Shown here: piece after piece, positions 1 to 64,000 of the stretch
How positions within the stretch are numbered: the stretch's first letter is position 1
Layout: the number at the start of each line of letters is the position of its first letter
Source: Rhodoplanes sp.
GTDB lineage: Bacteria > Pseudomonadota > Alphaproteobacteria > Rhizobiales > Xanthobacteraceae
Direction of reading: 5' to 3'
Assembly: GCF_013377085.1 (NCBI RefSeq)
Contig: NZ_JACAAX010000032.1
Coordinates: 1-64,000 of the forward strand
Length of the DNA: 64,000 bases
The notes under the pieces: model-generated
What the model saw: only the letters and a program-made list of their open reading frames with translations
What the model was told of the DNA's origin: nothing
Database searches by the model: none
Translations under genes and position numbers: made by a program

Positions 1-50
1 GACGGAATCACAGCCCCCCGAAATCACTCACTCAATTTTCGGTCAGGCTC

Positions 51-1760
51 TCAGGCCGCTCTCACATCGGTCAGGAACTGGTTCATCCTGACGCTCAGCC
101 GCTCGGCCTGCTGCGCCAGCTCGGCCGCGGCGCCCAGCACCTGGCCGGCCGCCGAGCCGGTCTCGACGGCCGACTCCTTCACGCCCGCGATGTTATGGGT
201 GACGCTCTCGGTGCCGGTCGCGGCCTGCTCGGCGCTCATCGCGATCTGCTCGGTCGCCGCGCCCTGCTGATGGATCGCCGACGCGATCGCCGTTGAGATC
301 TCCTTGATCTCGGAGATGATGCGGCCGAAACCCTGCACGGCGTCGACGACCTCACGGGTCGAGGACTGGATGTCGCCGATCTGGGTGGCGATCTCGGCGG
401 TCGCCTTGGCGGTCTGGTTGGCGAGCGACTTGACCTCGGTGGCCACCACGCCGAAGCCCTTGCCGGCCTCGCCGGCGCGGGCCGCCTCGATGGTCGCGTT
501 AAGGGCGAGCAGGTTGGTCTGCCCGGCGATCTCCTGGATCAGGTCGACGACATCGCCGATCCGCTGCGCCCCGGTGGCGAGCTTCCTGACCACGCTGTCG
601 GTCCGTTCGTTCTCGGTCACGGCCGTATCGGCGATCCGGGCGGATTGCGCCACCTGATTGCCGATTTCCGAGATCGAGGCGGAGAGCTGCTGGGCCGCGG
701 CCGCGACGGTCTGGACGCCGGCGCTCGCCTGCTCGGCGGCGGCCGACACCGCGATCGACTGACGATCGGCCTGGGACGCCAGCGTGTTCATCGATTGCGC
801 GGTGGATTCCATCTCGGCGGCGGCCGCCGACACGGCGCTGACCAGATGGCCGGCCTCGGTGTCGAATTTCCCGGTGAGGAGCTCCAGCCGCTGGGCGCGC
901 TGCTCGCGGGCCTTGCGCTCGTCGTCCTGCGCATGGGCGAGCCGCTCGGCCTCGATCATGTTGGTCTTGAACACCGCGACGGCCGCCGCCATGCGGCCGA
1001 TCTCGTCGCCCCGATCGGTGCCCGGAATCACAACCGACTTGTCGCCGCCCGCGAGGGCCGTCATCGCCTGGGTCATCCCGGTGATCGGCCGCGAGATCAT
1101 CCGCGCCACGACGACCGTCACGCCGGCCGCGAGAACCAGGGCCGTGCCGAGCAGCACGAGCAGCAGCAGGCTGGCCCGCCGCTCTGTCTCGAACGCCGCC
1201 GCGCTCGTCTCCTGGACCTGCCGGGCCTGCAGGGCGCGCATCGCATCGAGCCGCGATGCCATCTCCTCGAACGGTTTTTCCGCCGCGAGAATGAAGATGA
1301 AGGCGGTGGTCGAATCCGACTCGGCCATATCGAGCACGTTGACGGCGGCTTCCGTATACTTGTCGACGGCGGTCTGTACGGCGGCGATCTGGGCGGTCTC
1401 GGCGGCACTAGCGGTCCATCGCGTCGTGAACTCGCCGCCGATCTTCTTGGCCTCGGCCAGGAAGGTGCGGGCTTTCTTGGTGCTCTCCTCGAACTTCTGC
1501 TTGTCGTCGCTGTTGGCGGCCCAGTTGACGCTCCGGTACAACTCGACATGCGCCAGTACGGCGGCGTCCGACAGTCGATCGATCGCCGCTGCCTTCGGCA
1601 TCGCGTCCTTCACGATGGCGGTGAGCGCCGCGCCCTGCTGAGAGGAGGCCCAGTGCGCGCCGCCCGCGATCGCCAGCATGAACGCGATGACGAGAACCGG
1701 GGCGACAAAGACCTTGATGGACAGCGGGGCATTGCGGAAACGACCGACGACGTCGACCAT
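51..1760 (-). CDS. Methyl-accepting chemotaxis protein
   Basis: Inner-membrane chemoreceptor of 569 aa that signals to CheA/CheW. A first membrane helix (about residues 17-40) is followed by an Ala-rich helical periplasmic domain of about 150 residues, resembling a four-helix-bundle sensor. A second membrane helix (about 196-220) leads into HAMP (about 220-272) and a long cytoplasmic coiled coil. The conserved signalling tip is visible ([18 protein letters not shown], then [13 protein letters not shown]). The ligand cannot be read. It lies 109 bp downstream of a secreted Cache-domain protein on the same strand, which could be a partner. Assignment is secure; specificity is unknown. Confidence 0.95.
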
Positions 1761-1869
1761 GGGAGACTCGCTTGCGCGCTCTGGTTTTCGCGGGGGACTT
1801 CACCAGGGTTGAAAGGGGGCTGGTCCGGACGGGGCCGGGCGGGTCACGCCCGGCCCGCGCGATCGGCCT

Positions 1870-2334
1870 TTAGTTGTAGACGCCAGCGCCGATGACGACG
1901 TCGCCGACCTTGACGATGTAGCTGCGCTTTGACGCGATCTTCTTGGTGGCGGGGTTCGGCCACTTGTAGTCGACCCAGGCGGTGTCGCCCTTGGCGATCG
2001 CGGCCGCCATCTCCTGATTGAAGGCCTTGCCCTCGGCGTCCTTCATGTCGATCTGCGGCTTGCCGATCAGGCCCTTGTTGGCGCCATGCGCCAGCATGGT
2101 GAGCTTGCCGTCGGCGGCGTCCATGGCGAACACATAGAGGTCGCCCTCGACGAACTCGCCCTTGGGATCGCTGAACACGGCCAGCGCCTTCTCCTTGCCG
2201 GCGGTCTTGTAATAGGCGACGGCCTTCTCGACGAAGGCCTTGGCCTGTTCGGGCGTCGAACCCTCCGCCCGCGGGGAGGACGTGAAGACGAGCAGCCCGG
2301 CAAGGGCGACGAGCACGGTCAGGAAGCGGTGCAT
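1870..2334 (-). CDS. Secreted single-Cache-domain protein
   Basis: Small exported protein of 154 aa. The ATG at 2334 is chosen over an upstream in-frame start because it has a GGAG-like ribosome site and opens a clear Sec signal (MHRFLTVLVALAGLLVF, cleavage near SPRAEG). The mature part resembles the single Cache (sCache_2-like) domains found alone or in front of chemoreceptors: an amphipathic helix with VEKAVAYYK, then GDLYVFAMD, a central AHGANKGLIGK and a C-terminal YIVKVGDVVIGAGVY strand. Cache domains bind small organic ligands in the periplasm. The chemoreceptor gene follows directly, so a role as an accessory ligand sensor is a reasonable inference. Confidence 0.8.
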   Translation of the reverse strand: MHRFLTVLVALAGLLVFTSSPRAEGSTPEQAKAFVEKAVAYYKTAGKEKALAVFSDPKGEFVEGDLYVFAMDAADGKLTMLAHGANKGLIGKPQIDMKDAEGKAFNQEMAAAIAKGDTAWVDYKWPNPATKKIASKRSYIVKVGDVVIGAGVYN

Positions 2335-2429
2335 GGACAGGTCTCCAGAATGGCGTGGAATGCAGAAGGCCGCGGGACCGGACACCGGGTCCGCGCGCGG
2401 AACTAGACACGCTGGGAGCATCTGCCCGG

Positions 2430-2565
2430 AGCTGCTAAAGATGTATTTAAAGGCTCCTTTAGAAATGAATTTCAGGTATAAATACATAGAGATGATCGCG
2501 GAGAACGTACACGTCACCTAATAAATATTTATAGTATTCAGCAATTACAGACTAATACATTGCGT
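2430..2565. other. AT-rich intergenic block
   Basis: Strikingly AT-rich stretch in otherwise GC-rich DNA (for example TAATAAATATTTATAG near 2520-2535). It sits upstream of the Cache/chemoreceptor pair and downstream of the deacetylase gene. It probably contains the minus-strand promoter of the Cache gene, but no single -35/-10 pair stands out. No gene is visible. Confidence 0.5.
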
Positions 2566-2687
2566 TGTTCGATATGGCAGGGCCGCGGCGCCGGCGACGC
2601 TGGAGGCCGCTCCGTCTTTCGAGACGTCGCGATGGCCGCCTCCCCGCGATCCGCGCCTCGGTGGCCGGTGGAGCCGTGCCGAAAGCG

Positions 2688-2711
2688 AAAGCCCCGCCGT
2701 GGCGGGGCTTT
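2688..2711 (-). terminator. Rho-independent terminator of the polysaccharide deacetylase gene
   Basis: Perfect 11-bp inverted repeat AAAGCCCCGCC / GGCGGGGCTTT with a 2-nt gap, located 37 bp after the stop of the minus-strand gene ending at 2748. The stem ends in a short T run on either strand. Confidence 0.8.
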
Positions 2712-2747
2712 CGAGCTGGAGGCTGACCTCGTGTCGAACCCCGGGGC

Positions 2748-3854
2748 TCACTCGACGGTGCGCACCACGCTGTTGATCGGGCGGCCAGCGCCGGCGGTCG
2801 GCAACTTCTCGGTCTTGGCGACCATGGCGTCGTATTGGGGCTGCGAGTCGAGCCCGGTGCGGGCGACCATGTGGACGACCTTGTAGCCGCCCTGCTTGAG
2901 CTCGGCGAGGAGCTGCGGCACGGCCAGCGAGGTGCCGTGCTGGAAGTCGTGCATCAGGACGATTCCCTTGCCGTACTTCTTCAGCTTTTCCATCACCTTT
3001 GCAACGATCTGCTCGGGCTTCCGGATCTTGAAGTCGAAGGAGTCGAGATCGGTCGAGAAGATCGCGATGTTGCGGTCGCCCAGATAGGCGACGGCCTCGG
3101 CCGGATGCTTGAGCTGCGGGAAGCGGAAGAATGGCACGATCGGATGGCCGATGGCGGCCTTCACGGCGCTGATGCCCTTCTCGATCTCTTCCTTCTGCTC
3201 GTCGGGCTTCTTCTTCGACAGGTCGACGTGAGACCAAGTGTGCGAGCCGACCGAGTGGCCGCCCTCGTAAACCTGCCGGAGGATGTCCGGATAGTAGGTC
3301 GCGTGCTTGCCGATCGAGAAGAACACCGCCTTCACGCATTCCTGCTCGAGCGCCTTGAGCACGGCCGGCGTGTTGCCGAGCCAGGGCCCGTCGTCGAAGG
3401 TCAGCACCACCTCGCCGGGCTTGAGGAAGTCGAACTGCTTGAAGTGCTCGAAGCCGAAGCCGGGGCCGCCCGTGGTGTCGATCTCGACCACACGCGACAC
3501 GCCGAGCGCGTTCGGATTGGTGCAGGCCGGACCCTTGGCCACGCTGGCGGGCGGCATCGGCGGGCCGGACGGCGCGGGTGCCGCGGCCGGCGCGGGTGCC
3601 GGAGCGCTGGCCCGGGGCATGCCACCGGCCTGTGCGACGACGATCGCGTCGGAGACCGGCGAAGCCGGCCGCACCACCTGCCGCGGTTCGGCCGTGGCGG
3701 TCGTGGTGGGTGCAGGAGCGGCCGCCGGCGGCGGCGCCGCAGCCTGCGACGAGGCCCCGGCCGGCCAGGGCAAGCCCTTTTGGGCGAAGACGATTCCGAT
3801 CGAGCCGACGACCCCCAACACGACGAGACCGGCAGCTACTGTACGTGCGCGCAT
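2748..3854 (-). CDS. Polysaccharide deacetylase (NodB-homology, CE4 family)
   Basis: Probable extracytoplasmic deacetylase of 368 aa acting on N- or O-acetylated polysaccharide. An N-terminal signal/anchor helix (residues 5-24) is followed by a Pro/Ala-rich linker (about 30-120). The NodB domain then shows the first metal/catalytic motif TFDDGP, the metal-binding HTWSH motif, a modified motif 3 (FFRFPQ) and the modified motif 4 region STDLDSFDF. The loop in motif 3 departs from the common R-P-Y-G form, so substrate and even activity are uncertain. It stands alone, with a hairpin terminator just downstream. Confidence 0.9.
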   Translation of the reverse strand: MRARTVAAGLVVLGVVGSIGIVFAQKGLPWPAGASSQAAAPPPAAAPAPTTTATAEPRQVVRPASPVSDAIVVAQAGGMPRASAPAPAPAAAPAPSGPPMPPASVAKGPACTNPNALGVSRVVEIDTTGGPGFGFEHFKQFDFLKPGEVVLTFDDGPWLGNTPAVLKALEQECVKAVFFSIGKHATYYPDILRQVYEGGHSVGSHTWSHVDLSKKKPDEQKEEIEKGISAVKAAIGHPIVPFFRFPQLKHPAEAVAYLGDRNIAIFSTDLDSFDFKIRKPEQIVAKVMEKLKKYGKGIVLMHDFQHGTSLAVPQLLAELKQGGYKVVHMVARTGLDSQPQYDAMVAKTEKLPTAGAGRPINSVVRTVE

Positions 3855-4127
3855 GGTCTGTTTCCCTCTAGCTCGCTCGCCGATAGCCGGATCGAACTGT
3901 TACGCGTTCCGTCGCTGCGCGACTCAGTCGGTCGAGTGCCACCTACGGTTCATCGTAGTCGAATTCGTTTACCAAATTCACTCCAATGCAGGCAAAAGCA
4001 CGGCCTGGGCAGCGAGTTTTCGTTGCCTGCGGGGGATCTGCAACACTGGTCCGGCCCGGCGCTCGGCGCGGCGCCGGGCGCCGAGGCGGGAGCCCTCGGA
4101 GCACGTTCAGTCTTCAAGGAGAGCGGC

Positions 4128-4940
4128 ATGCCGGACTACGAGGACATCACCCTGACCATCCGCAACGGAGTGGCCCGCATCGCGATCGAGCGGCCCGACA
4201 AGTACAACGCCTTCCGGGCCGAGACCTGCGAGGAGCTGATCGCCGCGTTCACGGCGGCCGGGTGGGACCGCGCCGTCGGGGTGATCGTGCTCACCGGTGC
4301 CGGCGACAAGGCGTTCTGCACGGGCGGCGACCAGTCGTCGCACGCGGGCGGCTATGGCGGGCGCGGCACCATCGGACTGCCGCTCGAGGAGCTGCATACC
4401 GTCATCCGCGACGTGCCGAAGCCGGTGATCGCCCGGGTCAACGGCTTCGCCATCGGCGGCGGCAATGTGCTGGTGACCTGCTGCGATCTCGCCATCGCCT
4501 CGGACCGCGCCGTGTTCGGGCAGGTCGGCCCAAAGGTCGGCTCGGTCGACCCCGGCTTCGGCACGGCGTTCCTGGCCCGGGTGGTCGGCGAGAAGAAGGC
4601 GCGAGAAATCTGGTTCCTGTGCCGCCGCTACACGGCCGAGCAGGCGCTCGGCATGGGGCTCGTCAACGCCGTGGTGCCGCATGCCGAGCTCGACGCCGAG
4701 GTCGATCGCTGGTGCGCCGAGATCCTGGCGCTCAGTCCGACCGCGCTGGCGCTGGCCAAGCGGGCCTTCAATGCCGACACCGAATCGATCCGCGGAATCT
4801 CGGCGCTCGGCATGCAGGCCGTCGGGCTGTTCTACGAGACCGCCGAGGCCAAGGAGGGCGTCGCCGCCTTCCGCGACAAGCGCAAGCCGCGGTTCCGTCC
4901 GGAGGACCCGGCAGACCCGGTGTCCGACGGTCAGGCGTAG
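4128..4940 (+). CDS. badI: 2-ketocyclohexanecarboxyl-CoA hydrolase (BadI-like)
   Basis: Crotonase-superfamily enzyme of 270 aa. It closely follows the Rhodopseudomonas palustris BadI sequence as I remember it: NAFRAETCEELI, AFCTGGDQS, GRGTIGLPLEELHT, VIARVNGFAIGGGNVL, FGQVGPKVGSVDPG and FLARVVGEKKAREIW all match. BadI opens the alicyclic ring of 2-ketocyclohexanecarboxyl-CoA to pimelyl-CoA in anaerobic benzoate and cyclohexanecarboxylate degradation. A closely related naphthoate-synthase-like hydratase is the alternative, but the GGDQS and GSVDPG segments favour BadI. The ATG is preceded by AAGGAG at 4116-4121. No other bad genes are nearby. The 3' end overlaps the convergent peptidase gene by 10 bp. 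Confidence 0.85.
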   Translation: MPDYEDITLTIRNGVARIAIERPDKYNAFRAETCEELIAAFTAAGWDRAVGVIVLTGAGDKAFCTGGDQSSHAGGYGGRGTIGLPLEELHTVIRDVPKPVIARVNGFAIGGGNVLVTCCDLAIASDRAVFGQVGPKVGSVDPGFGTAFLARVVGEKKAREIWFLCRRYTAEQALGMGLVNAVVPHAELDAEVDRWCAEILALSPTALALAKRAFNADTESIRGISALGMQAVGLFYETAEAKEGVAAFRDKRKPRFRPEDPADPVSDGQA

Positions 4941-5944
4941 CGGTCGCGCCAGGACGGCAGCGCCCCCGAGAAGGGCAGGGCGGTCGCCTCGTGGACGCCG
5001 CGCGCGATGGCGCGGGCGACCACATGGGCCGCAACGGCGCCGAGCCGGGTCAGGCCCATCACCGGGTCGCCGATGATTCGCTGGCCGGTCGCGACCGCGA
5101 ACACGATGTCGCCGTCGAGCGGCGTGTGGACCGGGTAGAGGGCGCGGGCGAGGCCGTCCTGCGCCATGGTGGCGAGGCGCTTGGCGTGGGTGCGGCCGAG
5201 TGCGGCGTCGGTCGCCACCACGACCAGCGTCGTGCTGGTGCGGTGCATGCCCTTGGTGTTGGTGAGCAGTGCATCCCCTGGCATCTTGCCTGGGAAGCCC
5301 TGGCCGCCGAACTCGCCGTTCTGCTCGAACGGCCCGGCCCAGAAACACGGCCCGTCGCCCACCGTGGCGCTGCCGGCCGCATTGACGGCGGCGAGCGCCG
5401 CGACCGTGAGGCCGTCCTCGGTGACGGCCGAGGCCGAGCCGAGCCCGCCCTTGAGATTGACCGTGGTGGCGCCGAGCCCTGCCCCGACGCTGCCGAGCGC
5501 GAAGTCGCCCGGCTTGGCGGCGGCCGCCGCCGCGTAGCCGAGCTCGCGATAGGGCGGGAAGCGGTCCCACGTCTTGTCGCCGCCGTTGAGTAGGTCGAAC
5601 AGGATCGCACCCGGCACGATCGGCACCCGCACGTCGCGCACCGCGAAGCCGCGGTCCTGCTCGCGCAGATAGGCCTGCACGCCGGCGCAGGCGTCGAGCC
5701 CGAAGGCGGAGCCGCCGGCGAGCGCGATGGCGTCGACCTTCTCGACCGTGCGGCCGGTGTCGAGCAGGTCGGTCTCGCGCGTGCCCGGGCCGCCCCCGCG
5801 CACGTCGCAGGCGGCGATCACGGCCTCGTCGAACAGGATGCAGGTGACGCCCGAGGCGAGCCGCGCGTCCGCGGCGTGGCCGACCGAAATGCCGGGAATG
5901 TCGGTGAGGAGGTTGCGTCGCGTCGTCGTCGGGGTCGTCGTCAT
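4931..5944 (-). CDS. P1 family (DmpA/S58-type) peptidase
   Basis: Self-processing N-terminal-nucleophile aminopeptidase family, 337 aa. Family hallmarks are the N-terminal LTDIPGISVGHA, the VRGGGPGTRETDLL stretch, AIALAGGSAFGLDA, and the segment around LLTNTKGMHRTSTTLVVVATDA. The expected autocleavage nucleophile would lie in the TNTKGMHR(T/S)T region, but I did not fix the residue. The start ATG at 5944 overlaps the stop of the upstream LOG-like gene (ATGA), indicating translational coupling. The usual relatives act on D- or beta-amino-acid amides and peptides; the substrate here is unknown. Confidence 0.85.
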   Translation of the reverse strand: MTTTPTTTRRNLLTDIPGISVGHAADARLASGVTCILFDEAVIAACDVRGGGPGTRETDLLDTGRTVEKVDAIALAGGSAFGLDACAGVQAYLREQDRGFAVRDVRVPIVPGAILFDLLNGGDKTWDRFPPYRELGYAAAAAAKPGDFALGSVGAGLGATTVNLKGGLGSASAVTEDGLTVAALAAVNAAGSATVGDGPCFWAGPFEQNGEFGGQGFPGKMPGDALLTNTKGMHRTSTTLVVVATDAALGRTHAKRLATMAQDGLARALYPVHTPLDGDIVFAVATGQRIIGDPVMGLTRLGAVAAHVVARAIARGVHEATALPFSGALPSWRDRYA

Positions 5945-6555
5945 GGCGGACATTCCGGAAGCGTGAAGCCGTCGCGCCGCAGAATGCGGACGAGGTGAGG
6001 GGTCGCGTCCACCGCCGTCTCGAACCGGCAGAAGGCGGTGCGGACATCGTCGGGAAACGCGTTCGGCGGGCCGACCAGCACGGTGCGGCGCTCGGACGGC
6101 GGACGGTCCTGCTCGCCGCGGAAGCGCTCCGCGATGGCGAGCTCGTTGCGGGTGCCGGCCGAGCCGGGCAGCGCCACCAGGGCGTCGGCCGAGAAGACGT
6201 TGACGTGGTTGCGCGAGGGATGGTCGAGCCAATCCTCGACCCGCGGCGGCAGCGCCGTGAACACCGCGATCTCGACATGGGTGTTCGGATAGAGCGTGCC
6301 GTCGGGCGTGTGGTTCGGCGTGTCGATCGCGCCGTTCGCATCGCGCGGCACCATGCCGAGCGACAGGCCGCGCCGTCCCGGCGTCGCCACGAACGCCTCG
6401 GCCGCGGCCTCCATGACGCCGAAGCCGGCACCGGTCAGGAGATGGGCGCCGAGCCGCGCCACCATGCCGCCGACCGACCGCGCCAGCGCCGCCCGTTCCG
6501 GCGGAAGAGGCGAGCCGCTGCCGAGCACGGCGACGACGGGAAGCTTGTGGCGCAT
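5941..6555 (-). CDS. LOG/Rossmann-type nucleotide-binding protein
   Basis: Protein of 204 aa from the SLOG (lysine-decarboxylase-like/LOG, MoCo-carrier-like) superfamily. VVAVLGSGSPLPP starts the first Rossmann strand, LLTGAGFGVMEAAAEAF is the usual GG-like turn and helix, and ALPGSAGTRNELA corresponds to the PGGxGTxxE signature with GSA in place of GGx. The ATG at 6555 is preferred; a TTG at 6579 would add eight residues. It is translationally coupled to the P1 peptidase. The altered PGG motif leaves phosphoribohydrolase activity uncertain. Confidence 0.7.
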   Translation of the reverse strand: MRHKLPVVAVLGSGSPLPPERAALARSVGGMVARLGAHLLTGAGFGVMEAAAEAFVATPGRRGLSLGMVPRDANGAIDTPNHTPDGTLYPNTHVEIAVFTALPPRVEDWLDHPSRNHVNVFSADALVALPGSAGTRNELAIAERFRGEQDRPPSERRTVLVGPPNAFPDDVRTAFCRFETAVDATPHLVRILRRDGFTLPECPP

Positions 6556-6729
6556 GACGTGGCCGCAATCAGCAATCAATTATGTATCACCGGATACGGA
6601 TTCGTCTGACCCGTCAACCGGACCGCGCAAGCCCCGGGTGATCGGGCCGGCGGGCTGCGGCGTCGAAGTCGGCTTGCGCGGCTGGGCGGCCGAGCGCATC
6701 TAGGGGCTTCCTCGATCCCTGAAGGCGCC

Positions 6730-7458
6730 ATGACCGACGTTTCGTTCCTGTGGGCGCTGATCGCCGGCGTGGTCAGCTTCCTGAGCCCTTGCGTGCTGCC
6801 GCTCGTGCCGCCCTATCTGGTGTATCTGGCCGGCGCCTCGATCGAGCGGGTCGCCGGGGAGGGCGCGCGCCGCGACCGCAAGGCGACCGTCTTCGCAGCG
6901 CTTCTCTTCGTCGCCGGCTTCTCCACCGTGTTCGTCGCGCTCGGCGCCAGTGCCAGCGCCATCGGGGCGCTGCTGCGGGCCTATGCGGACGTGCTGTCGA
7001 TCGTCGCCGGCATCCTCATCATCGGCATGGGTCTGCACTTCCTCGGCCTCACCCGGGTCGGCGCGCTGATGCGCGAGAAGCGCCTGCCGATGCCACGCCC
7101 GGTCGGCCTGTGGGGCGCCTATGTGATGGGGCTCGCCTTCGCGTTCGGCTGGACGCCCTGCATCGGCCCGATCCTCGCGACGATCCTGGCGGTCGCCGCC
7201 GCCAAGGAGACGGTGGTCAAGGGGGCGGTGCTGCTCGCCGTCTATTCGGCCGGGCTCGGCCTGCCGTTCCTGGCGGCGGCCTTCGCGGTCGAGCCCTTTG
7301 CCGCCTTCCTGGGCCGCTTCAAGCGGCATCTCGGCCTGGTCGAGAAGGGCATGGGGGCGCTCCTCGTGCTCACCGGCCTCGCCTTCCTGTTCGGCCTCGT
7401 CAACCAGGTGAGCTTCCTGCTGCTCGAGTGGTTTCCGGTGCTCGGGACCATCGGCTGA
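6730..7458 (+). CDS. ccdA: Cytochrome c biogenesis protein CcdA
   Basis: Integral membrane protein of 242 aa with about six hydrophobic helices. It has the two Cys-Pro motifs of CcdA: FLSPCVLPLVPPYL near residue 17 and GWTPCIGPILATIL near residue 140. CcdA passes electrons from cytoplasmic thioredoxin across the membrane to periplasmic thioredoxin-like proteins such as CcmG/CcsX, keeping apocytochrome c cysteines reduced for haem attachment. GAAGG precedes the ATG. It sits alone upstream of the light-harvesting genes. Confidence 0.93.
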   Translation: MTDVSFLWALIAGVVSFLSPCVLPLVPPYLVYLAGASIERVAGEGARRDRKATVFAALLFVAGFSTVFVALGASASAIGALLRAYADVLSIVAGILIIGMGLHFLGLTRVGALMREKRLPMPRPVGLWGAYVMGLAFAFGWTPCIGPILATILAVAAAKETVVKGAVLLAVYSAGLGLPFLAAAFAVEPFAAFLGRFKRHLGLVEKGMGALLVLTGLAFLFGLVNQVSFLLLEWFPVLGTIG

Positions 7459-7723
7459 GCGGGAGACTCGTTGTGCGCCGCCGATCTGCGGAGCGGTCTC
7501 GGCCGTGCTGACAACCGCCGCGTGACCGCGATTCGCCTGCCAGCCGGTCCGTCACGCTAGCCCGCCCGGATAGGTGGTGCGGGCGCGCCGCCACGCCTCC
7601 ATCGGTTCGATGATCACGCAGGCGCGCGGTTTTGCCGCGGATTAGTCCGGCCGCGCATGTCTGCTTGTCCATAGTGCCGAGAGCCATGCCCGCTAGCCGC
7701 GGGAAGTTACGTATTGGTCCTCG

Positions 7724-7751
7724 TTGACACCCCCAGATGTAAAGGTAGCAT
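7724..7751 (+). promoter_or_regulatory. Putative sigma-70 promoter of the pucBA transcript
   Basis: TTGACA at 7724-7729, a 16-bp spacer and TAGCAT at 7746-7751 (4 of 6 matches to TATAAT). The -10 lies inside the TGT-N12-ACA palindrome, as in many repressor-controlled photosynthesis promoters. The pucB start is about 690 bp downstream, so assignment to pucBA is inference. Confidence 0.45.
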
Positions 7752-7755
7752 TACA
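7738..7755. promoter_or_regulatory. PpsR/CrtJ-type binding palindrome (TGT-N12-ACA)
   Basis: TGTAAAGGTAGCATTACA matches the TGT-N12-ACA consensus bound by the redox- and light-responsive photosynthesis repressors PpsR/CrtJ. It overlaps the -10 of a TTGACA promoter upstream of pucBA. PpsR usually binds two sites cooperatively; I found only this one nearby. Confidence 0.6.
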
Positions 7756-8442
7756 CTCGACATCAAGACAAAAGACGTGAGGCGGCTGACAGCAGACTGA
7801 AGCGACCGGATCCACAGGAGCTCGACCGGAACTTGTTGCGAAGCGGAAGGCCGTCGCGAGGCGTGTCGACCAATTTGCGGGCGTTCAATCTCCGGCATGG
7901 GCAGGGCCCATCCCTCGGTGTCCCTCGGTTGGTTTCCCATCGGACCGGTTTCTCGAGCCATCGATCGCGCCGGTGACCTCACCGGCGACGGCCCGGCAGG
8001 CGACGGAGGGACATTGCGGAAGCCGCAAGTCCAGCATGGCGCGCCGGAAAAGGTTGGAGCCGCGGATCGGCCTGGGTGATGGGCCGTCGCCGCGCAGACA
8101 GAAACGAAAGAGTCCGTCGCCGACCGGTTGAGTGCGGCGGGTAAACACAGCGGGCGCCCGGGTGTGGCGGATGCGGCATGCGACAGGCCGGCCAACCGGT
8201 CGTCGATAGGGACTCTGATGAAAGGCTTCAAGTTCAACGAGGACGTCGTCGGCTGGGCCAGGCCATTGGCGCGTTGGCTCAACGATGTCGACTGGAAGGC
8301 GAGCTGGCGCTCGTTCTCGATCGAGTATTCCCCCGATGCTATCGGGCGGAAAGACGGTCGTGGCGATTTCCGCCACGGCAAAACCCGAGCCGCGGGGCGT
8401 TTGCAGCGACGTCCCAAGGCTACCTCAATGGAGGGTATACAG

Positions 8443-8589
8443 ATGGCTGAACCAAATCGGAGCCTGTCCGGCTTGACCGAGGAGGAGGCGCTCGAGTTCC
8501 ACGCCCAGTTCAAGACCACCTTCACGGCGTTCATGGTGATCTGCGTCCTCGCCCACGTTCTCGTGTGGGCCTGGAAGCCCTGGTACTGA
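8443..8589 (+). CDS. pucB: LH2 antenna beta polypeptide (molischianum type)
   Basis: Single-helix light-harvesting beta polypeptide of 48 aa. It nearly matches the Phaeospirillum molischianum B800-850 beta chain: RSLSGLTEEEA, a first His (residue 20 counting Met), QFKTTF, the bacteriochlorophyll-ligating His in LAHVLVWAWKPW, and the terminal WKPW(Y/F). It pairs with the alpha chain in a membrane antenna ring that binds bacteriochlorophyll a and carotenoid. GGAGG at 8430-8434 is 8 nt before the ATG, which decides the start over the in-frame upstream ATGs. pucA follows after 15 bp. Confidence 0.93.
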   Translation: MAEPNRSLSGLTEEEALEFHAQFKTTFTAFMVICVLAHVLVWAWKPWY

Positions 8590-8604
8590 GCGGAGGATTT
8601 GAGC

Positions 8605-8784
8605 ATGTCGAACCCGCAAGACGACTACAAGATCTGGCTGGTCCTCAATCCGTCGACCTGGCTGCCCGTGATCTGGATCGCCGCCCTCGTCGTCGCGATC
8701 GCGATCCATGCGTTCGTGCTGAACAATCCGCGGTACAACTACATGGACATCAAGACCGCGGCCGAGAAGGTGCAGACGAAGTAG
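8605..8784 (+). CDS. pucA: LH2 antenna alpha polypeptide (molischianum type)
   Basis: Light-harvesting alpha polypeptide of 59 aa. [20 protein letters not shown] and the following helix nearly repeat the Phaeospirillum molischianum LH2 alpha chain. Asp6 (mature numbering) would ligate the B800 pigment and His34 the B850 pigment. Where that protein has Phe43 and Trp45 this one has Tyr43 and Tyr45 (PRYNYMD), residues next to the acetyl group of the B850 pigment. GGAGG at 8592-8596 sets the ATG at 8605. No pucC or assembly gene follows. Confidence 0.93.
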
Positions 8785-8798
8785 CCTGCGCAACTTCG

Positions 8799-8825
8799 GC
8801 GCTTCTCCTCTTTTCGAGGAGCGCG
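8799..8825 (+). other. Stem-loop directly behind pucA
   Basis: CTCCTC (8805-8810) pairs with GAGGAG (8816-8821) around a T-rich loop, with weaker flanking GC pairs, 20 bp after the pucA stop. It has no T run, so it may stabilise the pucBA mRNA end rather than terminate. Confidence 0.4.
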
Positions 8826-9008
8826 CGCAGGCGGGCGGTCGAGGCCTCGTGCCTCTGTTCGCCCGCATCGTCGGGAGGGCTTTTTGCCGTCACGACGAGA
8901 TGACGCGTGACGCATCTGTTTCACGCGTCGTCCCTGCGCCGCCAAGCCGGCTTCGGCCGGACCTGGAAGCACCGGCTGATTGGTGGGGATATAAGTTTCA
9001 TGTTTTTC

Positions 9009-9048
9009 ACGGGTGCCGAAGCACGCTTCGGCACCCGTATATTTTTTT
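9009..9048 (+). terminator. Strong rho-independent terminator downstream of pucBA
   Basis: A perfect 14-bp stem, ACGGGTGCCGAAGC (9009-9022) with GCTTCGGCACCCGT (9025-9038), is followed by AT and seven T residues. The T run is on the plus strand only, so it ends the pucBA transcript about 225 bp after pucA. The 8785-9262 gap holds no gene. Confidence 0.9.
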
Positions 9049-9181
9049 GGCGAGCCGTATTTGGGCGTGCCGAGGCGTGCGGCATGTCGCTCACGAAGCT
9101 CGCACCGAGCGGTGGTCAGTGAGCGGTCGTGCGCGGGCGGCCTGCACCCGTAGAGGCCTTAAAATTAAAGAGATACCGTGA

Positions 9182-9236
9182 GGCCCGGCTGTGCCGGGCC
9201 CTCGGGAGGTGTGCCGCGGCCGGCCGGCCGCGGCAC
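9182..9236 (-). terminator. Two GC-rich hairpins at the end of the liv operon
   Basis: GGCCCGGC/GCCGGGCC (9182-9189 and 9193-9200, 3-nt loop) lies beside a perfect 26-bp palindrome at 9211-9236 (GTGCCGCGGCCGG and its complement). They sit 27-80 bp after the livK stop on the minus strand. A TTTAATTTT stretch follows on that strand after a gap, so intrinsic termination is plausible but not canonical. Confidence 0.5.
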
Positions 9237-9262
9237 TCTGCTGCGAAGCTACGGCTTTGCGG

Positions 9263-10429
9263 TCACTCGCCGTCCTCGAAATAGGACAGCTTGCCGTCCG
9301 GTCCCTTCTTCCAGGTGTAGAGGACGTAGCGGTCCTTCTTCTTGCCGTCGACCAGATAGCCGTCGTTGGAGACGTCGCCCTTCTTGTCGAGCGAGAGCGT
9401 GCCGAGCACGGTGTCGAACGGCTTGCCGGTGGCGATCACGGCCGCGACCTTCTTGGGGTCGGTCGACTTCGCCTCCTCGATGGCGGCCTTGATGATCTGC
9501 ACGGCGGCGTAGCTGTACAGCGTGTAGGCCTGCGGCTCGAACCCGCGCTTGCGGAACACCGCGACGATGTCCTTGTTCTTCGGGTTGGTGCGCGGATCGG
9601 GCGAGAAGGTCATCAGGGTGCCGTCGGCACCGGGGCCGGCGATCGAGGCGAACTCGTCGTCGGCCATGCCGTCGCCGCCCATCATCGGCGCCCGCAAACC
9701 CTGGTCGCGCATCTGCCGCAGGATCAGGCCGCCGGTGTCGTGCAGGCCGCCCCAGTAGACGAGGTCCGGATTGGCCGCCTTGAGCTTGGAGACCAGCGCC
9801 GTGAAATCCTTGTCGTCCTTGTTGACGCCTTCGTAGAGCACCTCCTTGATGCCCTTGGCGTTGATCACCTTGCGGGTCTCGTCGGCGAGGCCCTGGCCGT
9901 AGGTGGTCTTGTCGTGCACCACGGCGATGCGCTTGCCCTTGAACTTCTCGGCGATGATGGCGCCGGCCATGCCGCCCTGCTGGTCGTCGCGGCCGCACAC
10001 CCGGAAGATGTTCCACATGCCGCGTTCGGTGATCTTCGGATTGGTGGCCGCCGGCGTGATCTCCAGCATGCCGTTGTCCTGGTAGACCTCCGAGGCCGGC
10101 ATGGTGACGCCGGAGTTGAAGTGGCCGACCACGAACTTGACGCCGTCTGCCGCGAACTTGTTGGCGACCGAGACGCCGTCCTTCGGGTCGCCGCGGTCGT
10201 CGCCGGCGAACAGCTCGAGCTTTTGGCCGAGAATGCCACCCGCCGCGTTGATGTCCTCGACGGCCTGCTCGACGCCCTGCTTGAGCTGCGCCCCGAAGGC
10301 GGCGCTGCCGCCCGTGATCGGGCCGCCGACGCCGATCTTGATCTGCGCCTGCGCGGGTCCGGCCGCGAGCGCCGCGCCGAGCGCCAATCCGAGGCCGAGC
10401 GCGAGGACCTGAGTCCTGCCGTGGATCAT
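9263..10429 (-). CDS. livK: Branched-chain amino acid-type ABC transporter substrate-binding protein
   Basis: Periplasmic binding protein of 388 aa (LivK/Leu-Ile-Val type). A Sec signal (about residues 1-28, cleavage near PAQAQ) precedes IKIGVGGPITGGSAAFGAQLKQGVE, typical of the family, then VVGHFNSGVTMPASEVY and TPAATNPKITERG in the first lobe and AVVHDKTTYGQGLAD at the hinge. GAGGAAG lies just before the ATG. It is the last gene of the minus-strand livHMGF operon and is followed by hairpins. The ligand is probably an aliphatic amino acid, but this family also binds aromatic acids and amides. Confidence 0.92.
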   Translation of the reverse strand: MIHGRTQVLALGLGLALGAALAAGPAQAQIKIGVGGPITGGSAAFGAQLKQGVEQAVEDINAAGGILGQKLELFAGDDRGDPKDGVSVANKFAADGVKFVVGHFNSGVTMPASEVYQDNGMLEITPAATNPKITERGMWNIFRVCGRDDQQGGMAGAIIAEKFKGKRIAVVHDKTTYGQGLADETRKVINAKGIKEVLYEGVNKDDKDFTALVSKLKAANPDLVYWGGLHDTGGLILRQMRDQGLRAPMMGGDGMADDEFASIAGPGADGTLMTFSPDPRTNPKNKDIVAVFRKRGFEPQAYTLYSYAAVQIIKAAIEEAKSTDPKKVAAVIATGKPFDTVLGTLSLDKKGDVSNDGYLVDGKKKDRYVLYTWKKGPDGKLSYFEDGE

Positions 10430-10589
10430 CGATCTTCCTCCTGCAACGTCGTGGCGCGACTGCGCCGTCCCGTTTCCGTATCGAGGCCCGGATGGTGCCG
10501 GACCGGCTGGCGAAAGTCATCCGGTATCGCGGTTGCGAAAGGCGGTCCCGGCCGCGGCGCGGTGCCGCGCCGGCCGAGCGCCGCCGCCC

Positions 10590-10919
10590 TCACGGCGCTC
10601 CACCCGGGGCGATCAGAAAGCCGTACTGGCGCGCCATCTGGCGCTGCCGCGTGGTGCGGAAACCGAGGAGCCCGACGGTGATCAGGATCGCGGTGTCGAC
10701 CGCATAATACCAGGGCGACAGCAGGGTGCCTTCGAACAGCGCGAAGTGCACGAAGCGCACCGCCAGCCCGAGCACCAGCATGTAGAGCACGACCGTCCAC
10801 CGCGGCCGCCAGGTCCGCGCGATGGCGCGGCCGGACACCCAGGCGCCGGCGCCGCCGAGCAACGCCGTCACCAGCAGGAACACGCCGAAGGACTCTTCCT
10901 GATAGAGCAGGCCCTGCAT
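10590..10919 (-). CDS. Small membrane protein, DUF6867-like, in a liv operon
   Basis: Hydrophobic protein of 109 aa with about three membrane helices (FGVFLLVTALLGGAGAWVSG, WTVVLYMLVLGLAVRFVHFAL, and YAVDTAILITVGLLGF). Similar proteins sit between livF and livK in many Rhizobiales liv operons, which is why I name DUF6867; no function is known to me. The MQGLLYQEE start at 10919 resembles relatives; an ATG at 10937 would add six residues. A family A repeat lies immediately upstream. Confidence 0.75.
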   Translation of the reverse strand: MQGLLYQEESFGVFLLVTALLGGAGAWVSGRAIARTWRPRWTVVLYMLVLGLAVRFVHFALFEGTLLSPWYYAVDTAILITVGLLGFRTTRQRQMARQYGFLIAPGGAP

Positions 10920-10942
10920 GTCAGTGTCCCGGTTCATTGCTG

Positions 10943-11049
10943 GTCATTCCGGGACGCGAACCGAAGGTTCGCGGACCCGGAATCCAGCCACGACTGCGGC
11001 ATTCTTGGTTGGAGTCCGGGTTCGCCGCTGCGCGGCGCCCCGGAATGAC
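10943..11049. repeat. Palindromic repeat family A, copy 1
   Basis: About 107 bp framed by GTCATTCCGGG and CCCCGGAATGAC, with inner CCCGGAATCCA and TGGAGTCCGGG arms, between livF and the DUF6867-like gene. Eight such copies occur in the window. Confidence 0.9.
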
Positions 11050-11075
11050 GGTGAAACCATCACGCTCGTCACGGC

Positions 11076-11822
<747 letters not shown>

Positions 11823-11842
11823 GGGGTGGCTCCGGATGGCTC

Positions 11843-11983
11843 TTCACCCTCTCTTGGAGGGGGAGGGTCGACGCGCGAAGCGCGTCGGGGTGGGGTGACA
11901 GCGGCGTTGATGCGCGGGGCTTCACCCCACCCCGACCGCGTGCTGCGCACGCGCTCGACCCTCCCCCTCCAGGGGAGGGTGAA
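11843..11983. repeat. Palindromic repeat family C, copy 1
   Basis: About 140 bp between livG and livF. Outer arms are TTCACCCTC...GGGAGGG and CCCTCCCCCTCCAGGGGAGGGTGAA; inner arms are GGGGTGGGGTGA and TTCACCCCACCCC. A second copy at 41064-41197 lies inside a coding region. Confidence 0.85.
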
Positions 11984-12011
11984 ATACGGGGCTTCGCCTC
12001 GCTCATCCCCC

Positions 12012-12916
12012 TCACAGCCCGACCTCCGCCTCGGCGGCCTCGACCTCGTCGTCGGCGACGCCCAGATAGGCGGCGATCACCTTCTGGTCGTTGCGCACCG
12101 CGACCGGCGATCCGTCGGCGATCTTGACGCCGTAGTCGAGGACGATCACGTGGTCGGAGATTTCCATCACGACCGACATGTCGTGCTCGATCAGCAGCAC
12201 CGAGGTGTCGTGCCGGTCGCGGATCGACAGGATCAGCTCGTTGAGCGCGGCGCTCTCGCGCGGGTTGAGGCCGGCGGCCGGCTCGTCGAGACAGAGCAGC
12301 ACCGGATCCGTGCACATCGAGCGGGCAATCTCGAGCCGCCGCTGCGCGCCGTAGGGGAGCGCGCCGGCCGGCTCGTCGGCGCGATCGATCAGGCCGGTGA
12401 GGTCGAGCCAATGGCGCGCCTTTTCCAACGCGGCCCGCTCGGCCCGGGCGTAGCCGCCGAGCCCGAGAATGCCGAACAGCGAGAAGCCCGACGCGCGCAT
12501 CAGCGGCGCGTGCTGGGCGACGAGAAGATTCTCCAGCACGGTCATGCCGGAGAACAGGCGGATATTCTGGAACGTGCGGGCGACCTTGGCCTGGCGGGAG
12601 ACCAGGTAGTCCGGCATGCGCTCCAAGAGGAACAGAGCGCCGGTCGAGTGCACCACCTTGCGGTCGCCGCGCCGGGTGAGCGGCTCGAGCTCGTCCCACA
12701 TCCGCGCCTCGCCGTGCACCACGGCGATGCGGCCCTCGGTCGGCTTGTAGAAGCCGGTGATGCAGTTGAACACCGTGGTCTTGCCGGCGCCGTTCGGACC
12801 GATCAGGGCCGTGATCTCGCCGCGCCGCGCCGTGAAGCCGAGGTCGTTGACGGCGACGAGCCCGCCGAACCGCATCGTCAGGTGCTCGACCTCGAGCAGA
12901 GCGGGCGCCGCCTTCA

Positions 12917-12917
<1 letters not shown>
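12012..12917 (-). CDS. livG: Branched-chain amino acid-type ABC transporter ATPase LivG
   Basis: ATPase of 301 aa, longer than the usual ~255 because of an insertion of about 40 residues (about 70-110, containing MWDELEPLTRRGDRKVVHS) between Walker A (GPNGAGKTT) and the Q-loop (RTFQNIRLF). The signature region is PYGAQRRLEIARSM, Walker B is LLCLDEPAAGLNP and the switch is LIEHDM. The insertion type is common in Rhizobiales LivG. The start codon overlaps the livM stop by one base (TGATG), so the two are translationally coupled. Confidence 0.95.
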
Positions 12918-14287
<1,370 letters not shown>

Positions 14288-14307
14288 GCGCGGCCTCGAT
14301 ACTCGGC

Positions 14308-14400
14308 GTCATCGCCGGGCTCGACCCGGCGATCCATCGGCTGACGAACAAAGGTCTCTTTGCGAAGGAGATGGATGCGCGGGTCGAGCCCGCGCATGAC
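14308..14400. repeat. Palindromic repeat family E
   Basis: GTCATCGCCGGGCTCGACCCGGCGATCCA at the left is mirrored by TGGATGCGCGGGTCGAGCCCGCGCATGAC at the right. It lies between livH and livM. A related half-copy starts near 34846. Confidence 0.8.
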
Positions 14401-14435
14401 GCTTCGACGAGATCGGAGCTGCTCCGCCCGCATCG

Positions 14436-15353
14436 TCAGACCTTCTCCACCTCGGGTCGGCCGAGCAGGCCCTGCGGCAGGAAGATCAGCGTGATGGCGA
14501 GGATCGAGAAGGCGGCGACGTCCTTGTAGTCGATCGAGAAATAGGCCGACCACAGGGTCTCGACGAGGCCGATCAGGAGGCCACCGATGACGGCGCCGGG
14601 CAGCGAGCCGATGCCGCCCAGCACGGCCGCCGTGAACGCCTTGACGCCGGGCGTGAAACCGTCGGCGAAGCTGATCACGCCGTAATACATCAGGTACATG
14701 GTGCCGGCGACGGCGGCCAGCGCCGCACCGAGCACGAAGGTGATCGACACGGTGCGGTCGACGTCGACGCCGAGCAGCGCCGCCATCTTCTGATCCTGCT
14801 CGCAGGCGCGCTGGGCGCGGCCGAGCGCGGTGCGGCTGACCAGCCACCAGAAACAGGCGAGCAGCACGGCCGTGACGGCCCACACCAGGAGCTGCTTGTA
14901 GGAGAGCGTGACCTGGTAGCCGCCACCGTCCATCAGCACGAACTCGCCGCTGAGCAGCGGCGGGATCGACTTGTTGCGCGGCCCCTGGGCGACCTGCACG
15001 AAGTTCATCAGGAAGATCGACATGCCGATCGCCGAGATCAGCGGGGCGAGGCGGAACGAGCCGCGCAGCGGCCGGTAGGCGAGCCGCTCGATCGCCCAGT
15101 TGAGCAGCGCCGTGAGGGCCATGGCGACGACCAGCACGATCAGCAGCGCGAACGCCACCGAGCCGATCCCGACCCACGAGGTCAGCACCAGGAAGGCGAT
15201 CAGGGCGATAAAGGCCGACACCATGAAGACGTCGCCATGGGCGAAGTTCACCATGCCGATGATGCCGAACACCATGGTGTAGCCGATGGCGATCAGGCCG
15301 TAGATCGAGCCGAGCGTGAGCCCGTTGATCAACTGCTGGATGAAAACGTCCAT
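14436..15353 (-). CDS. livH: Branched-chain amino acid-type ABC transporter permease LivH
   Basis: Permease of 305 aa with eight or so membrane helices. Family features are LINGLTLGSIYGLIAIGYTMVFGIIGMVNFAHGDVFM at the N-terminus, the coupling region RACEQDQKMAALLGVDVDR and KAFTAAVLGGIGSLPGAVIGG. The ATG at 15353 gives the usual MDVFIQQL start; an upstream in-frame start has no support. It is the first gene of the minus-strand liv operon (livHMGF, DUF6867-like, livK). Confidence 0.94.
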   Translation of the reverse strand: MDVFIQQLINGLTLGSIYGLIAIGYTMVFGIIGMVNFAHGDVFMVSAFIALIAFLVLTSWVGIGSVAFALLIVLVVAMALTALLNWAIERLAYRPLRGSFRLAPLISAIGMSIFLMNFVQVAQGPRNKSIPPLLSGEFVLMDGGGYQVTLSYKQLLVWAVTAVLLACFWWLVSRTALGRAQRACEQDQKMAALLGVDVDRTVSITFVLGAALAAVAGTMYLMYYGVISFADGFTPGVKAFTAAVLGGIGSLPGAVIGGLLIGLVETLWSAYFSIDYKDVAAFSILAITLIFLPQGLLGRPEVEKV

Positions 15354-15942
15354 GCGTCCGCCGTGCCTTCGCTGTCCCCGTCGCAATGTCGGCCGGCTCG
15401 ATCGCGGGAGACCCCCGTCCGGCCGCCGCCGCGATCGCTCGACTCCCTTCTAACAGGGGCCTCCGGGCCCGGCAACGCTCGATCGTGCCGCAGGAATTTT
15501 CCCCCGGCGGGGTGTCGCGGCAGTAGCCGGAGCAGGGCCGGGACGGTGTGTTCTGATCATCGGGATCGACCTCTCGTCGCTCGTGCCCAGGGTCGTTCCG
15601 ACCCCTGTCGTGGCGAGGACGATGCAAGGACGGTGCCTGCCGGCGGCACCAGGATCGCAGCCGCTACGTCGGCAGCCGGGTTGCGCGTCGCGGCCGTGCG
15701 GGTGGCGTCGGCCTGCACGCCGAAGTATTGGTTGGCGAGAATATGGGCGCGGTATGATGATGCGATATTCGGCGCCGCCGAAATTTACGCTGCTAAAGTC
15801 GTGAACGCCAGTATCGTCCTTCGATTACGTTTTCAGGCCAAGCTCAGTTCCGCTCACGAACAGTTTACACGCTGGGTTGTCTTGATGTCGGCGCAATTCG
15901 ACGTCCAACTCCGTGTCGGGCTGGACAACGGAAGGACGCCTC
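15354..15942. other. Intergenic region, no gene seen
   Basis: About 590 bp between divergently oriented livH and the Gln-rich protein gene. It must hold both promoters. The part near 15720-15900 is less GC-rich. I see no convincing coding sequence, RNA or operator. Confidence 0.4.
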
Positions 15943-16194
15943 ATGAGCCAGGACACCAGGACCCCCAACCAGAACCCGCAGCACGGCCAGAAGCAGCAAG
16001 GCCAGCAGCAGCAGGGCCAGCACAACAAGGACCAGCAGCAACAAGGCCAGCACAACAAGGACCCGCAGCACCAGGGCCAGCAGCAACAGGGCGAGCGACG
16101 GTCCGACCAGCAGCGCCAGCAGTCGCAGCAGCCTGATCAGGGCGGCCAGCACGCCGGCGGGCATGGCGGCCAGCACGGCAGCGGCCAGCGCTGA
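15943..16194 (+). CDS. Gln-rich low-complexity hypothetical protein
   Basis: Protein of 83 aa, almost entirely Gln, Gly, His, Asn, Asp and Lys. It contains imperfect repeats of the type QGQHNKDQQQ (two near-exact QQGQHNKD copies about residues 27-46) and ends in GGQHAGGHGGQHGSG. There is no signal peptide, helix or known domain, so it is expected to be disordered and very hydrophilic, reminiscent of hydrophilin or stress proteins. GGAAGGA lies 8 bp before the ATG at 15943, and a hairpin follows the stop, both supporting a real gene. Function unknown. Confidence 0.65.
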   Translation: MSQDTRTPNQNPQHGQKQQGQQQQGQHNKDQQQQGQHNKDPQHQGQQQQGERRSDQQRQQSQQPDQGGQHAGGHGGQHGSGQR

Positions 16195-16214
16195 GCCGCT
16201 CGGCTCTTCCGGGC

Positions 16215-16235
16215 CTCCGCTGCGTTGCAGCGGAG
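16215..16235 (+). terminator. Hairpin after the Gln-rich gene
   Basis: Perfect 9-bp stem CTCCGCTGC / GCAGCGGAG with a GTT loop, 20 bp after the stop codon. It lacks a T run, so termination is only probable. Confidence 0.45.
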
Positions 16236-16339
16236 TGTCCCGGGCCGGCGCCGTCCCGCGCCGCACCTTTGTCGTGCGGTTTCGGTTGATAACCCGGCGG
16301 GGCATTCCGATCAGGCCGTTCCTGTCCTAAGCTTTCGCC

Positions 16340-17248
16340 ATGACGGCACGATCGACGAGCCTCGCCCCGGTCCTTCCGCTGTTCCACCTCTACGGCGATC
16401 CGCCGGAGGACCAGGCGTTCGACTTCATTCATGTGGAGACGATCGCGTCGCGCTCGACCCGGCATGCCTGGACGATCCGGGCCCATCGCCACCGCAATCT
16501 GTTCCAGCTCCTGCTGATCACGGCCGGCGGCGGCGAGATGAGCCACGAGGCGGCGACGCAGCCGTTCGCGGCGCCGTGCGCCATCCTGGTGCCGGCGACC
16601 GTCGCGCACGGCTTCCGTTTCCGGGCGCACGAGACCGAGGGCTGGATCGCCACCTTCACGGAGGATGTCGCGCAGGGGCTCGGCGATCGCTCCGGCGAGG
16701 CGCTGGCGCGGCTGCGGGCGCTGGCCGCCGATCCGGTCGTGCCGATCGCGAGCAGCAGCGACGCGGCCCGACTCGCCGCGCTGTTCGGCGATCTCAACGA
16801 GGAGCATTTCCTCGCCCGCGACGGCTATCGCTTGGCGATGCGGGCGTGCCTGGCGCTGATCGCCATCGGGGTCGGGCGCCTGGCCGCCGGACGGGTGCGC
16901 AGCGGCGCCGTGATGCTGGGCTCGGCGGAGCCGGTGGTCGAGGCGCTGCGGCGGCTGGTCGAGGAGCATTTCCGCGTCGAGCGGCAGCTCGCCTTCTACG
17001 CCGACAAGCTCACCATGACGGCCGACCGGCTCAACGATCACATCAAGCGCGCGACCGGCGTGACGGCCGGCCATCTGATTCGCCAGCGGATCATCACCGA
17101 GGCCAAGCGCCAGCTCGTGTTCACCAGCCAGCCGATCCACGAGATCGGCTACGATCTGACCTTCTCGGACCCGTCGCACTTCACCCGCTTCTTCCGCAAG
17201 CAGACCGGCATGACGCCGCAGGCTTTTCGCGAGCAGGGTGGCGGGTGA
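16340..17248 (+). CDS. AraC family transcriptional regulator (PobR-like)
   Basis: Regulator of 302 aa. The N-terminal cupin-like effector domain (about 20-110) contains HAWTIRAHRHRNLFQLLLITAGGGEM and VPATVAHGFRF, the layout of PobR-type AraC proteins that respond to 4-hydroxybenzoate or related aromatics. The C-terminal AraC DNA-binding domain (about 195-300) has two HTHs, with ITEAKRQLVFTSQPIHEIGYDLTF(S)DPSHFTRFFRKQTGMTP. No obvious target gene is adjacent; the next plus-strand operon is far away. The effector is inferred only from family resemblance. Confidence 0.9.
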   Translation: MTARSTSLAPVLPLFHLYGDPPEDQAFDFIHVETIASRSTRHAWTIRAHRHRNLFQLLLITAGGGEMSHEAATQPFAAPCAILVPATVAHGFRFRAHETEGWIATFTEDVAQGLGDRSGEALARLRALAADPVVPIASSSDAARLAALFGDLNEEHFLARDGYRLAMRACLALIAIGVGRLAAGRVRSGAVMLGSAEPVVEALRRLVEEHFRVERQLAFYADKLTMTADRLNDHIKRATGVTAGHLIRQRIITEAKRQLVFTSQPIHEIGYDLTFSDPSHFTRFFRKQTGMTPQAFREQGGG

Positions 17249-17319
17249 GGGCGGCCGTCTCGATTGCGTCGCGCGCCGGCAGCGCCGGCGCCGCCGGCGC
17301 GGCAAGCGGGGATTGCGCG

Positions 17320-17598
17320 CTATCGGCTGGGTTTTGACGATGACGACGACGGCGGCGGACGCACCGTCGCCCACGGGTCGTTCACCTTCTGCGCCTGATT
17401 CGGGATCTTCTTGATGGCGCTCTGATAGGCCTCGTCTACGGCCTTGCGCCGCTCCAGCTCTTCCGATGTCAGCCTCTTCTCGGGCCCGCCGGCGGTCGGC
17501 AGGCTCATCTTGGGCGTGTCGGACTGGGCAAGGGCGGGGCCGGTCACCACGGCCAGCGCGACCGTCGCGCCGATGCACATCTTCGTCAGCGGTTTCAC
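17320..17598 (-). CDS. Small exported hypothetical protein
   Basis: Protein of 92 aa with a GTG start and a clear signal peptide (MCIGATVALAVVTGPALAQ). The mature chain is charged and helical (EKRLTSEELERRKAVDEAYQSAIKKIP) and ends in NDPWATVRPPP with a Ser tail. Similar secreted proteins ending in DPW-x-x-(V)RP are widespread in Bradyrhizobium-type genomes, as I recall, but no function is known. It is convergent to the AraC gene. Confidence 0.7.
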   Translation of the reverse strand: MKPLTKMCIGATVALAVVTGPALAQSDTPKMSLPTAGGPEKRLTSEELERRKAVDEAYQSAIKKIPNQAQKVNDPWATVRPPPSSSSSKPSR

Positions 17599-17740
17599 GT
17601 CAGCACCTCGATTGGTCTCGAGGGCTTGTTAGAGGGTATTTTTGGCTCGGGTTTGTTCGGAACGTTGCCGATTGTTTCCGCCACGCCGGCGCCGGCCGGC
17701 CGCCGCCGGCCGGGAGGCCGGAGCGGCGGCGGCTGCGGGC

Positions 17741-18214
17741 CTACGCGTTCGCGAAGGCGTGGCTGCGGGCCGGCGGCTCCGGCGTACGGCTCATATAGGC
17801 CGTCACCACGGCCTCGGTGAGATCGACCAGCCGGCGCGGGGTCATGCGGGTCGGATCGAACTCGCCGTCCTCGCACCAGCGGCGGACCAGATCGCTCATG
17901 TCTGGCTCGATCGCGGCGCCCGCCATCCACCAGTACGGAAAGCGGCGCTCGTCCACGACGGTCTGGTCGGCCAGCACGATGTCGGAATGGCGCGGGTCGG
18001 CGGCGATGCGCTCGTAGGCCGCCGTGACGGGGCCGGTGCGCCCCTCCAGCACCTGCACGAACCAGCGCTCGTCGACCATCATGGCGCCGGTGATCCCGTG
18101 CATGCGGTTGTTGGCGATCGAGGCCGAGAGAATGTCCGCCATCTGATCCGCGACCGTGTCGGGGTCGCTGCCGAGGCGATTGCGGCTGTAATATACCAAA
18201 CGAAGGAAGCTCAT
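17741..18214 (-). CDS. BLUF-domain blue-light photoreceptor
   Basis: Short BLUF protein of 157 aa with an FAD-binding domain covering about residues 1-100. The photocycle residues are in place: Tyr in LRLVYYSR, Asn in NNRMHGITGAMM, Gln in RWFVQVLEG, and Trp/Met in FPYWWMAGA. BLUF domains sense blue light through hydrogen-bond switching between Tyr, Gln and flavin. The roughly 50-residue C-terminal part has no output enzyme, so it would act through protein-protein contact, as other short BLUF proteins do. The ATG at 18214 has a GGAG ribosome site. No partner gene is adjacent. Confidence 0.93.
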   Translation of the reverse strand: MSFLRLVYYSRNRLGSDPDTVADQMADILSASIANNRMHGITGAMMVDERWFVQVLEGRTGPVTAAYERIAADPRHSDIVLADQTVVDERRFPYWWMAGAAIEPDMSDLVRRWCEDGEFDPTRMTPRRLVDLTEAVVTAYMSRTPEPPARSHAFANA

Positions 18215-18393
18215 GATCGTCTCCACGGATTGTGGCGGCGACCAGGTCGGTCTTCGCCCTCGGCGAAGCGTTATCACAAGCCGGACGCGAAGTCCCGCGG
18301 CGGTGCACCATGATGCACGGCGGAATGCGCTGCAGTGCACCCGCCGATGCGGCGCGTCATCACTGCGATGAGGTCCAGCGCGATGTCACGTCA

Positions 18394-19173
18394 TCACGAC
18401 GTGAGGAAGCCGAGCACCTCGGTGTTGAAGTCGACGGCCTGCTCGATGTTGGAGACGTGCGCCGCCTCGAGGATCGTCAGTTGCGCGCCCGACACGTGGC
18501 GGCGGATGAACTCGGCCGCCTCGATCGGCGTCGAGGCGTCGTAGCGGCCGGCGATGATCAGGGTCGGCACTGCGATCTTGTCGAGCAGGTCGCGCTGGTC
18601 CATGTCGCGCACCGCCTCGCCGCAGGCGATGTAGCCGTCGAGCGGCGTCGCCAGGAACGCCGTGCGCACCTTCGCCACGGCCTCCGGATCGCGTTCGCGA
18701 AAATCGTCGGTGAACCAGATGCTCATCACCTTGTCGACGATCGCTTCGAGTCCGCCGGCCCGGATGGTGGCGATGCGGTCGTTCCACGGCTGCTTGTCGG
18801 GAAACCAGCTCGACGTGTTGGCGAGCACCAGCTTGCCGAGACGATCCGGCGCATTGGCGCCGAGCCACTGGCCGACCATGCCGCCCATCGACAGGCCGAC
18901 CCAGTGCGCCTTGGCGAGATTCAATCCGTCGAGGATCGCCAGCGCGTCGCGGCCGAGCTGCGCGATCGTGTAGGGGCCGGGTGTGACGCCGGAACGGCCG
19001 TGGCCGCGGCGATCGTAGCGCACCACCCGGAACAGGCGCGTGAAGGCCGCGACCTGCGGGTCCCACATCGTGAGATCCGCGCCGAGCGAGTTCGAGAACA
19101 CCACGGCCGGCGCATCGGCCGGTCCCTCGACCTCCACATGGAGGGCGCAGCCCTCCGATTCGATCACCGGCAT
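18394..19173 (-). CDS. pcaD: 3-oxoadipate enol-lactonase-like alpha/beta hydrolase
   Basis: Alpha/beta hydrolase of 259 aa resembling PcaD, which opens 3-oxoadipate enol-lactone in the protocatechuate branch of the beta-ketoadipate pathway. Features are FSNSLGADLTMWDPQ (oxyanion region), RYDRRGHGRS, the nucleophile elbow GLSMGGMVGQWL, the acid in GRYDASTP and the His in EAAHVSNIEQ. GGGGGA sits 7 nt before the ATG at 19173. No other pca genes are nearby, so a related lactonase or esterase role is possible. Confidence 0.8.
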   Translation of the reverse strand: MPVIESEGCALHVEVEGPADAPAVVFSNSLGADLTMWDPQVAAFTRLFRVVRYDRRGHGRSGVTPGPYTIAQLGRDALAILDGLNLAKAHWVGLSMGGMVGQWLGANAPDRLGKLVLANTSSWFPDKQPWNDRIATIRAGGLEAIVDKVMSIWFTDDFRERDPEAVAKVRTAFLATPLDGYIACGEAVRDMDQRDLLDKIAVPTLIIAGRYDASTPIEAAEFIRRHVSGAQLTILEAAHVSNIEQAVDFNTEVLGFLTS

Positions 19174-19211
19174 TCCCATATCCCCCGTGCCTTGCCGCCC
19201 GCGCGCGTCCG

Positions 19212-19661
19212 TCAGGACGCCGACACGGCGGCCGCGAATTTGGTGAAGAACTCGTCGGCCATCTTCTTCGAGGCGCCGGCGACCAGCCGCTGGCCGAGCT
19301 GGGCGAGCTTGCCGCCGATCTGTGCTTCGACGTTGTAGGACAAGAGCGTGCCGCCGTCCTTTTCGGCGAGCGCCACCGAGGCACCGCCCTTGGCGAATCC
19401 GGCGACGCCGCCTTCGCCCTCGCCGGAGATGCGGTAGCCGTTCGGCGGGTCGAGGTCGGTCAGCTTCACCTTGCCCTTCCAGCGCGCCTTGACGGGGCCG
19501 ATCTTGGTCACCGCAATGGCCTGGAACTCGCTGTCCGACAATCGGTCGAGCATCTCGCATCCCGGGATGCAGACGCGCAGAACCTCGGGATCGTTGAGCT
19601 TCGTCCAGACCGTCTCGCGGGGCGCAGGCAACTGCACCTCGCCGGACATCGTCATCGCCAT
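19212..19661 (-). CDS. CoxG-like SRPBCC family protein
   Basis: Protein of 149 aa of the carbon-monoxide-dehydrogenase subunit G (CoxG) family, START/SRPBCC fold. Typical elements are MSGEVQLPAPRETVWTKLND at the N-terminus, the IPGCEML turn, KLTDLDPPNGYRI and the C-terminal helix FFTKFAAAV. In CO-oxidising bacteria CoxG helps attach CO dehydrogenase to the membrane. No cox structural genes lie here, so a general role in molybdoenzyme or lipid-like ligand handling is equally possible. It is in line with the downstream pcaD-like gene (38-bp gap). Confidence 0.85.
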   Translation of the reverse strand: MAMTMSGEVQLPAPRETVWTKLNDPEVLRVCIPGCEMLDRLSDSEFQAIAVTKIGPVKARWKGKVKLTDLDPPNGYRISGEGEGGVAGFAKGGASVALAEKDGGTLLSYNVEAQIGGKLAQLGQRLVAGASKKMADEFFTKFAAAVSAS

Positions 19662-19962
19662 CGGGACTCTCCATCGTCTTCGGGGGTGCGCAACCGACTC
19701 GCAAACGTGAGGACTCGCGCCCTCGCGCCCGGACTCCTGTGCGCCGCGCCATCATAGGGCGTGAGCCGGCGGAGAAAAGGGCCTTGGGCCGGGGCGGGGG
19801 TTTCCGACCGCGGAGGCCCGCAGGCCACCGCGGGCGCCGGTTTCCGCTTCGCCGGGACATGTACTACCATCGCCGCCGTGACGGGCCGTTGCCTTTCCGG
19901 TCGAACCGCCGGCGCGTCGCCAACAACAACCATGGGTCGGAATGCCGCAACGGAGGACGACC

Positions 19963-20208
19963 ATGACACGTCTAGCCTGGATCACCATGGGGCTCGCCCT
20001 GCCGCTCGCCCTCGGCGTCTCGCTCGTCGACACGCGCCCGGCGCTCGCCCAGGGCGGCGTCGTCTGCCAGTACGGGCCCGCCTCGTACCGGCGCTGCTGC
20101 ACCCAGTCCTATGCCAGCAAGCCTGGGCTGGGCTCGCGCGCCCGGGCGAACGACATCGACGCGTGCATGAACAAGGGCAAGAGCAGCAAATCGAGCAAGC
20201 CGTCCTGA
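19963..20208 (+). CDS. Small exported Cys-containing hypothetical protein
   Basis: Protein of 81 aa with a signal peptide (LAWITMGLALPLALGVSL, cleavage near PALAQ) and a mature part with four Cys (CQYG...YRRCC...DACM) followed by a Lys/Ser tail. The Cys spacing suggests two disulfides in the periplasm. GGAGGA at about 19952 precedes the ATG at 19963. I do not recognise the family. Confidence 0.6.
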   Translation: MTRLAWITMGLALPLALGVSLVDTRPALAQGGVVCQYGPASYRRCCTQSYASKPGLGSRARANDIDACMNKGKSSKSSKPS

Positions 20209-20237
20209 ACCGAGCGGTCGGCCGGGTGGCGCGTTTT

Positions 20238-20314
20238 CCGCTCATTCCCGCGAAAGCGGGAATCCAGTCCCTTGCTCCTGGGCGCTGGGTCCCCGCTTTC
20301 GCGGGGATGAGCGG
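20238..20314. repeat. Palindromic repeat family B, copy 1
   Basis: CCGCTCATTCCCGCGAAAGCGGGAATCCAG is mirrored by CTGGGTCCCCGCTTTCGCGGGGATGAGCGG; each arm is itself a small hairpin. Three copies occur in the window. Confidence 0.9.
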
Positions 20315-20437
20315 GTGCGGATATGTCGGCCGATGATCTCACCGGTCGTCCTGTCCTGCCGGTTGATCTTCCGGTCGTCGCTCCGTTAGGCTTCGGCTCC
20401 CTCCGCCTCGCCCTTCCGCACGCCGCAAGGACCCTGC

Positions 20438-21703
20438 ATGAGCCAGTCGAGCGACTTCGTTCCCGCGCCCGTTCCGGATGCGCGCGGGGAGCCCCATATG
20501 CGCCGCTTCGACGAGCAGCGCTGGGTGATCGACAACATCATCCGGGCGAACGGCATCGACTGGGACCAGCCGCGCTCGGTCTATCTCGCCGCGCCCTGCG
20601 GGCCGGAGGCGAATGCCGATTTCGCCGTCATCCGCGAGCGCGTCAAGAAGATGGGCGACATCGGTCCGGCCTTCGAGGCGGTGGCGCGCCGGCGCGAGGC
20701 CAAGGCGCAGGCCGCCGAGGCCGACGGGCACTTGGTCACGGCGCGCGACAACTGGTACATGGCGGCCGTGCAGTGGGCCGCGGCGCAATGGCCCTACGAC
20801 CGGAACGACGCCAAGAACCTCGACTGCAATGCGCGCAAGCGCGCCTGCTTCACCAAATATGCCGCGCTCGCCGATCACCACGTCGAGCCGGTGTGGATCC
20901 CGTTCGAGGGCAGGGCGCTGCCGGCCTGGTTCCACCTGCCGCCAGGCTATCGCGGCGGTCGCGTGCCGGTGGTGATCAACGTGCCCGGCATGGACAGCTT
21001 CAAGGAAGCCGCGGTGGCGCTCGCCAACGACCGCTTCCTGGCGCGCGGCATGGCCGTGCTGGCGATCGACGGCCCGGGCCAGTACGAGGCGCCGATCGTC
21101 GGCGTGTATTTCTCCACCGACCGCTGGGCGGCCGCCGGTCGCCCGATCGTCGACTGGCTGGTGGCACGGCCCGAGATCGACGCCGAGCGCATCGGCCTGG
21201 TCGGCACCAGCTTCGGCTCGTACTTCGGCACGATCCTCACGGCTCATGAATCGCGGATAAAGGCGTGCGCCGTGATGTCGGTGTGCCACGAGCCGGGCGG
21301 CGAGACGATCTTCCAGCAGGCGTCGCCGACCTTCAAGAAGCGCTTCATGTACATGTCGGGCATCACCGGCGAGGCGGAGTTCGACGCGTTCCGCAAGACC
21401 ATCACCTGGGAAGGGCATGCCGAGCGCATCACGGCGCCGTATCTGTGCGTCGCCGGCGAGTGCGAGGAGCTGAGCCCGCTCGAGCATTCCGAGCGGCTGC
21501 TGGCCGCACTGCGCGGACCAAAACAGTTCGTCGTCTATCAGGAGTCGCGCCACTCGGTCGGCAACGTCGCCTCGACCAATCTCGGCCCGTTCCCGCCGAG
21601 CATGATCGCCGACTGGTTGCTCGACCGCCTCGCCGGCAAGCCGATGATGAGCGAGCGCTGGTTCGTGCGCTCGACCGGGCAGGTCGAGAAGACGCCGATG
21701 TGA
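20438..21703 (+). CDS. Alpha/beta hydrolase of the FrsA/pseudooxynicotine-hydrolase type
   Basis: Protein of 421 aa with a helical N-terminal cap (about 1-150) and a C-terminal alpha/beta hydrolase domain. The nucleophile elbow is GLVGTSFGSYFG (about residue 255), the likely acid lies in AGECEELSPLEHSE (Glu rather than Asp) and the His in ESRHSVGN. The layout resembles the family of 2,6-dihydropseudooxynicotine hydrolase and related C-C or ester hydrolases. GCAAGGA precedes the ATG. The substrate is unknown; it is a single-gene unit between two repeats. Confidence 0.8.
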   Translation: MSQSSDFVPAPVPDARGEPHMRRFDEQRWVIDNIIRANGIDWDQPRSVYLAAPCGPEANADFAVIRERVKKMGDIGPAFEAVARRREAKAQAAEADGHLVTARDNWYMAAVQWAAAQWPYDRNDAKNLDCNARKRACFTKYAALADHHVEPVWIPFEGRALPAWFHLPPGYRGGRVPVVINVPGMDSFKEAAVALANDRFLARGMAVLAIDGPGQYEAPIVGVYFSTDRWAAAGRPIVDWLVARPEIDAERIGLVGTSFGSYFGTILTAHESRIKACAVMSVCHEPGGETIFQQASPTFKKRFMYMSGITGEAEFDAFRKTITWEGHAERITAPYLCVAGECEELSPLEHSERLLAALRGPKQFVVYQESRHSVGNVASTNLGPFPPSMIADWLLDRLAGKPMMSERWFVRSTGQVEKTPM

Positions 21704-21730
21704 GGAGAGATCCGGAGCGATCTCATCTCC

Positions 21731-21834
21731 GTCATTCCGGACGAGTCGCGCAGCGACGCTGTCCGGAATCCATAACCCCGGTCTGTGTGAATGGATTCCG
21801 GGCTCGCGGGCTGACGCCCGCGCCCCGAAATGAC
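21731..21834. repeat. Palindromic repeat family A, copy 2
   Basis: Framed by GTCATTCCGGA and CCCCGAAATGAC, with inner TCCGGAATCCAT and ATGGATTCCGGG arms. It lies between the convergent alpha/beta hydrolase and MBL-fold genes. Confidence 0.88.
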
Positions 21835-21845
21835 AGCAGCGGATA

Positions 21846-22790
21846 TCACCCTCGCCGCCTGCCGCGCAGATGGCGGTAGGCGCTGCGGACATTGGCGCCG
21901 ATCCATTCCGGATAGCGCGGCATCGTCTCATAGCGGGGCAAGCGGACGTCGCGCGCCGCCGTGTCCTCGGAGGCGCCGGAGCCGATCGCTGTCGCCACGG
22001 CGTCGCGCAGGGCTGTGAGGAGATCGCGGAATTTTCCGAGCTCGCGCAGGCTGGCGGGCGGACCGTGGCCCGGAATGACGGTGTCGATCTCGAAGGTGAG
22101 CACCGTGTCGAGCACCCGGATCCAGCCGTCGAGATCGCAGTCGCCGATCCACGGAAAGCGGCCGTGCACGAACAGGTCGCCGAGGAACAAGACCTTGGCG
22201 CGCTCGAGATGGACGACGACGTCGCCGTCGCAATGGGCGGGTCCGAAATAGCCGAGCCGCACCACCTCGTCGGCGAGATGGAAGGCGAAGCGGTCGCTGA
22301 ACGTGTGGGTCGGCGGCACGATGGTGATGCGCTCGTAGCCTGGCTCCGACAGGCGGTGGTCGGCTTCCGCCCGCGCTGCCGCATCGTTCGCGACCAGATC
22401 CGAAAAATTCTCGCCGTAGCACAGCGCCGACTTGGTCGGCAGGTCGGTCACGGTCCAGCCCCGGCCGCCATTGGCGCCGAGCAGCGTCGCGAAGGCCTCG
22501 GCGGTGCGCTCGTGGGCGATGATCGGCACCTCGCCGGCGAACACCGCATTTCCGGCGACGTGGTCGAGATGATAGTGCGTGTTGACGACGGCCCGCACCG
22601 GCTTGCCGAGCTGGTCGGCGAGCGCCGCCCGAAAGCTGCGGGCGAGACTTTCGTTCTGCTGGGTGTCGATCACCAGCAGCGAGTCGCCGGTGTCGACCGC
22701 GCCGGCGTTGGAGTCTCCGTCTGCTCCGATCCACGCATAGGCGCCGGCGCCGACGGGGTGGAGCTGTGCGGCTGGCGAAGATTTCGTCAT
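21846..22790 (-). CDS. MBL-fold metallo-hydrolase
   Basis: Metallo-beta-lactamase-fold protein of 314 aa. The dinuclear metal motif is NTHYHLDHVAGN (HxHxDH), with a second His in FGPAHCDGDVVVH, Asp in LFLGDLFVHGRFP and a last His in VIPGHGP. This subtype resembles quinoprotein-relay/SoxH-like or glyoxalase-like periplasmic hydrolases, though no signal peptide is seen. The ATG at 22790 is used; a TTG one codon upstream also exists. The substrate cannot be inferred. Confidence 0.88.
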   Translation of the reverse strand: MTKSSPAAQLHPVGAGAYAWIGADGDSNAGAVDTGDSLLVIDTQQNESLARSFRAALADQLGKPVRAVVNTHYHLDHVAGNAVFAGEVPIIAHERTAEAFATLLGANGGRGWTVTDLPTKSALCYGENFSDLVANDAAARAEADHRLSEPGYERITIVPPTHTFSDRFAFHLADEVVRLGYFGPAHCDGDVVVHLERAKVLFLGDLFVHGRFPWIGDCDLDGWIRVLDTVLTFEIDTVIPGHGPPASLRELGKFRDLLTALRDAVATAIGSGASEDTAARDVRLPRYETMPRYPEWIGANVRSAYRHLRGRRRG

Positions 22791-23020
22791 CAAAAATGAG
22801 TCCGGATCGTAAGGTCACCGTCGCGTGGCGGCGGGCAGGCGCCGGACGACGAATTCGAAGTGTATGATCGGTCGGGGCGAGTTGTCCAAATGCTTCGCGT
22901 CGCCGGACGGTAGGCCGGGCCGCGCACCGCACGGGATCGCGTGCACGGTTTTTGCATGCAGCGAGGCTCGCTGCTAAGCAGGGTCGAGGAGGCCGCCCGG
23001 CCTCGCTGCCGAAGGTTGTC

Positions 23021-24451
23021 ATGAACTCGTCTGTCACGTCTGCCGAGGATCTCGCCCGGCTCGATGCCGTCGCGCTCGCTGCGGCGATCCGCTCCCGCCA
23101 GGTCTCGCCCCGCGAGGTCGTCGAAGCCGTCATCGACCGCATCGAGCGGCGCGACGGCCCCGTCAACTCGATCTGCACCATCGCCCGTGAGCAGGCCCGC
23201 CAAGCCGCCTTGGCGGCCGAGGCCGCCGTCATGCAGGGGGCGCCGCTCGGGCCGCTGCACGGCGTCCCGGTCGGCATCAAGGACGTGACGCCGACGGCCG
23301 GCATCCGCACCACCTTCGGGTCGAAACTCTACGAGACCAACATCCCGGCGGCCGACGCCGAGGTGGTGCGGCGCCTCAAGGCCGCCGGCGCCATCGTGGT
23401 CGCCAAGACCAACACGCCGGAGTTCGCGGCCGGCGCCAACACGTTCAACGAGCTGTTCGGCGTCACCCGCAATCCCTGGGATACGCGGCTGTCGGCCGGC
23501 GGATCGACCGGCGGCGGCGCCGCCGCGCTCGCGGCCGGGCTGTTGCCGCTCGCCGAGGGCACCGATTTCGGCGGCTCGCTGCGCGTGCCCGCGTCGTTCT
23601 GTGGGGTGGTGGGCTTGCGCCCGACTCCAGGCTTGACGCCGATGCGGCCGGGCGTGCTGCCGTGGGACTCGCTGCGGGTATCCGGGCCGATGGCGCGCAC
23701 CGCCGAGGACGTCGCCCTGATGATGGGAGCGATCGCCGGACCCAGCGCCGAATCTCCGATCTCGCTGCCGGTGTCGATGGACGGGCTGCTCGACCAGGTG
23801 CGCCGCTTCTCCGTCAAGGGCCTCAAGGTCGGCTATGTCGACGACGTCAGCGGCGTCGGCATCGAGGGCGGCATCGCCTCGCTGTGCCGCCGCGCCGCCC
23901 ATGCCCTCGCCGACGCCGGCGCCATCGTCGAGGAGACGGTGCTCGACCTCACCGACGGCACCGAGGCCTTCCCGGTGCTGCGCGGCGCGGCCGTGCTGCT
24001 GACCCACCGCTCGCGGATGAATCAGATCGAGCAGATGGGCAAGAACCTCGCCGGCAACATCCGCTACGGCCAGTCGCTCACCCTCGCCCAGGTGGTCGAG
24101 GCGGAGGCCGCGCGGGCGCGCCTGTGGGAGCGCACCTGCGCGTTCTTCTCGCGCTTCGACGTGCTGCTCACGCCCTGCGTCCCGGTGCCGCCGTTCCCGG
24201 TCGAGCAGAACCACCCGACCCACATCGGCGGCCGGCCGATGAAGAGCTATATCGACTGGATCGCTCCGACCTATGTGCTGACGCTGGTCGGCGTGCCGAC
24301 CGCCTCGGTGCCGGCCGGGCTCGACGGCAACGGCCTGCCGGTCGGCGTCCAGGTCGCCGCGCCGCGCCTCGCCGAGGCGACCGTGCTGGGCGTCGCCCGC
24401 ACCCTGCAACAGCTCGTTCCCGTCCCGACGATCGCTCCAGGATTCCGCTGA
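23021..24451 (+). CDS. Amidase signature family enzyme 1
   Basis: Amidase of 476 aa. The catalytic Lys is in VPVGIKDV (about residue 86). The cis-Ser is in SAGGSTGGGAAALA, where the second Ser of the usual GGSSGG is replaced by Thr, and the nucleophile Ser is in GTDFGGSLRVPASFCGVVG. The family hydrolyses carboxamides, and some members open ureido acids (ureidomalonase, biuret or allophanate hydrolases). It is followed without a gap by a second amidase and stands at the head of a block with HyuAB and a ring-opening amidohydrolase. I infer a role on the linear amide made by ring opening. Confidence 0.9.
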   Translation: MNSSVTSAEDLARLDAVALAAAIRSRQVSPREVVEAVIDRIERRDGPVNSICTIAREQARQAALAAEAAVMQGAPLGPLHGVPVGIKDVTPTAGIRTTFGSKLYETNIPAADAEVVRRLKAAGAIVVAKTNTPEFAAGANTFNELFGVTRNPWDTRLSAGGSTGGGAAALAAGLLPLAEGTDFGGSLRVPASFCGVVGLRPTPGLTPMRPGVLPWDSLRVSGPMARTAEDVALMMGAIAGPSAESPISLPVSMDGLLDQVRRFSVKGLKVGYVDDVSGVGIEGGIASLCRRAAHALADAGAIVEETVLDLTDGTEAFPVLRGAAVLLTHRSRMNQIEQMGKNLAGNIRYGQSLTLAQVVEAEAARARLWERTCAFFSRFDVLLTPCVPVPPFPVEQNHPTHIGGRPMKSYIDWIAPTYVLTLVGVPTASVPAGLDGNGLPVGVQVAAPRLAEATVLGVARTLQQLVPVPTIAPGFR

Positions 24452-25657
24452 ATGACCGCCCCAAAGCGCCTCGCCGATCCGCACAACGCCTTCTGCCACG
24501 ACGTCGACGTCCACATCGACGGCAAGCCCGGCGGCCCTCTGTCCGGCCTCGCCTTCGGGGCCAAGGATCTGTTCCACGTGAAGGGCCACCGCACCGGCGG
24601 CGGCAATTTCGACTGGCGCGACACGCATCCGCCCGCGGACGAGACCGCCTGGGCCATCGAGGCGCTGCTCGCCGCCGGCGCCACCCTGGTCGGCAAGACC
24701 ATCACGGACGAGATTTCCCGCGGCATCTTCGGGGAGAGCGCGTTCTACGGCACGCCGACCAATGCGCGTGCGCCCGGCCGCATTCCGGGCGGCTCGTCGA
24801 GCGGCTCGGCCGCCGCGGTCGCCGGCGGCACCGTGCCGTTCGCGCTCGGCACCGACACGGCCGGCTCGGTGCGGGTGCCGTCGTCGTTCTGCGGCCTCTA
24901 TGGCATCCGCACCACCCACGGCCGTGTGCCGTTCCAGGGCGTGCTGCCGCAGGCGCCGAGCTTTGACACGGTCGGCTGGATGGCCGACGACGCCGAGGTC
25001 TTCGCCAAGGTCAGCGCCGTGCTGCTGGAGAGCGAGATCGAGCCCGTGCGGCCGGGCCGCATCTTCCTCGCCGAGGACGCACTCGCCGTCGCCGAGCCGG
25101 CGGTCGCCGCCGCCGTCGAGGCGGCCGTTGCGCGGGCCTTCGCGCAGGGGACCGTCATCGAGCGCGTCCGCCTGTCGCCGACCGGCCTCGCCGACTGGTC
25201 GTCGCACCAGGCCGCTCTCCAGGGCCGCGAGGCCTGGACCACCTTCGGCGACTGGATCGACAGCACCAATCCGCGCTTCAGCTTCGAGGTCGCCGACAAT
25301 TTTTTGCGCGGCACCCGGGCCGGTCCCGACGAGCTCGCCGCGGCCCGCGACGTGCGCGAGCAGGTGCGCGAGCGCGTCCACACGCTGCTCGCCGACGGCA
25401 GCGTCATCGCGGTGCCGACGACGCCGTTCGCCGCGCCGCTTGCCGGCCAGAAGCGCTCGACCATGTGGGGCCTGCGCACCGGCATCATCGCGCTGACCGC
25501 GATCTCCGGCATGGCCGGCACGCCGCAGGTGACGATGCCGTTCGCGTCCGTCGACGGGCTGCCGGTCGGCGTGTCGCTGATCGGTCCGCCCGGCGCCGAC
25601 GAGTGGCTGATCGGCGCCGCCCTCGACGCCGCCCGCCGGGGCGTTGTTCGCGCCTGA
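24452..25657 (+). CDS. Amidase signature family enzyme 2
   Basis: Shorter amidase of 401 aa whose ATG directly follows the stop of the first amidase (TGAATG), so the two are coupled. The catalytic Lys lies in AFGAKDLF, the cis-Ser in IPGGSSSGSAAAVAGG and the nucleophile in GTDTAGSVRVPSSFCGLYG. It lacks the long C-terminal segment of larger members. The compact form resembles AtzE-like or plant-AMI1-like amidases. The likely role is a second hydrolytic step in the same pathway; the exact amide is unknown. Confidence 0.9.
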   Translation: MTAPKRLADPHNAFCHDVDVHIDGKPGGPLSGLAFGAKDLFHVKGHRTGGGNFDWRDTHPPADETAWAIEALLAAGATLVGKTITDEISRGIFGESAFYGTPTNARAPGRIPGGSSSGSAAAVAGGTVPFALGTDTAGSVRVPSSFCGLYGIRTTHGRVPFQGVLPQAPSFDTVGWMADDAEVFAKVSAVLLESEIEPVRPGRIFLAEDALAVAEPAVAAAVEAAVARAFAQGTVIERVRLSPTGLADWSSHQAALQGREAWTTFGDWIDSTNPRFSFEVADNFLRGTRAGPDELAAARDVREQVRERVHTLLADGSVIAVPTTPFAAPLAGQKRSTMWGLRTGIIALTAISGMAGTPQVTMPFASVDGLPVGVSLIGPPGADEWLIGAALDAARRGVVRA

Positions 25658-25688
25658 GCATGGTTCGCGGTCGACGGAGGGGCCGGCC

Positions 25689-26582
25689 ATGGAACTCCGC
25701 CAGATCCGCTACGCCCTCAGCGTCGCCAAGGAGCGCAGCTTTACGCGCGCCGCCGAGCGCCTGAACGTGTCGCAGTCGGCCGTCAGCGAGCAGGTGCGGA
25801 TGCTCGAGGCGAGCATCGGCTTCTCGCTGTTCCGTCGCACGCCGCGCGGCATCGAGGTCACCGAGCCGGGCCGCACTTTCTTCTACGAGGCCGAGCGCGT
25901 CGTCGGCGACTTCACCAGCCTGTGGGACATCGCCCGTAGGCTCAAGCGCGCCCCCTCCGAGACGCTGACGCTCGCCATGGGCTCCGGCATGGCCCAGATC
26001 GTCATTCCAAAGCTCTTTCGCGAGGTGCCGGACACGCTGCGCACCGTGCGGCTGGAAATCCTCACGGCGCCGACCAAGACCATCTTCGCCCATCTCGCCG
26101 AGGAGAAGATCGACGCCGGGCTGGCGATCGAGTCGGACCCCGAGCACGTGCCGGCCGGCATCGTGTTCGAGCCGCTCGCCGAGGCCGAGCTGGCGCTGAT
26201 CGCACATCCCTCGCATGTCCTGGCGCGCAGTCCGCAGGCCGTCGATATCGGCCGCCTGGTGCTGGAGCCGATCGTGATGAGCGAGCTGTCGGTCGGCTAC
26301 GGTCGCGTCGTCCACGAGATGTTCGCCGAGCTCGGCATCCGCCCCAACATCCTGGCGGTCGCCGACAACATCGAGACCATCAAGGTGATCGTGCAGTCGG
26401 GGCGCGGTATCGCCATCGTGCCGCGTGCCTGCGTCGACAACGAGGTCGCGCTCGGCGTGCTGCGGGCGCTGCCGATCGTGCCGCAGCGCAACATCCGCAT
26501 GCACCTCTACCGGCGCCGCCAGGCGATGTCGCGCCGCAAGGAGAGCCACCTCGCCGTGGTGCGGGCCGCCCTGGTGGCGTGA
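25689..26582 (+). CDS. LysR family transcriptional regulator
   Basis: Regulator of 297 aa. The N-terminal winged HTH is MELRQIRYALSVAKERSFTRAAERLNVSQSAVSEQV (about 1-60), with an effector domain to the end. It sits 31 bp after the amidase pair on the same strand and 278 bp before hyuA, so it probably controls the surrounding amide-catabolic genes. A family A repeat lies downstream. The effector is unknown. Confidence 0.93.
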   Translation: MELRQIRYALSVAKERSFTRAAERLNVSQSAVSEQVRMLEASIGFSLFRRTPRGIEVTEPGRTFFYEAERVVGDFTSLWDIARRLKRAPSETLTLAMGSGMAQIVIPKLFREVPDTLRTVRLEILTAPTKTIFAHLAEEKIDAGLAIESDPEHVPAGIVFEPLAEAELALIAHPSHVLARSPQAVDIGRLVLEPIVMSELSVGYGRVVHEMFAELGIRPNILAVADNIETIKVIVQSGRGIAIVPRACVDNEVALGVLRALPIVPQRNIRMHLYRRRQAMSRRKESHLAVVRAALVA

Positions 26583-26590
26583 TTGCCTCC

Positions 26591-26693
26591 GTCATTCCGG
26601 GGCGCCGCGGAGCGGCGAACCCGTAATCCAGCGACAAACACCGAATGTGACGCTGGATTCCGGGTCCGGCGCGTTGCGCCGTCCCGGAATGAC
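26591..26693. repeat. Palindromic repeat family A, copy 3
   Basis: GTCATTCCGGGGCGCCGC...GTAATCCAG on the left and CTGGATTCCGGGTCCGGCG...GTCCCGGAATGAC on the right, between the LysR gene and hyuA. Confidence 0.9.
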
Positions 26694-26860
26694 CGGTGGA
26701 AGCGGTTGCGCTGCAACCGCAACTCTGCATCTCCGAGCCATCGGATTTTCCGATAATGGGTTCGCCAATCCCGTTTGGACATGGGCTTTGCGCCTCCGCA
26801 TAGTTTCGCTGTCGGACTTCGCGCCCGCTTTCGGGTGCGCGAGACAGGAGACGGCACAGG

Positions 26861-29122
26861 ATGGCGCAAGGCGCGACGCACCCTCGGCTGCGGATCGGCA
26901 TCGACACCGGCGGCACCTTCACGGACATCGTCGCGGTCGATGCGGCCTCGGGCGCCATGCGGGTCACCAAGGTCGCCTCGACGCCGCACAATCCGGCCAT
27001 CGGCCTGGTGCGCGGCGTCACGGCGATCCTGAAGGACGCCGGCGGCACGGTCGCCGATGTGGCGGGACTCGCGCACGGCACCACGGTCGCCACCAATGCG
27101 CTGCTGCAGGGCGCGATCGACTCGCTCGGCCTGATCGTCACCGAGGGTTTTCGCCACGTGCTGGAGATCGCCCGGCAGTCGGTGCCGGACGGCTACGGCA
27201 ACTCGTATTTCTGGGTGAAGCCGGACCGCCTGGTGCCGCTGCATCGGGTGCACGAGATCGGCGGCCGGCTGAACGTGCGCGGCGAGGAGCTGCGGCCGCT
27301 CGACCAGGAGAGCGTGCGGGCCGCCGCGCGCGCCTTCAAGCAGCAGGGCGTGCGTGCGATCGGCATCTGCCTGATCCACGCCTATGCCAATCCCGACCAC
27401 GAGCGCCGCGCCGCCGCGATCGTGGCGGAGGAATATCCCGAGGCCGTGTTGTCGCTGTCCTGCGAGGTGCTGCCCGAGTATCGCGAATACGAACGCACCG
27501 TCACGACCCTGGTCGATGCGTTCGTCAAGCCGCATGTCGGCCGCTATCTGCGCCGCATCGCCGACGAGCTGGGCTCGGAGTTGCGGGAAAAGCCGTTCCT
27601 GGTGATGCAGTCCAGCGGTGGCGTCGCCAGCGCCGAGCAGGTGATGAAGAAGCCGATCACCACGGCGCTCTCGGGACCTGCGGCCGGCGCGCTCGGCAGC
27701 GCCGTCATCGCCGAGATCGCCGGCTTCCCGGATCTGGTGACGCTCGACGCCGGCGGCACCTCGACGGATCTGTGCCTGATCGAAGGCGGCCGGCCGACCG
27801 TCACCAATGGCGGCTCCGTCGGCCCGTTCCCGGTGCGGGTGCCGATGATCGACATCAAGACCATCGGCACGGGCGGCGGCTCGATCGCCTGGATTTCGCG
27901 CGAAGGGCACCTGAAGGTCGGGCCGAAGAGTGCCGGCGCCGATCCGGGGCCCATGTGCTACCCCAACGGTGGCGACGAGCCGACCATCACGGACGCCAAT
28001 CTGGTGCTCGGCCGCATTCCGCCGGCGCTGATCGGCGGCGGCATCGCGCTCGACCGCGAGCGGGCGCGCGCCGGGCTCGCGGCGCTCGCTGCGAAATTGC
28101 CCGGCGAGATGAGCCCGGAACGACTGGCCGAGGGCATCATAGAAATCGCCAACTGGAACCAGGCCAACGCCATCCGCCAGATGACGGTGCAGCGCGGCAT
28201 CGATCCGCGCGACTTTGCCCTTCTGTCGTTCGGCGGCTCCGGGCCGGCGCAGTCGCCCGCCGTGATGGCACTGGTCGGCATGAAGGCCTGCATCGTGCCG
28301 CCCAATCCCGGCAACCTCTCGGCCTTCGGGCTCCTGGCGGTCGATTGGCGCACCGACCACATCGTCACCAAGGTGATGCACGAGAGCGCCATCGACCTTG
28401 CGGCGGTCGCCGCCATCTATCGCGGCCTCGAGGCCGATGCCAGCAGCACGCTGGAGCGCGACGGCATCGCACCCGAGCGGGTGCGTCTGGTGCGCGAGGC
28501 GGATCTCCGCTACGCGGGCCAGTCCATGGAGGTGCGGGTCGTGGCGCCCGCCGGGCTGGTCGACGAGGCATTCCTGTCCGGCCTGATCGAGGCGTTCCAC
28601 GCGGCTCACCTGAGAACGTTCGGCTACGACTATGCAGGCCGCCAGAAGGTCGAGCTGGTCAACTTCACGGTCTCCGGCTTCGGCGTGATCGAGCGGCCGG
28701 CGATGCCGCGGCTCGCACCGCGTAGCGGCGCCCCGGTGATGCCGGCGCGGCGCCCGGTCTGGTTCGGCGGCGCCTTCGTCGACACGCCGGTGCTGCAGCG
28801 CGCGACGCTGTCGGCCGGCGAGACCATCTTCGGCCCGCTGGTGGTGGAAGAGTTCGGCTCCACCACGGTGGTGTTTCCGGGGCAGACTCTCGAGGTCGAC
28901 CCGCACGGGATTCTGATCATTCACAACACGGATGCTGCTCCTTCGGCACGGCGCGCGCCTTCGTCGCTCCCTCCCCCCTTGTGGGGGAGGGACGGGGAGG
29001 GGGGTGAGCCGCAGGCACGGAGCGACGTCGCTACCCCCCTCCCTGACCCTCCCCCACAAGGGGGGAGGGAACAGTCTGCGGTGCGTGGAGAACGGACCGG
29101 ATATCAGGATCTGGGGCTGTGA
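26861..29122 (+). CDS. Hydantoinase/oxoprolinase subunit A (HyuA-like) with repeat-encoded tail
   Basis: ATP-dependent amidohydrolase subunit of 753 aa. The N-terminal nucleotide-binding motif is RIGIDTGGTFTDIVAVD, AHGTTVATNALL follows, and the second phosphate motif is LDAGGTSTDLCLI. GTGGGSIAW and ADPGPMCY are typical of N-methylhydantoinase/acetophenone-carboxylase-type A subunits. The normal fold appears to end near residue 690 (VDPHGILIIH). The last ~60 residues are Pro/Gly-rich and encoded largely by a family D palindromic repeat. The stop overlaps the hyuB start. With HyuB it would open a cyclic amide such as hydantoin, or cleave a lactam, at the cost of ATP. Confidence 0.92.
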   Translation: MAQGATHPRLRIGIDTGGTFTDIVAVDAASGAMRVTKVASTPHNPAIGLVRGVTAILKDAGGTVADVAGLAHGTTVATNALLQGAIDSLGLIVTEGFRHVLEIARQSVPDGYGNSYFWVKPDRLVPLHRVHEIGGRLNVRGEELRPLDQESVRAAARAFKQQGVRAIGICLIHAYANPDHERRAAAIVAEEYPEAVLSLSCEVLPEYREYERTVTTLVDAFVKPHVGRYLRRIADELGSELREKPFLVMQSSGGVASAEQVMKKPITTALSGPAAGALGSAVIAEIAGFPDLVTLDAGGTSTDLCLIEGGRPTVTNGGSVGPFPVRVPMIDIKTIGTGGGSIAWISREGHLKVGPKSAGADPGPMCYPNGGDEPTITDANLVLGRIPPALIGGGIALDRERARAGLAALAAKLPGEMSPERLAEGIIEIANWNQANAIRQMTVQRGIDPRDFALLSFGGSGPAQSPAVMALVGMKACIVPPNPGNLSAFGLLAVDWRTDHIVTKVMHESAIDLAAVAAIYRGLEADASSTLERDGIAPERVRLVREADLRYAGQSMEVRVVAPAGLVDEAFLSGLIEAFHAAHLRTFGYDYAGRQKVELVNFTVSGFGVIERPAMPRLAPRSGAPVMPARRPVWFGGAFVDTPVLQRATLSAGETIFGPLVVEEFGSTTVVFPGQTLEVDPHGILIIHNTDAAPSARRAPSSLPPPLWGRDGEGGEPQARSDVATPLPDPPPQGGREQSAVRGERTGYQDLGL
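28968..29070. repeat. Palindromic repeat family D, copy 1, inside hyuA
   Basis: TCCCTCCCCCCTTGTGGGGGAGGG on the left, mirrored by CCCTCCCCCACAAGGGGGGAGGGA on the right. It lies in the hyuA reading frame and encodes a PPPLWG...PPPQGGRE tail. Copy 2 at 36423 is intergenic. Confidence 0.9.
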
Positions 29123-31008
29123 TGGACATGGCTGTGACATCCGGCATCGTCGACGCTCCGGCGTCTATGAAGCCCGTCGACCCGATCATTCTGCAGATCG
29201 TCGAGGGCACGCTCAACTCGATCGAGGCCGAGATCGAGTATGCGATCGAGCGCACGGCGCGCTCGCCGATGATCCGCGAGGCGCACGACTACCGGGTCGG
29301 CCTGTTCGACCGCCGCTGCCGCAAGCTCACCGGGCGTTCCTACTCGGCGATGCCGAACGCCGTGGTGCGCGATTTCCCCATCGAAACGATGCGGCCCGGC
29401 GACGTCTATCTGATGAACGACACCTATCTGACCGAGGGCTCGATCGGCCATCTGCCGGATCTGTGCTCGACCGTTCCGGTGTTCCACGACGGCGAGGTGG
29501 TCGCTTTCATCCAGGCCTTCGGCCATCACGACGACATCGGTGGCCGGGTGCCCGGCTCGATGCCCGGCACGGCGACCTCGGTGTTCGAGGAAGGCCTCGC
29601 GGTTCCGCCGATCAAATTCTACTCGGACGGCGTGCGTAACGAAGCGGCCTTCACCATCATCAAGCGCAACACCCGCGTGCCCGAGATGCTGGCGGCCGAT
29701 CTCGACTCGGAGATGCAGGCCTGTCTGATGGGCGCGCGCCGTATGGCCGAGCTGTTCGCGCGCTTCGGCAAGGCGACCGTCGAGGCGTGCTTCCAGGCCA
29801 TCCTGGAAAAATGCCGCGACGTCTTCGCCGGCGAGCTTTTGGCCAAGATCGCCGACGGCGAATATTCCTGGGAAGACTATGTCGAGCACGACGGCCTGAC
29901 CGACCCGAAGCTGCACAAGCTCGCGCTGAAGATGACCAAGCGCGGCCGAAAGATCACGCTCGACTTCACCGGCACGGATCCGCAGTCCACCGGGCCGATC
30001 AACTGGCCGGCCGACTATGCCGGCGGCGCCTTCCTGATCAAGTGGATCGCCCCGATCCTGCGCAATCTCGCCGACACGCCGGAGCGCGCGGCCGAGATCG
30101 ACGTCAACGAGGGTGTCTGCGAGGTGTTCGACGTGGTGTTCCCGCCGAAGGGAACGCTGATCACGCCGGAATGGCCGGCGCCCACCAATGCGCGCAGCTT
30201 CGTGCTGCTGCGCTGCCTGTGCCTGCTCGCCGGCGTGGTGGCGCAGGCCGTCGACGGCCGCATCCCGGCCGACCAGGAGACCATCCGCTACACCGGCTTC
30301 TTCGGCATCGACCGCGACGGCAAGCCGTTCCTGTCGCGCGAGGTTCTGGGCGGGGGCTCAGGCGGGCGTTTCTACGCCGACGGCAACGACGCCATCCACA
30401 TCGTGCCGGACTCGCGCAACCAGCCGGCCGAGTTCACCGAGACGCGGTTTCCGCTCCTGGTCGAGAAGCTGGCGCTGCGCACCGACTCAGGCGGCGCGGG
30501 CTATCGCCGCGGCGGGCTCGGCTACGAGAAGCATTACCGCGCGCTGGTCGATTGCCGCACCATCGTGACGGCCGACCGTGTCCGCCTCGGCTGCTACGGC
30601 GTCAAGGGCGGCAAGGCCGGCCAGCCGTTCTGCGTCACGGTCGACCTCGAAGGAGAAGCGCGAAAACTCGGCGGGCTGGTCGACGGCGAGCCGGTCAAGG
30701 CCGGGCAGGTGGTCCGGGTCGTCACCACGGGGGGCGGCGGCTGGGGTGATCCCTTGACGCGAGAGCCGGAGCTGGTCGCGGGCGACGTCACCGAAGGCAA
30801 GGTCTCGGCGGGCGCGGCGCGCGACGACTACGGCGTGGTGCTGATCACGTCGGCGGAGGGCGAGGCGGCGGTGGATGCCGCGGCGACTTCCGCACTGCGG
30901 GATGAAATCAGGTTGCGGCGATCCTCGCCGCTGCCGATGATCGATCGTGGCCCGGGCTTCGAGGCGATGCTGCGGGGCGACTGCGAGCCGTGGACACGCA
31001 CGGGCTGA
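29122..31008 (+). CDS. Hydantoinase/oxoprolinase subunit B (HyuB-like)
   Basis: Subunit B of 628 aa. DPIILQIVEGTLNSIEAEIEYAIERTARSPMIREAHDYRVGLFD is the standard N-terminus, and PGDVYLMNDTYLTEGSIGHLPDL and AFGHHDDIGGRVPGSMPG carry the metal-binding region typical of HyuB. PTNARSFVLLRCLC and GGGSGGRFYADGND follow. The C-terminal third contains GGAGYRRGGLGYEKHYRAL and TTGGGGWGDPL. The start ATG overlaps the hyuA stop by one base; GTG at 29119 or ATG at 29128 are alternatives. It forms the catalytic complex with HyuA. Confidence 0.92.
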   Translation: MDMAVTSGIVDAPASMKPVDPIILQIVEGTLNSIEAEIEYAIERTARSPMIREAHDYRVGLFDRRCRKLTGRSYSAMPNAVVRDFPIETMRPGDVYLMNDTYLTEGSIGHLPDLCSTVPVFHDGEVVAFIQAFGHHDDIGGRVPGSMPGTATSVFEEGLAVPPIKFYSDGVRNEAAFTIIKRNTRVPEMLAADLDSEMQACLMGARRMAELFARFGKATVEACFQAILEKCRDVFAGELLAKIADGEYSWEDYVEHDGLTDPKLHKLALKMTKRGRKITLDFTGTDPQSTGPINWPADYAGGAFLIKWIAPILRNLADTPERAAEIDVNEGVCEVFDVVFPPKGTLITPEWPAPTNARSFVLLRCLCLLAGVVAQAVDGRIPADQETIRYTGFFGIDRDGKPFLSREVLGGGSGGRFYADGNDAIHIVPDSRNQPAEFTETRFPLLVEKLALRTDSGGAGYRRGGLGYEKHYRALVDCRTIVTADRVRLGCYGVKGGKAGQPFCVTVDLEGEARKLGGLVDGEPVKAGQVVRVVTTGGGGWGDPLTREPELVAGDVTEGKVSAGAARDDYGVVLITSAEGEAAVDAAATSALRDEIRLRRSSPLPMIDRGPGFEAMLRGDCEPWTRTG

Positions 31009-31026
31009 AAAAGGGGAGTGCCACGC

Positions 31027-32121
31027 ATGGCCATCGACGTCGCCAAGATCGAAATCAAGAGCGTGCAGGATGCCTCCGGGCTCGACGCCTGCATCGACAG
31101 CGGGCGGTTCTCGGCCGACCAGGTGGTCGCCGTGATCGGCAAGACCGAGGGCAATGGCGGCGTCAACGATTTTACGCGCCTTCTGTCCGACCAAGCGTTC
31201 CGCCGCGTGCTGATCAGGAAGGGCACGCGCGGCGAGGCGGCGGTGGCCGGCATCCCGATGGTGTGGTCGGGCGGCTGCGACGGCGTCATCACGCCGCACG
31301 CGACCGTCTTCGCCCGCACGCCGGAGACCGGCCCGGCCTCCGAGGCGCGGCTCGTCATCGGCACGGCGCTGAGCGAGGAGCTTTTGCCGGAGGACATCGG
31401 CCGCCCTGCCATGGTCCAGAAGGTTGCGGCCGCCGTGAAGGCGGCGATGCGCGATGCCGGCATCGACGACCCCAAGGACGTGCATTACGTCCAGACCAAG
31501 ACGCCGCTCCTCACCATCGACTCGGTGCGCGATGCGGAGCATCGCGGCCAGACCGTCGCCTGCGAGGTGCACGATTCGATGGGCGTCTCCAACGGCACCA
31601 CGGCGCTCGGCATCGCTGTCGCGCTCGGCGAGGTCGAGATGCCGGAGGCGGAGGAGATCTGCCGCAATCTCGATCTCTACTCGTCGGTCGCCTCCTGCTC
31701 GTCGGGTGTCGAGCTGACGCGGGCCCAGATCGTCCTGCTCGGCAACAAGGCCGGTGCCGGCGGGCGCTATCGCATCGGCCATGCGGTGATGAAGGACGCG
31801 CTCGACATCGACGGCATCTACGACGCCATCCGCTATGCCGGGCTCGCGCTGCCGGAGCGAGCGCGCGCCGCCGATCTCGACGGCCGGCTGGTCAACGTCT
31901 TCATCAAATGCGAGGCCGACAAGCGAGCGCTGCTGCGCGGCCGCCGCCAGATCATGCTCGACGACTCCGACGTGCATCACCACCGTCATTCCAAAGGCGC
32001 GGTGGGCGGTGTCGCGGCAGCGGCGATCGGCGATCCCTGCGTTTTCGTCTCGGTCGATGCGATGCATCAGGGGCCGCATGGCGGCGGCCCGGTGATCGCC
32101 ATCGTCGACGCCGGGGCATAG
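31027..32121 (+). CDS. Ring-opening amidohydrolase (cyanuric acid hydrolase/barbiturase family)
   Basis: Protein of 364 aa, the usual length for this small family with its threefold internal repeat. Each repeat contributes a Lys/Ser pair: Lys in [10 protein letters not shown] with Ser in VWSGGCDG, Lys in VQTKTPLLT with Ser in [12 protein letters not shown], and Lys in VNVFIKCEA with Ser in [12 protein letters not shown]. In AtzD, as I recall it, the third segment is VSGG; here it is VSVD, so the substrate may differ. HQGPHGGGP is the conserved end. Known substrates are cyanuric acid and barbiturate. GGGGAG precedes the ATG at 31027. Confidence 0.88.
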
Positions 32122-32244
32122 GCCGAACGGCCCGTGCCGTGGGGGCGCGAAACGCGGCTCACGGCACGGGACTTGCAAGGTTTTCGATGGTTCTCACGGC
32201 GCGCGGCCGTGTCGTCCGGAACCGGTCAGAACGGAGGAGAGAGC

Positions 32245-33222
32245 ATGCGGTCGGTGGTGTCGATGATGCGCGGTGTTCTGGCCGCAGCGGGCTTTTTGGC
32301 CGCGACGATGTCGCCGGCGGGCGCACAGGACAAGGTGACGGTCGGCGTGTTCCCGGTCGCCTCGTCGCTGCCCTATTTCGTCGCGGTCGAGAAGGGATAT
32401 TTCAAGGAGCAGAACATCGCTCCCGAGATGGTGCGCCTGATCGGCGGCCCGCCCAATGTCGCGGCGCTGATCGGCAACCAGATCGATGCAGCCGCCGTGC
32501 TGGTGACGATCGAGGGCATGAACGCCGACATCAAGAAGCCCGGCGTCGCCATGTACATCTCGCTCAACAGCCAGAACAAGACCTATCAGATGGAGCAGTT
32601 CGTGGTCCGCAAGGGACTCACCGCCTCGACGCTCGCCGATCTGAAAGGCAAGAAGATCATGTCGGCGCCGGGGCCGGCCAACGTGACGATGGCCAAGGCG
32701 GCGCTCGCCGCCGTCGGGCTGAAGGAGGGCGACTACACGCTCGACCAGCTCGACATGGCCCAGCACGTCAACGCCATCACGGCCGGCACCTTCGACGCCG
32801 CCTTCACGCTGGAGCCGCAGGCCTCCACCATGCGCAAGCTCGGCGTCGCCTCGACGCTCGAGGCCGGCCTGATTGCCAAGTACGTGCTCGGCGATCCGGA
32901 GGCCAACGCCTTCGTGGCCGGTTGCGTCGTCTCCAGCGACTTCGTCAAGAACCGGCCGGACGTCGCCAAGCGGTTCACGGCCGCCTGGGCGCAGGCCGTC
33001 GCCTTCATCAACGCCAAGCCGGACGAGGCGCGGAAGTTCCTCGCCAAGAACACCCTGACGCCCGACGACGTGGTCGACACCGTGCCGCTGGTCAAGTTCG
33101 TGATGACCAAGGATCTCACCGCCAAGGACAAGGCCGACTTCCAGCGCTTCATCGACTTCTCGGTGTCGACCGGGACGCTGAGCGAGAAGGTCGACGTCAC
33201 CAAGTATCTGCAGAGCTTCTGA
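32245..33222 (+). CDS. ABC transporter substrate-binding protein (NMT1/SsuA-like)
   Basis: Periplasmic binding protein of 325 aa. The signal peptide (residues 1-25, cleavage near SPAGAQ) is chosen with the ATG at 32245, which has a GGAGGAGAG site. VTVGVFPVASSLPYFVAVEKGYFKEQN is the classic NMT1/SsuA opening, and LADLKGKKIMSAPGPANVTM is the linker strand. The family carries sulfonates, nitrate, pyrimidine precursors, riboflavin and hydantoin-like compounds. With the downstream ATPase and permease it forms an importer, here probably for the cyclic amide degraded by the neighbouring enzymes. Confidence 0.92.
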   Translation: MRSVVSMMRGVLAAAGFLAATMSPAGAQDKVTVGVFPVASSLPYFVAVEKGYFKEQNIAPEMVRLIGGPPNVAALIGNQIDAAAVLVTIEGMNADIKKPGVAMYISLNSQNKTYQMEQFVVRKGLTASTLADLKGKKIMSAPGPANVTMAKAALAAVGLKEGDYTLDQLDMAQHVNAITAGTFDAAFTLEPQASTMRKLGVASTLEAGLIAKYVLGDPEANAFVAGCVVSSDFVKNRPDVAKRFTAAWAQAVAFINAKPDEARKFLAKNTLTPDDVVDTVPLVKFVMTKDLTAKDKADFQRFIDFSVSTGTLSEKVDVTKYLQSF

Positions 33223-33265
33223 TCCACCACTCCTTCCGATCCACCGGCCGGACCGCGGGTTGACC

Positions 33266-34072
33266 ATGTTCCAATCGCCGTCGATGTCGCACGATCCACC
33301 GGTTCATCACCGGACCGTGCCGCACGTGACGGTGCGAGGCCTGTCCAAGCGGTTCGGCGGTGCGGTGATCTACCAGGACTTCGACCTCGACATCCCGCGC
33401 GGCGAGCTGATCTCGGTGTTCGGCCCCAACGGCTGCGGCAAGAGCACGCTGATTAACATGATCGCCGGGCTGATCCCGATGGATGCGGGGCGCGTGCTGT
33501 TCGACGGGCAGACCATCGACGAGATCACGTTCGGCTATGTGTTCCAGAACTATCGCGAGGCGATGTTCCCCTGGATGCGGGCGTTCGATAACATCGAATA
33601 TCCGCTCAAGCTCCGCCGCGTTCCCAGGGCCGAGCGGCGGGCCCGGGTGGAGCGGCTGGTCGAGCATCTCGGCGTCAAGATCGATCTCAATCGCTATCCC
33701 TACCAGCTCTCCGGTGGTCAGCAGCAGCTCATCTCGATCATGCGGGCGCTGGTGGTCGAGCCGGAGATCCTGTTTCTCGACGAGCCGTTCTCGGCGCTCG
33801 ACTACGAGATGACGCTGTTCATGCGCGAGCAGCTCCAGCGCATCTTCGCCGAGACCAGGACCACCACGGTGCTGGTCTCGCATGATCTCGAAGAGGCGGT
33901 TTATCTCGCCGACCGCATCCTGCTCCTGTCGCGCGGGCCGGCCCGGGTCGCCGACTTCCCGGTCTATGCGGCGCCGCGGCCCCGGACCGACGAGACCCTG
34001 TCGGAGGCGAGCTTCGTGCGCATGAAGGCGCACTGCCTCGAGATCTTCCAGCGCGAGGTGCGACGCACATGA
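33266..34072 (+). CDS. ABC transporter ATPase (SsuB/TauB-like)
   Basis: ATPase of 268 aa. Walker A is GPNGCGKST, the Q-loop FGYVFQNYREAMFPW, the signature YQLSGGQQQLISIMRAL, Walker B EILFLDEPFSALD and the switch LVSHDLEEAVYL. The D-loop and EEAVYLADRI end match nitrate/sulfonate/taurine importers. ATG at 33266 has only a weak ribosome site; a second ATG at 33284 is possible. The stop overlaps the permease start (ATGA). Confidence 0.93.
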   Translation: MFQSPSMSHDPPVHHRTVPHVTVRGLSKRFGGAVIYQDFDLDIPRGELISVFGPNGCGKSTLINMIAGLIPMDAGRVLFDGQTIDEITFGYVFQNYREAMFPWMRAFDNIEYPLKLRRVPRAERRARVERLVEHLGVKIDLNRYPYQLSGGQQQLISIMRALVVEPEILFLDEPFSALDYEMTLFMREQLQRIFAETRTTTVLVSHDLEEAVYLADRILLLSRGPARVADFPVYAAPRPRTDETLSEASFVRMKAHCLEIFQREVRRT

Positions 34073-34830
34073 AGATGCCCAGCTTCGAGCCGCTGCGGCC
34101 GATCATCGGGGTGATCGCGCTTGTCCTCCTGTGGTACTGGGTGGTGTGGATGCGGCTGGTCGACCCGGTGCTGCTGCCGCCGCCGGTGGACACCTTCAAG
34201 GCCATGTGGACCGGCATGACGGGCGGCAAGCTCGGTCTCGATTTCGTGCGCACCGTGGAGCGCACCGTCTACGCGACCGCGATCGCCGCCGTGATCGCCA
34301 TCCCGCTCGGCATCGTGCTCGGCTCGGCCGAGAAGATGTACCGCTCGCTCGAGTTCGTCATCGACTTCTTCCGCTCGACCCCGGCCTCGGCGCTGTTCCC
34401 GCTGTTTCTGGTGCTGTTCGGGGTCGGCAACAAGACCAAGATCTCGGTCGCGGCCTTCGGGGCCGCGCTGGTGATTCTGTTCAACGTCGCCTACGGCGTC
34501 ATGAACGCGCGAAAGACGCGCCTGCTCGCCGCCAAGGTGATGGGGGCGTCGAGGCTGCGCATCCTGTTCGACGTGATGCTGCGCGAATCCCTGCCGCAGA
34601 CCTTTGTGGGCCTGCGCAACGGGGTGTCGCTCGCCCTCGTCATCGTCGTCGTCGCCGAGATGTTCATCGGCTCGACCGACGGCCTCGGTAACCGGGTGTT
34701 CGAGGCGCAACAGATGTTCGAGATGCCGGACATGTATGCGGCGATCTTCGCGGCCGGGGCGCTCGGCTACGGGCTCAACCTGTTGTTCCTGACGATGGAA
34801 CGCCGCTTCGTCCACTGGTCCGGGAAGTAG
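34069..34830 (+). CDS. ABC transporter permease (SsuC/TauC-like)
   Basis: Permease of 253 aa with about six membrane helices. PPPVDTFKAMW precedes the transmembrane domain, and the EAA coupling loop is AAKVMGASRLRILFDVMLRESLPQTFVGLRNGVSLAL. It is coupled to the ATPase by an ATGA overlap and completes the importer. A composite of repeat families E and B follows in the gap before the M24 gene. Confidence 0.93.
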   Translation: MKMPSFEPLRPIIGVIALVLLWYWVVWMRLVDPVLLPPPVDTFKAMWTGMTGGKLGLDFVRTVERTVYATAIAAVIAIPLGIVLGSAEKMYRSLEFVIDFFRSTPASALFPLFLVLFGVGNKTKISVAAFGAALVILFNVAYGVMNARKTRLLAAKVMGASRLRILFDVMLRESLPQTFVGLRNGVSLALVIVVVAEMFIGSTDGLGNRVFEAQQMFEMPDMYAAIFAAGALGYGLNLLFLTMERRFVHWSGK

Positions 34831-34845
34831 CCCAACCTCCGAGCC

Positions 34846-34962
34846 GTCATGCCCGCGCCGGTCGCGGGCGATCAAGGCCGCCGACCATTCCGCTCGTCCC
34901 CGCGAAGGCGGGGACCCAGAAGGAAGAAAAGCCGAGATTCCCGCTTGCGCGGGAATGAGCGG
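34846..34962. repeat. Repeat composite: family E half-copy and family B copy 2
   Basis: GTCATGCCCGCGCCGGTCGCGGGCGATCA (34846-34874) resembles one arm of family E. It is followed at 34890-34962 by a complete family B element (CCGCTCGTCCCCGCGAAGGCGGGGACCCAG to GATTCCCGCTTGCGCGGGAATGAGCGG). Together they fill most of the 319-bp gap between the permease and the M24 gene. Confidence 0.8.
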
Positions 34963-35149
34963 AGGATGTGGGTCCTCCTGGACCGCTCCCCGTTTCCGGC
35001 GCGCCAGCGTTGCAAGCCTGCGTGTTCCCGCATCGTGCTCCTGGTGTAGTCTCCTGCGCTCACCGGTTTCGCGGACCTGGGACGTCCTCCGTCCCGAGCG
35101 GCTCTTCCCGCCCGCGACCGCCAGAACAATGCACGAGGAGACAGTCCGC

Positions 35150-36373
35150 ATGGATCGGTATGCGCGCGGCCCCTTCAATGTCGGTTACGAGCAGCGGCTC
35201 GACGTCGCCGCGCTCCGCAGCAAGCGGGTCGCCAAGGCGCAGGAGCAGCGCCGCAAGGCCGGGCTCGACGCGCTCCTGGTGTGGAAGGACGAGAACTGCC
35301 GCTACCTGACGGATCTGCGGCCGCAACTCATCACCGGCAAGACGACGGCGCTCAACGGGGCGTTGCTGGTGGAGGGGAGGGCGCCCATCCTGTTCTGCTC
35401 GGGCGGCGAGCGCAACCGGGTCGACCTCACCATGCCGTGGATCGAGGAGGCACACACCATCCCGATCATCGAGGAGGTCGCCCTCGTCGACGGCATGGTC
35501 AAGGACATCCTCGGGCCGGTGCTGCAGGCGTACAGGCTGACCGACGCCAAGCTCGGCCTCGACGAATCGAACACCGTGTTCGTCAAGGCGTTGGCCCGTC
35601 ACTTCCCGAAGCTGCAGATCGAGGACGGCGACACGCCGATGCTCGCCGCCCGCCGGCACAAGCTGCCCGAGGAGATCGTGCTGCTGGAGGAGGCGACCGC
35701 GATCGCCGACGCCGTCACGGCCTCGGCCACCGCGGCGATCGCCGAGGGCGTGCGCGAATGCGACGTCGCCGGCGAGGCGATGCGCACGCTGTTCCGGCTC
35801 GGCGGCGAGTACTCGCACGTGATGACGCCGTTCGTCGCCTCCGGCGAGCACATGGCGCCGCCCAACCGCATCTGCAGCGACAAGCTGATCCGCCACGGCG
35901 ACATCGTCTTCATCGACATCGGCGCGGCCTTCGGCGGCTATTTCGGCGACATGGCGCGCGCCGTGATCTGCGGCAAGCCGTCCGACCAGCAGCGCAAGAT
36001 CTTCACCGCGGTCTACGAGGGCCTGATCGACGGCATCGCCGAGATGCGGCCCGGTCGCACCAACAAGGATTGTGCCGACGCGATCGTGCGCGCCGCCGGA
36101 AAGTACGGCCTCGACGGCCGTTTCCTGTCGCTGTTCATCGCCCACGGGGTCGGCATCGGCGCCAACGAGCCGCCTTATATCGGCGAGACGCTGCCAGGCG
36201 CGCCGACCTACGAGTTCGAGCCCGGCATGGTGTTCGCGGTCGAGCCGCTGATCTGGGTGCCGGGCGTGCGCGGCGGCGGCGGCGTGCGGCTCGAGGACAT
36301 GGTGCTGGTCACCGAGGGCGCCCCGCATGTCATGTCGCGCGCGCCCTACGACGAGAAGCTGCTGCTGGGGTAG
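35150..36373 (+). CDS. M24 family hydrolase (Xaa-Pro peptidase/creatinase fold)
   Basis: Protein of 407 aa with the creatinase-like N-terminal domain (about 20-160) and the pita-bread catalytic domain. All five metal ligands of M24 peptidases are visible: the two Asp in FIDIGAAFGGYFGDMAR, His in FIAHGVGIG, Glu in FAVEPLIW and Glu in VRLEDMVLV. Retention of the ligands argues for a metallohydrolase rather than true creatinase, which lacks them. GAGGAG is 9 nt before the ATG at 35150. It ends the plus-strand amide-catabolic block and could cleave a linear amide or amidine product. Confidence 0.88.
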   Translation: MDRYARGPFNVGYEQRLDVAALRSKRVAKAQEQRRKAGLDALLVWKDENCRYLTDLRPQLITGKTTALNGALLVEGRAPILFCSGGERNRVDLTMPWIEEAHTIPIIEEVALVDGMVKDILGPVLQAYRLTDAKLGLDESNTVFVKALARHFPKLQIEDGDTPMLAARRHKLPEEIVLLEEATAIADAVTASATAAIAEGVRECDVAGEAMRTLFRLGGEYSHVMTPFVASGEHMAPPNRICSDKLIRHGDIVFIDIGAAFGGYFGDMARAVICGKPSDQQRKIFTAVYEGLIDGIAEMRPGRTNKDCADAIVRAAGKYGLDGRFLSLFIAHGVGIGANEPPYIGETLPGAPTYEFEPGMVFAVEPLIWVPGVRGGGGVRLEDMVLVTEGAPHVMSRAPYDEKLLLG

Positions 36374-36422
36374 GGTTCGCGGGGTGGTTTTCGTTCGATG
36401 CGGTTCCGCCTGCCGCAGCCGG

Positions 36423-36527
36423 CTCTCTCCCCCCTTGTGGGGGAGAGGTGGAGAGGGGGGTGAGCCACTCGACGAATCGCCGGCGGTGTACCCCCCTCCC
36501 TGTCCCTCCCCCGCAAGGGGGGAGGGA
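36423..36527. repeat. Palindromic repeat family D, copy 2
   Basis: CTCTCCCCCCTTGTGGGGGAGAGG on the left and CCCTCCCCCGCAAGGGGGGAGGGA on the right, between the convergent M24 and phytase-like genes. Same family as the copy inside hyuA. Confidence 0.88.
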
Positions 36528-36562
36528 ACGCCGGCGCCGCGACGCCTTGGTCGTGGCCAGCC

Positions 36563-37912
36563 TCACTTCGCCTTCAGCAACTCCTCGACCTTCAGCAGCA
36601 CGAATTCGTTGTCGTCCGCCTTGTTGGGCTCGCGGCTGGACGAGAACGGCAGGTTGTTGTCGTTGCCGACGACGATATGGGTCTCGTCGACCCGGTCGAC
36701 GTTCTCGATGGTGAAGAACGGGAACGTCAGCACGCCGGCGGTGAGCGGCTTCTTCGCCTTCTTGTCCGGGTCCTGGATCTTCATGAGATCGATGTAGCCG
36801 ATCTTGCGCACCGGCTTGCCCACCGTCGCGTCGGAGAGCTCGATCTTGTAGACGCGCTTGAATTTCGCCGGCTGGGCGAAGCAATTATCGGTCGGCTGGC
36901 CGGCCGCGCAGGCCTTGTCGGCCGTGCCCTCGAGGTCGTCGCGCTCGATGATCAGGCCCGACGTCGCGTCGACCATGTTGAAGTCGCCGATGGCGTTGCC
37001 GTTCTGCTCGAACGGGTAGTACCAGAAGCGCCCGGTGAACTTTTCCGCCGCGACGTCGAACTCGAGGATGCGCGAGGCCGCCTTGCCGTCGAGGTTCTCG
37101 AATTCCTTCTTGTCGGCATCCCACAGGGCGCCCTCCAGGAGGCCGTACAGGAACTTGCCGTCCTTGGAGGCGGCGAAGCCCTCGTAGCCTTTTGAGCGGC
37201 GGGCGTTGAAGGCGGCGGTCTGGCCGGGCACGCCCGGCGAGGCGACGGCGAAGTGGTCGGGCGAGCGCACCGGCTTGCCGTCGGCGACGGTCTCGAACAC
37301 GCCCAAGACCTTGCCGGTGCGATCGGCCTTGATGAGGTAGGGGCCGAACTCGTCGCCGATCCAGATCACGTCGCCGATCGGCTGGAAGCCTTCGGGGTCG
37401 AAGTCCGCGCCGGTGAGATAGCGCTTCTCGGTGCCCTCGTGGACGATGCGGAACGGCACCTTCTTGTCGGGATCGTGCAGGAAGATCGTCTCCAGCCGCT
37501 CGAACGTGCCGGCCGCCCAGTCGACCTTGTAGCGGTTGAGGAACAGCATGGCGTCCGGCGAGTTCGCCTTGGCACCGAAGCCGTTGTCGGTCAGCACCAG
37601 ATAGGTGCCGTCGGGCATCACCTTGACGCCGGACTGGCCCTGGATCGGCTGGCCCTTGAAGGGCAGCGCGATGCCGGTCGGCCGCCCGTTGGACTTGCCC
37701 ATCACACTCCCGATCGCGTCGACGCGGGTGCCCGTGGTGAACTTGCCGGAGACCTTGAGGTCCGCCGGTGCGTCGGCCGGAGCGTCGACGAAGGTCGCGG
37801 CCGGGAACACGGCATGGCCGGCCAGCACGGCCGGGTATTCCTGCTGGGCGAAGGCGGGGGTCGAAAGCGCGAGCGCCAGCGCGGCGCCGGCGAGCGAGAG
37901 GTGGCGGGTCAT
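36563..37912 (-). CDS. Exported esterase-like/phytase-like protein
   Basis: Secreted protein of 449 aa of the 'esterase-like activity of phytase' family. A Sec signal (LAGAALALALSTPAFAQ) is followed by a beta-propeller-like chain with SGVKVMPDGTYLVLTDNGFG, GADFDPEGFQPIGDVIWIGDEFGPYLIKAD, GYEGFAASKDGKFLYGLLEG and ENVDRVDETHIVVGNDNNLPFS. The acidic loops suggest calcium binding. The family is found in phosphate scavenging but its enzymology is poorly known. GGAGA precedes the ATG. It is transcribed alone. Confidence 0.88.
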   Translation of the reverse strand: MTRHLSLAGAALALALSTPAFAQQEYPAVLAGHAVFPAATFVDAPADAPADLKVSGKFTTGTRVDAIGSVMGKSNGRPTGIALPFKGQPIQGQSGVKVMPDGTYLVLTDNGFGAKANSPDAMLFLNRYKVDWAAGTFERLETIFLHDPDKKVPFRIVHEGTEKRYLTGADFDPEGFQPIGDVIWIGDEFGPYLIKADRTGKVLGVFETVADGKPVRSPDHFAVASPGVPGQTAAFNARRSKGYEGFAASKDGKFLYGLLEGALWDADKKEFENLDGKAASRILEFDVAAEKFTGRFWYYPFEQNGNAIGDFNMVDATSGLIIERDDLEGTADKACAAGQPTDNCFAQPAKFKRVYKIELSDATVGKPVRKIGYIDLMKIQDPDKKAKKPLTAGVLTFPFFTIENVDRVDETHIVVGNDNNLPFSSSREPNKADDNEFVLLKVEELLKAK

Positions 37913-38030
37913 GGGGTCTCCTTGAAAAGGATGCCCCGCGCTTTTCGGACCCGCTCGCTACGCTGTCTTGACGGTGGGATGACGGTTCGGTGACGGCGGT
38001 GCCGCTGGATCGGGAGAGCCGCCCAGACCT

Positions 38031-38102
38031 CCGCTCATTCCCGCGCAAGCGGGAATCCAGCGTCAAAATCTCCTGGGTTCCCGCTTTCGCGGGGACGAGC
38101 GG
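38031..38102. repeat. Palindromic repeat family B, copy 3
   Basis: CCGCTCATTCCCGCGCAAGCGGGAATCCAG and CCTGGGTTCCCGCTTTCGCGGGGACGAGCGG, just downstream of the stop of the LivF-aldehyde dehydrogenase gene. Confidence 0.9.
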
Positions 38103-38121
38103 AGTGCCTGGTCCGAATTGC

Positions 38122-40338
38122 TCAGAACGGATAGTGCCGCGGCGTCGTCGCGATGGTGATCCAGCGCAGCTCGGTGAACTCGGCCACCGCGGCGCGGCCG
38201 CCGAAGCGGCCGTAGCCACTGGCCTTGACGCCGCCGAACGGCATCTGCGCCTCGTCGTGCACGGTCGGGCCGTTGATGTGGCAGATGCCTGACTCGATCC
38301 GCTTCGCCACCGCCATGGCGCGCGGCACGTCGCGGCCGAACACCGCGGCCGAGAGGCCGTACTCGGTGTCGTTGGCGACCCGCACGGCCTCGTCGATGCT
38401 GCCGACCCGCACGATGGCGACCACCGGGCCGAACGATTCCTCGCCGTAGAGCCGCATCGCCGGGGTGACGTGGTCCAGCACCGTGGCGTTCATGATGGTG
38501 CCGTCGATCTTGCCGCCGGCGAGCAGCACGGCGCCCTTGGCGACGGCGTCCTGCACCAGTGCGCCTATCCGCTCGGCCGCCTCGCGGCTGATCAGCGAGC
38601 CGAGCACGACGTGCCCGGTGCGCGGATCGCCGGCCGGCAGCGACGCCGCCTTCTCGGCGAGCTTCTGCACGAAGGCGTCGGCGACCTCGTTCATCACCAC
38701 GATGCGCTCGGTCGCCATGCAGATCTGGCCCTGGTTGGCGAAGGCCCCGAAGGCGGCGCCGGCGACCGCGGCGTTGAGGTCGGCGTCGTCGAGCACGACG
38801 CAGGGCGCCTTGCCGCCGAGCTCGAGCAGCACCGGCTTGAGGTGCTTCGCGGCGATCTCGGCGACGATGCGGCCGACCCGGGTGGAGCCGGTGAAGTTGA
38901 CGCGCCGCACTGCCGGATGGGCGATCAGCGCCTCGACCACGGCGGGCGCGTCCTCGGGCGCATTGGTGACGACGTTGAGGACGCCGGGCGGCAGGCCGGC
39001 GTCGTGCAAGACCTCGCCGATCAGCCGGTGCGTTGCCGGGCAGATCTCGGAGGCCTTCAGAACCACGGTGTTGCCGCAGGCGAGCGGCATCGCCACGGCC
39101 CGCACGCCGAGAATGACGGGAGCGTTCCACGGCGCGATGCCGAGCACCACGCCGACCGGCTGGCGGTGCCCGAAGGCGACCAGGCCCGGCACGTCGGAGG
39201 GGATCACCTCGCCGGCGATCTGGGTGGTCATGGCGCCGGCCTCGCGCAGCATGCCGGCGGCGAGATGAACGTTGAAATGCGCCCAGCCGGCAGCGGCGCC
39301 GATCTCGGCCGTCATCGCCGCGACGAAGTCGGCGGCGCGGGCTTCGAGCTTGTCGGCGGCGGCGAGCAGCACGGCGCGGCGGGCATTGGGCCCGAGCTCC
39401 GACCAGGCCGGGAACGCGGCCGCTGCGGCGTCGGCGGCGGACAGCGAGTCGGCGACCGTCGCGGCCGGTGCCCGGCTCGCCGGCTCGCCGGTGATCGGGT
39501 TGCAGCGCTCGAACGTCCGGCCGGCGGAGGCGGCGGTGTCCTTGTCGTTGATCATCATTGTGACATCGAGCATCGTGGACCTCTCGGGCTGGGGGTCGTT
39601 TGGTGACTCGGCGGAGGACGTAGCAGGCGCGGGCAGGCCGAGATAGGCACGGCGAACGGCTGGATTTTCGCGCAATGCTGCGGCGGTTCCGTCCAGGGTG
39701 ACGCGACCGGTCTCGACCACGTAGCCGCGGTCGGCGATGGCGAGGCTGGCGGTGGCGTTCTGCTCCACCAGCAGGATGCCGATGCCGTCCGCCCGGATGC
39801 GGGCGAGCGCCGCGAACAGCTCGCCGCAGACTCTCGGGGACAGGCCGAGTGACGGCTCGTCCAGCAGCAGGAGTCTCGGGGCCGACATCAGGGCGCGGCC
39901 GATCGCCAGCATCTGCTGCTCGCCGCCGCTCATGGTGCGGGCGGTCTGGCCGAGGCGCTCGCGCAGCCGAGGGAACAGGGCGAAGACCCGGTCGAGATTG
40001 GCGCGTTCGTCCTGGCGGGCCCGAGCCGGATAGGCGCCGAGTTGCAGGTTCTCGCGCACCGTGAGCTCGCCGAAGATGCCGCGACCCTCCGGCACCAACG
40101 CGATTCCGGCCTCGACGATCGCATGCGCCGGCAGGCCGGTGATGTCCTGCCCGTCCAGCGCGATGCGGCCGCCGGGATGCGCCGCCAACAGGCCGCCGAC
40201 GGTCTTGAGCAGCGTCGACTTGCCGGCCCCGTTGGCGCCGAGCACGACGACGATCTCGCCCGGCGTGGCCCGGAGCCGCACGTCGTCGAGGGCGCGGTGG
40301 CGGCCATAGGAGACCGAGAGCCGGTCAATCTCCAGCAT
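38122..40338 (-). CDS. Fused LivF-type ABC ATPase and aldehyde dehydrogenase
   Basis: A single open frame of 738 aa. Residues 1 to about 235 are a LivF ATPase: Walker A GANGAGKST, signature MSGGEQQMLAIGRAL, Walker B LLLLDEPSLGLSP and switch VEQNA. After a Pro/Ser linker, residues from about 256 (MLDVTMMIN) form a 483-aa NAD(P)-aldehyde dehydrogenase of the vanillin/benzaldehyde type: catalytic Glu in LLELGGKAP, catalytic Cys in ANQGQICMATERI, and EESFGPVV. No stop separates the halves. An internal GAGAGG and ATG at 39573 could also make a separate dehydrogenase. The start ATG at 40338 overlaps the upstream livMG-like gene by 14 bp. Confidence 0.8.
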   Translation of the reverse strand: MLEIDRLSVSYGRHRALDDVRLRATPGEIVVVLGANGAGKSTLLKTVGGLLAAHPGGRIALDGQDITGLPAHAIVEAGIALVPEGRGIFGELTVRENLQLGAYPARARQDERANLDRVFALFPRLRERLGQTARTMSGGEQQMLAIGRALMSAPRLLLLDEPSLGLSPRVCGELFAALARIRADGIGILLVEQNATASLAIADRGYVVETGRVTLDGTAAALRENPAVRRAYLGLPAPATSSAESPNDPQPERSTMLDVTMMINDKDTAASAGRTFERCNPITGEPASRAPAATVADSLSAADAAAAAFPAWSELGPNARRAVLLAAADKLEARAADFVAAMTAEIGAAAGWAHFNVHLAAGMLREAGAMTTQIAGEVIPSDVPGLVAFGHRQPVGVVLGIAPWNAPVILGVRAVAMPLACGNTVVLKASEICPATHRLIGEVLHDAGLPPGVLNVVTNAPEDAPAVVEALIAHPAVRRVNFTGSTRVGRIVAEIAAKHLKPVLLELGGKAPCVVLDDADLNAAVAGAAFGAFANQGQICMATERIVVMNEVADAFVQKLAEKAASLPAGDPRTGHVVLGSLISREAAERIGALVQDAVAKGAVLLAGGKIDGTIMNATVLDHVTPAMRLYGEESFGPVVAIVRVGSIDEAVRVANDTEYGLSAAVFGRDVPRAMAVAKRIESGICHINGPTVHDEAQMPFGGVKASGYGRFGGRAAVAEFTELRWITIATTPRHYPF
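39574..39586 (-). promoter_or_regulatory. Internal ribosome-binding site in front of the dehydrogenase half
   Basis: Reading the minus strand, GAGAGGTCCACG precedes the in-frame ATG at 39573, a plausible Shine-Dalgarno spacing. It would allow independent translation of the aldehyde dehydrogenase even though no stop closes the LivF half. Confidence 0.5.
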
Positions 40339-42106
40339 CGGCGCCTCCGAGATAGGCCCGCACCACCTCCGGGTCGGCGAGTACGTCGGCCGTGACACCG
40401 TCGGCGATCTTTCGCCCGGTGTTCATGACGATGCAGCGGTCGCAGAGCGAGCGGATCGCGTCCATCACATGCTCGACCATCACGATGGTCAGTCCGTCGC
40501 GGTTGAGCGAGGCGATCAGCGCGATGCCGTCCAGCAGCTCGGTCGGGTTCAGCCCGGCCAGCCATTCGTCGAGCAGCAGAAGTTGCGGGTCGAGCGCCAG
40601 CGCGCGGGCGAGCTCGAGCCGCTTGCTGTCGATGTAGGTGAGATTTTGGGCCGTCACGTCGTCGCGGCCGCCGAGGCCGACGCGGGTGAGCAGCGCCGCG
40701 GCCTGGTGGCGCGCCTTCTCGCCCCACAGCGGGTGCGCCCGGAAGGCCACCGCCGCCATCACGTTCTCGGCGCAGGAGAGGTCGTCCAGCACGCGCACGA
40801 GCTGGAACGTGCGGGCGATGCCGCGATGGACGATGCGGTCGCTCCGCAGGCCCGTGATGGGTGCGCCGGCGAAGCGGATCTCGCCGCTGCGTGGCGTGAT
40901 GAGGCCGGAGATCAGGTTGAGCGCCGTGGTCTTGCCGGAGCCGTTGGGGCCGATCAGGCCGACGATGCTGCCCCGCGGCACCGAGAATGTGAGCCCGTCG
41001 ACGGCCCGTACGCCGCCGAAGGATTTGCCGAGGTCGATGATGTCGAGGAGGGGCGTCTCCTTCTTCACCTCCCCCTGGAGCGGAGAGGTCGCCGAGCGGA
41101 GCTCGGCGGGAGGGGGTGACAGCGGCTCCGGCATGCGGGGCTTCACCCCACCCCGCTGGCCTGCGGCCAGCGACCCTCCCCCTCCAGGGGAGGGTGACGT
41201 AGTGCCATGCCGGATGAGCCCCGCCACGCCGCGCGGCAGCCCGTAGACCACGACGATGAACACCAGCCCGAGCAGAATGGAAAAGTGGTTCGGAAAATGG
41301 GCGCCGATCAGATCGAACAGCAGCACCAGCGGCACGGCGCCGAGCAGCGGCCCGTACAGCACCCCGGCGCCGCCCAGCAGCGCCATCACCACCACCTGGA
41401 ACGACACCAGCGGATTGAAAGCGATGGCCGGATCGATATAGGTCCAGCGCGGCGCCATCACGGCGCCCGTCACGGTGATGAACACCGACGAGACGGCAAA
41501 CAGGGTGAGCTTGGCTCGCGTCGTGTCGATGCCGCAGTGGCGCGCCACCGTCTCGTCCTCGCCGATCACCTGCAGCGCCAGCCCGAGCCGCGAGCGGCGG
41601 ATGAGCCAACCCACCAGAAACACCAGCACCGCAAGGGCAAAGAGCTGCCAGAAGATGCCGGCCTGGGTGACGTCGAGAAAGACATAGCGGCCGACCGAGC
41701 GGGTGACGTTGACCTCGTACCAGGTGACGAGCTGGCGGATCAGCTCGGCGAGACCGAAGCTGAACACGACGAAATAGATGCCGGAGAGGCGCAGCGTCGA
41801 CAGCCCGACCACCAGTGCCACCACGAGGCCGACCAGCGCCGCGACCAGCAGCACCACGGGCCAGGGCAGCACCTCGCCCAGCACCGCCACCGTGTAGGCG
41901 CCGATGCCGAAGAAGGCGACGGTGGCGAGCGAGACATAGCCGGTCGGGCCGGAGAACAGCGCCCAGGCGGTGGCGAGCACCACATAGCTCAAAACCGCGA
42001 TGGCCAGCGCGACGTGGTAGTCGGAGCCGAAGGCGGCGACCGCCGCCAGCACGGCGAGCGTGGCGCCGACCAGAAAGCCGGACCAGAGGCGGGCGAGCGT
42101 GCTCAT
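40325..42106 (-). CDS. Fused LivM permease-LivG ATPase of a second liv-type transporter
   Basis: Protein of 593 aa. The N-terminal ~300 residues are a LivM permease (GPTGYVSLATVAFFGIGAYTVAVLG, then GEDETVARHCGIDTTRAKLTLFA and MALLGGAGVLYGP). The C-terminal ~245 residues are a LivG ATPase (Walker A GPNGSGKTT, RTFQLVRVLDDLS, Walker B LLLLDEWLAGLNP, switch MVEHVM). They are joined by a Gly/Pro-rich linker (about 304-348) that is a family C repeat read in frame. In Walker B region Trp replaces the usual Pro (DEW). Start ATG at 42106 overlaps the livH-like stop (ATGA). Confidence 0.9.
   Translation of the reverse strand: MSTLARLWSGFLVGATLAVLAAVAAFGSDYHVALAIAVLSYVVLATAWALFSGPTGYVSLATVAFFGIGAYTVAVLGEVLPWPVVLLVAALVGLVVALVVGLSTLRLSGIYFVVFSFGLAELIRQLVTWYEVNVTRSVGRYVFLDVTQAGIFWQLFALAVLVFLVGWLIRRSRLGLALQVIGEDETVARHCGIDTTRAKLTLFAVSSVFITVTGAVMAPRWTYIDPAIAFNPLVSFQVVVMALLGGAGVLYGPLLGAVPLVLLFDLIGAHFPNHFSILLGLVFIVVVYGLPRGVAGLIRHGTTSPSPGGGGSLAAGQRGGVKPRMPEPLSPPPAELRSATSPLQGEVKKETPLLDIIDLGKSFGGVRAVDGLTFSVPRGSIVGLIGPNGSGKTTALNLISGLITPRSGEIRFAGAPITGLRSDRIVHRGIARTFQLVRVLDDLSCAENVMAAVAFRAHPLWGEKARHQAAALLTRVGLGGRDDVTAQNLTYIDSKRLELARALALDPQLLLLDEWLAGLNPTELLDGIALIASLNRDGLTIVMVEHVMDAIRSLCDRCIVMNTGRKIADGVTADVLADPEVVRAYLGGADAGD
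41064..41197. repeat. Palindromic repeat family C, copy 2, inside a coding region
   Basis: TTCACCTCCCCCTGGAG...GAGGGGGTGACAGCGG on the left and GGGGCTTCACCCCACCCC...CCCTCCAGGGGAGGGTGA on the right. It corresponds to the copy at 11843-11983 and exactly fills the linker of the LivM-LivG fusion. Confidence 0.88.
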
Positions 42107-42990
42107 CGGGCGGGCCTGCCGAACAGGCCGGTCGGCCGCACGAGCAGCACCGTGAGGAACAGCGCGTAGGTCGCCGCGAGCGTCAGCCCTGGATCGACGA
42201 GTCGCGCCACCGCGGTCTCGATCAGCCCGAGCAGCAGCCCGGCGGCGAGCGCCCCCAAAAGGTTGCCGACCCCGCCCATGATGACGACGATCAGCGCCTT
42301 CATGGTGAAGAGCACGCCCATGCCGGCGCTGAAGGTGAGGAACATGCTGACCAGCACGCCGCCGGCCGCGCACAAGGCGCCACCGGTCGCGAAGGCGAGG
42401 CCGGCGACCGCCGTCACGTCGATGGCGACCAGGCGCGCCGCATCGGGGTCGACCGCGACGGCGCGGATCGCCGTGCCGGTGCGGGTTCTCGTGAGGGCGA
42501 GATAGAGCCCGACCGCCAGCACGGCGGCGAAGCCCAGCGCCACCAGCCGGTTCACCGCGACGGTGGCGCCGAACAGCGAGATCGGCGCGGACAGGTAGGA
42601 ATAGCCGTAATATTGGCCGCCGAAGATCACGAAGGCGATCCCCTGCAGCACGAACAGGAGCCCGAAGGTGGCGAGGATCGAGTCGGTCTCGAGCGCGGCG
42701 CGGTTGCGGGCGCGCCGCACCAGCGGCACCAGCATGACGCGGTAGATCACCCAGTTTGCCGCGAAGGCGAGCGGCAGCACGATCACCAGGCCGACCAGCG
42801 GCACGACCGCGGCGCCGGTGAACAGCACGTACGCCATGAAGGCTGCCGCGACCAGCACCTCGCCATAGGCGAGATCGAGGATGCGGGCGACGCCGTATTG
42901 CAGCGTGAGCCCCGTGGCGGTCAGCGCATACATGCCGCCGAGGATCAGGCCGGACAGAAGGATGTCGACGAGAAGCAGCACCAACGACAC
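42103..42990 (-). CDS. LivH-type ABC transporter permease, second operon
   Basis: Permease of 295 aa with a GTG start. LSGLILGGMYALTATGLTLQYGVARILDLAYGEVLV is the LivH opening, the coupling region is TAIRAVAVDPDAARLVAIDV, and MKALIVVIMGGVGNLLGALAAGLLLGLIET is conserved. The N-terminus directly follows a family A repeat, so the ribosome site is obscured (only GGAATGACGGA precedes the GTG). It is coupled to the LivM-LivG fusion by ATGA. Confidence 0.9.
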   Translation of the reverse strand: MSLVLLLVDILLSGLILGGMYALTATGLTLQYGVARILDLAYGEVLVAAAFMAYVLFTGAAVVPLVGLVIVLPLAFAANWVIYRVMLVPLVRRARNRAALETDSILATFGLLFVLQGIAFVIFGGQYYGYSYLSAPISLFGATVAVNRLVALGFAAVLAVGLYLALTRTRTGTAIRAVAVDPDAARLVAIDVTAVAGLAFATGGALCAAGGVLVSMFLTFSAGMGVLFTMKALIVVIMGGVGNLLGALAAGLLLGLIETAVARLVDPGLTLAATYALFLTVLLVRPTGLFGRPAR

Positions 42991-42993
42991 TCC

Positions 42994-43096
42994 GTCATTC
43001 CGGGGCGCCGCGCAGCGGCGAGCCCGGAATCCATAACCCCGGTCCGTGTATATGGATTCCGGGCTCGCGGGCCTGCGGCCCGCGCCCCGGAATGAC
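42994..43096. repeat. Palindromic repeat family A, copy 4
   Basis: GTCATTCCGGGGCGCCGC...CCCGGAATCCAT and ATGGATTCCGGGCTCGCGG...GCCCCGGAATGAC. It fills the gap between the second livK-like and livH-like genes and abuts the livH-like start codon. Confidence 0.9.
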
Positions 43097-43107
43097 CAAG
43101 CGGGGGT

Positions 43108-44316
43108 CTACGGCCCCCAGGCCGGCTTCGGCACCACGGGCGCGCGGGCGCCGTCCTTGGTGGACGGAGCGACGCCGTAGAACTCGCCGCTCTGCCACTG
43201 GCCGACGGCCCAGACGTCTTTCAGAAGGCCGCCCTCGAGCTTCACCTTGCCGATGATGGTGTCGAAGGTGCCGCTCTGCAGCTCCTTGACGACGGCGGCG
43301 CGGTCGAGGCCGACCCGCTCGATCGCCTGCTGCAGCGCCTGCAGGCTGGCGAAGGTGACCGGGTTCGCCCAGCGGTCCGGCTCGCGGCCGACGCCCGCCT
43401 TGTGGCGCGCCAGGTAGTCCTTCAGCAGCGGCGAATCCGCGTTCCAGCCGCCGATCCCCATGACGCCCTCGGCATTGGCGCCGAAGCGCTGCTTGAACAG
43501 CGGGAACGCCGTCCCGACGCCGGTGAAGAACACCTTCGGATTGAAGCCCAGCACCTTCGCCGCGTCGGTCACGGCCAGCGTGTCGGGCGGATAGCTGAAC
43601 GAGACGAACACGTCGGGGTTCGCGGCCATGGCGTCCTTCAGCATCGGCTGCATGTCCTGCGAGCCGGCCGGATAGGACTTGTCGTAAGCGAGCTTGAAGC
43701 CGGCCTTGGCGAAGGCGTCGCGGGCCGCCGTGGTGAGCTCGATGCCGAACTGGTCGGAGACGCCGATCATCGCCACGGTCGGGCCGATCTTGCCGTCGGC
43801 GCGCAGCTTGCTCAGCACCGCCACCATCTCGACCGAGATGTCGGCGGGCAGGCCGAGCCAGAACGAGGCGTTGGGCCAGCGCTTGGCCAGCTCGGGCGCC
43901 CGGTTGGTGTTGGTGGTGACGGCGAGGTGCGGATAGCCGAGCCGGTTGAGGATCGGCCCGACCGCGAGATTGAGGCCGGTGCTCCATGGCGGCAGGATGA
44001 AGTCGACCTTGTCCTGGCTGGCCAGCCGCTCGATCGCCTTGATGGCTTCCTCGGAATTGCTGCGGTCGTCGTACTCGACGACCTCGATCGGCACGCGCTT
44101 GTCGCCGATCTTGATGCCGCCGGCGGCATTCACCTCCTTCACCCACAGCTCGTAGACCGGCAGCGTGGTGATGCTGGCGCCGCCCGTGAACGGGCCGGTC
44201 TTGGAGATGGCGTAGCCGATCTTGATCTTGTCCGGTGCGGACTGGGCGATGGCGGCGCCGGAGAGCGCCCAAAAACCCGCAGCAGCGATGGCGATCGCCG
44301 CAGACACGCGTCGCAT
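43108..44316 (-). CDS. LivK-type substrate-binding protein, second operon
   Basis: Binding protein of 402 aa. The signal peptide runs to SGAAIAQ, then DKIKIGYAISKTGPFTGGASITTLPVYELW starts lobe 1. VDFILPPWSTGLNLAVGPIL and AVTTNTNRAPELAKRWPN replace the usual serine-containing ligand motif seen in LivJ/K, suggesting a ligand other than leucine, likely an aromatic or organic acid. GGGAGGAGACC precedes the ATG at 44316. It is the first gene of a minus-strand operon that ends in an aldehyde dehydrogenase. Confidence 0.92.
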   Translation of the reverse strand: MRRVSAAIAIAAAGFWALSGAAIAQSAPDKIKIGYAISKTGPFTGGASITTLPVYELWVKEVNAAGGIKIGDKRVPIEVVEYDDRSNSEEAIKAIERLASQDKVDFILPPWSTGLNLAVGPILNRLGYPHLAVTTNTNRAPELAKRWPNASFWLGLPADISVEMVAVLSKLRADGKIGPTVAMIGVSDQFGIELTTAARDAFAKAGFKLAYDKSYPAGSQDMQPMLKDAMAANPDVFVSFSYPPDTLAVTDAAKVLGFNPKVFFTGVGTAFPLFKQRFGANAEGVMGIGGWNADSPLLKDYLARHKAGVGREPDRWANPVTFASLQALQQAIERVGLDRAAVVKELQSGTFDTIIGKVKLEGGLLKDVWAVGQWQSGEFYGVAPSTKDGARAPVVPKPAWGP

Positions 44317-44643
44317 GGTCTCCTCCCTTGGTTGGCGGCCCGACTGACGCGGGCCTGCAGCGATCGGGCAGCATCGCGGCCGCCGAGTGCGGGAGGAGAC
44401 ATCCAGGGGCTGCAGGCGGCGCGTGGTGCCGACGCAGCGCAGCCCGCGCCGACCCCGTGCCTGAGGCCGGCGCAACCGCCTCCCTGGATGTCCCGTCCCG
44501 CCCGGCGCCACTTGTTGTTTGGGGGTGCAGCGTCCGGTGAGAGAGCTTGACCCGAATGTGCGGCCCGGTTGAATATCGTTTTTTGGGCCTTTATTGACGA
44601 AATTCCGCGAGAGCATGCGGTCGATGATCAGAATTTGCACATT
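44317..44643. promoter_or_regulatory. Divergent intergenic region between the second liv-type operon and an AraC regulator
   Basis: Holds the promoters of both divergent units. A possible plus-strand promoter is TTGACC at 44547-44552 followed after 18 bp by GAATAT (44571-44576). The stretch 44560-44645 is distinctly less GC-rich. No gene is seen; operator sites for the AraC protein would be expected here but are not recognisable by eye. Confidence 0.4.
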
Positions 44644-45591
44644 ATGCCGATGACTGGGAGGAGGGCGGACCCGGCAGGCGCTGGGACGTCGCTGCTCTCC
44701 GGCAGCCTGGCCCGCCACAAGATCCAGCTCCAGGCGATCCGCTCTGCCCTGACGGGGCGGGACTGGACGCTGGAGCGCGGGCCGGACGGCCGGCTCAGCC
44801 ACGCCATGCTGGTGACGGCCGGATCGGGGCATCTGGTCGGGACCGATCCGCTCTTCGGATTCTCAGGGCCGGCGCTCGTCTGGGTGCCGCCGGGCAGCGC
44901 CGAGCGTCTGCACATGAAGGCCGGCGCCACCGGCTGGCTGCTCGCCATCGCCGACGATCTGCTCGCCAGCACCATGAGCGGCAACGCCGAGTCGATCGCC
45001 TTGTCGGCGATCGCCGGACGGCTGCTCGCCGTGCCGCTCGCCTCGGCCGGGGCGCTCGCCGATCTCGCCCACTCGTTCGCCGCGATCGAGCGCGAGCTTT
45101 CCGCCGCCGCCCGCGGCTCGTGGACGGCCGTGACGGCGCATGTGGCGCTGGTGATGGTCGGCCTGTGGCGGGCCTCGGGTATCGAGGCGGTGGCGGGTCG
45201 CTCGGGTGGGCCGGCGTCGTCCATCCTCCAGCGCTTCCGCCATCTGGTCGAGCTGCACTACCGTGACCACTGGCGGATCCCGCGCTACGCCGGGGCGCTC
45301 GCCGTCTCCACCGACCGGCTGCACGCGATCTGCCTGCGCGAACTCGCCCGCTCGCCGCTGACGCTGGTGCACGAGCGCCTGGTGCGCGAGGCGATGCTGC
45401 TGCTGGAACGCTCGATGCTGACGGTCGAGCAGATCTCGGCCCATCTGGGCTTCAAGGACCCGGCGCACTTCAACCGGTTCTTCAAGACCAATGCCGGCGT
45501 GCCGCCGGGCGCCTTCCGGCGCGAGACGGCGCGCTCGGCCGCCCATCGCAGCCTCGTGCAGACGCACCACTCCTATGCCGACTGGCCGTGA
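44644..45591 (+). CDS. AraC family transcriptional regulator
   Basis: Regulator of 315 aa. The N-terminal effector-binding domain (about 15-130) includes VWVPPGSAERLHMKAGATGWLLAI, and the C-terminal AraC domain (about 210-305) has RLVREAMLLLERSMLTVEQISAHLGFKDPAHFNRFFKTNAGVPPGAFRRE. It is divergent from the second liv-type operon, which it probably controls. The ATG at 44644 is chosen over an upstream TTG; another ATG lies at 44650. Confidence 0.88.
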   Translation: MPMTGRRADPAGAGTSLLSGSLARHKIQLQAIRSALTGRDWTLERGPDGRLSHAMLVTAGSGHLVGTDPLFGFSGPALVWVPPGSAERLHMKAGATGWLLAIADDLLASTMSGNAESIALSAIAGRLLAVPLASAGALADLAHSFAAIERELSAAARGSWTAVTAHVALVMVGLWRASGIEAVAGRSGGPASSILQRFRHLVELHYRDHWRIPRYAGALAVSTDRLHAICLRELARSPLTLVHERLVREAMLLLERSMLTVEQISAHLGFKDPAHFNRFFKTNAGVPPGAFRRETARSAAHRSLVQTHHSYADWP

Positions 45592-45608
45592 GGAGATTGC
45601 CGCGGCGA

Positions 45609-45980
45609 TCAGCCGATGCGATTGTACAGCCGCAGCCGGTGGACCAGCACCCGCATCACCGACAGCGCAAAGAAGGGGGTTTCGGAGACAAGAAAGAGGA
45701 ACTGCTTCTCGGAGACGGGGATCAGGGTCACGTCCGTCGCCGCCACCGCGGTGGCGCTGCGCGGCGATTTGTCGATCAGGGCCATCTCGCCGAACAGCTC
45801 GTTCTCGCCGAGCTCGGCGATCAGGTGGCTCTCGGATCGGATCGTGACCGTGCCACTCTTGATCAGGAACAGCTCCTGCGCCGGCTCTCCCTCCCGGAAG
45901 ATCACGTCGCCGGCCTTGAAAATTCGTTCCGGCACCTCGCGGCGGGACAGCACCCCGAAATTGAATTCTCCTGCCACCAT
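45609..45980 (-). CDS. Single-domain cyclic-nucleotide-binding protein
   Basis: Protein of 123 aa consisting of one CNB domain (CRP/PKA-R fold) without an HTH or enzyme part. GDVIFREGEPAQELFLIKSGTVTI and the phosphate-binding cassette FGEMALIDKSPRSATAVA are present; the Arg before Ser-Ala-Thr would hold the phosphate. The C-terminal helix VMRVLVHRLRLYN ends the protein. It probably works as a stand-alone sensor or partner subunit. Convergent to the AraC gene, 17 bp away. Confidence 0.88.
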   Translation of the reverse strand: MVAGEFNFGVLSRREVPERIFKAGDVIFREGEPAQELFLIKSGTVTIRSESHLIAELGENELFGEMALIDKSPRSATAVAATDVTLIPVSEKQFLFLVSETPFFALSVMRVLVHRLRLYNRIG

Positions 45981-46035
45981 TGCGAGTCCCTTTCCTGCCA
46001 GGCCGAATCTCAGGGACGCTCGGCTGTGGATGTGA

Positions 46036-48708
<2,673 letters not shown>

Positions 48709-48716
48709 TCTGTTTG

Positions 48717-48819
48717 GTCATTCCGGGACGGCGCGAAGCGCCGGACCCGGACTCCAGAGGCGAGTACTGCATTCCCGGCTGGATTCCGGGTTCGCGCCTG
48801 CGGCGCGCCCCGGAATGAC
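48717..48819. repeat. Palindromic repeat family A, copy 5 (cbbL-cbbS gap)
   Basis: GTCATTCCGGGACGGCGC...CCGGACCCGGACTCCAG and TGGATTCCGGGTTCGCGCC...GCCCCGGAATGAC. It begins 9 bp after the cbbL stop. Confidence 0.92.
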
Positions 48820-48862
48820 GGCGAGACACACATTCGTCGCCGACGCGACAAGGAGACGTCAC

Positions 48863-49252
48863 ATGCCACGCATCACCCAGGGCGCCTTCTCGTTCCTGCC
48901 CGATCTGTCAGACGACCAGATATCGGCGCAGATCCAGTACGCTCTCGACCAGGGCTGGGCCGTGAGCCTGGAGCACACCGACGACCCGCACCCGCGCAAC
49001 ACCTATTGGGACATGTGGGGCACGCCGATGTTCGACCTGAAAGACGCCGCCGGCGTGATGGGCGAGCTGAAGGCCTGCCGGACCGCCAACCCGGAAAGCT
49101 ACATCCGGCTCTCGGCGTTCGACTCGACGCGCGGCTGGGAGACGGTGCGGCTCGCCTTCATGGTGCACCGGCCCGAGCAGGAGGCGAAGTTTCGCCTGGA
49201 GCGAACCGAGGGACCGGGGCGGGTGCAGCATTATTCGGTGGTGCGGGCGTGA
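48863..49252 (+). CDS. cbbS: RuBisCO small subunit, red type
   Basis: Small chain of 129 aa. MPRITQGAFSFLPDLSDDQISAQIQYAL and WAVSLEHTDDPHPRNTYWDMWGTPMFD are the standard red-type small-subunit sequence, and the extended C-terminal hairpin (FRLERTEGPGRVQHYS) distinguishes red-type small subunits. AAGGAGA precedes the ATG at 48863. Eight copies would cap the L8 core. Confidence 0.97.
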   Translation: MPRITQGAFSFLPDLSDDQISAQIQYALDQGWAVSLEHTDDPHPRNTYWDMWGTPMFDLKDAAGVMGELKACRTANPESYIRLSAFDSTRGWETVRLAFMVHRPEQEAKFRLERTEGPGRVQHYSVVRA

Positions 49253-49262
49253 GAAAGAACTG

Positions 49263-49365
49263 GTCATTCCGGGGCGCCGCGCAGCGGCGAACCCGGAATC
49301 CAGCGGCGACCCTCGTGCTTGTGGTTGGATTCCGGGTTCGCGCCGTCGGCGCGCCCCGGAATGAC
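49263..49365. repeat. Palindromic repeat family A, copy 6 (cbbS-cbbX gap)
   Basis: GTCATTCCGGGGCGCCGC...ACCCGGAATCCAG and TTGGATTCCGGGTTCGCGCC...GCCCCGGAATGAC. It starts 11 bp after the cbbS stop. Confidence 0.92.
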
Positions 49366-49385
49366 GAACGAAAGCGGAGACGGTC

Positions 49386-50315
49386 ATGACCATCGGCACG
49401 ATCGAGACGGGGCAGGCGGTGCCGGTCGCTACGCCGACGAGCGATCCGACCGACGGCCGCATCGACCTCAAGGCGCTCTATCACGAGACCCAGATCGACG
49501 CGGTGCTCGCCGAACTCGACGCGGCGCTGATCGGCCTCAAGCCGGTCAAGCGGCGGATCCGTGAGATCGCCGCCTATCTGCTGGTCGACAAGGCGCGCCG
49601 GCTGCACGGGCTGTCGGCGAAGCCGCCGACCCTGCACATGGCCTTCACGGGCAATCCGGGCACCGGCAAGACCACGGTGGCGCTGCGCATGGCGTCGATC
49701 CTGCACCGGCTCGGTTATGTGAGAAAGGGCCACCTCGTGTCGGTGACACGCGACGACCTGGTCGGCCAGTATATCGGCCACACGGCGCCGAAGACCAAGG
49801 AGGTGTTGAAGCGCGCCATGGGCGGGGTGCTGTTCATCGACGAGGCCTATTACCTTTACCGGCCCGAGAACGAGAAGGACTACGGCCAGGAGGCGATCGA
49901 GATTCTTCTCCAGGTGATGGAGAACCAGCGCGACGATCTGGTCGTGATCCTGGCCGGCTACGGCGACCGCATGGAGACGTTCTTCTCGGCCAATCCGGGG
50001 TTTCGCTCGCGCATCACCCACCACATCGACTTTCCCGACTACGAGGACGCCGAGCTGGTCGCCATTGCCGAGTCGTTGGCGGCGGCCGAGGGCTATTGCT
50101 TCGACGACGGCGCGCGCGCCGCGCTGGCCGAGTACGTCACGGCGCGCCGGCGGCGGCCGTCTTTCGCCAATGCGCGCTCGATGCGAAACGCCTTCGACCG
50201 GGCGCGGCTGCGCCAGGCCATGCGGCTGTTCGAGGCGGACAGCCCGGTCGACCACGAGGCGCTGCGCACCATCACGGCGGCGGAAATCCGCGCCAGCCGG
50301 GTTTTTTCGGACTGA
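49386..50315 (+). CDS. cbbX: Red-type RuBisCO activase
   Basis: AAA+ protein of 309 aa. Walker A is [14 protein letters not shown], the pore loop is [16 protein letters not shown], Walker B is [13 protein letters not shown], and sensor/Arg-finger elements lie in [23 protein letters not shown]. CbbX uses ATP and RuBP to pull the cbbL C-terminus and remove inhibitory sugar phosphates from the enzyme. GCGGAGA precedes the ATG. Confidence 0.97.
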
Positions 50316-50383
50316 CTTTTTGGCCGGCGCCGCGACAATGGCGGCCGGTGGCTCGCTGCAAGGCGACGGGACGGGGACTGACC

Positions 50384-51427
50384 ATGTCGGACACACTCGA
50401 CGCGTATCTGAGGCGCTGGGCCGGAACGGACCCGATCCGCGAGGCCGTGCGGGCCACCGTGATGGCGCTGGCCGGCGCCACCGCGACGATATCCGGGATC
50501 GTCGCCGACGGCCCGCTGGTCGGCGAGCTGTCCGCCATCCGCGGCCTCGGCGCCGACGGCTACGACGAGCAGAAGGAGCTCGACGTCCGCGCCGACAATA
50601 TTTTGCGGGGCTCGCTCGACGGGGCACCGGTCGCGGCCTACGCCTCGGAAGAGGCGGAGCTGCCGGTTGCCGTCACGCCCGGTGCGCCGCTCCTGGTGGC
50701 GATCGATCCGCTCGACGGCTCGTCCAACATCGACACCGACGTGACCATCGGCACCATCTTTTCCGTTCTGCCGGCCCGGGACGGCGTCGATCCGGTGTCG
50801 GAGGCGGCGTTCTTCCAGGCGGGCCGGGCCCAGCTCGCGGCCGGCTACGTCGTGTACGGGCCGCACACCGCACTGGTGCTGAGCATCGGGGAGGGTACGG
50901 CGCATTTCGTGCTCGACCGCGCGGCTGGCGCCTATCGCCTGGTGGCGGAGCGCGTCACCATCCAGGCCGCGGCCAAGGAGTTCGCCATCAACATGTCGAA
51001 CCACCGGCACTGGGACGACCGGCTGCGCCTCTATGTCGACGACCTGCTGCAGGGCAAGGACGGCCCGCGCGAGGCCGACTACAACATGCGCTGGATCGCC
51101 TCAATGGTGGCGGAGGCGCATCGCATCATCATCCGGGGCGGCATCTATCTGTATCCGGCCGACACCCGCGCCGGCTACACGCAGGGCCGGCTGCGCCTGA
51201 TCTACGAGGCGAGCCCGATCGCGCTCCTGATGGAGCAGGCGGGTGCCGCGGCGACGGACGGACGCACGCCCATCCTGGATCTCGTCCCGGAAAAACTGCA
51301 CCAGCGCGTGCCGCTGGTGTTCGGATCGCGCGAGAAGGTCGAGCGGGTGTCGAACTATCTCACCGGCCCGGGCGAGATCGCCGAGCGCTCGCCGCTGTTC
51401 GGCAAACGGGGGCTGCTCACGGCGTAG
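50384..51427 (+). CDS. cbbF: Fructose-1,6-bisphosphatase class I
   Basis: Calvin-cycle bisphosphatase of 347 aa (also sedoheptulose-1,7-bisphosphatase in many autotrophs). The metal/phosphate signature VAIDPLDGSSNIDTDV is present, with YASEEAELP before it and AINMSNHRHWDD, GGIYLYP and RLRLIYEASPIALLMEQAGG-like helix after it (here EQAGAAATDG). Starts at 50384. The 68-bp gap from cbbX is the only early junction without a repeat. Confidence 0.96.
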   Translation: MSDTLDAYLRRWAGTDPIREAVRATVMALAGATATISGIVADGPLVGELSAIRGLGADGYDEQKELDVRADNILRGSLDGAPVAAYASEEAELPVAVTPGAPLLVAIDPLDGSSNIDTDVTIGTIFSVLPARDGVDPVSEAAFFQAGRAQLAAGYVVYGPHTALVLSIGEGTAHFVLDRAAGAYRLVAERVTIQAAAKEFAINMSNHRHWDDRLRLYVDDLLQGKDGPREADYNMRWIASMVAEAHRIIIRGGIYLYPADTRAGYTQGRLRLIYEASPIALLMEQAGAAATDGRTPILDLVPEKLHQRVPLVFGSREKVERVSNYLTGPGEIAERSPLFGKRGLLTA

Positions 51428-51461
51428 AGGGCACGCACCAGATTTCTACCGTCCTTTTCCG

Positions 51462-51565
51462 GTCATTCCGGGACGGCGCGGCGCGCCGGACCCGGAATCC
51501 AGCCACCAAACGCGGCGATTGCCGCTGGAGTCCGGGTTCGCCGCTGCGCGGCGCCCCGGAATGAC
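51462..51565. repeat. Palindromic repeat family A, copy 7 (cbbF-cbbP gap)
   Basis: GTCATTCCGGGACGGCGCG...ACCCGGAATCCAG and GGAGTCCGGGTTCGCCGC...GCCCCGGAATGAC, between cbbF and cbbP. Confidence 0.92.
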
Positions 51566-51591
51566 ATCAGCGAAACTGCAGGTTTGAAAAG

Positions 51592-52470
51592 ATGTCCGTC
51601 AAGCATCCCATCGTCTCGGTCACCGGCTCCTCGGGAGCCGGAACCACCACGGTCAAGCACACCTTCGACCAGATTTTCCGCCGTGAGGGCATCACGGCGG
51701 TGTCGATCGAGGGCGACGCCTTCCATCGCTACGAACGCGCCACGATGAAGGCGGAGATCGCCAAGCGGGCGGCCGAAGGCGACCAGACCTTCAGCCACTT
51801 CAACATCGAGGCCAACGAGCTCGAGGCGCTCGAAGCGATCTTTCGCGAGTACGGCCTTACGGGTAAGGGGCGGACCCGCCACTACGTGCACAGCGCCGAG
51901 GAGGCAGAGCGGTTCGGCGTGCCGGTCGGCACCTTCACCGAATGGGCGCCGTTCACCGACACGTCGGATCTGCTGTTCTACGAAGGCCTGCACGGCGCGG
52001 TCGCCACCGACACGGTCAACGTCGCCCAGTATGCCGACCTGAAAATCGGTGTCGTGCCGGTGATCAATCTCGAATGGATCCAGAAGATCCATCGCGACCG
52101 CGCGGCCCGCGGCTACTCCACTGAGGCCGTCACCGACACGATCCTGCGTCGCATGCACGCCTACGTGCACGTGATCTGCCCGCAGTTCACCGAGACCGAC
52201 ATCAACTTCCAGCGGGTCCCGACCGTCGACACCTCGAATCCGCTGACCGCCCGCTGGATCCCGACGCCGGACGAGTCGATGGTGGTGATCCGCTTCAGGA
52301 ACCCGCGCGGCATCGACTTCGCCTATCTGCGCACCATGATCGACGGCAGCTTCATGAGCCGCGCCAACTCGATCGTGATTCCGGGCGGTAAGCTCGATCT
52401 CGCCATGCAGCTCATCCTGACGCCGATCATCCTCAAGCTGGTCGAGCGCAAGCGCCGCGCCCTGGCGTGA
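51592..52470 (+). CDS. cbbP: Phosphoribulokinase
   Basis: Kinase of 292 aa that makes RuBP from ribulose-5-phosphate and ATP. The P-loop is VTGSSGAGTTTVKHTF, the substrate region EGDAFHRYERATMK, and LLFYEGLHGAVATDTVN with WIQKIHRDRAARGYS are the class I (bacterial) signature. Only a weak ribosome site precedes the ATG, just behind a repeat. Confidence 0.97.
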   Translation: MSVKHPIVSVTGSSGAGTTTVKHTFDQIFRREGITAVSIEGDAFHRYERATMKAEIAKRAAEGDQTFSHFNIEANELEALEAIFREYGLTGKGRTRHYVHSAEEAERFGVPVGTFTEWAPFTDTSDLLFYEGLHGAVATDTVNVAQYADLKIGVVPVINLEWIQKIHRDRAARGYSTEAVTDTILRRMHAYVHVICPQFTETDINFQRVPTVDTSNPLTARWIPTPDESMVVIRFRNPRGIDFAYLRTMIDGSFMSRANSIVIPGGKLDLAMQLILTPIILKLVERKRRALA

Positions 52471-52480
52471 GGGAGGGCTG

Positions 52481-52584
52481 GTCATTCCGGGGCGCGCCGA
52501 AGGCGCGAACCCGGAATCCAGCAGCGAGCTCCGAATGTGCGGTTGGATTCCGGGTCCGGCGCTTCCGCGCCGTCCCGGAATGAC
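52481..52584. repeat. Palindromic repeat family A, copy 8 (cbbP-cbbT gap)
   Basis: GTCATTCCGGGGCGCGCC...ACCCGGAATCCAG and TTGGATTCCGGGTCCGGCGC...GTCCCGGAATGAC. It starts 11 bp after the cbbP stop. Confidence 0.92.
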
Positions 52585-52623
52585 GACCGAAGGAACAAGC
52601 GAACAGCACGGGGAGACACCACC

Positions 52624-54648
52624 ATGACCATGCCGGCGACGATCGAGCGCCAGGATGTCGACCACGGGCTGTCCTGGCCCGTCACGGCGGCGCTGCGGGC
52701 GCTGGCGATGGATGCCGTCGAGGCGGCGAAGTCGGGCCACCCCGGCGCGCCGATGGGCATGGCCGAGATCGCCGCCGTGTTGTGGCGCGGCGTGCTGCGC
52801 CATGATCCGGCCGACCCGCATTGGCCCGACCGCGACCGCTTCGTGCTGTCGAACGGCCACGCCTCGATGCTGCTCTACGGGCTGTTGCATCTCACCGGCT
52901 ACGACCTTTCCATCGCGGAGCTCGAGCGCTTCCGCCAACTCCATTCCAAGACGCCGGGCCATCCCGAATACAAGATGACGCCCGGCGTCGAGACGACGAC
53001 CGGGCCGCTCGGCCAGGGGTTTGCCAATGCGGTCGGCATGGCGCTGGCGGAAAAGACTCTCGCGGCGCAGTTCAACCGGCCGGGCCATACCATCATCGAC
53101 CACCGCACCTTCGTGGTCATGGGCGACGGCTGCCTGATGGAGGGCATCAGCCACGAGGCGGCCTCGCTCGCCGGCCGGCTCGGCCTCGGCAAGCTGGTCG
53201 CCATCTGGGACGACAACGGCATCTCGATCGACGGTAAAGTCGGCGAGTGGTTTTCCGACGACACGCCGGCGCGTTTTCGCGCCTACGGCTGGCACGTGGT
53301 CGAGGCGGTCGATGGCCATGATCCGGCCGCCGTGGCGGCCGCGCTGGCGCGGGCGCTCGCCGAGACCGAAAAGCCGTCGTTGATCTGCGCCCGCACCACC
53401 ATCGGCCGCGGCGCACCGTCCAAGCAGGGCCACCAGGACACGCATGGCGCGCCGCTCGGCGCCGACGAGATCGCCCGTACCCGGGCCGCCATGGACTGGC
53501 CGCATGCGCCTTTCCATGTGCCGGCCGAGGTCTATGCCGAATGGGACGGAAGCGCGCGCGGCAAGGCGTGGTCGGGCGAGTGGCAGGCGCGCTTCTCCGC
53601 CTATGCGTCCGCGTATCCGGAGCTTGCCGCCGAGTTCACCCGCAGGCTCGCCGGCGACCTGCCGGCCGGATTCGCCGAGGCGGCTGCGGCGGCGCTGGGG
53701 GCCGAGACGGCGGCCGGCAGCGTCGCCACCCGCAAAGCCGGCCAGATCGCGTTGACCGCGTTCGCCAAGGCTCTGCCCGAACTTTTGGGTGGCTCGGCCG
53801 ATCTCGCGCACTCGAACCTGACGATTCATCCGGGCAGCAAGCCCGTCACCCGTGACCCGGCCGGCAATCAGGTCTTCTTCGGTGTGCGCGAGTTCGGCAT
53901 GTCGGCGATCGCCAACGGGCTGGCGCTGCACGGCGGGTTCATCCCCTATGTGGCGACCTTCCTGGTGTTCTCCGACTACGCCCGCAATGCGGTGCGGATG
54001 TCGGCCCTGATGGGGCTGCGGGTCGTCTACGTGTTCACGCACGACTCCATCGCGGTTGGTGAGGACGGGCCGACCCACCAGCCGATCGAGCATGTCGAAA
54101 GCCTGCGGCTGATCCCCAATCTCGACGTCTGGCGACCGGCCGACGCGGCCGAGACGGCGGTGGCGTGGCAGGCGGCGCTGGCGCGCCGTGATGGGCCGTC
54201 CGCCCTGATCCTCACCCGCCAAGCGCTGCCGCCGCAGCTTTCCGACGGCCTCGACACGCTGGCGGCCACGGGCGCCCGCGTGCTGGTCGACGCGCCGAAC
54301 GCCTGCGCCACCCTGGTCGCGACCGGCTCGGAGCTGCGGCTCGCCATCGAGGCGGCCGCCCGTCTCGCGGCCGAGGGGCGCGGCGTGCGGGTCGTCTCGA
54401 TGCCCTGCGTCGAGCGCTTCGAGGCGCTGTCGGCAGAGGCGCGGGCCGCCCTGGTGCCGGCCGACCGGCCGGTCGTCGTCGTCGAGGCCGGCGCGACCCG
54501 CGGCTGGCGCGGCCTCGCCGGGCCGCGCGGCCGGGTCATCGGCATCGACCGCTTCGGCGAATCGGCGCCCGAGCGGGACCTCCTGGGCCTGTTCGGCTTC
54601 ACGGCCGACGCGGTCGCCGAGGCCGTGCGGGTCACGTCGGCGGCCTGA
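52624..54648 (+). CDS. cbbT: Transketolase
   Basis: Thiamine-diphosphate enzyme of 674 aa that shuffles C2 units in RuBP regeneration. [24 protein letters not shown], the cofactor motif [41 protein letters not shown], the Glu region [15 protein letters not shown] and [20 protein letters not shown] are all standard. GGGGAGA precedes the ATG at 52624. It is the last core gene of the cbb operon. Confidence 0.96.
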
Positions 54649-54773
54649 CCGGCCGCCGACGCGTGGGCCGGCGTACCGCCACGACTCCGTCACGCGGGCT
54701 TGCCATGCAGGGTCGCGGAGCAGAGGCTCCGCGACCGCCGTCGCATGGCGGTCCTCGGCAACGGAGACACCGA

Positions 54774-55451
54774 ATGGAACGTCGCCAGACCGCCTTCCTG
54801 TTCGACCTCGACGGCACCCTCGTCGACAGCGTCTATCAGCACGTGCTGGCCTGGCACGAGGCGCTGGAGTCCGAGGGCATCACGTTGTCGGTGTGGCGCA
54901 TCCACCGAAAGATCGGCATGAGCGGCGGCCTGTTCACCAACATGCTGCTGCGCGAGACCGGGCTGGTGCTCGATCCCGGGCGCAGCGAGCGGCTGCTGCG
55001 TGCGCACGCGGAGTGCTACGGCCGGCGCTCGCAACAGATCCGGCCGCTGCCGGGCGCAAAAGAGCTGCTCGCCTATCTGACCGAGGCCGGCATCCCGTGG
55101 GCGATCGCCACCTCGGGCCGCATGGCGACCGCCAAGCCGACCCTCGACACGCTCGGCGTCGATCCGGCCAAGAACCCGATCGTCACCCGCGACCAGGTGA
55201 AATACGCCAAGCCAGATCCTGATCTCTTCCTCGCCGCGGCGGAGCGGCTCGGCGTCGACATCGAGGAGTCCTTCGTGGTCGGCGACAGCGTATGGGACAT
55301 GCTGGCGGCACAGCGCGCCCGCGCGCTCGGCGTCGGGCTTCTGTCGGGTGGCTACGGCGAGGCGGAGCTGGAGCGGGCCGGCGCCTACCGGGTCTACGAG
55401 GATCCGGCCGAGATGCTGCGCCACATCGACGAGGTCGGCGGCCGCCGCTGA
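54774..55451 (+). CDS. HAD-superfamily phosphatase at the end of the cbb operon
   Basis: HAD hydrolase of 225 aa. Motif I is FLFDLDGTLVDS, motif II ATSGRMATAK, motif III Lys in VKYAKPDPDLF, and motif IV VVGDSVWDMLAAQRA. A helical cap lies between motifs I and II. Its position behind cbbT suggests phosphoglycolate phosphatase (CbbZ) removing the RuBisCO oxygenase product, but other sugar phosphatases of this family look alike. CGGAGA precedes the ATG at 54774. Confidence 0.85.
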   Translation: MERRQTAFLFDLDGTLVDSVYQHVLAWHEALESEGITLSVWRIHRKIGMSGGLFTNMLLRETGLVLDPGRSERLLRAHAECYGRRSQQIRPLPGAKELLAYLTEAGIPWAIATSGRMATAKPTLDTLGVDPAKNPIVTRDQVKYAKPDPDLFLAAAERLGVDIEESFVVGDSVWDMLAAQRARALGVGLLSGGYGEAELERAGAYRVYEDPAEMLRHIDEVGGRR

Positions 55452-55510
55452 CCGGACGACCGGCGGCGCGGATGACCGCTGCGGCCGGCTACAGCGCGAC
55501 CGCGCCGGGG

Positions 55511-55828
55511 TCAGCGATCCGTGTCGGCCGTCCACGACACGGCGGTCGGCCGATAGTGCCGCATCTCCTCGATCTCGCCGATGAAAGCCCGGATGGCGGC
55601 GAAGAAGGGCGGGAAGTGCGGACCCTTGCGGAAACCCTCGAGATGATCGCGGGTCGATGTCCACACGATCCGCAGGATGAAGACGGTCGGCTCCTCCTCG
55701 CATTGCGTCAGCGCGAACGACCGGCATTCGGGGGCGGCCGACAGAAGCGCACCGGCCGCCGCGTAGGCCGACATCAAGTCGTCGGGCGTGTGCGCCGTCA
55801 GGCGATAGCGGATGTACTCGACCGTCAT
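55511..55828 (-). CDS. Small ABM-type (antibiotic biosynthesis monooxygenase-like) protein
   Basis: Dimeric ferredoxin-like alpha/beta protein of 105 aa: VEYIRYRLTAHTPDDLMSAYAAA, then ECRSFALTQCEEEPTVFILRIVWTSTRDHLEGFRKGPHF, the ABM domain pattern. Relatives include quinol monooxygenases and haem-degrading proteins; function here is unclear. Its start overlaps the stop of the upstream reductase-like gene (ATGA), so the two probably act together. Confidence 0.75.
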   Translation of the reverse strand: MTVEYIRYRLTAHTPDDLMSAYAAAGALLSAAPECRSFALTQCEEEPTVFILRIVWTSTRDHLEGFRKGPHFPPFFAAIRAFIGEIEEMRHYRPTAVSWTADTDR

Positions 55829-56475
55829 CCCGCTGCTCCCGTCTTGCGCATCAGCGCGAAGGCGCCGTCGCGCGGCGCGCCCTTGGCCATCGCCATGTGG
55901 ATCCACAGCATGGCGTGCGGCTCGAGCAGCCGCGAGATCGCGATCGGTCCGGCGTCGAGCGCCGCGAAGCCGAGATCGGCGACCAGCCGCAGCACCGTCT
56001 GCTTGGCGGCGCCGTCCGGGCCGGCGACGAACATGGTGGGCGGCGTCGGAAAACCCGACGCGTCGGCCATCACCTCGTAGCCGACCTGGTTCAGCGTCTT
56101 GAAGACATGGGCACCCTTGGAGAGCGCCGTCACCTGCTCGCCGCCCGAGGTGTCGAAGCCGAGCGACAGCGACAGCGCGCCGTTCTCGAATGTCAGTGGG
56201 TTGGTGGCGTCGAGAACGATGCGGCCGGCGAGGTCGCCGCAGGCCGCGATGGCGGCGGGCACGGCGCCCCACGGCACCGCGAGCACGATGGCGTCGGCGT
56301 CGCGCACCGCGTCGGCGACCGTGCCGACGCGGGCTCCGCCGGCGGCGGCCGCGACGGCGGCATGGGCCGGCTTGCCCGGCTCGGAGACCCCGTAGGCGAT
56401 CATGTGCCCGGCGCGCGCCCATGCCGCGCCCAAGGCTCCGCCGACATTCCCGGCGCCCAGAATGGCGATCTTCAT
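55825..56475 (-). CDS. NADPH-dependent F420 reductase-like oxidoreductase
   Basis: Rossmann-fold protein of 216 aa. MKIAILGAGNVGGALGAAWARAGH is the dinucleotide-binding start. ADAIVLAVPWGAVPAAI, GRIVLDATNPLTF and HVFKTLNQVGYEVM match the F420_oxidored family, whose many bacterial members use NADP with unknown partners. AGGAGATC precedes the ATG at 56475. It is coupled to the ABM protein and divergent from a LysR gene, which probably controls the pair. Confidence 0.85.
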   Translation of the reverse strand: MKIAILGAGNVGGALGAAWARAGHMIAYGVSEPGKPAHAAVAAAAGGARVGTVADAVRDADAIVLAVPWGAVPAAIAACGDLAGRIVLDATNPLTFENGALSLSLGFDTSGGEQVTALSKGAHVFKTLNQVGYEVMADASGFPTPPTMFVAGPDGAAKQTVLRLVADLGFAALDAGPIAISRLLEPHAMLWIHMAMAKGAPRDGAFALMRKTGAAG

Positions 56476-56564
56476 GACGATCTCCTGGTGTCGAGAGTTC
56501 ATGTTGACGGCTTCGCTAGCATGCCCGACGATATGCAGCACACTGAAAAACATTCATCGAGTCT

Positions 56565-57545
56565 ATGAGCAATATCGATATCCGGCGCATCGACGTGTCG
56601 CTCCTTTTGGTGCTGCGCGAGCTGATCGAGCGGCGCCGCACCACCGAGGCGGCCGCGCGGCTGGGGCTCAGCCAGTCGGCCGTCAGCCATGCGCTGGCGC
56701 GGCTGCGCGACATTCTCGGCGACCCGCTGTTCCGCCGTCGCGCCGCCGGGCTCGAGCCGACGCCGCGCTGCCTCGAGCTCGCCCCCAAGGTGGAGGCGCT
56801 GATCGCGCTCGCCGGCGAGCTGGTCGGGCGATCGGCGGCGTTCGATCCGGCGACGTCGCAGCGCGGCTTCGCCCTCGCCGGCCACGACATGACGCTGTCG
56901 ACCGTGGTGACGCCGCTGATCGATCGCCTGCGCAAGGCCGCGCCCGACATCCGGGTCGCCTTTCATCCGGCGGTCGGACGCGACGCGCTCGATCTCCTCG
57001 ATCGCGGCATCATCGACGTCGCGCTCGGAACGTTTCTCGGCCTGACCGACTGGGCCCGCGCCGAGCCGCTCTATCGCGACGACTTCGTCGTCGTCGCTCG
57101 CAGGCGCCATCCCGGGCTGAGGAGGGGCCTCGACCTCGCGGCCTACCTGTCCCTCGACCATCTGCTGGTGTCGTTCCGCGGCGGCTTCGTCGGCCGTGCG
57201 GACGCGGCGCTGAACAAGCGCGGCCTCAGCCGGCGGGTCGTCACCAGCGTGCCGATGTTTTTGGCCGGGCTCGACATGGTGACGAAGAGCGACCTGGTCG
57301 CCACGGTGCCGCGGCGGCTGGCGCGCGCCCATGCGGCGGCGTTCGGGCTCGCCGTCCACGAATGCCCGGTCGAGGTGGCGTCGTTCGACGTCGTCGCCGT
57401 GCATCACGCGCGCGCCGAGGCCGACCCGGGCACGGCATGGCTGCGCGGCATGATCCGTGCGGTCGTGCGCGAGGCGGATGCGGCCGTGCCGGCGCGGCGG
57501 GCCCGCAAACATGCCCGTCAGGGCGTCCGCAAAGCGCGCGCGTAG
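56565..57545 (+). CDS. LysR family transcriptional regulator
   Basis: Regulator of 326 aa. The HTH is VLRELIERRRTTEAAARLGLSQSAVSHALARLRDILGDPLFRRR, followed by the PBP2-type effector domain with an Arg-rich C-terminal extension. The type resembles NodD/NahR/LinR-like LysR proteins that respond to aromatics. It is divergent from the reductase-ABM pair (89-bp gap containing the imperfect palindrome TCAT-N7-ATGA at 56554-56568). Its 3' end overlaps the convergent substrate-binding gene by 28 bp. Confidence 0.92.
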   Translation: MSNIDIRRIDVSLLLVLRELIERRRTTEAAARLGLSQSAVSHALARLRDILGDPLFRRRAAGLEPTPRCLELAPKVEALIALAGELVGRSAAFDPATSQRGFALAGHDMTLSTVVTPLIDRLRKAAPDIRVAFHPAVGRDALDLLDRGIIDVALGTFLGLTDWARAEPLYRDDFVVVARRRHPGLRRGLDLAAYLSLDHLLVSFRGGFVGRADAALNKRGLSRRVVTSVPMFLAGLDMVTKSDLVATVPRRLARAHAAAFGLAVHECPVEVASFDVVAVHHARAEADPGTAWLRGMIRAVVREADAAVPARRARKHARQGVRKARA

Positions 57546-58531
57546 GCGGCGAGGTCGAACAGCCCGTCGGTCGCGGGCGCGGTGGGAAAATCGCCGAGCT
57601 CGACCTGATAGGCGAGTAGCGCCTCGGTCGGCGCGACGATGGCGCGCGGGTCGCTGCCGAAGATCACGGCCGGCGAGGCGAGCGCTTTCGCGAACACCCC
57701 GGTGTCGACCAGGCCGCCGCCGAGGCTCGCGGCGACGTGCGGCGCCGCCTCGGCCGGCGTGGTCTCGATCAGCGTGGTGGCGCGCACCAGAAGGCGGATC
57801 AGCGTGTCGAGCGCATCGCGGTTGGCGTCGGCGAACTTTTCGGTGACGCCGAAGGCGACGCCCGGGATGCCGGCGAACATCTCGTTCGCCACCACGATGC
57901 TTTTCAGCCGCGGATCGCGGTCGAGCACCAGGGTCCGGGACGGCTCCAGCACGGTGCCGCCGTCGACGGCGCCGACCAGCATGGCCTGCTGCACGGCCTC
58001 GATTCCCATGTGGACGATCTCCACGTCGGCGCGGTCGACCTTGGCGATCGTCCACAGCCAATGGTGCAGCAGGACGGTCGGCACGCCGCCGGGCGGCAGC
58101 GTGGCGAGCTTGGCGCGCCGGCCCGTCTTGGCCCGGAAGGCTGCGAAGCCTTGCGCCGGCGTTCCGGTGGCGAGGGCCTCGGCGAGCGCCGGCCCGGCGA
58201 CGAAGCCGGATCCGCCGGTGGCGCCGGCCGCGACGATGCGCACGCCGATGCCCTTCGAGCGCGCCACTGCGAGCGGCGCGACGCCGATCGCCAGCATGTC
58301 GAGCGTTCCCGAGGCGAGCGCCTGGATGGCGGCCGGACCGGAGTCGAATTTGGTCATCGTGATGGCCAGGCCGTCCGCCGCCGCCCAGCCGGCGCCCTGC
58401 AGCACATAGACGGCGCTCGCCCCGATCACCGGCACGAAGCCGATGCGCACCGGCGTCGCCGCGCGGGCCGGCATGGCGCTCGCGGCCAGAAGGACGGCAC
58501 CCGCGGTGGCGAAGCGGCGACGGCTGATCAT
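57518..58531 (-). CDS. Orphan ABC transporter substrate-binding protein (NMT1/SsuA-like)
   Basis: Binding protein of 337 aa with a signal that begins SRRRFATAGAVLLAASAMPARA, a twin-arginine-like start (Arg-Arg-Arg-Phe). VRIGFVPVIGASAVYVLQGAGWAAADGL is the NMT1/SsuA opening, and DSGPAAIQALASGTLDML follows. No permease or ATPase genes adjoin. The ligand may be a sulfonate, nitrile or aromatic compound; unknown. Confidence 0.88.
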   Translation of the reverse strand: MISRRRFATAGAVLLAASAMPARAATPVRIGFVPVIGASAVYVLQGAGWAAADGLAITMTKFDSGPAAIQALASGTLDMLAIGVAPLAVARSKGIGVRIVAAGATGGSGFVAGPALAEALATGTPAQGFAAFRAKTGRRAKLATLPPGGVPTVLLHHWLWTIAKVDRADVEIVHMGIEAVQQAMLVGAVDGGTVLEPSRTLVLDRDPRLKSIVVANEMFAGIPGVAFGVTEKFADANRDALDTLIRLLVRATTLIETTPAEAAPHVAASLGGGLVDTGVFAKALASPAVIFGSDPRAIVAPTEALLAYQVELGDFPTAPATDGLFDLAAYARALRTP

Positions 58532-58828
58532 GAGAACCTCGGTGACGGTCGACGCTGCGTGAAGGCCGGGACGAGCGGCGCCGCGTCGGAGCAACGTGAG
58601 CGGCCGGCAGTGTCTCAGGTGCAGACCGCACCGGCAAGGCGAGTGCCCGGCCGTCCGCACACCAGAACGGGCCTTCGGTCGGTCGAAAGTCGAAGAATCG
58701 GAAACTCCGATCTCTCCGGCGGACGGTCGAAGCAAGCCGATCCTCTCTCCGGGCGCAAATTCAAAATCTCATTCCGTTGATTTTATTCGCGGCGTGCGCT
58801 CCTTATGGGGCGTCGGCGCACGTCGCCG

Positions 58829-58880
58829 ACCGCGGGATTTGACGGAGCAGCTTGCGGCCGCGCACCAACCGCTAAAGCGC
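58829..58880 (+). promoter_or_regulatory. SAM-II-type riboswitch upstream of metNIQ
   Basis: The pattern CGCGG-GATTTG...CTTGCGG-CCGCG...CCGCTAAAG matches the SAM-II consensus as I recall it. P1 pairs 58831-58835 with 58858-58862. The loop GATTTG (58836-58841) and the conserved GCTAAAG (58871-58877) are present. TTTGACGG (58838-58845) can pair with CCGCTAAA (58869-58876) as the pseudoknot, with one mismatch. It lies 92 bp before metN and would repress the methionine importer when S-adenosylmethionine is plentiful. Confidence 0.75.
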
Positions 58881-58971
58881 CACGAAGGCATTCGTGGGCT
58901 CCGTGATTGGAGAGCCTGATGACCTTCCTTGTGCCGACGTCCGCGCGGTGGCGCCCGCGGAGGACACTCTC

Positions 58972-60102
58972 ATGAACATGCTGGTCGAACGGCCGACGGC
59001 CGATGCCGAGCCCGTGTTTCTGTCGGGGCGGCCGAACCATGAGCCGGCGCGCGCCGAGCCCACTATCCGGTTCGAGGCAGTCTCGAAGATCTATCCGGCC
59101 CGCAAGGGCGATCCCGCCGTGATGGCGCTCGACCGGGTGTCGCTCGATGTCGCGCCGGGTGCCGTCTACGGGATCATCGGCCGCTCCGGTGCCGGCAAGT
59201 CGACGCTGGTGAGGGTGATCAACGGGCTGGAGTTTCCGACCAACGGCCGCGTCAGCATCGACGGCGTCGATGTGGCGTCGCTGGACGGCCGCGGCCTGCG
59301 CACGCTGCGCCGGCGCATCGGCATGATCTTCCAGCACTTCAACCTGCTGTCGTCGCGCACCGCCTTCGCCAATGTGGCGCTGCCGCTCGAGCTCGCCGGC
59401 ACGCCGACGGAGCAGATCCGCACTCGCGTGGCCGAGTTGCTCGATCTGGTCGGGCTGTCCGACAAGGCGGGCCGTTATCCGGCCGAGCTGTCGGGCGGGC
59501 AGAAGCAGCGCGTCGGCATCGCCCGCGCGCTCGCCACCGAGCCGAAGGTGCTCTTGTCCGACGAGGCGACCTCGGCGCTCGATCCGGAGACGACCGAGCA
59601 GATCCTCGACCTGCTCAAGCACGTCAACGCGCTGACCGGCGTCACCATCGTGCTGATCACCCACCAGATGAGCGTGATCAAGTCGATCTGCGACCGCGTC
59701 GCCGTGCTGGAGGCGGGCCGCGTGGTGGAGGAGGGGCCGGTCTACGGCGTCTTCGCCCATCCGCGCAGCGAGACGACGCGGCGGCTGGTCTCCTCGGTCA
59801 ACGGTGCGACGCTGCCGCAGGATCTCGTCGCACGCCTGCGGACGGACCCGGAGGGGGCGACCCAGACGGTACTGCGCATCGTCTTCACCGGCGTGCAGGC
59901 GGGAGAGCCGATTCTCAGCCGGCTGTCGCGCAGCCTCGACATCGAGATCAACATCATGGCGGGCCGCATCGACGAGATCGGCCGCGCCCCGTTCGGCAAC
60001 CTGGTGATCGCCCTGCCGGCGAAGGACGAGATCGTCGCCGCCGCGGTCGCGCTGGTGCGCTCCAACGGCCTCGACATCGAGGTGCTCGGCCATGTCTCCT
60101 GA
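58972..60102 (+). CDS. metN: Methionine ABC transporter ATPase
   Basis: ATPase of 376 aa. Walker A is GRSGAGKST, the Q-loop GMIFQHFNLLSSRTAFANV, the signature ELSGGQKQRVGIARAL, Walker B VLLSDEATSALDPETT and the switch LITHQMSVIK. The C-terminal ~80 residues form the NIL (ACT-like) domain that binds methionine and inhibits transport in other MetN. The N-terminus is about 30 residues longer than usual. GGAGGA precedes the ATG. A SAM-II-type element lies upstream. Confidence 0.95.
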   Translation: MNMLVERPTADAEPVFLSGRPNHEPARAEPTIRFEAVSKIYPARKGDPAVMALDRVSLDVAPGAVYGIIGRSGAGKSTLVRVINGLEFPTNGRVSIDGVDVASLDGRGLRTLRRRIGMIFQHFNLLSSRTAFANVALPLELAGTPTEQIRTRVAELLDLVGLSDKAGRYPAELSGGQKQRVGIARALATEPKVLLSDEATSALDPETTEQILDLLKHVNALTGVTIVLITHQMSVIKSICDRVAVLEAGRVVEEGPVYGVFAHPRSETTRRLVSSVNGATLPQDLVARLRTDPEGATQTVLRIVFTGVQAGEPILSRLSRSLDIEINIMAGRIDEIGRAPFGNLVIALPAKDEIVAAAVALVRSNGLDIEVLGHVS

Positions 60103-60757
60103 GCTGATCCGCCTGGTCGTCGAATCGACCCTCGAGACGCTCTACATGGTGGTCGCGGCGGGCCTGCTCGGCACGCTGCTCGGCCTGCCGCTCGGCGTCT
60201 TCCTGGCGACGAGCCAGAAGGGCGAGCTGTTCGCGGCGCCGCTCGCCAACCGCGTCATCGGTACGGTCGTCAACGCGACGCGCTCGACCCCGTTCATCAT
60301 CCTGGTGGTCGCCATCATCCCGTTCACGCGCCTCTTGGCCGGCACGTCGATCGGCACCACGGCGGCGATCGTGCCGCTCACCGTGGCGGCGACGCCGTTC
60401 ATCGCCCGCATCGTCGAGACCGCGATCCGCGAGGTCGACCAGGGTCTGATCGAGGCCGCCAAGGCGATGGGCGCGACGCCGCTGCAGGTCGTGCGAAAGG
60501 TGCTGCTGCCCGAGGCGCTGCCCGGCCTCACGCTCGGCCTCACCCTCACGGTGGTCAGCCTGATCGGCCACTCCGCCATGGTCGGCGCGGTCGGCGGCGG
60601 CGGGCTCGGCGATCTCGGCATCCGCTTCGGCTACCAGCGCTTCATGCCCGACGTGATGGCGCTCGTCGTCGTCGTGCTGATCGTCCTCGTGCAGGCCGTG
60701 CAGAGCGCCGGCGAGGCGCTGGCCCGACGAGTCAACAAGCGCGTCCGCCGCGACTGA
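60092..60757 (+). CDS. metI: Methionine ABC transporter permease
   Basis: Permease of 221 aa with five membrane helices. NATRSTPFIILVVAIIPFTRLLAGTSIGTTAAIVPL and the coupling loop DQGLIEAAKAMGATPLQVVRKVLLPEALPGL are MetI hallmarks, with SAMVGAVGGGGLGDLGIRFGYQRF near the end. The start overlaps metN by 11 bp, indicating coupling. Confidence 0.96.
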   Translation: MSPELIRLVVESTLETLYMVVAAGLLGTLLGLPLGVFLATSQKGELFAAPLANRVIGTVVNATRSTPFIILVVAIIPFTRLLAGTSIGTTAAIVPLTVAATPFIARIVETAIREVDQGLIEAAKAMGATPLQVVRKVLLPEALPGLTLGLTLTVVSLIGHSAMVGAVGGGGLGDLGIRFGYQRFMPDVMALVVVVLIVLVQAVQSAGEALARRVNKRVRRD

Positions 60758-60799
60758 GCGGGCTGCGCGCAACTCACAACAGTTCTTCTGGAGAATGAC

Positions 60800-61612
60800 A
60801 TGACCACGTTCCGAAGCCGTCGCTTCGTGCTCGCCGCCGTCGCCGTGGCTGCTGCCGCGGCCGCGCTGCCCCTGGGTGTCCGGGCGCAGGCCCCGCAGGT
60901 GATAAAGATCGGCGGGACCGCGGGCCCCCACTCGCAGATCCTCGAGGTGGTCAAGCAGGTGGCCGCCAAGAACGGGCTCGCGCTGAAGATCATCGAGTTC
61001 ACCGACTACATCACGCCGAACGTCGCGCTCGACGCCGGCGACCTCGACGCCAACTCGTATCAGCACACGCCCTTCCTCGAGCAGCAGAAGAAGGACCGCG
61101 GCTTCAAGATCGAGGCCGTCGGCCTGACCGTGAACTTCCCGATCGGCCTCTACTCGAAGAGGTACAAGAGCTGGGACGCGCTGCCGGACGGCGCCCGTGT
61201 CGCCATCCCCAACGACCCGACCAATGGCGGCCGCACGCTTCTGGTCCTTCAGGACAAGGGCGCCATCAAGCTGCGCGACGGGGTCGGCTGGTCGCCGACC
61301 GTGCTGGACGTGGTGCAGAATCCGAAGAAGCTGAAGTTCGTCGAGCTCGAGGCGGCGCAGACGCCGCGCGCGCTGGACGATGTCGACGTCGCCGCCGTGA
61401 ACACCAATTTCGCCATTCCGGCCGGCCTCAACCCGGGCCGCGACGCGATTCTTCGCGAAGACCCGAAGGGGCCTTACGTGAACCTCATCGCCGTGCGGTC
61501 GGTCGACCGCGACAAGCCTTGGGTGAGGACGCTGGTGGAGAGCTATCGCTCGCCCGAGGTGAAGGCCTTCATCGCCGGCAAGTATGACGGCGCCGTGCTG
61601 ACCTCTTGGTGA
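60800..61612 (+). CDS. metQ: Methionine ABC transporter substrate-binding protein
   Basis: Binding protein of 270 aa of the NlpA/MetQ family. IKIGGTAGPHSQILEVVKQVAAKNGL, FTDYITPNVALDAGDLDANSYQHTPFLEQ, and PIGLYSKRYKSWDALPDGARVAIPNDPTNGGR are diagnostic. The signal has an Arg-rich start and ends LGVRAQ without a lipobox Cys, so it is a soluble periplasmic protein rather than a lipoprotein. CTGGAGA precedes the ATG. Two hairpins follow the stop. Confidence 0.95.
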   Translation: MTTFRSRRFVLAAVAVAAAAAALPLGVRAQAPQVIKIGGTAGPHSQILEVVKQVAAKNGLALKIIEFTDYITPNVALDAGDLDANSYQHTPFLEQQKKDRGFKIEAVGLTVNFPIGLYSKRYKSWDALPDGARVAIPNDPTNGGRTLLVLQDKGAIKLRDGVGWSPTVLDVVQNPKKLKFVELEAAQTPRALDDVDVAAVNTNFAIPAGLNPGRDAILREDPKGPYVNLIAVRSVDRDKPWVRTLVESYRSPEVKAFIAGKYDGAVLTSW

Positions 61613-61668
61613 GGGGCGGCGACCACCCGCCGCCGGCCGCCCGGCAATGCGCGATCGGGCGAGGGGGA

Positions 61669-61709
61669 ACAGGCCGATTCGGCCTGTCCCGCCCCGGCCA
61701 GCCGGGGCG
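61669..61709 (+). terminator. Paired hairpins downstream of metQ
   Basis: ACAGGCCGA/TCGGCCTGT (61669-61677 and 61679-61687) and CGCCCCGGC/GCCGGGGCG (61690-61698 and 61701-61709) lie 57-97 bp after the metQ stop. There is no T run, so termination may need Rho. The remaining DNA to 62036 shows no gene; it must hold the tRNA promoter. Confidence 0.5.
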
Positions 61710-62036
61710 GCAAGGCTTGCAGCCGCTGCGGGTCTGCCTGGCGAGCAAGCCGACCGCAGGGGCAGGGGCCGGCCGGCGCGACAGCCGCGAAGGGCTTGAA
61801 CAGGCTCGCATATCCACCGCACGAGGGAGCCGTGCGCCGGGCGTCTCGAAAGCCGCGGCCGACGGCGCGAACAGGGGGTAGACCGCCGTCGCCTTCCCGA
61901 TTATATGAGCGGCACTGCGCTACGGCTTGTCCGGCGCAGTCTTCACGGTGCTGCCTCGGGGCCGATCGGTCCCAGGGGGGCAGGGAGCCTCGGGGGCTTT
62001 CGTGTCTTCGAGACGTTCGGCCCGCCGGCGCCGCGT

Positions 62037-62110
62037 TGGGGGATAGTTTAATGGTAGAACAGCGGACTCTGACTCCGCTAGTCTAGGTTCGAGTCCTAGT
62101 CCCCCAGCCA
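62037..62110 (+). tRNA. tRNA-Gln (anticodon CTG)
   Basis: Full cloverleaf: acceptor stem TGGGGGA with TCCCCCA, D-arm, anticodon stem GCGGA/TCCGC around the loop CTCTGAC (anticodon CTG), T-arm with GGTTCGAGTCC, discriminator G and encoded CCA at 62108-62110. It is the insertion point of the island to its right. Confidence 0.96.
62086..62110. other. Likely integration (att) site in the 3' end of tRNA-Gln
   Basis: The tRNA 3' part is directly followed by an integrase gene whose final codons and stop (62096-62098) lie within the tRNA sequence. This arrangement is typical of islands integrated at tRNA genes. The matching direct repeat would lie beyond the right edge of the window. Confidence 0.6.
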
Positions 62111-63196
62111 ATTGATTTTAAAGCGATTTTCCAGTTTCTCACACAGAGCATCGCGGCAAAGTTGGGCTTTCAGTTGGACGAATCCGTTCTCTTTTCGAGC
62201 TTGCGGATCGCGCTCTCGCCGAGGGCGGGATCGCGGGTAGTGGGCATCGAGGATCGAACTGACATCCCGGAGCGCATGCCCCGTGATGGTGGCGATCTCG
62301 GCCTCGGTGCATTCGGCGATGGCCAGCCGGGTCACGGCGGTGCCGCGCAGATCGTTGAACGTCACCCCGACGACGCCGGCCTTGGCACAGGCCTTGCGCC
62401 ATGACGATCGGAAGCCGTGTTCGGTCCAAGGCTGGCCGGTGCTGTTCGCCAAGATGATGGTGCTTCGCTTCGGGCTTGCGTCCAACGCCACCTTGAGCGG
62501 GGCGACGACCGGTATCAGCACACGAGTGCCCGTCTTGGACTGGCGCAGCCGGATTTTTTCCCCGTCATAGGCCGATCATCCGAGCCGCAGCAGGTCGCCT
62601 TCGCGTTGGCCGGTCCACAGGGCGAGGATAAGCGGCAGGTGCAGGTGCGCCGGCGCCACGGCGAGGAACGCGGTCTCGTCGTCGGTAGTCCATATTTTGT
62701 CCGCGCGCGTCCCGCCGTAGAGACGGCCGCCGCGCTCGCAGGGGTTCGCGACGATCAACCCGCGGCCCTTGGCCCACGACAGGACGCGGGCGAGTACCTG
62801 CCACGCATAGTCGGCCTGTCGGCGCGGCTTTGCGGCGAGCCGGTCGCGCCACTCCATGGAGAGGCCGCGGGTACGACGGTCGGCTAGGGCGGCGAGCGGG
62901 AAGTCGCCGAACTCGCGCTCGATCAATTTGATTTGGCGCACGTAGTCCGACCGTGTGCGGTCAGCGCGGTCCGTGAAATCGGTGCTGGCCTGATAGCCCT
63001 GCAAAATCGACAGCAAAACGCCAGTTGCCGGCATCACCTTGCGCGCCGCGTCCGCGTTGTAGCTGGCGATGAACTCGAGACTGCCAGGTACACCGTCAAG
63101 CCGCGGACCGCCTTTCCAGGCGTACCAGTACGTCACGATGCGGCCGTTCGCGAGCCGCTTCGTGTTGCTGTTGATGCCCATAAGCCGGACGCGCAT
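62096..63196 (-). pseudogene. Tyrosine recombinase (phage-type integrase), interrupted by an in-frame stop
   Basis: The N-terminal part (63196 or 63181 down to 62579) contains the integrase start MRVRLMGINSNTKRLANG, an arm/core-binding region and the first catalytic Arg in LALWTGQREGDLLRL. A TGA at 62578-62576 then interrupts the frame. Translation of the same frame continues as SAYDGEKIRLRQSKTGTRVLIP, then catalytic Arg in FNDLRGTAVTRLA, His in TGHALRDVSS and Tyr in LDAHY. The usual family sequence has W-S-A at this point, so TGG to TGA is the simplest explanation. The stop codon lies inside the tRNA-Gln sequence. Confidence 0.85.
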
Positions 63197-63269
63197 GGTT
63201 CTCCAACCACTTGATTTCGGAACATTCCTGGAAGATGCTTTAAGTTCAGATGAAGGCGGGAAGCCGATC

Positions 63270-63902
63270 ATGGGCCCGACGGCAAATGCCAAACTGAAGC
63301 GTGTCGCCCTGTACCTGCGCGTGAGCACGTCCGAGCAGACCACCGACAACCAGCGCCGGGAGCTGGAGGCCGTCGCCGAGCGCGCCGGCTGGCAAGTGGT
63401 CGCGGTCTACATCGACGAGGGGCTGTCAGGTTCCAAGGGGCGCGACAAGCGGCCGGGGCTCGACGCCCTCATGAAGGCGGTGACGCGCCGCGAGGTGGAC
63501 ATGGTCGCCGCGTGGTCGGTAGACCGCCTCGGTCGCAGCCTGACCGACCTCCTCAGCATGCTGCAAGAGATGCGGTCGGCGAATGTCGACCTCTTCCTCC
63601 ATCAGCAGGGGCTCGACACCTCGACCCCGTCGGGCCGCGCCATGTACCAGATGCTGGGCGTGTTCGCTGAGTTCGAGCGAGCAATGATACGCGAGCGGAT
63701 CCTGGCGGGGTTGGCTAGGGCCCGGGCCGAGGGGACAAAGCTCGGCCGCAAGCGGATCGAGGACACCGACGCGAAAAAGGTCAAGGCGATCCGCGCCCTC
63801 CGGGCCGAGGGAAAGGGTATCCGGGCGATTGCCGGCAAGCTGGGCGTGGGCGTCGGCACCGTAATGCGGGTGGTTGAGGAAGGCAGCGCGGCTGCGACGT
63901 AG
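63270..63902 (+). CDS. Serine recombinase (resolvase/invertase family)
   Basis: Protein of 210 aa. The catalytic Ser is in ALYLRVSTSEQTTDNQ, with DEGLSGSKGRDKRPGLDALM, VAAWSVDRLGRSLTDLL and FAEFERAMIRERILAGLARAR completing the resolvase domain (about 10-150). A C-terminal HTH (KAIRALRAEGKGIRAIAGKLGVGVGTVMRVV) binds DNA. It is divergent from the broken integrase (about 75 bp apart) and probably belongs to the same island. It may be a resolvase or invertase acting on the element. Confidence 0.93.
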   Translation: MGPTANAKLKRVALYLRVSTSEQTTDNQRRELEAVAERAGWQVVAVYIDEGLSGSKGRDKRPGLDALMKAVTRREVDMVAAWSVDRLGRSLTDLLSMLQEMRSANVDLFLHQQGLDTSTPSGRAMYQMLGVFAEFERAMIRERILAGLARARAEGTKLGRKRIEDTDAKKVKAIRALRAEGKGIRAIAGKLGVGVGTVMRVVEEGSAAAT

Positions 63903-64000
63903 TCGCCCGAGACTGGCACAGCTCGGGAGAGTGCTCGTCCCCGGGCGTGCGGGGAACGCCGCACATAGCGCTTCGCGCCAACGTGACCGACCGCAAGGAC

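Follow-up and report, generated by a model that had tools for sequence, protein, structure and literature searches.

Barbiturase and the ATP-dependent HyuAB pair recur together in a Rhodoplanes gene cluster that probably imports and degrades barbiturate-like rings

Introduction

Barbiturase (Bar, EC 3.5.2.1, PDB 5hwe) constitutes group VI of the AtzD/Bar family and carries the specificity signature Asn195, His321, Lys325, Val345, and Ser or Ala at 346, derived from 68 sequences (PMC3758960, excerpts). The same excerpts describe the oxidative pyrimidine pathway as rare, and in the portions of the literature on this pathway that were available, no gene was found assigned to ureidomalonase. The HyuAB family, with its hydantoinases, lactamases, and caprolactamase, is recognized by neighbouring hydA and hydB genes, in that order (PMC5214803, excerpts). 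Escherichia coli has the AllFGH oxamate carbamoyltransferase and a carbamate kinase (PMC11326118, excerpts). AtzE and AtzF, from cyanurate degradation, are amidase-signature enzymes whose genes lie near that of a toblerone-fold ring opener. A search of an open-licence library, in part among the matches listed, revealed no literature linking barbiturase with HyuAB and no text containing both words; an analogy with isonicotinate or citrazinate was dropped, since no helpful literature was found among the matches listed.

The window (the whole stretch of 64,000 nucleotides analysed here, from Rhodoplanes sp.) carries at positions 23,021-36,373 a plus-strand block encoding two amidases, a LysR-type regulator, HyuAB, a toblerone-fold ring opener, an NMT1-type importer, and an M24 hydrolase (Table 1). 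The original prediction read this block as a pathway that opens a substituted or bicyclic amide or imide in sequential steps. We consider it probable, instead, that the block serves the import and degradation of barbiturate-like cyclic imides or ureides, with a barbiturate-to-malonate branch and a parallel HyuAB, and is tied to oxidative pyrimidine breakdown.

Results

All the genes named in the original prediction were found where it had placed them, on the plus strand. The amidase genes abut (24451/24452), hyuA and hyuB share a 4-base overlap, and 9 bases separate hyuB from the ring opener gene. Since a large part of this gene set turns up again in other genomes, the grouping is more than chance. 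The nearest relatives of the block, among the matches listed in the locus search, are from Rhodoplanes. Among viral contigs, 38 stretches fit a pattern and none of them encodes a relative, and the plasmid matches H1 and H2 have no annotated features within the stretch.

Table 1. Genes of the block in window coordinates. The Pfam scan covered every named gene except that of the M24 hydrolase, and all scanned genes scored above the Pfam cut-offs. The start of the NMT1 binding protein was picked by eye inside the open reading frame 32134-33222.
Feature	Position	Strand	Evidence
AmiA, amidase-signature enzyme	23021..24451	+	Pfam Amidase, 341 bits (cut-off 27)
AmiB, short amidase	24452..25657	+	Pfam, 221 bits (27); NCBIfam PRK08310, 465 bits (391)
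LysR-type regulator	about 25689..26582	+	Pfam, 108 bits (28)
HyuA, ATP-binding subunit, ATP-dependent cyclic amidase family	26861..29122	+	Pfam, 299 bits (23)
HyuB subunit	29119..31008	+	Pfam, 451 bits (27)
Ring opener, barbiturase-clade, toblerone-fold	31018..32121	+	Pfam, 463 bits (25)
NMT1/SsuA-type substrate-binding protein of importer	about 32245..33222	+	Pfam, 70 bits (21)
ABC transporter ATPase of importer	33260..34072	+	Pfam, 111 bits (25)
ABC transporter permease of importer	34069..34830	+	Pfam, 77 bits (26)
M24-family metallohydrolase, peripheral	about 35150..36373	+	121 bits to solved prolidases

The ring opener is 66% identical to the solved barbiturase 5hwe and falls with it in a 22-row clade (support of 100/100), outside of which lie the three solved cyanurate hydrolases. 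The three Ser/Lys dyads are all kept in the ring opener and in 92 of 92 aligned rows, at least four of which are records fetched twice (L112/L030, L113/L041, L117/L079, and L118/L034). The specificity positions 195, 321, 325, and 345 (AtzD numbering) are N, H, K, and V in the ring opener and throughout the 92 rows. The resulting signature, N-H-K-V-D, has four of the five barbiturase specificity residues in common with Bar and differs from the published Ser/Ala in the fifth, Asp346; this position is Asp in 70 of the 92 rows, Ala in 17, Gly in 4, and Ser in 1. Judged by its sequence, the protein is a barbiturase-clade enzyme and not a new class. This is the placement that the original prediction had set against itself, and the new specificity class it envisaged is given up. 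Its reading of the third segment was correct, with VSVD in the ring opener, VSGG in the solved cyanurate hydrolases, and VSVS in the solved barbiturase, but VSVD cannot serve as the mark of a new substrate: it is the commonest form among the clade rows and does not track HyuAB, being present also in rows where HyuAB was not seen. What sets the window gene apart from the known Bar system is its position among HyuAB, an ABC importer, and amidases.

These data make it most improbable that the substrate is cyanurate and the cluster an s-triazine pathway of the atzDEF kind. The ring opener passes the NCBI cyanurate hydrolase equivalog model (447 bits, cut-off of 360), the two amidases are reminiscent of AtzE and AtzF, and a paralogue of the ring opener encoded elsewhere in the genome falls, in the tree, on the side of the cyanurate hydrolases. 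Against this, the ring opener groups with barbiturase, its Asn and Val-Asp replace the Arg195 and Gly345-Gly346 of cyanurate hydrolases, and neither amidase reaches the AtzE cut-off; clade placement and specificity residues led us to reject this candidate. The NCBI cut-off thus does not appear to separate cyanurate from barbiturate activity.

The HyuAB pair matches the hydantoinases, lactamases, and caprolactamase of this family in its hydA-hydB adjacency and in its domains, Hydantoinase_A with its N- and C-terminal domains and Hydantoinase_B being encoded by adjacent genes. Unlike caprolactamase, it stays under the caprolactamase cut-offs: the best NCBIfam model of HyuA is caprolactamase alpha (507 bits, cut-off of 1000), and the CapAB equivalog models gave 507 and 193 bits against 1000, neither being reached. 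The best solved relatives of HyuB are N-methylhydantoinase 7hk5 and hydantoinase 6yra. In contrast to the known HyuAB enzymes, the window pair belongs to a clade of its own that is linked to barbiturase in many genomes. The tail of HyuA holds a palindromic repeat.

The co-occurrence of the core genes in other genomes, anticipated by the original prediction, was confirmed by neighbourhood comparison. A sample of 248 genomes from the same family contains 30 with the barbiturase, 27 of which have a HyuB orthologue (35 matches at 79% identity or more were kept, and 4 of 39, at 37-54%, were left out). The hyuB gene lies at most 1.3 kb upstream of the barbiturase gene, on the same strand, in 25 of the 30, and hyuA, hyuB, and the barbiturase gene are together in 25 of the 27 genomes having both. 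The link is looser outside the family: in a class-wide sample of 385 genomes, only 3 of 9 barbiturase genomes have HyuB at 76% or more, which counts against our reading.

The link is also optional. The HyuB tree is a quick one with SH-aLRT support only; it excludes 5 of the 47 loci (L117, L118, and L125 as repeats of L079, L034, and L072; L108 and L110 with HyuAB near a contig end). Its 34-row HyuB clade contains seven loci without barbiturase, in four lineages; six of them retain the importer and four a matching regulator. G114, G149, and G212, three genomes of one of these lineages that are 99-100% complete, lack any toblerone-fold enzyme. The four inferred losses of barbiturase could in part be gains. 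In a second HyuB clade, three more loci are labelled barbiturase-less; two of the genomes that these come from, G428 and G467, have a barbiturase gene on a different contig.

The converse, barbiturase without HyuAB, was also found. We used the best 80 of at least 512 confirmed barbiturase loci, only 41 of which reach 19 kb or more, and counted plus-strand genes above cut-offs of our own setting; left out in this way are a HyuB on the minus strand of L053 (290 bits), the weak matches to AmiA in L041 (354 bits) and L086 (269 bits), and the decarboxylase genes of L064 and L071, likewise on the minus strand. In 59 of these 80 loci HyuAB was not seen, many of the stretches being short. In L134, barbiturase and AmiB are kept while hyuA is reduced to an N-terminal piece, and in G192 (L115) barbiturase is kept with hyuB split across two frames.

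Because HyuAB and barbiturase are each found alone, parallel branches fit better than sequential opening. A serial pathway, in which HyuAB and then barbiturase would open one substituted or bicyclic substrate and the amidases would finish, accords with the adjoining genes of the family genomes and with Catenulispora L093, sister to the solved barbiturase in the tree, which has HyuAB too; set against the separate occurrences and the damaged hyu genes, it seems unlikely. Alternatively, both enzymes might act on barbiturate, each opening it by its own mechanism, so that either is dispensable. Both accompany the same amidase types and lie near related LysR regulators, and each is missing or broken somewhere while the other remains. 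Yet the retention of HyuB in all but three of the family barbiturase genomes would be odd for plain redundancy, and it would be wasteful to use ATP for opening a ring that needs none, so we hold this to be improbable as well.

Counterparts of AmiA adjoin barbiturase in other genomes, and a search of this genome with the AmiA of L031 matched, at E ≤ 1e-60, the window AmiA alone (53% identity). Two observations count against our reading: the window AmiA is 48-53% identical to those of other genera, which share 59-94% among themselves (L079 and L117, at 100%, are the same record), and it occupies a different place in the gene order. The best solved relative of AmiB is the biuret hydrolase 6c62 (140 bits), which we take to be AtzE; malonamidase E2, rejected as the nearest relative, scored about 100 bits, behind 6c62 and several GatA, fatty-acid-amide, and allophanate hydrolases. 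Relatives of AmiB come after barbiturase in L046, L049, L061, L072, and L134. Unlike AtzE and AtzF, the window amidases fall short of the AtzE cut-off (425.75 bits; AmiA, 232.5; AmiB, 200.1) and of that for allophanate hydrolase.

Other lineages have relatives of FdrA (AllF), AllG, and partly of AllH and the kinase beside barbiturase, in loci without the amidases. Genes of the FdrA/AllG type were not seen in the window block, and AllG is absent from the window genome. An amidase occurs in 20 and FdrA/AllG in 16 of the best 80 of at least 512 barbiturase loci, never both, as expected if both act on the opened product, an exclusivity that is confounded with taxonomy and depends on our cut-offs. 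Against our reading, 44 of these 80 loci have neither, and the HyuAB-barbiturase loci L027 and L039, with room downstream, have no AmiA or AmiB.

In other genomes, the surroundings of barbiturase include pieces of a route from pyrimidines to malonate. Genes resembling cytosine deaminase were found in 18 and a CoxL-type molybdenum hydroxylase in 15 of the same 80 loci (the best of at least 512). Some barbiturase loci encode a permease nearest to uracil permease, below the cut-off of that model, and some a malonyl-CoA decarboxylase and an AMP-binding ligase. In Bradyrhizobium L055, a weakly matched permease-like gene is followed by deaminase, barbiturase, AmiA, decarboxylase, and ligase. The CoxL type beside HyuAB in relatives is 72-91% identical among seven loci; it was not found in the window genome, where the best CoxL reaches 41%, and this counts against our reading. 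Malonyl-CoA decarboxylase is present in the window genome.

Relatives of the LysR regulator lie near many, not all, HyuAB loci (48-91% identity) and near the HyuAB-less barbiturase loci L038, L041, L055, and L134 (49-52%). The M24 hydrolase reaches no NCBIfam cut-off. It aligns with prolidase 5cdl at the residues that we take to be the metal ligands, so the retention of these ligands, as predicted, is upheld. Its place in the cluster is peripheral: among the loci read its close matches are confined to Rhodoplanes (L024, 93%; L025, 85%), with otherwise a weak match in L103 (27%, 71 bits), and we rejected it as a core part.

Discussion

In the import-and-degrade cluster that we favour, the ABC importer would take up the ring compound and the barbiturase-clade enzyme would convert barbiturate, its presumed substrate, to ureidomalonate (3-oxo-3-ureidopropanoate). 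AmiA, AmiB, or both would cleave this open ureido acid to malonate and urea (the "ureidomalonase" step), and malonate would go onward via malonyl-CoA decarboxylase. HyuAB would be a second, ATP-dependent opener acting on a related ring, parallel to barbiturase and not in series with it, and this branch may in part be under related LysR regulators.

Methylbarbiturate is handled poorly by barbiturase. It is conceivable, though unlikely, that HyuAB opens a second oxidised pyrimidine, such as 5-methylbarbiturate formed from thymine by a uracil-oxidising CoxLMS enzyme, with AmiA/AmiB as the ureidomalonase. If true, this would be a new HyuAB activity, completing a branch for thymine alongside that of barbiturase.

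If our reading is right, the locus would supply specific candidates for the ureidomalonase gene and perhaps, in relatives, for that of the uracil-oxidising enzyme, and the repeated association of barbiturase with a ring opener that uses ATP would make the substrate of HyuAB directly testable. The neighbourhoods also indicate two alternative routes of ureidomalonate cleavage, differing by lineage: an amidase would hydrolyse the compound, or an enzyme of the AllFGH type would cleave it by phosphorolysis and conserve ATP.

Gene block and ring opener

Pfam and NCBIfam scans recovered every gene named in the original prediction, all on the plus strand. Read by eye, both amidases keep the lysine and the two serines of the amidase signature, and HyuA its N-terminal DTGGTFTD motif. 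The same cluster is found in Rhodoplanes tepidamans and R. elegans, the nearest barbiturase loci (91% and 90%) among the best 80 of at least 512. The C terminus of HyuA is lengthened by a GC-rich repeat, and HyuA of the Rhodoplanes loci L024 and L025 is without this tail. A counterpart of the metallo-beta-lactamase-fold hydrolase lies near amiA in R. tepidamans (L024, 83%).

Features of the window (AmiA to M24 hydrolase from Pfam/NCBIfam scans)
Feature	Start	End	Strand	Remark
Alpha/beta hydrolase	20438	21703	+	Beside amidases; weak FrsA likeness
Metallo-beta-lactamase-fold hydrolase	21846	22793	-	Beside amidases
AmiA, amidase	23021	24451	+	
AmiB, amidase	24452	25657	+	
LysR regulator		26582	+	
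HyuA	26861	29122	+	
Palindromic GC-rich repeat	~28965	~29075		In hyuA 3' end
HyuB	29119	31008	+	
Toblerone-fold ring opener	31018	32121	+	
NMT1/SsuA-type binding protein		33222	+	
ABC ATPase	33260	34072	+	
Permease	34069	34830	+	
M24 hydrolase		36373	+	
Palindromic GC-rich repeat	~36425	~36520		Just past M24 gene; similar to hyuA repeat
Apparent LivF-like ABC ATPase joined to aldehyde dehydrogenase	38122	40398	-	Single 758-aa open frame (by eye)

The best solved relative of the ring opener is the barbiturase 5hwe (501 bits, 66% identity), cyanurate hydrolases scoring at most 317 bits. When 40 rows, 39 of them different, were placed in a tree, both shared a 22-row clade (support 100/100), outside which lie three solved cyanurate hydrolases and L001, a paralog from the window's own genome. 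L001 (contig C12:169656-170723), a second enzyme with the toblerone fold, groups toward the cyanurate hydrolases. Five specificity positions were proposed in PMC3758960: where cyanurate hydrolases have Arg195, Thr321, Arg325, Gly345, and Gly346, barbiturases have Asn, His, Lys, Val, and Ser/Ala. The window enzyme has Asn, His, Lys, Val, and Asp. All 92 barbiturase-clade rows (at least 4 of which repeat a record) carry the first four barbiturase residues; at the fifth position, 70 have Asp, 17 Ala, 4 Gly, and 1 Ser. This Asp, part of the VSVD segment, had been read as a hint of a new substrate. It occurs, however, both in HyuAB loci and in loci (e.g., L053, L063, L067, and L077) with FdrA/AllG, relatives of parts of the Escherichia coli oxamate carbamoyltransferase, and Ser takes its place in L093, a Catenulispora locus that carries HyuAB. 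The residue is therefore no indication of a new substrate linked to HyuAB.

Pairing of HyuAB with barbiturase

Among 248 genomes of the family, including the window's own, barbiturase (≥78% identity) occurred in 30, the HyuB ortholog (≥79%) in 35, and both in 27 (Fisher's test on nonindependent genomes, P = 9e−26), with barbiturase alone in 3 and HyuB alone in 8. In 25 of the 27, hyuB was followed on its own strand by barbiturase at a distance of at most 1.3 kb, 21 of them with a gap below 100 bases; in the remaining 2 the genes were on separate contigs. Among 385 genomes of the class, again including the window's own, nine had barbiturase, four HyuB (≥76%), and three both. Among the six other barbiturase-bearing class genomes, three had a second-type HyuB (53 to 56%) on other contigs (G428, G467, and G560), one a divergent HyuAB-like pair near barbiturase (G479, locus L133), and one a hyuA remnant near it (G646, locus L134). 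The predicted co-occurrence therefore holds within the family (27/30) and is not general to barbiturases, only 3/9 of the class barbiturase genomes having HyuB at this threshold: tight pairing is a trait of the family and some further lineages. The second HyuB clade, 53 to 56% identical to the window HyuB, adjoins Cox-type genes (L116 and L128 to L131), with no barbiturase in the stretches read, which suggests an older pairing of molybdenum hydroxylase and HyuAB.

HyuAB is independent of barbiturase, because HyuAB loci persist with the barbiturase slot empty. Two HyuB-only genomes (G205 and G207) are uninformative, hyuB lying near a contig end; in the other six of the eight (L104 to L107, L109, and L111), hyuB is followed directly by the binding-protein gene. 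L124, from the class sample, has hyuA, hyuB, CoxMSL, permease, and AmiB without barbiturase, and in L072 (the same record as L125) barbiturase is present in an otherwise identical gene order. A quick HyuB tree puts the seven barbiturase-less loci at four separate points within barbiturase-bearing groups, which would most simply reflect four losses. No toblerone-fold enzyme was found genome-wide in G114, G149, and G212 (99 to 100% complete, one lineage), and neither of the two in G121 passed the barbiturase search at E ≤ 1e−100.

One HyuAB-linked CoxL type (72 to 91% identity among L027, L029, L072, L104, L107, L111, and L115) occurs with and without barbiturase and is 37 to 40% identical to CoxL of L026 and L038, two loci in which HyuAB was not seen. 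It was not found in the window genome (best match, 41%), where ten CoxL-like matches over most of the query reach 33 to 41%, none close. Relatives of the window LysR lie near many HyuAB loci, including barbiturase-less L104 to L107 (65 to 68%), and near the HyuAB-less barbiturase loci L038, L041, L055, and L134 (49 to 52%); none was found at L109, L111 (whose contig starts within hyuB), or L124. HyuAB and barbiturase thus seem, from these similarities, often to answer to related regulators.

Some loci may be decaying, although sequencing error is possible in each: amiA is split over two frames in barbiturase-less L105 and L107, hyuB is frame-split in L115 beside barbiturase and intact amiA, and L134 keeps only an N-terminal hyuA stretch beside barbiturase and AmiB. 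Elsewhere among the loci lacking barbiturase, the amidase looks intact in L106, L111, and L124 and runs past the contig edge in L109, and none was seen in L104. A hint from so few loci is that the amidase is tied more to barbiturase than to HyuAB.

Neighborhoods of barbiturase genes

The best 80 of at least 512 confirmed barbiturase loci (65 to 91% identical), a sample of the clade, carried HyuA or HyuB in 21, an AmiA- or AmiB-type amidase in 20, an NMT1-type binding protein in 19, a cytosine-deaminase-like gene in 18, FdrA or AllG in 16, and a CoxL-type molybdenum hydroxylase in 15. FdrA/AllG never occurred together with HyuAB (0/80) or with the amidase (0/80; Fisher's test, P of about 0.008 for each, on related loci with cut-offs that we set, only 41/80 reaching 19 kb). 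Neither amidase nor FdrA/AllG was present in 44/80, with the same limit on length. Genes for malonyl-CoA decarboxylase and an AMP-binding ligase are also present at some loci, as would be expected with malonate as the product.

The FdrA/AllG loci (L053, L063, L067, L076, L077, L080 to L085, L087, L095, L097, L100, and L101) include AllH in several cases and carbamate kinase in some. By analogy with the E. coli oxamate carbamoyltransferase, they might cleave ureidomalonate phosphorolytically, conserving ATP; terms that start with "barbitur-" are absent from the main text of the AllFGH paper.

Proposed pathway and substrate of HyuAB

The window amidases are candidate ureidomalonases, mainly because of the gene order in Bradyrhizobium sp. 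L055 (weakly matched permease-like gene, deaminase, barbiturase, AmiA, decarboxylase, and ligase), where AmiA is the obvious candidate for the step that follows ring opening. Against this role, neither amidase was found in the stretches read of L027 and L039, which carry HyuAB and barbiturase. The window AmiA is 48 to 53% identical to AmiA of other genera and looks like their diverged counterpart, since it is the only match in its genome to AmiA of L031 at E ≤ 1e−60.

In the proposed pathway, the importer would bring in a ring compound, the Ser/Lys enzyme would open the barbiturate ring without ATP, and AmiA and/or AmiB would hydrolyze ureidomalonate to malonate and urea, malonate passing on via malonyl-CoA decarboxylase (two matches in the window genome). 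HyuAB has the two subunits of a Hyd enzyme and, by the family mechanism described in PMC5214803, would open a second ring through phosphorylation of an amide carbonyl; that paper also assigns predicted 2-oxoindoleacetyl-CoA lactamases to the Hyd branch.

In the open-licence literature, the scope of our search, no paper names both barbiturase and hydantoinase, and no title or abstract among the matches listed describes the cluster; it may have been noticed in the subscription literature. The permeases associated with HyuAB are closest to uracil or nucleobase permeases, below the cut-offs of those models. Together with the association of HyuAB with CoxLMS and barbiturase, this suggests that its putative substrate is an oxidized pyrimidine or a close analog.
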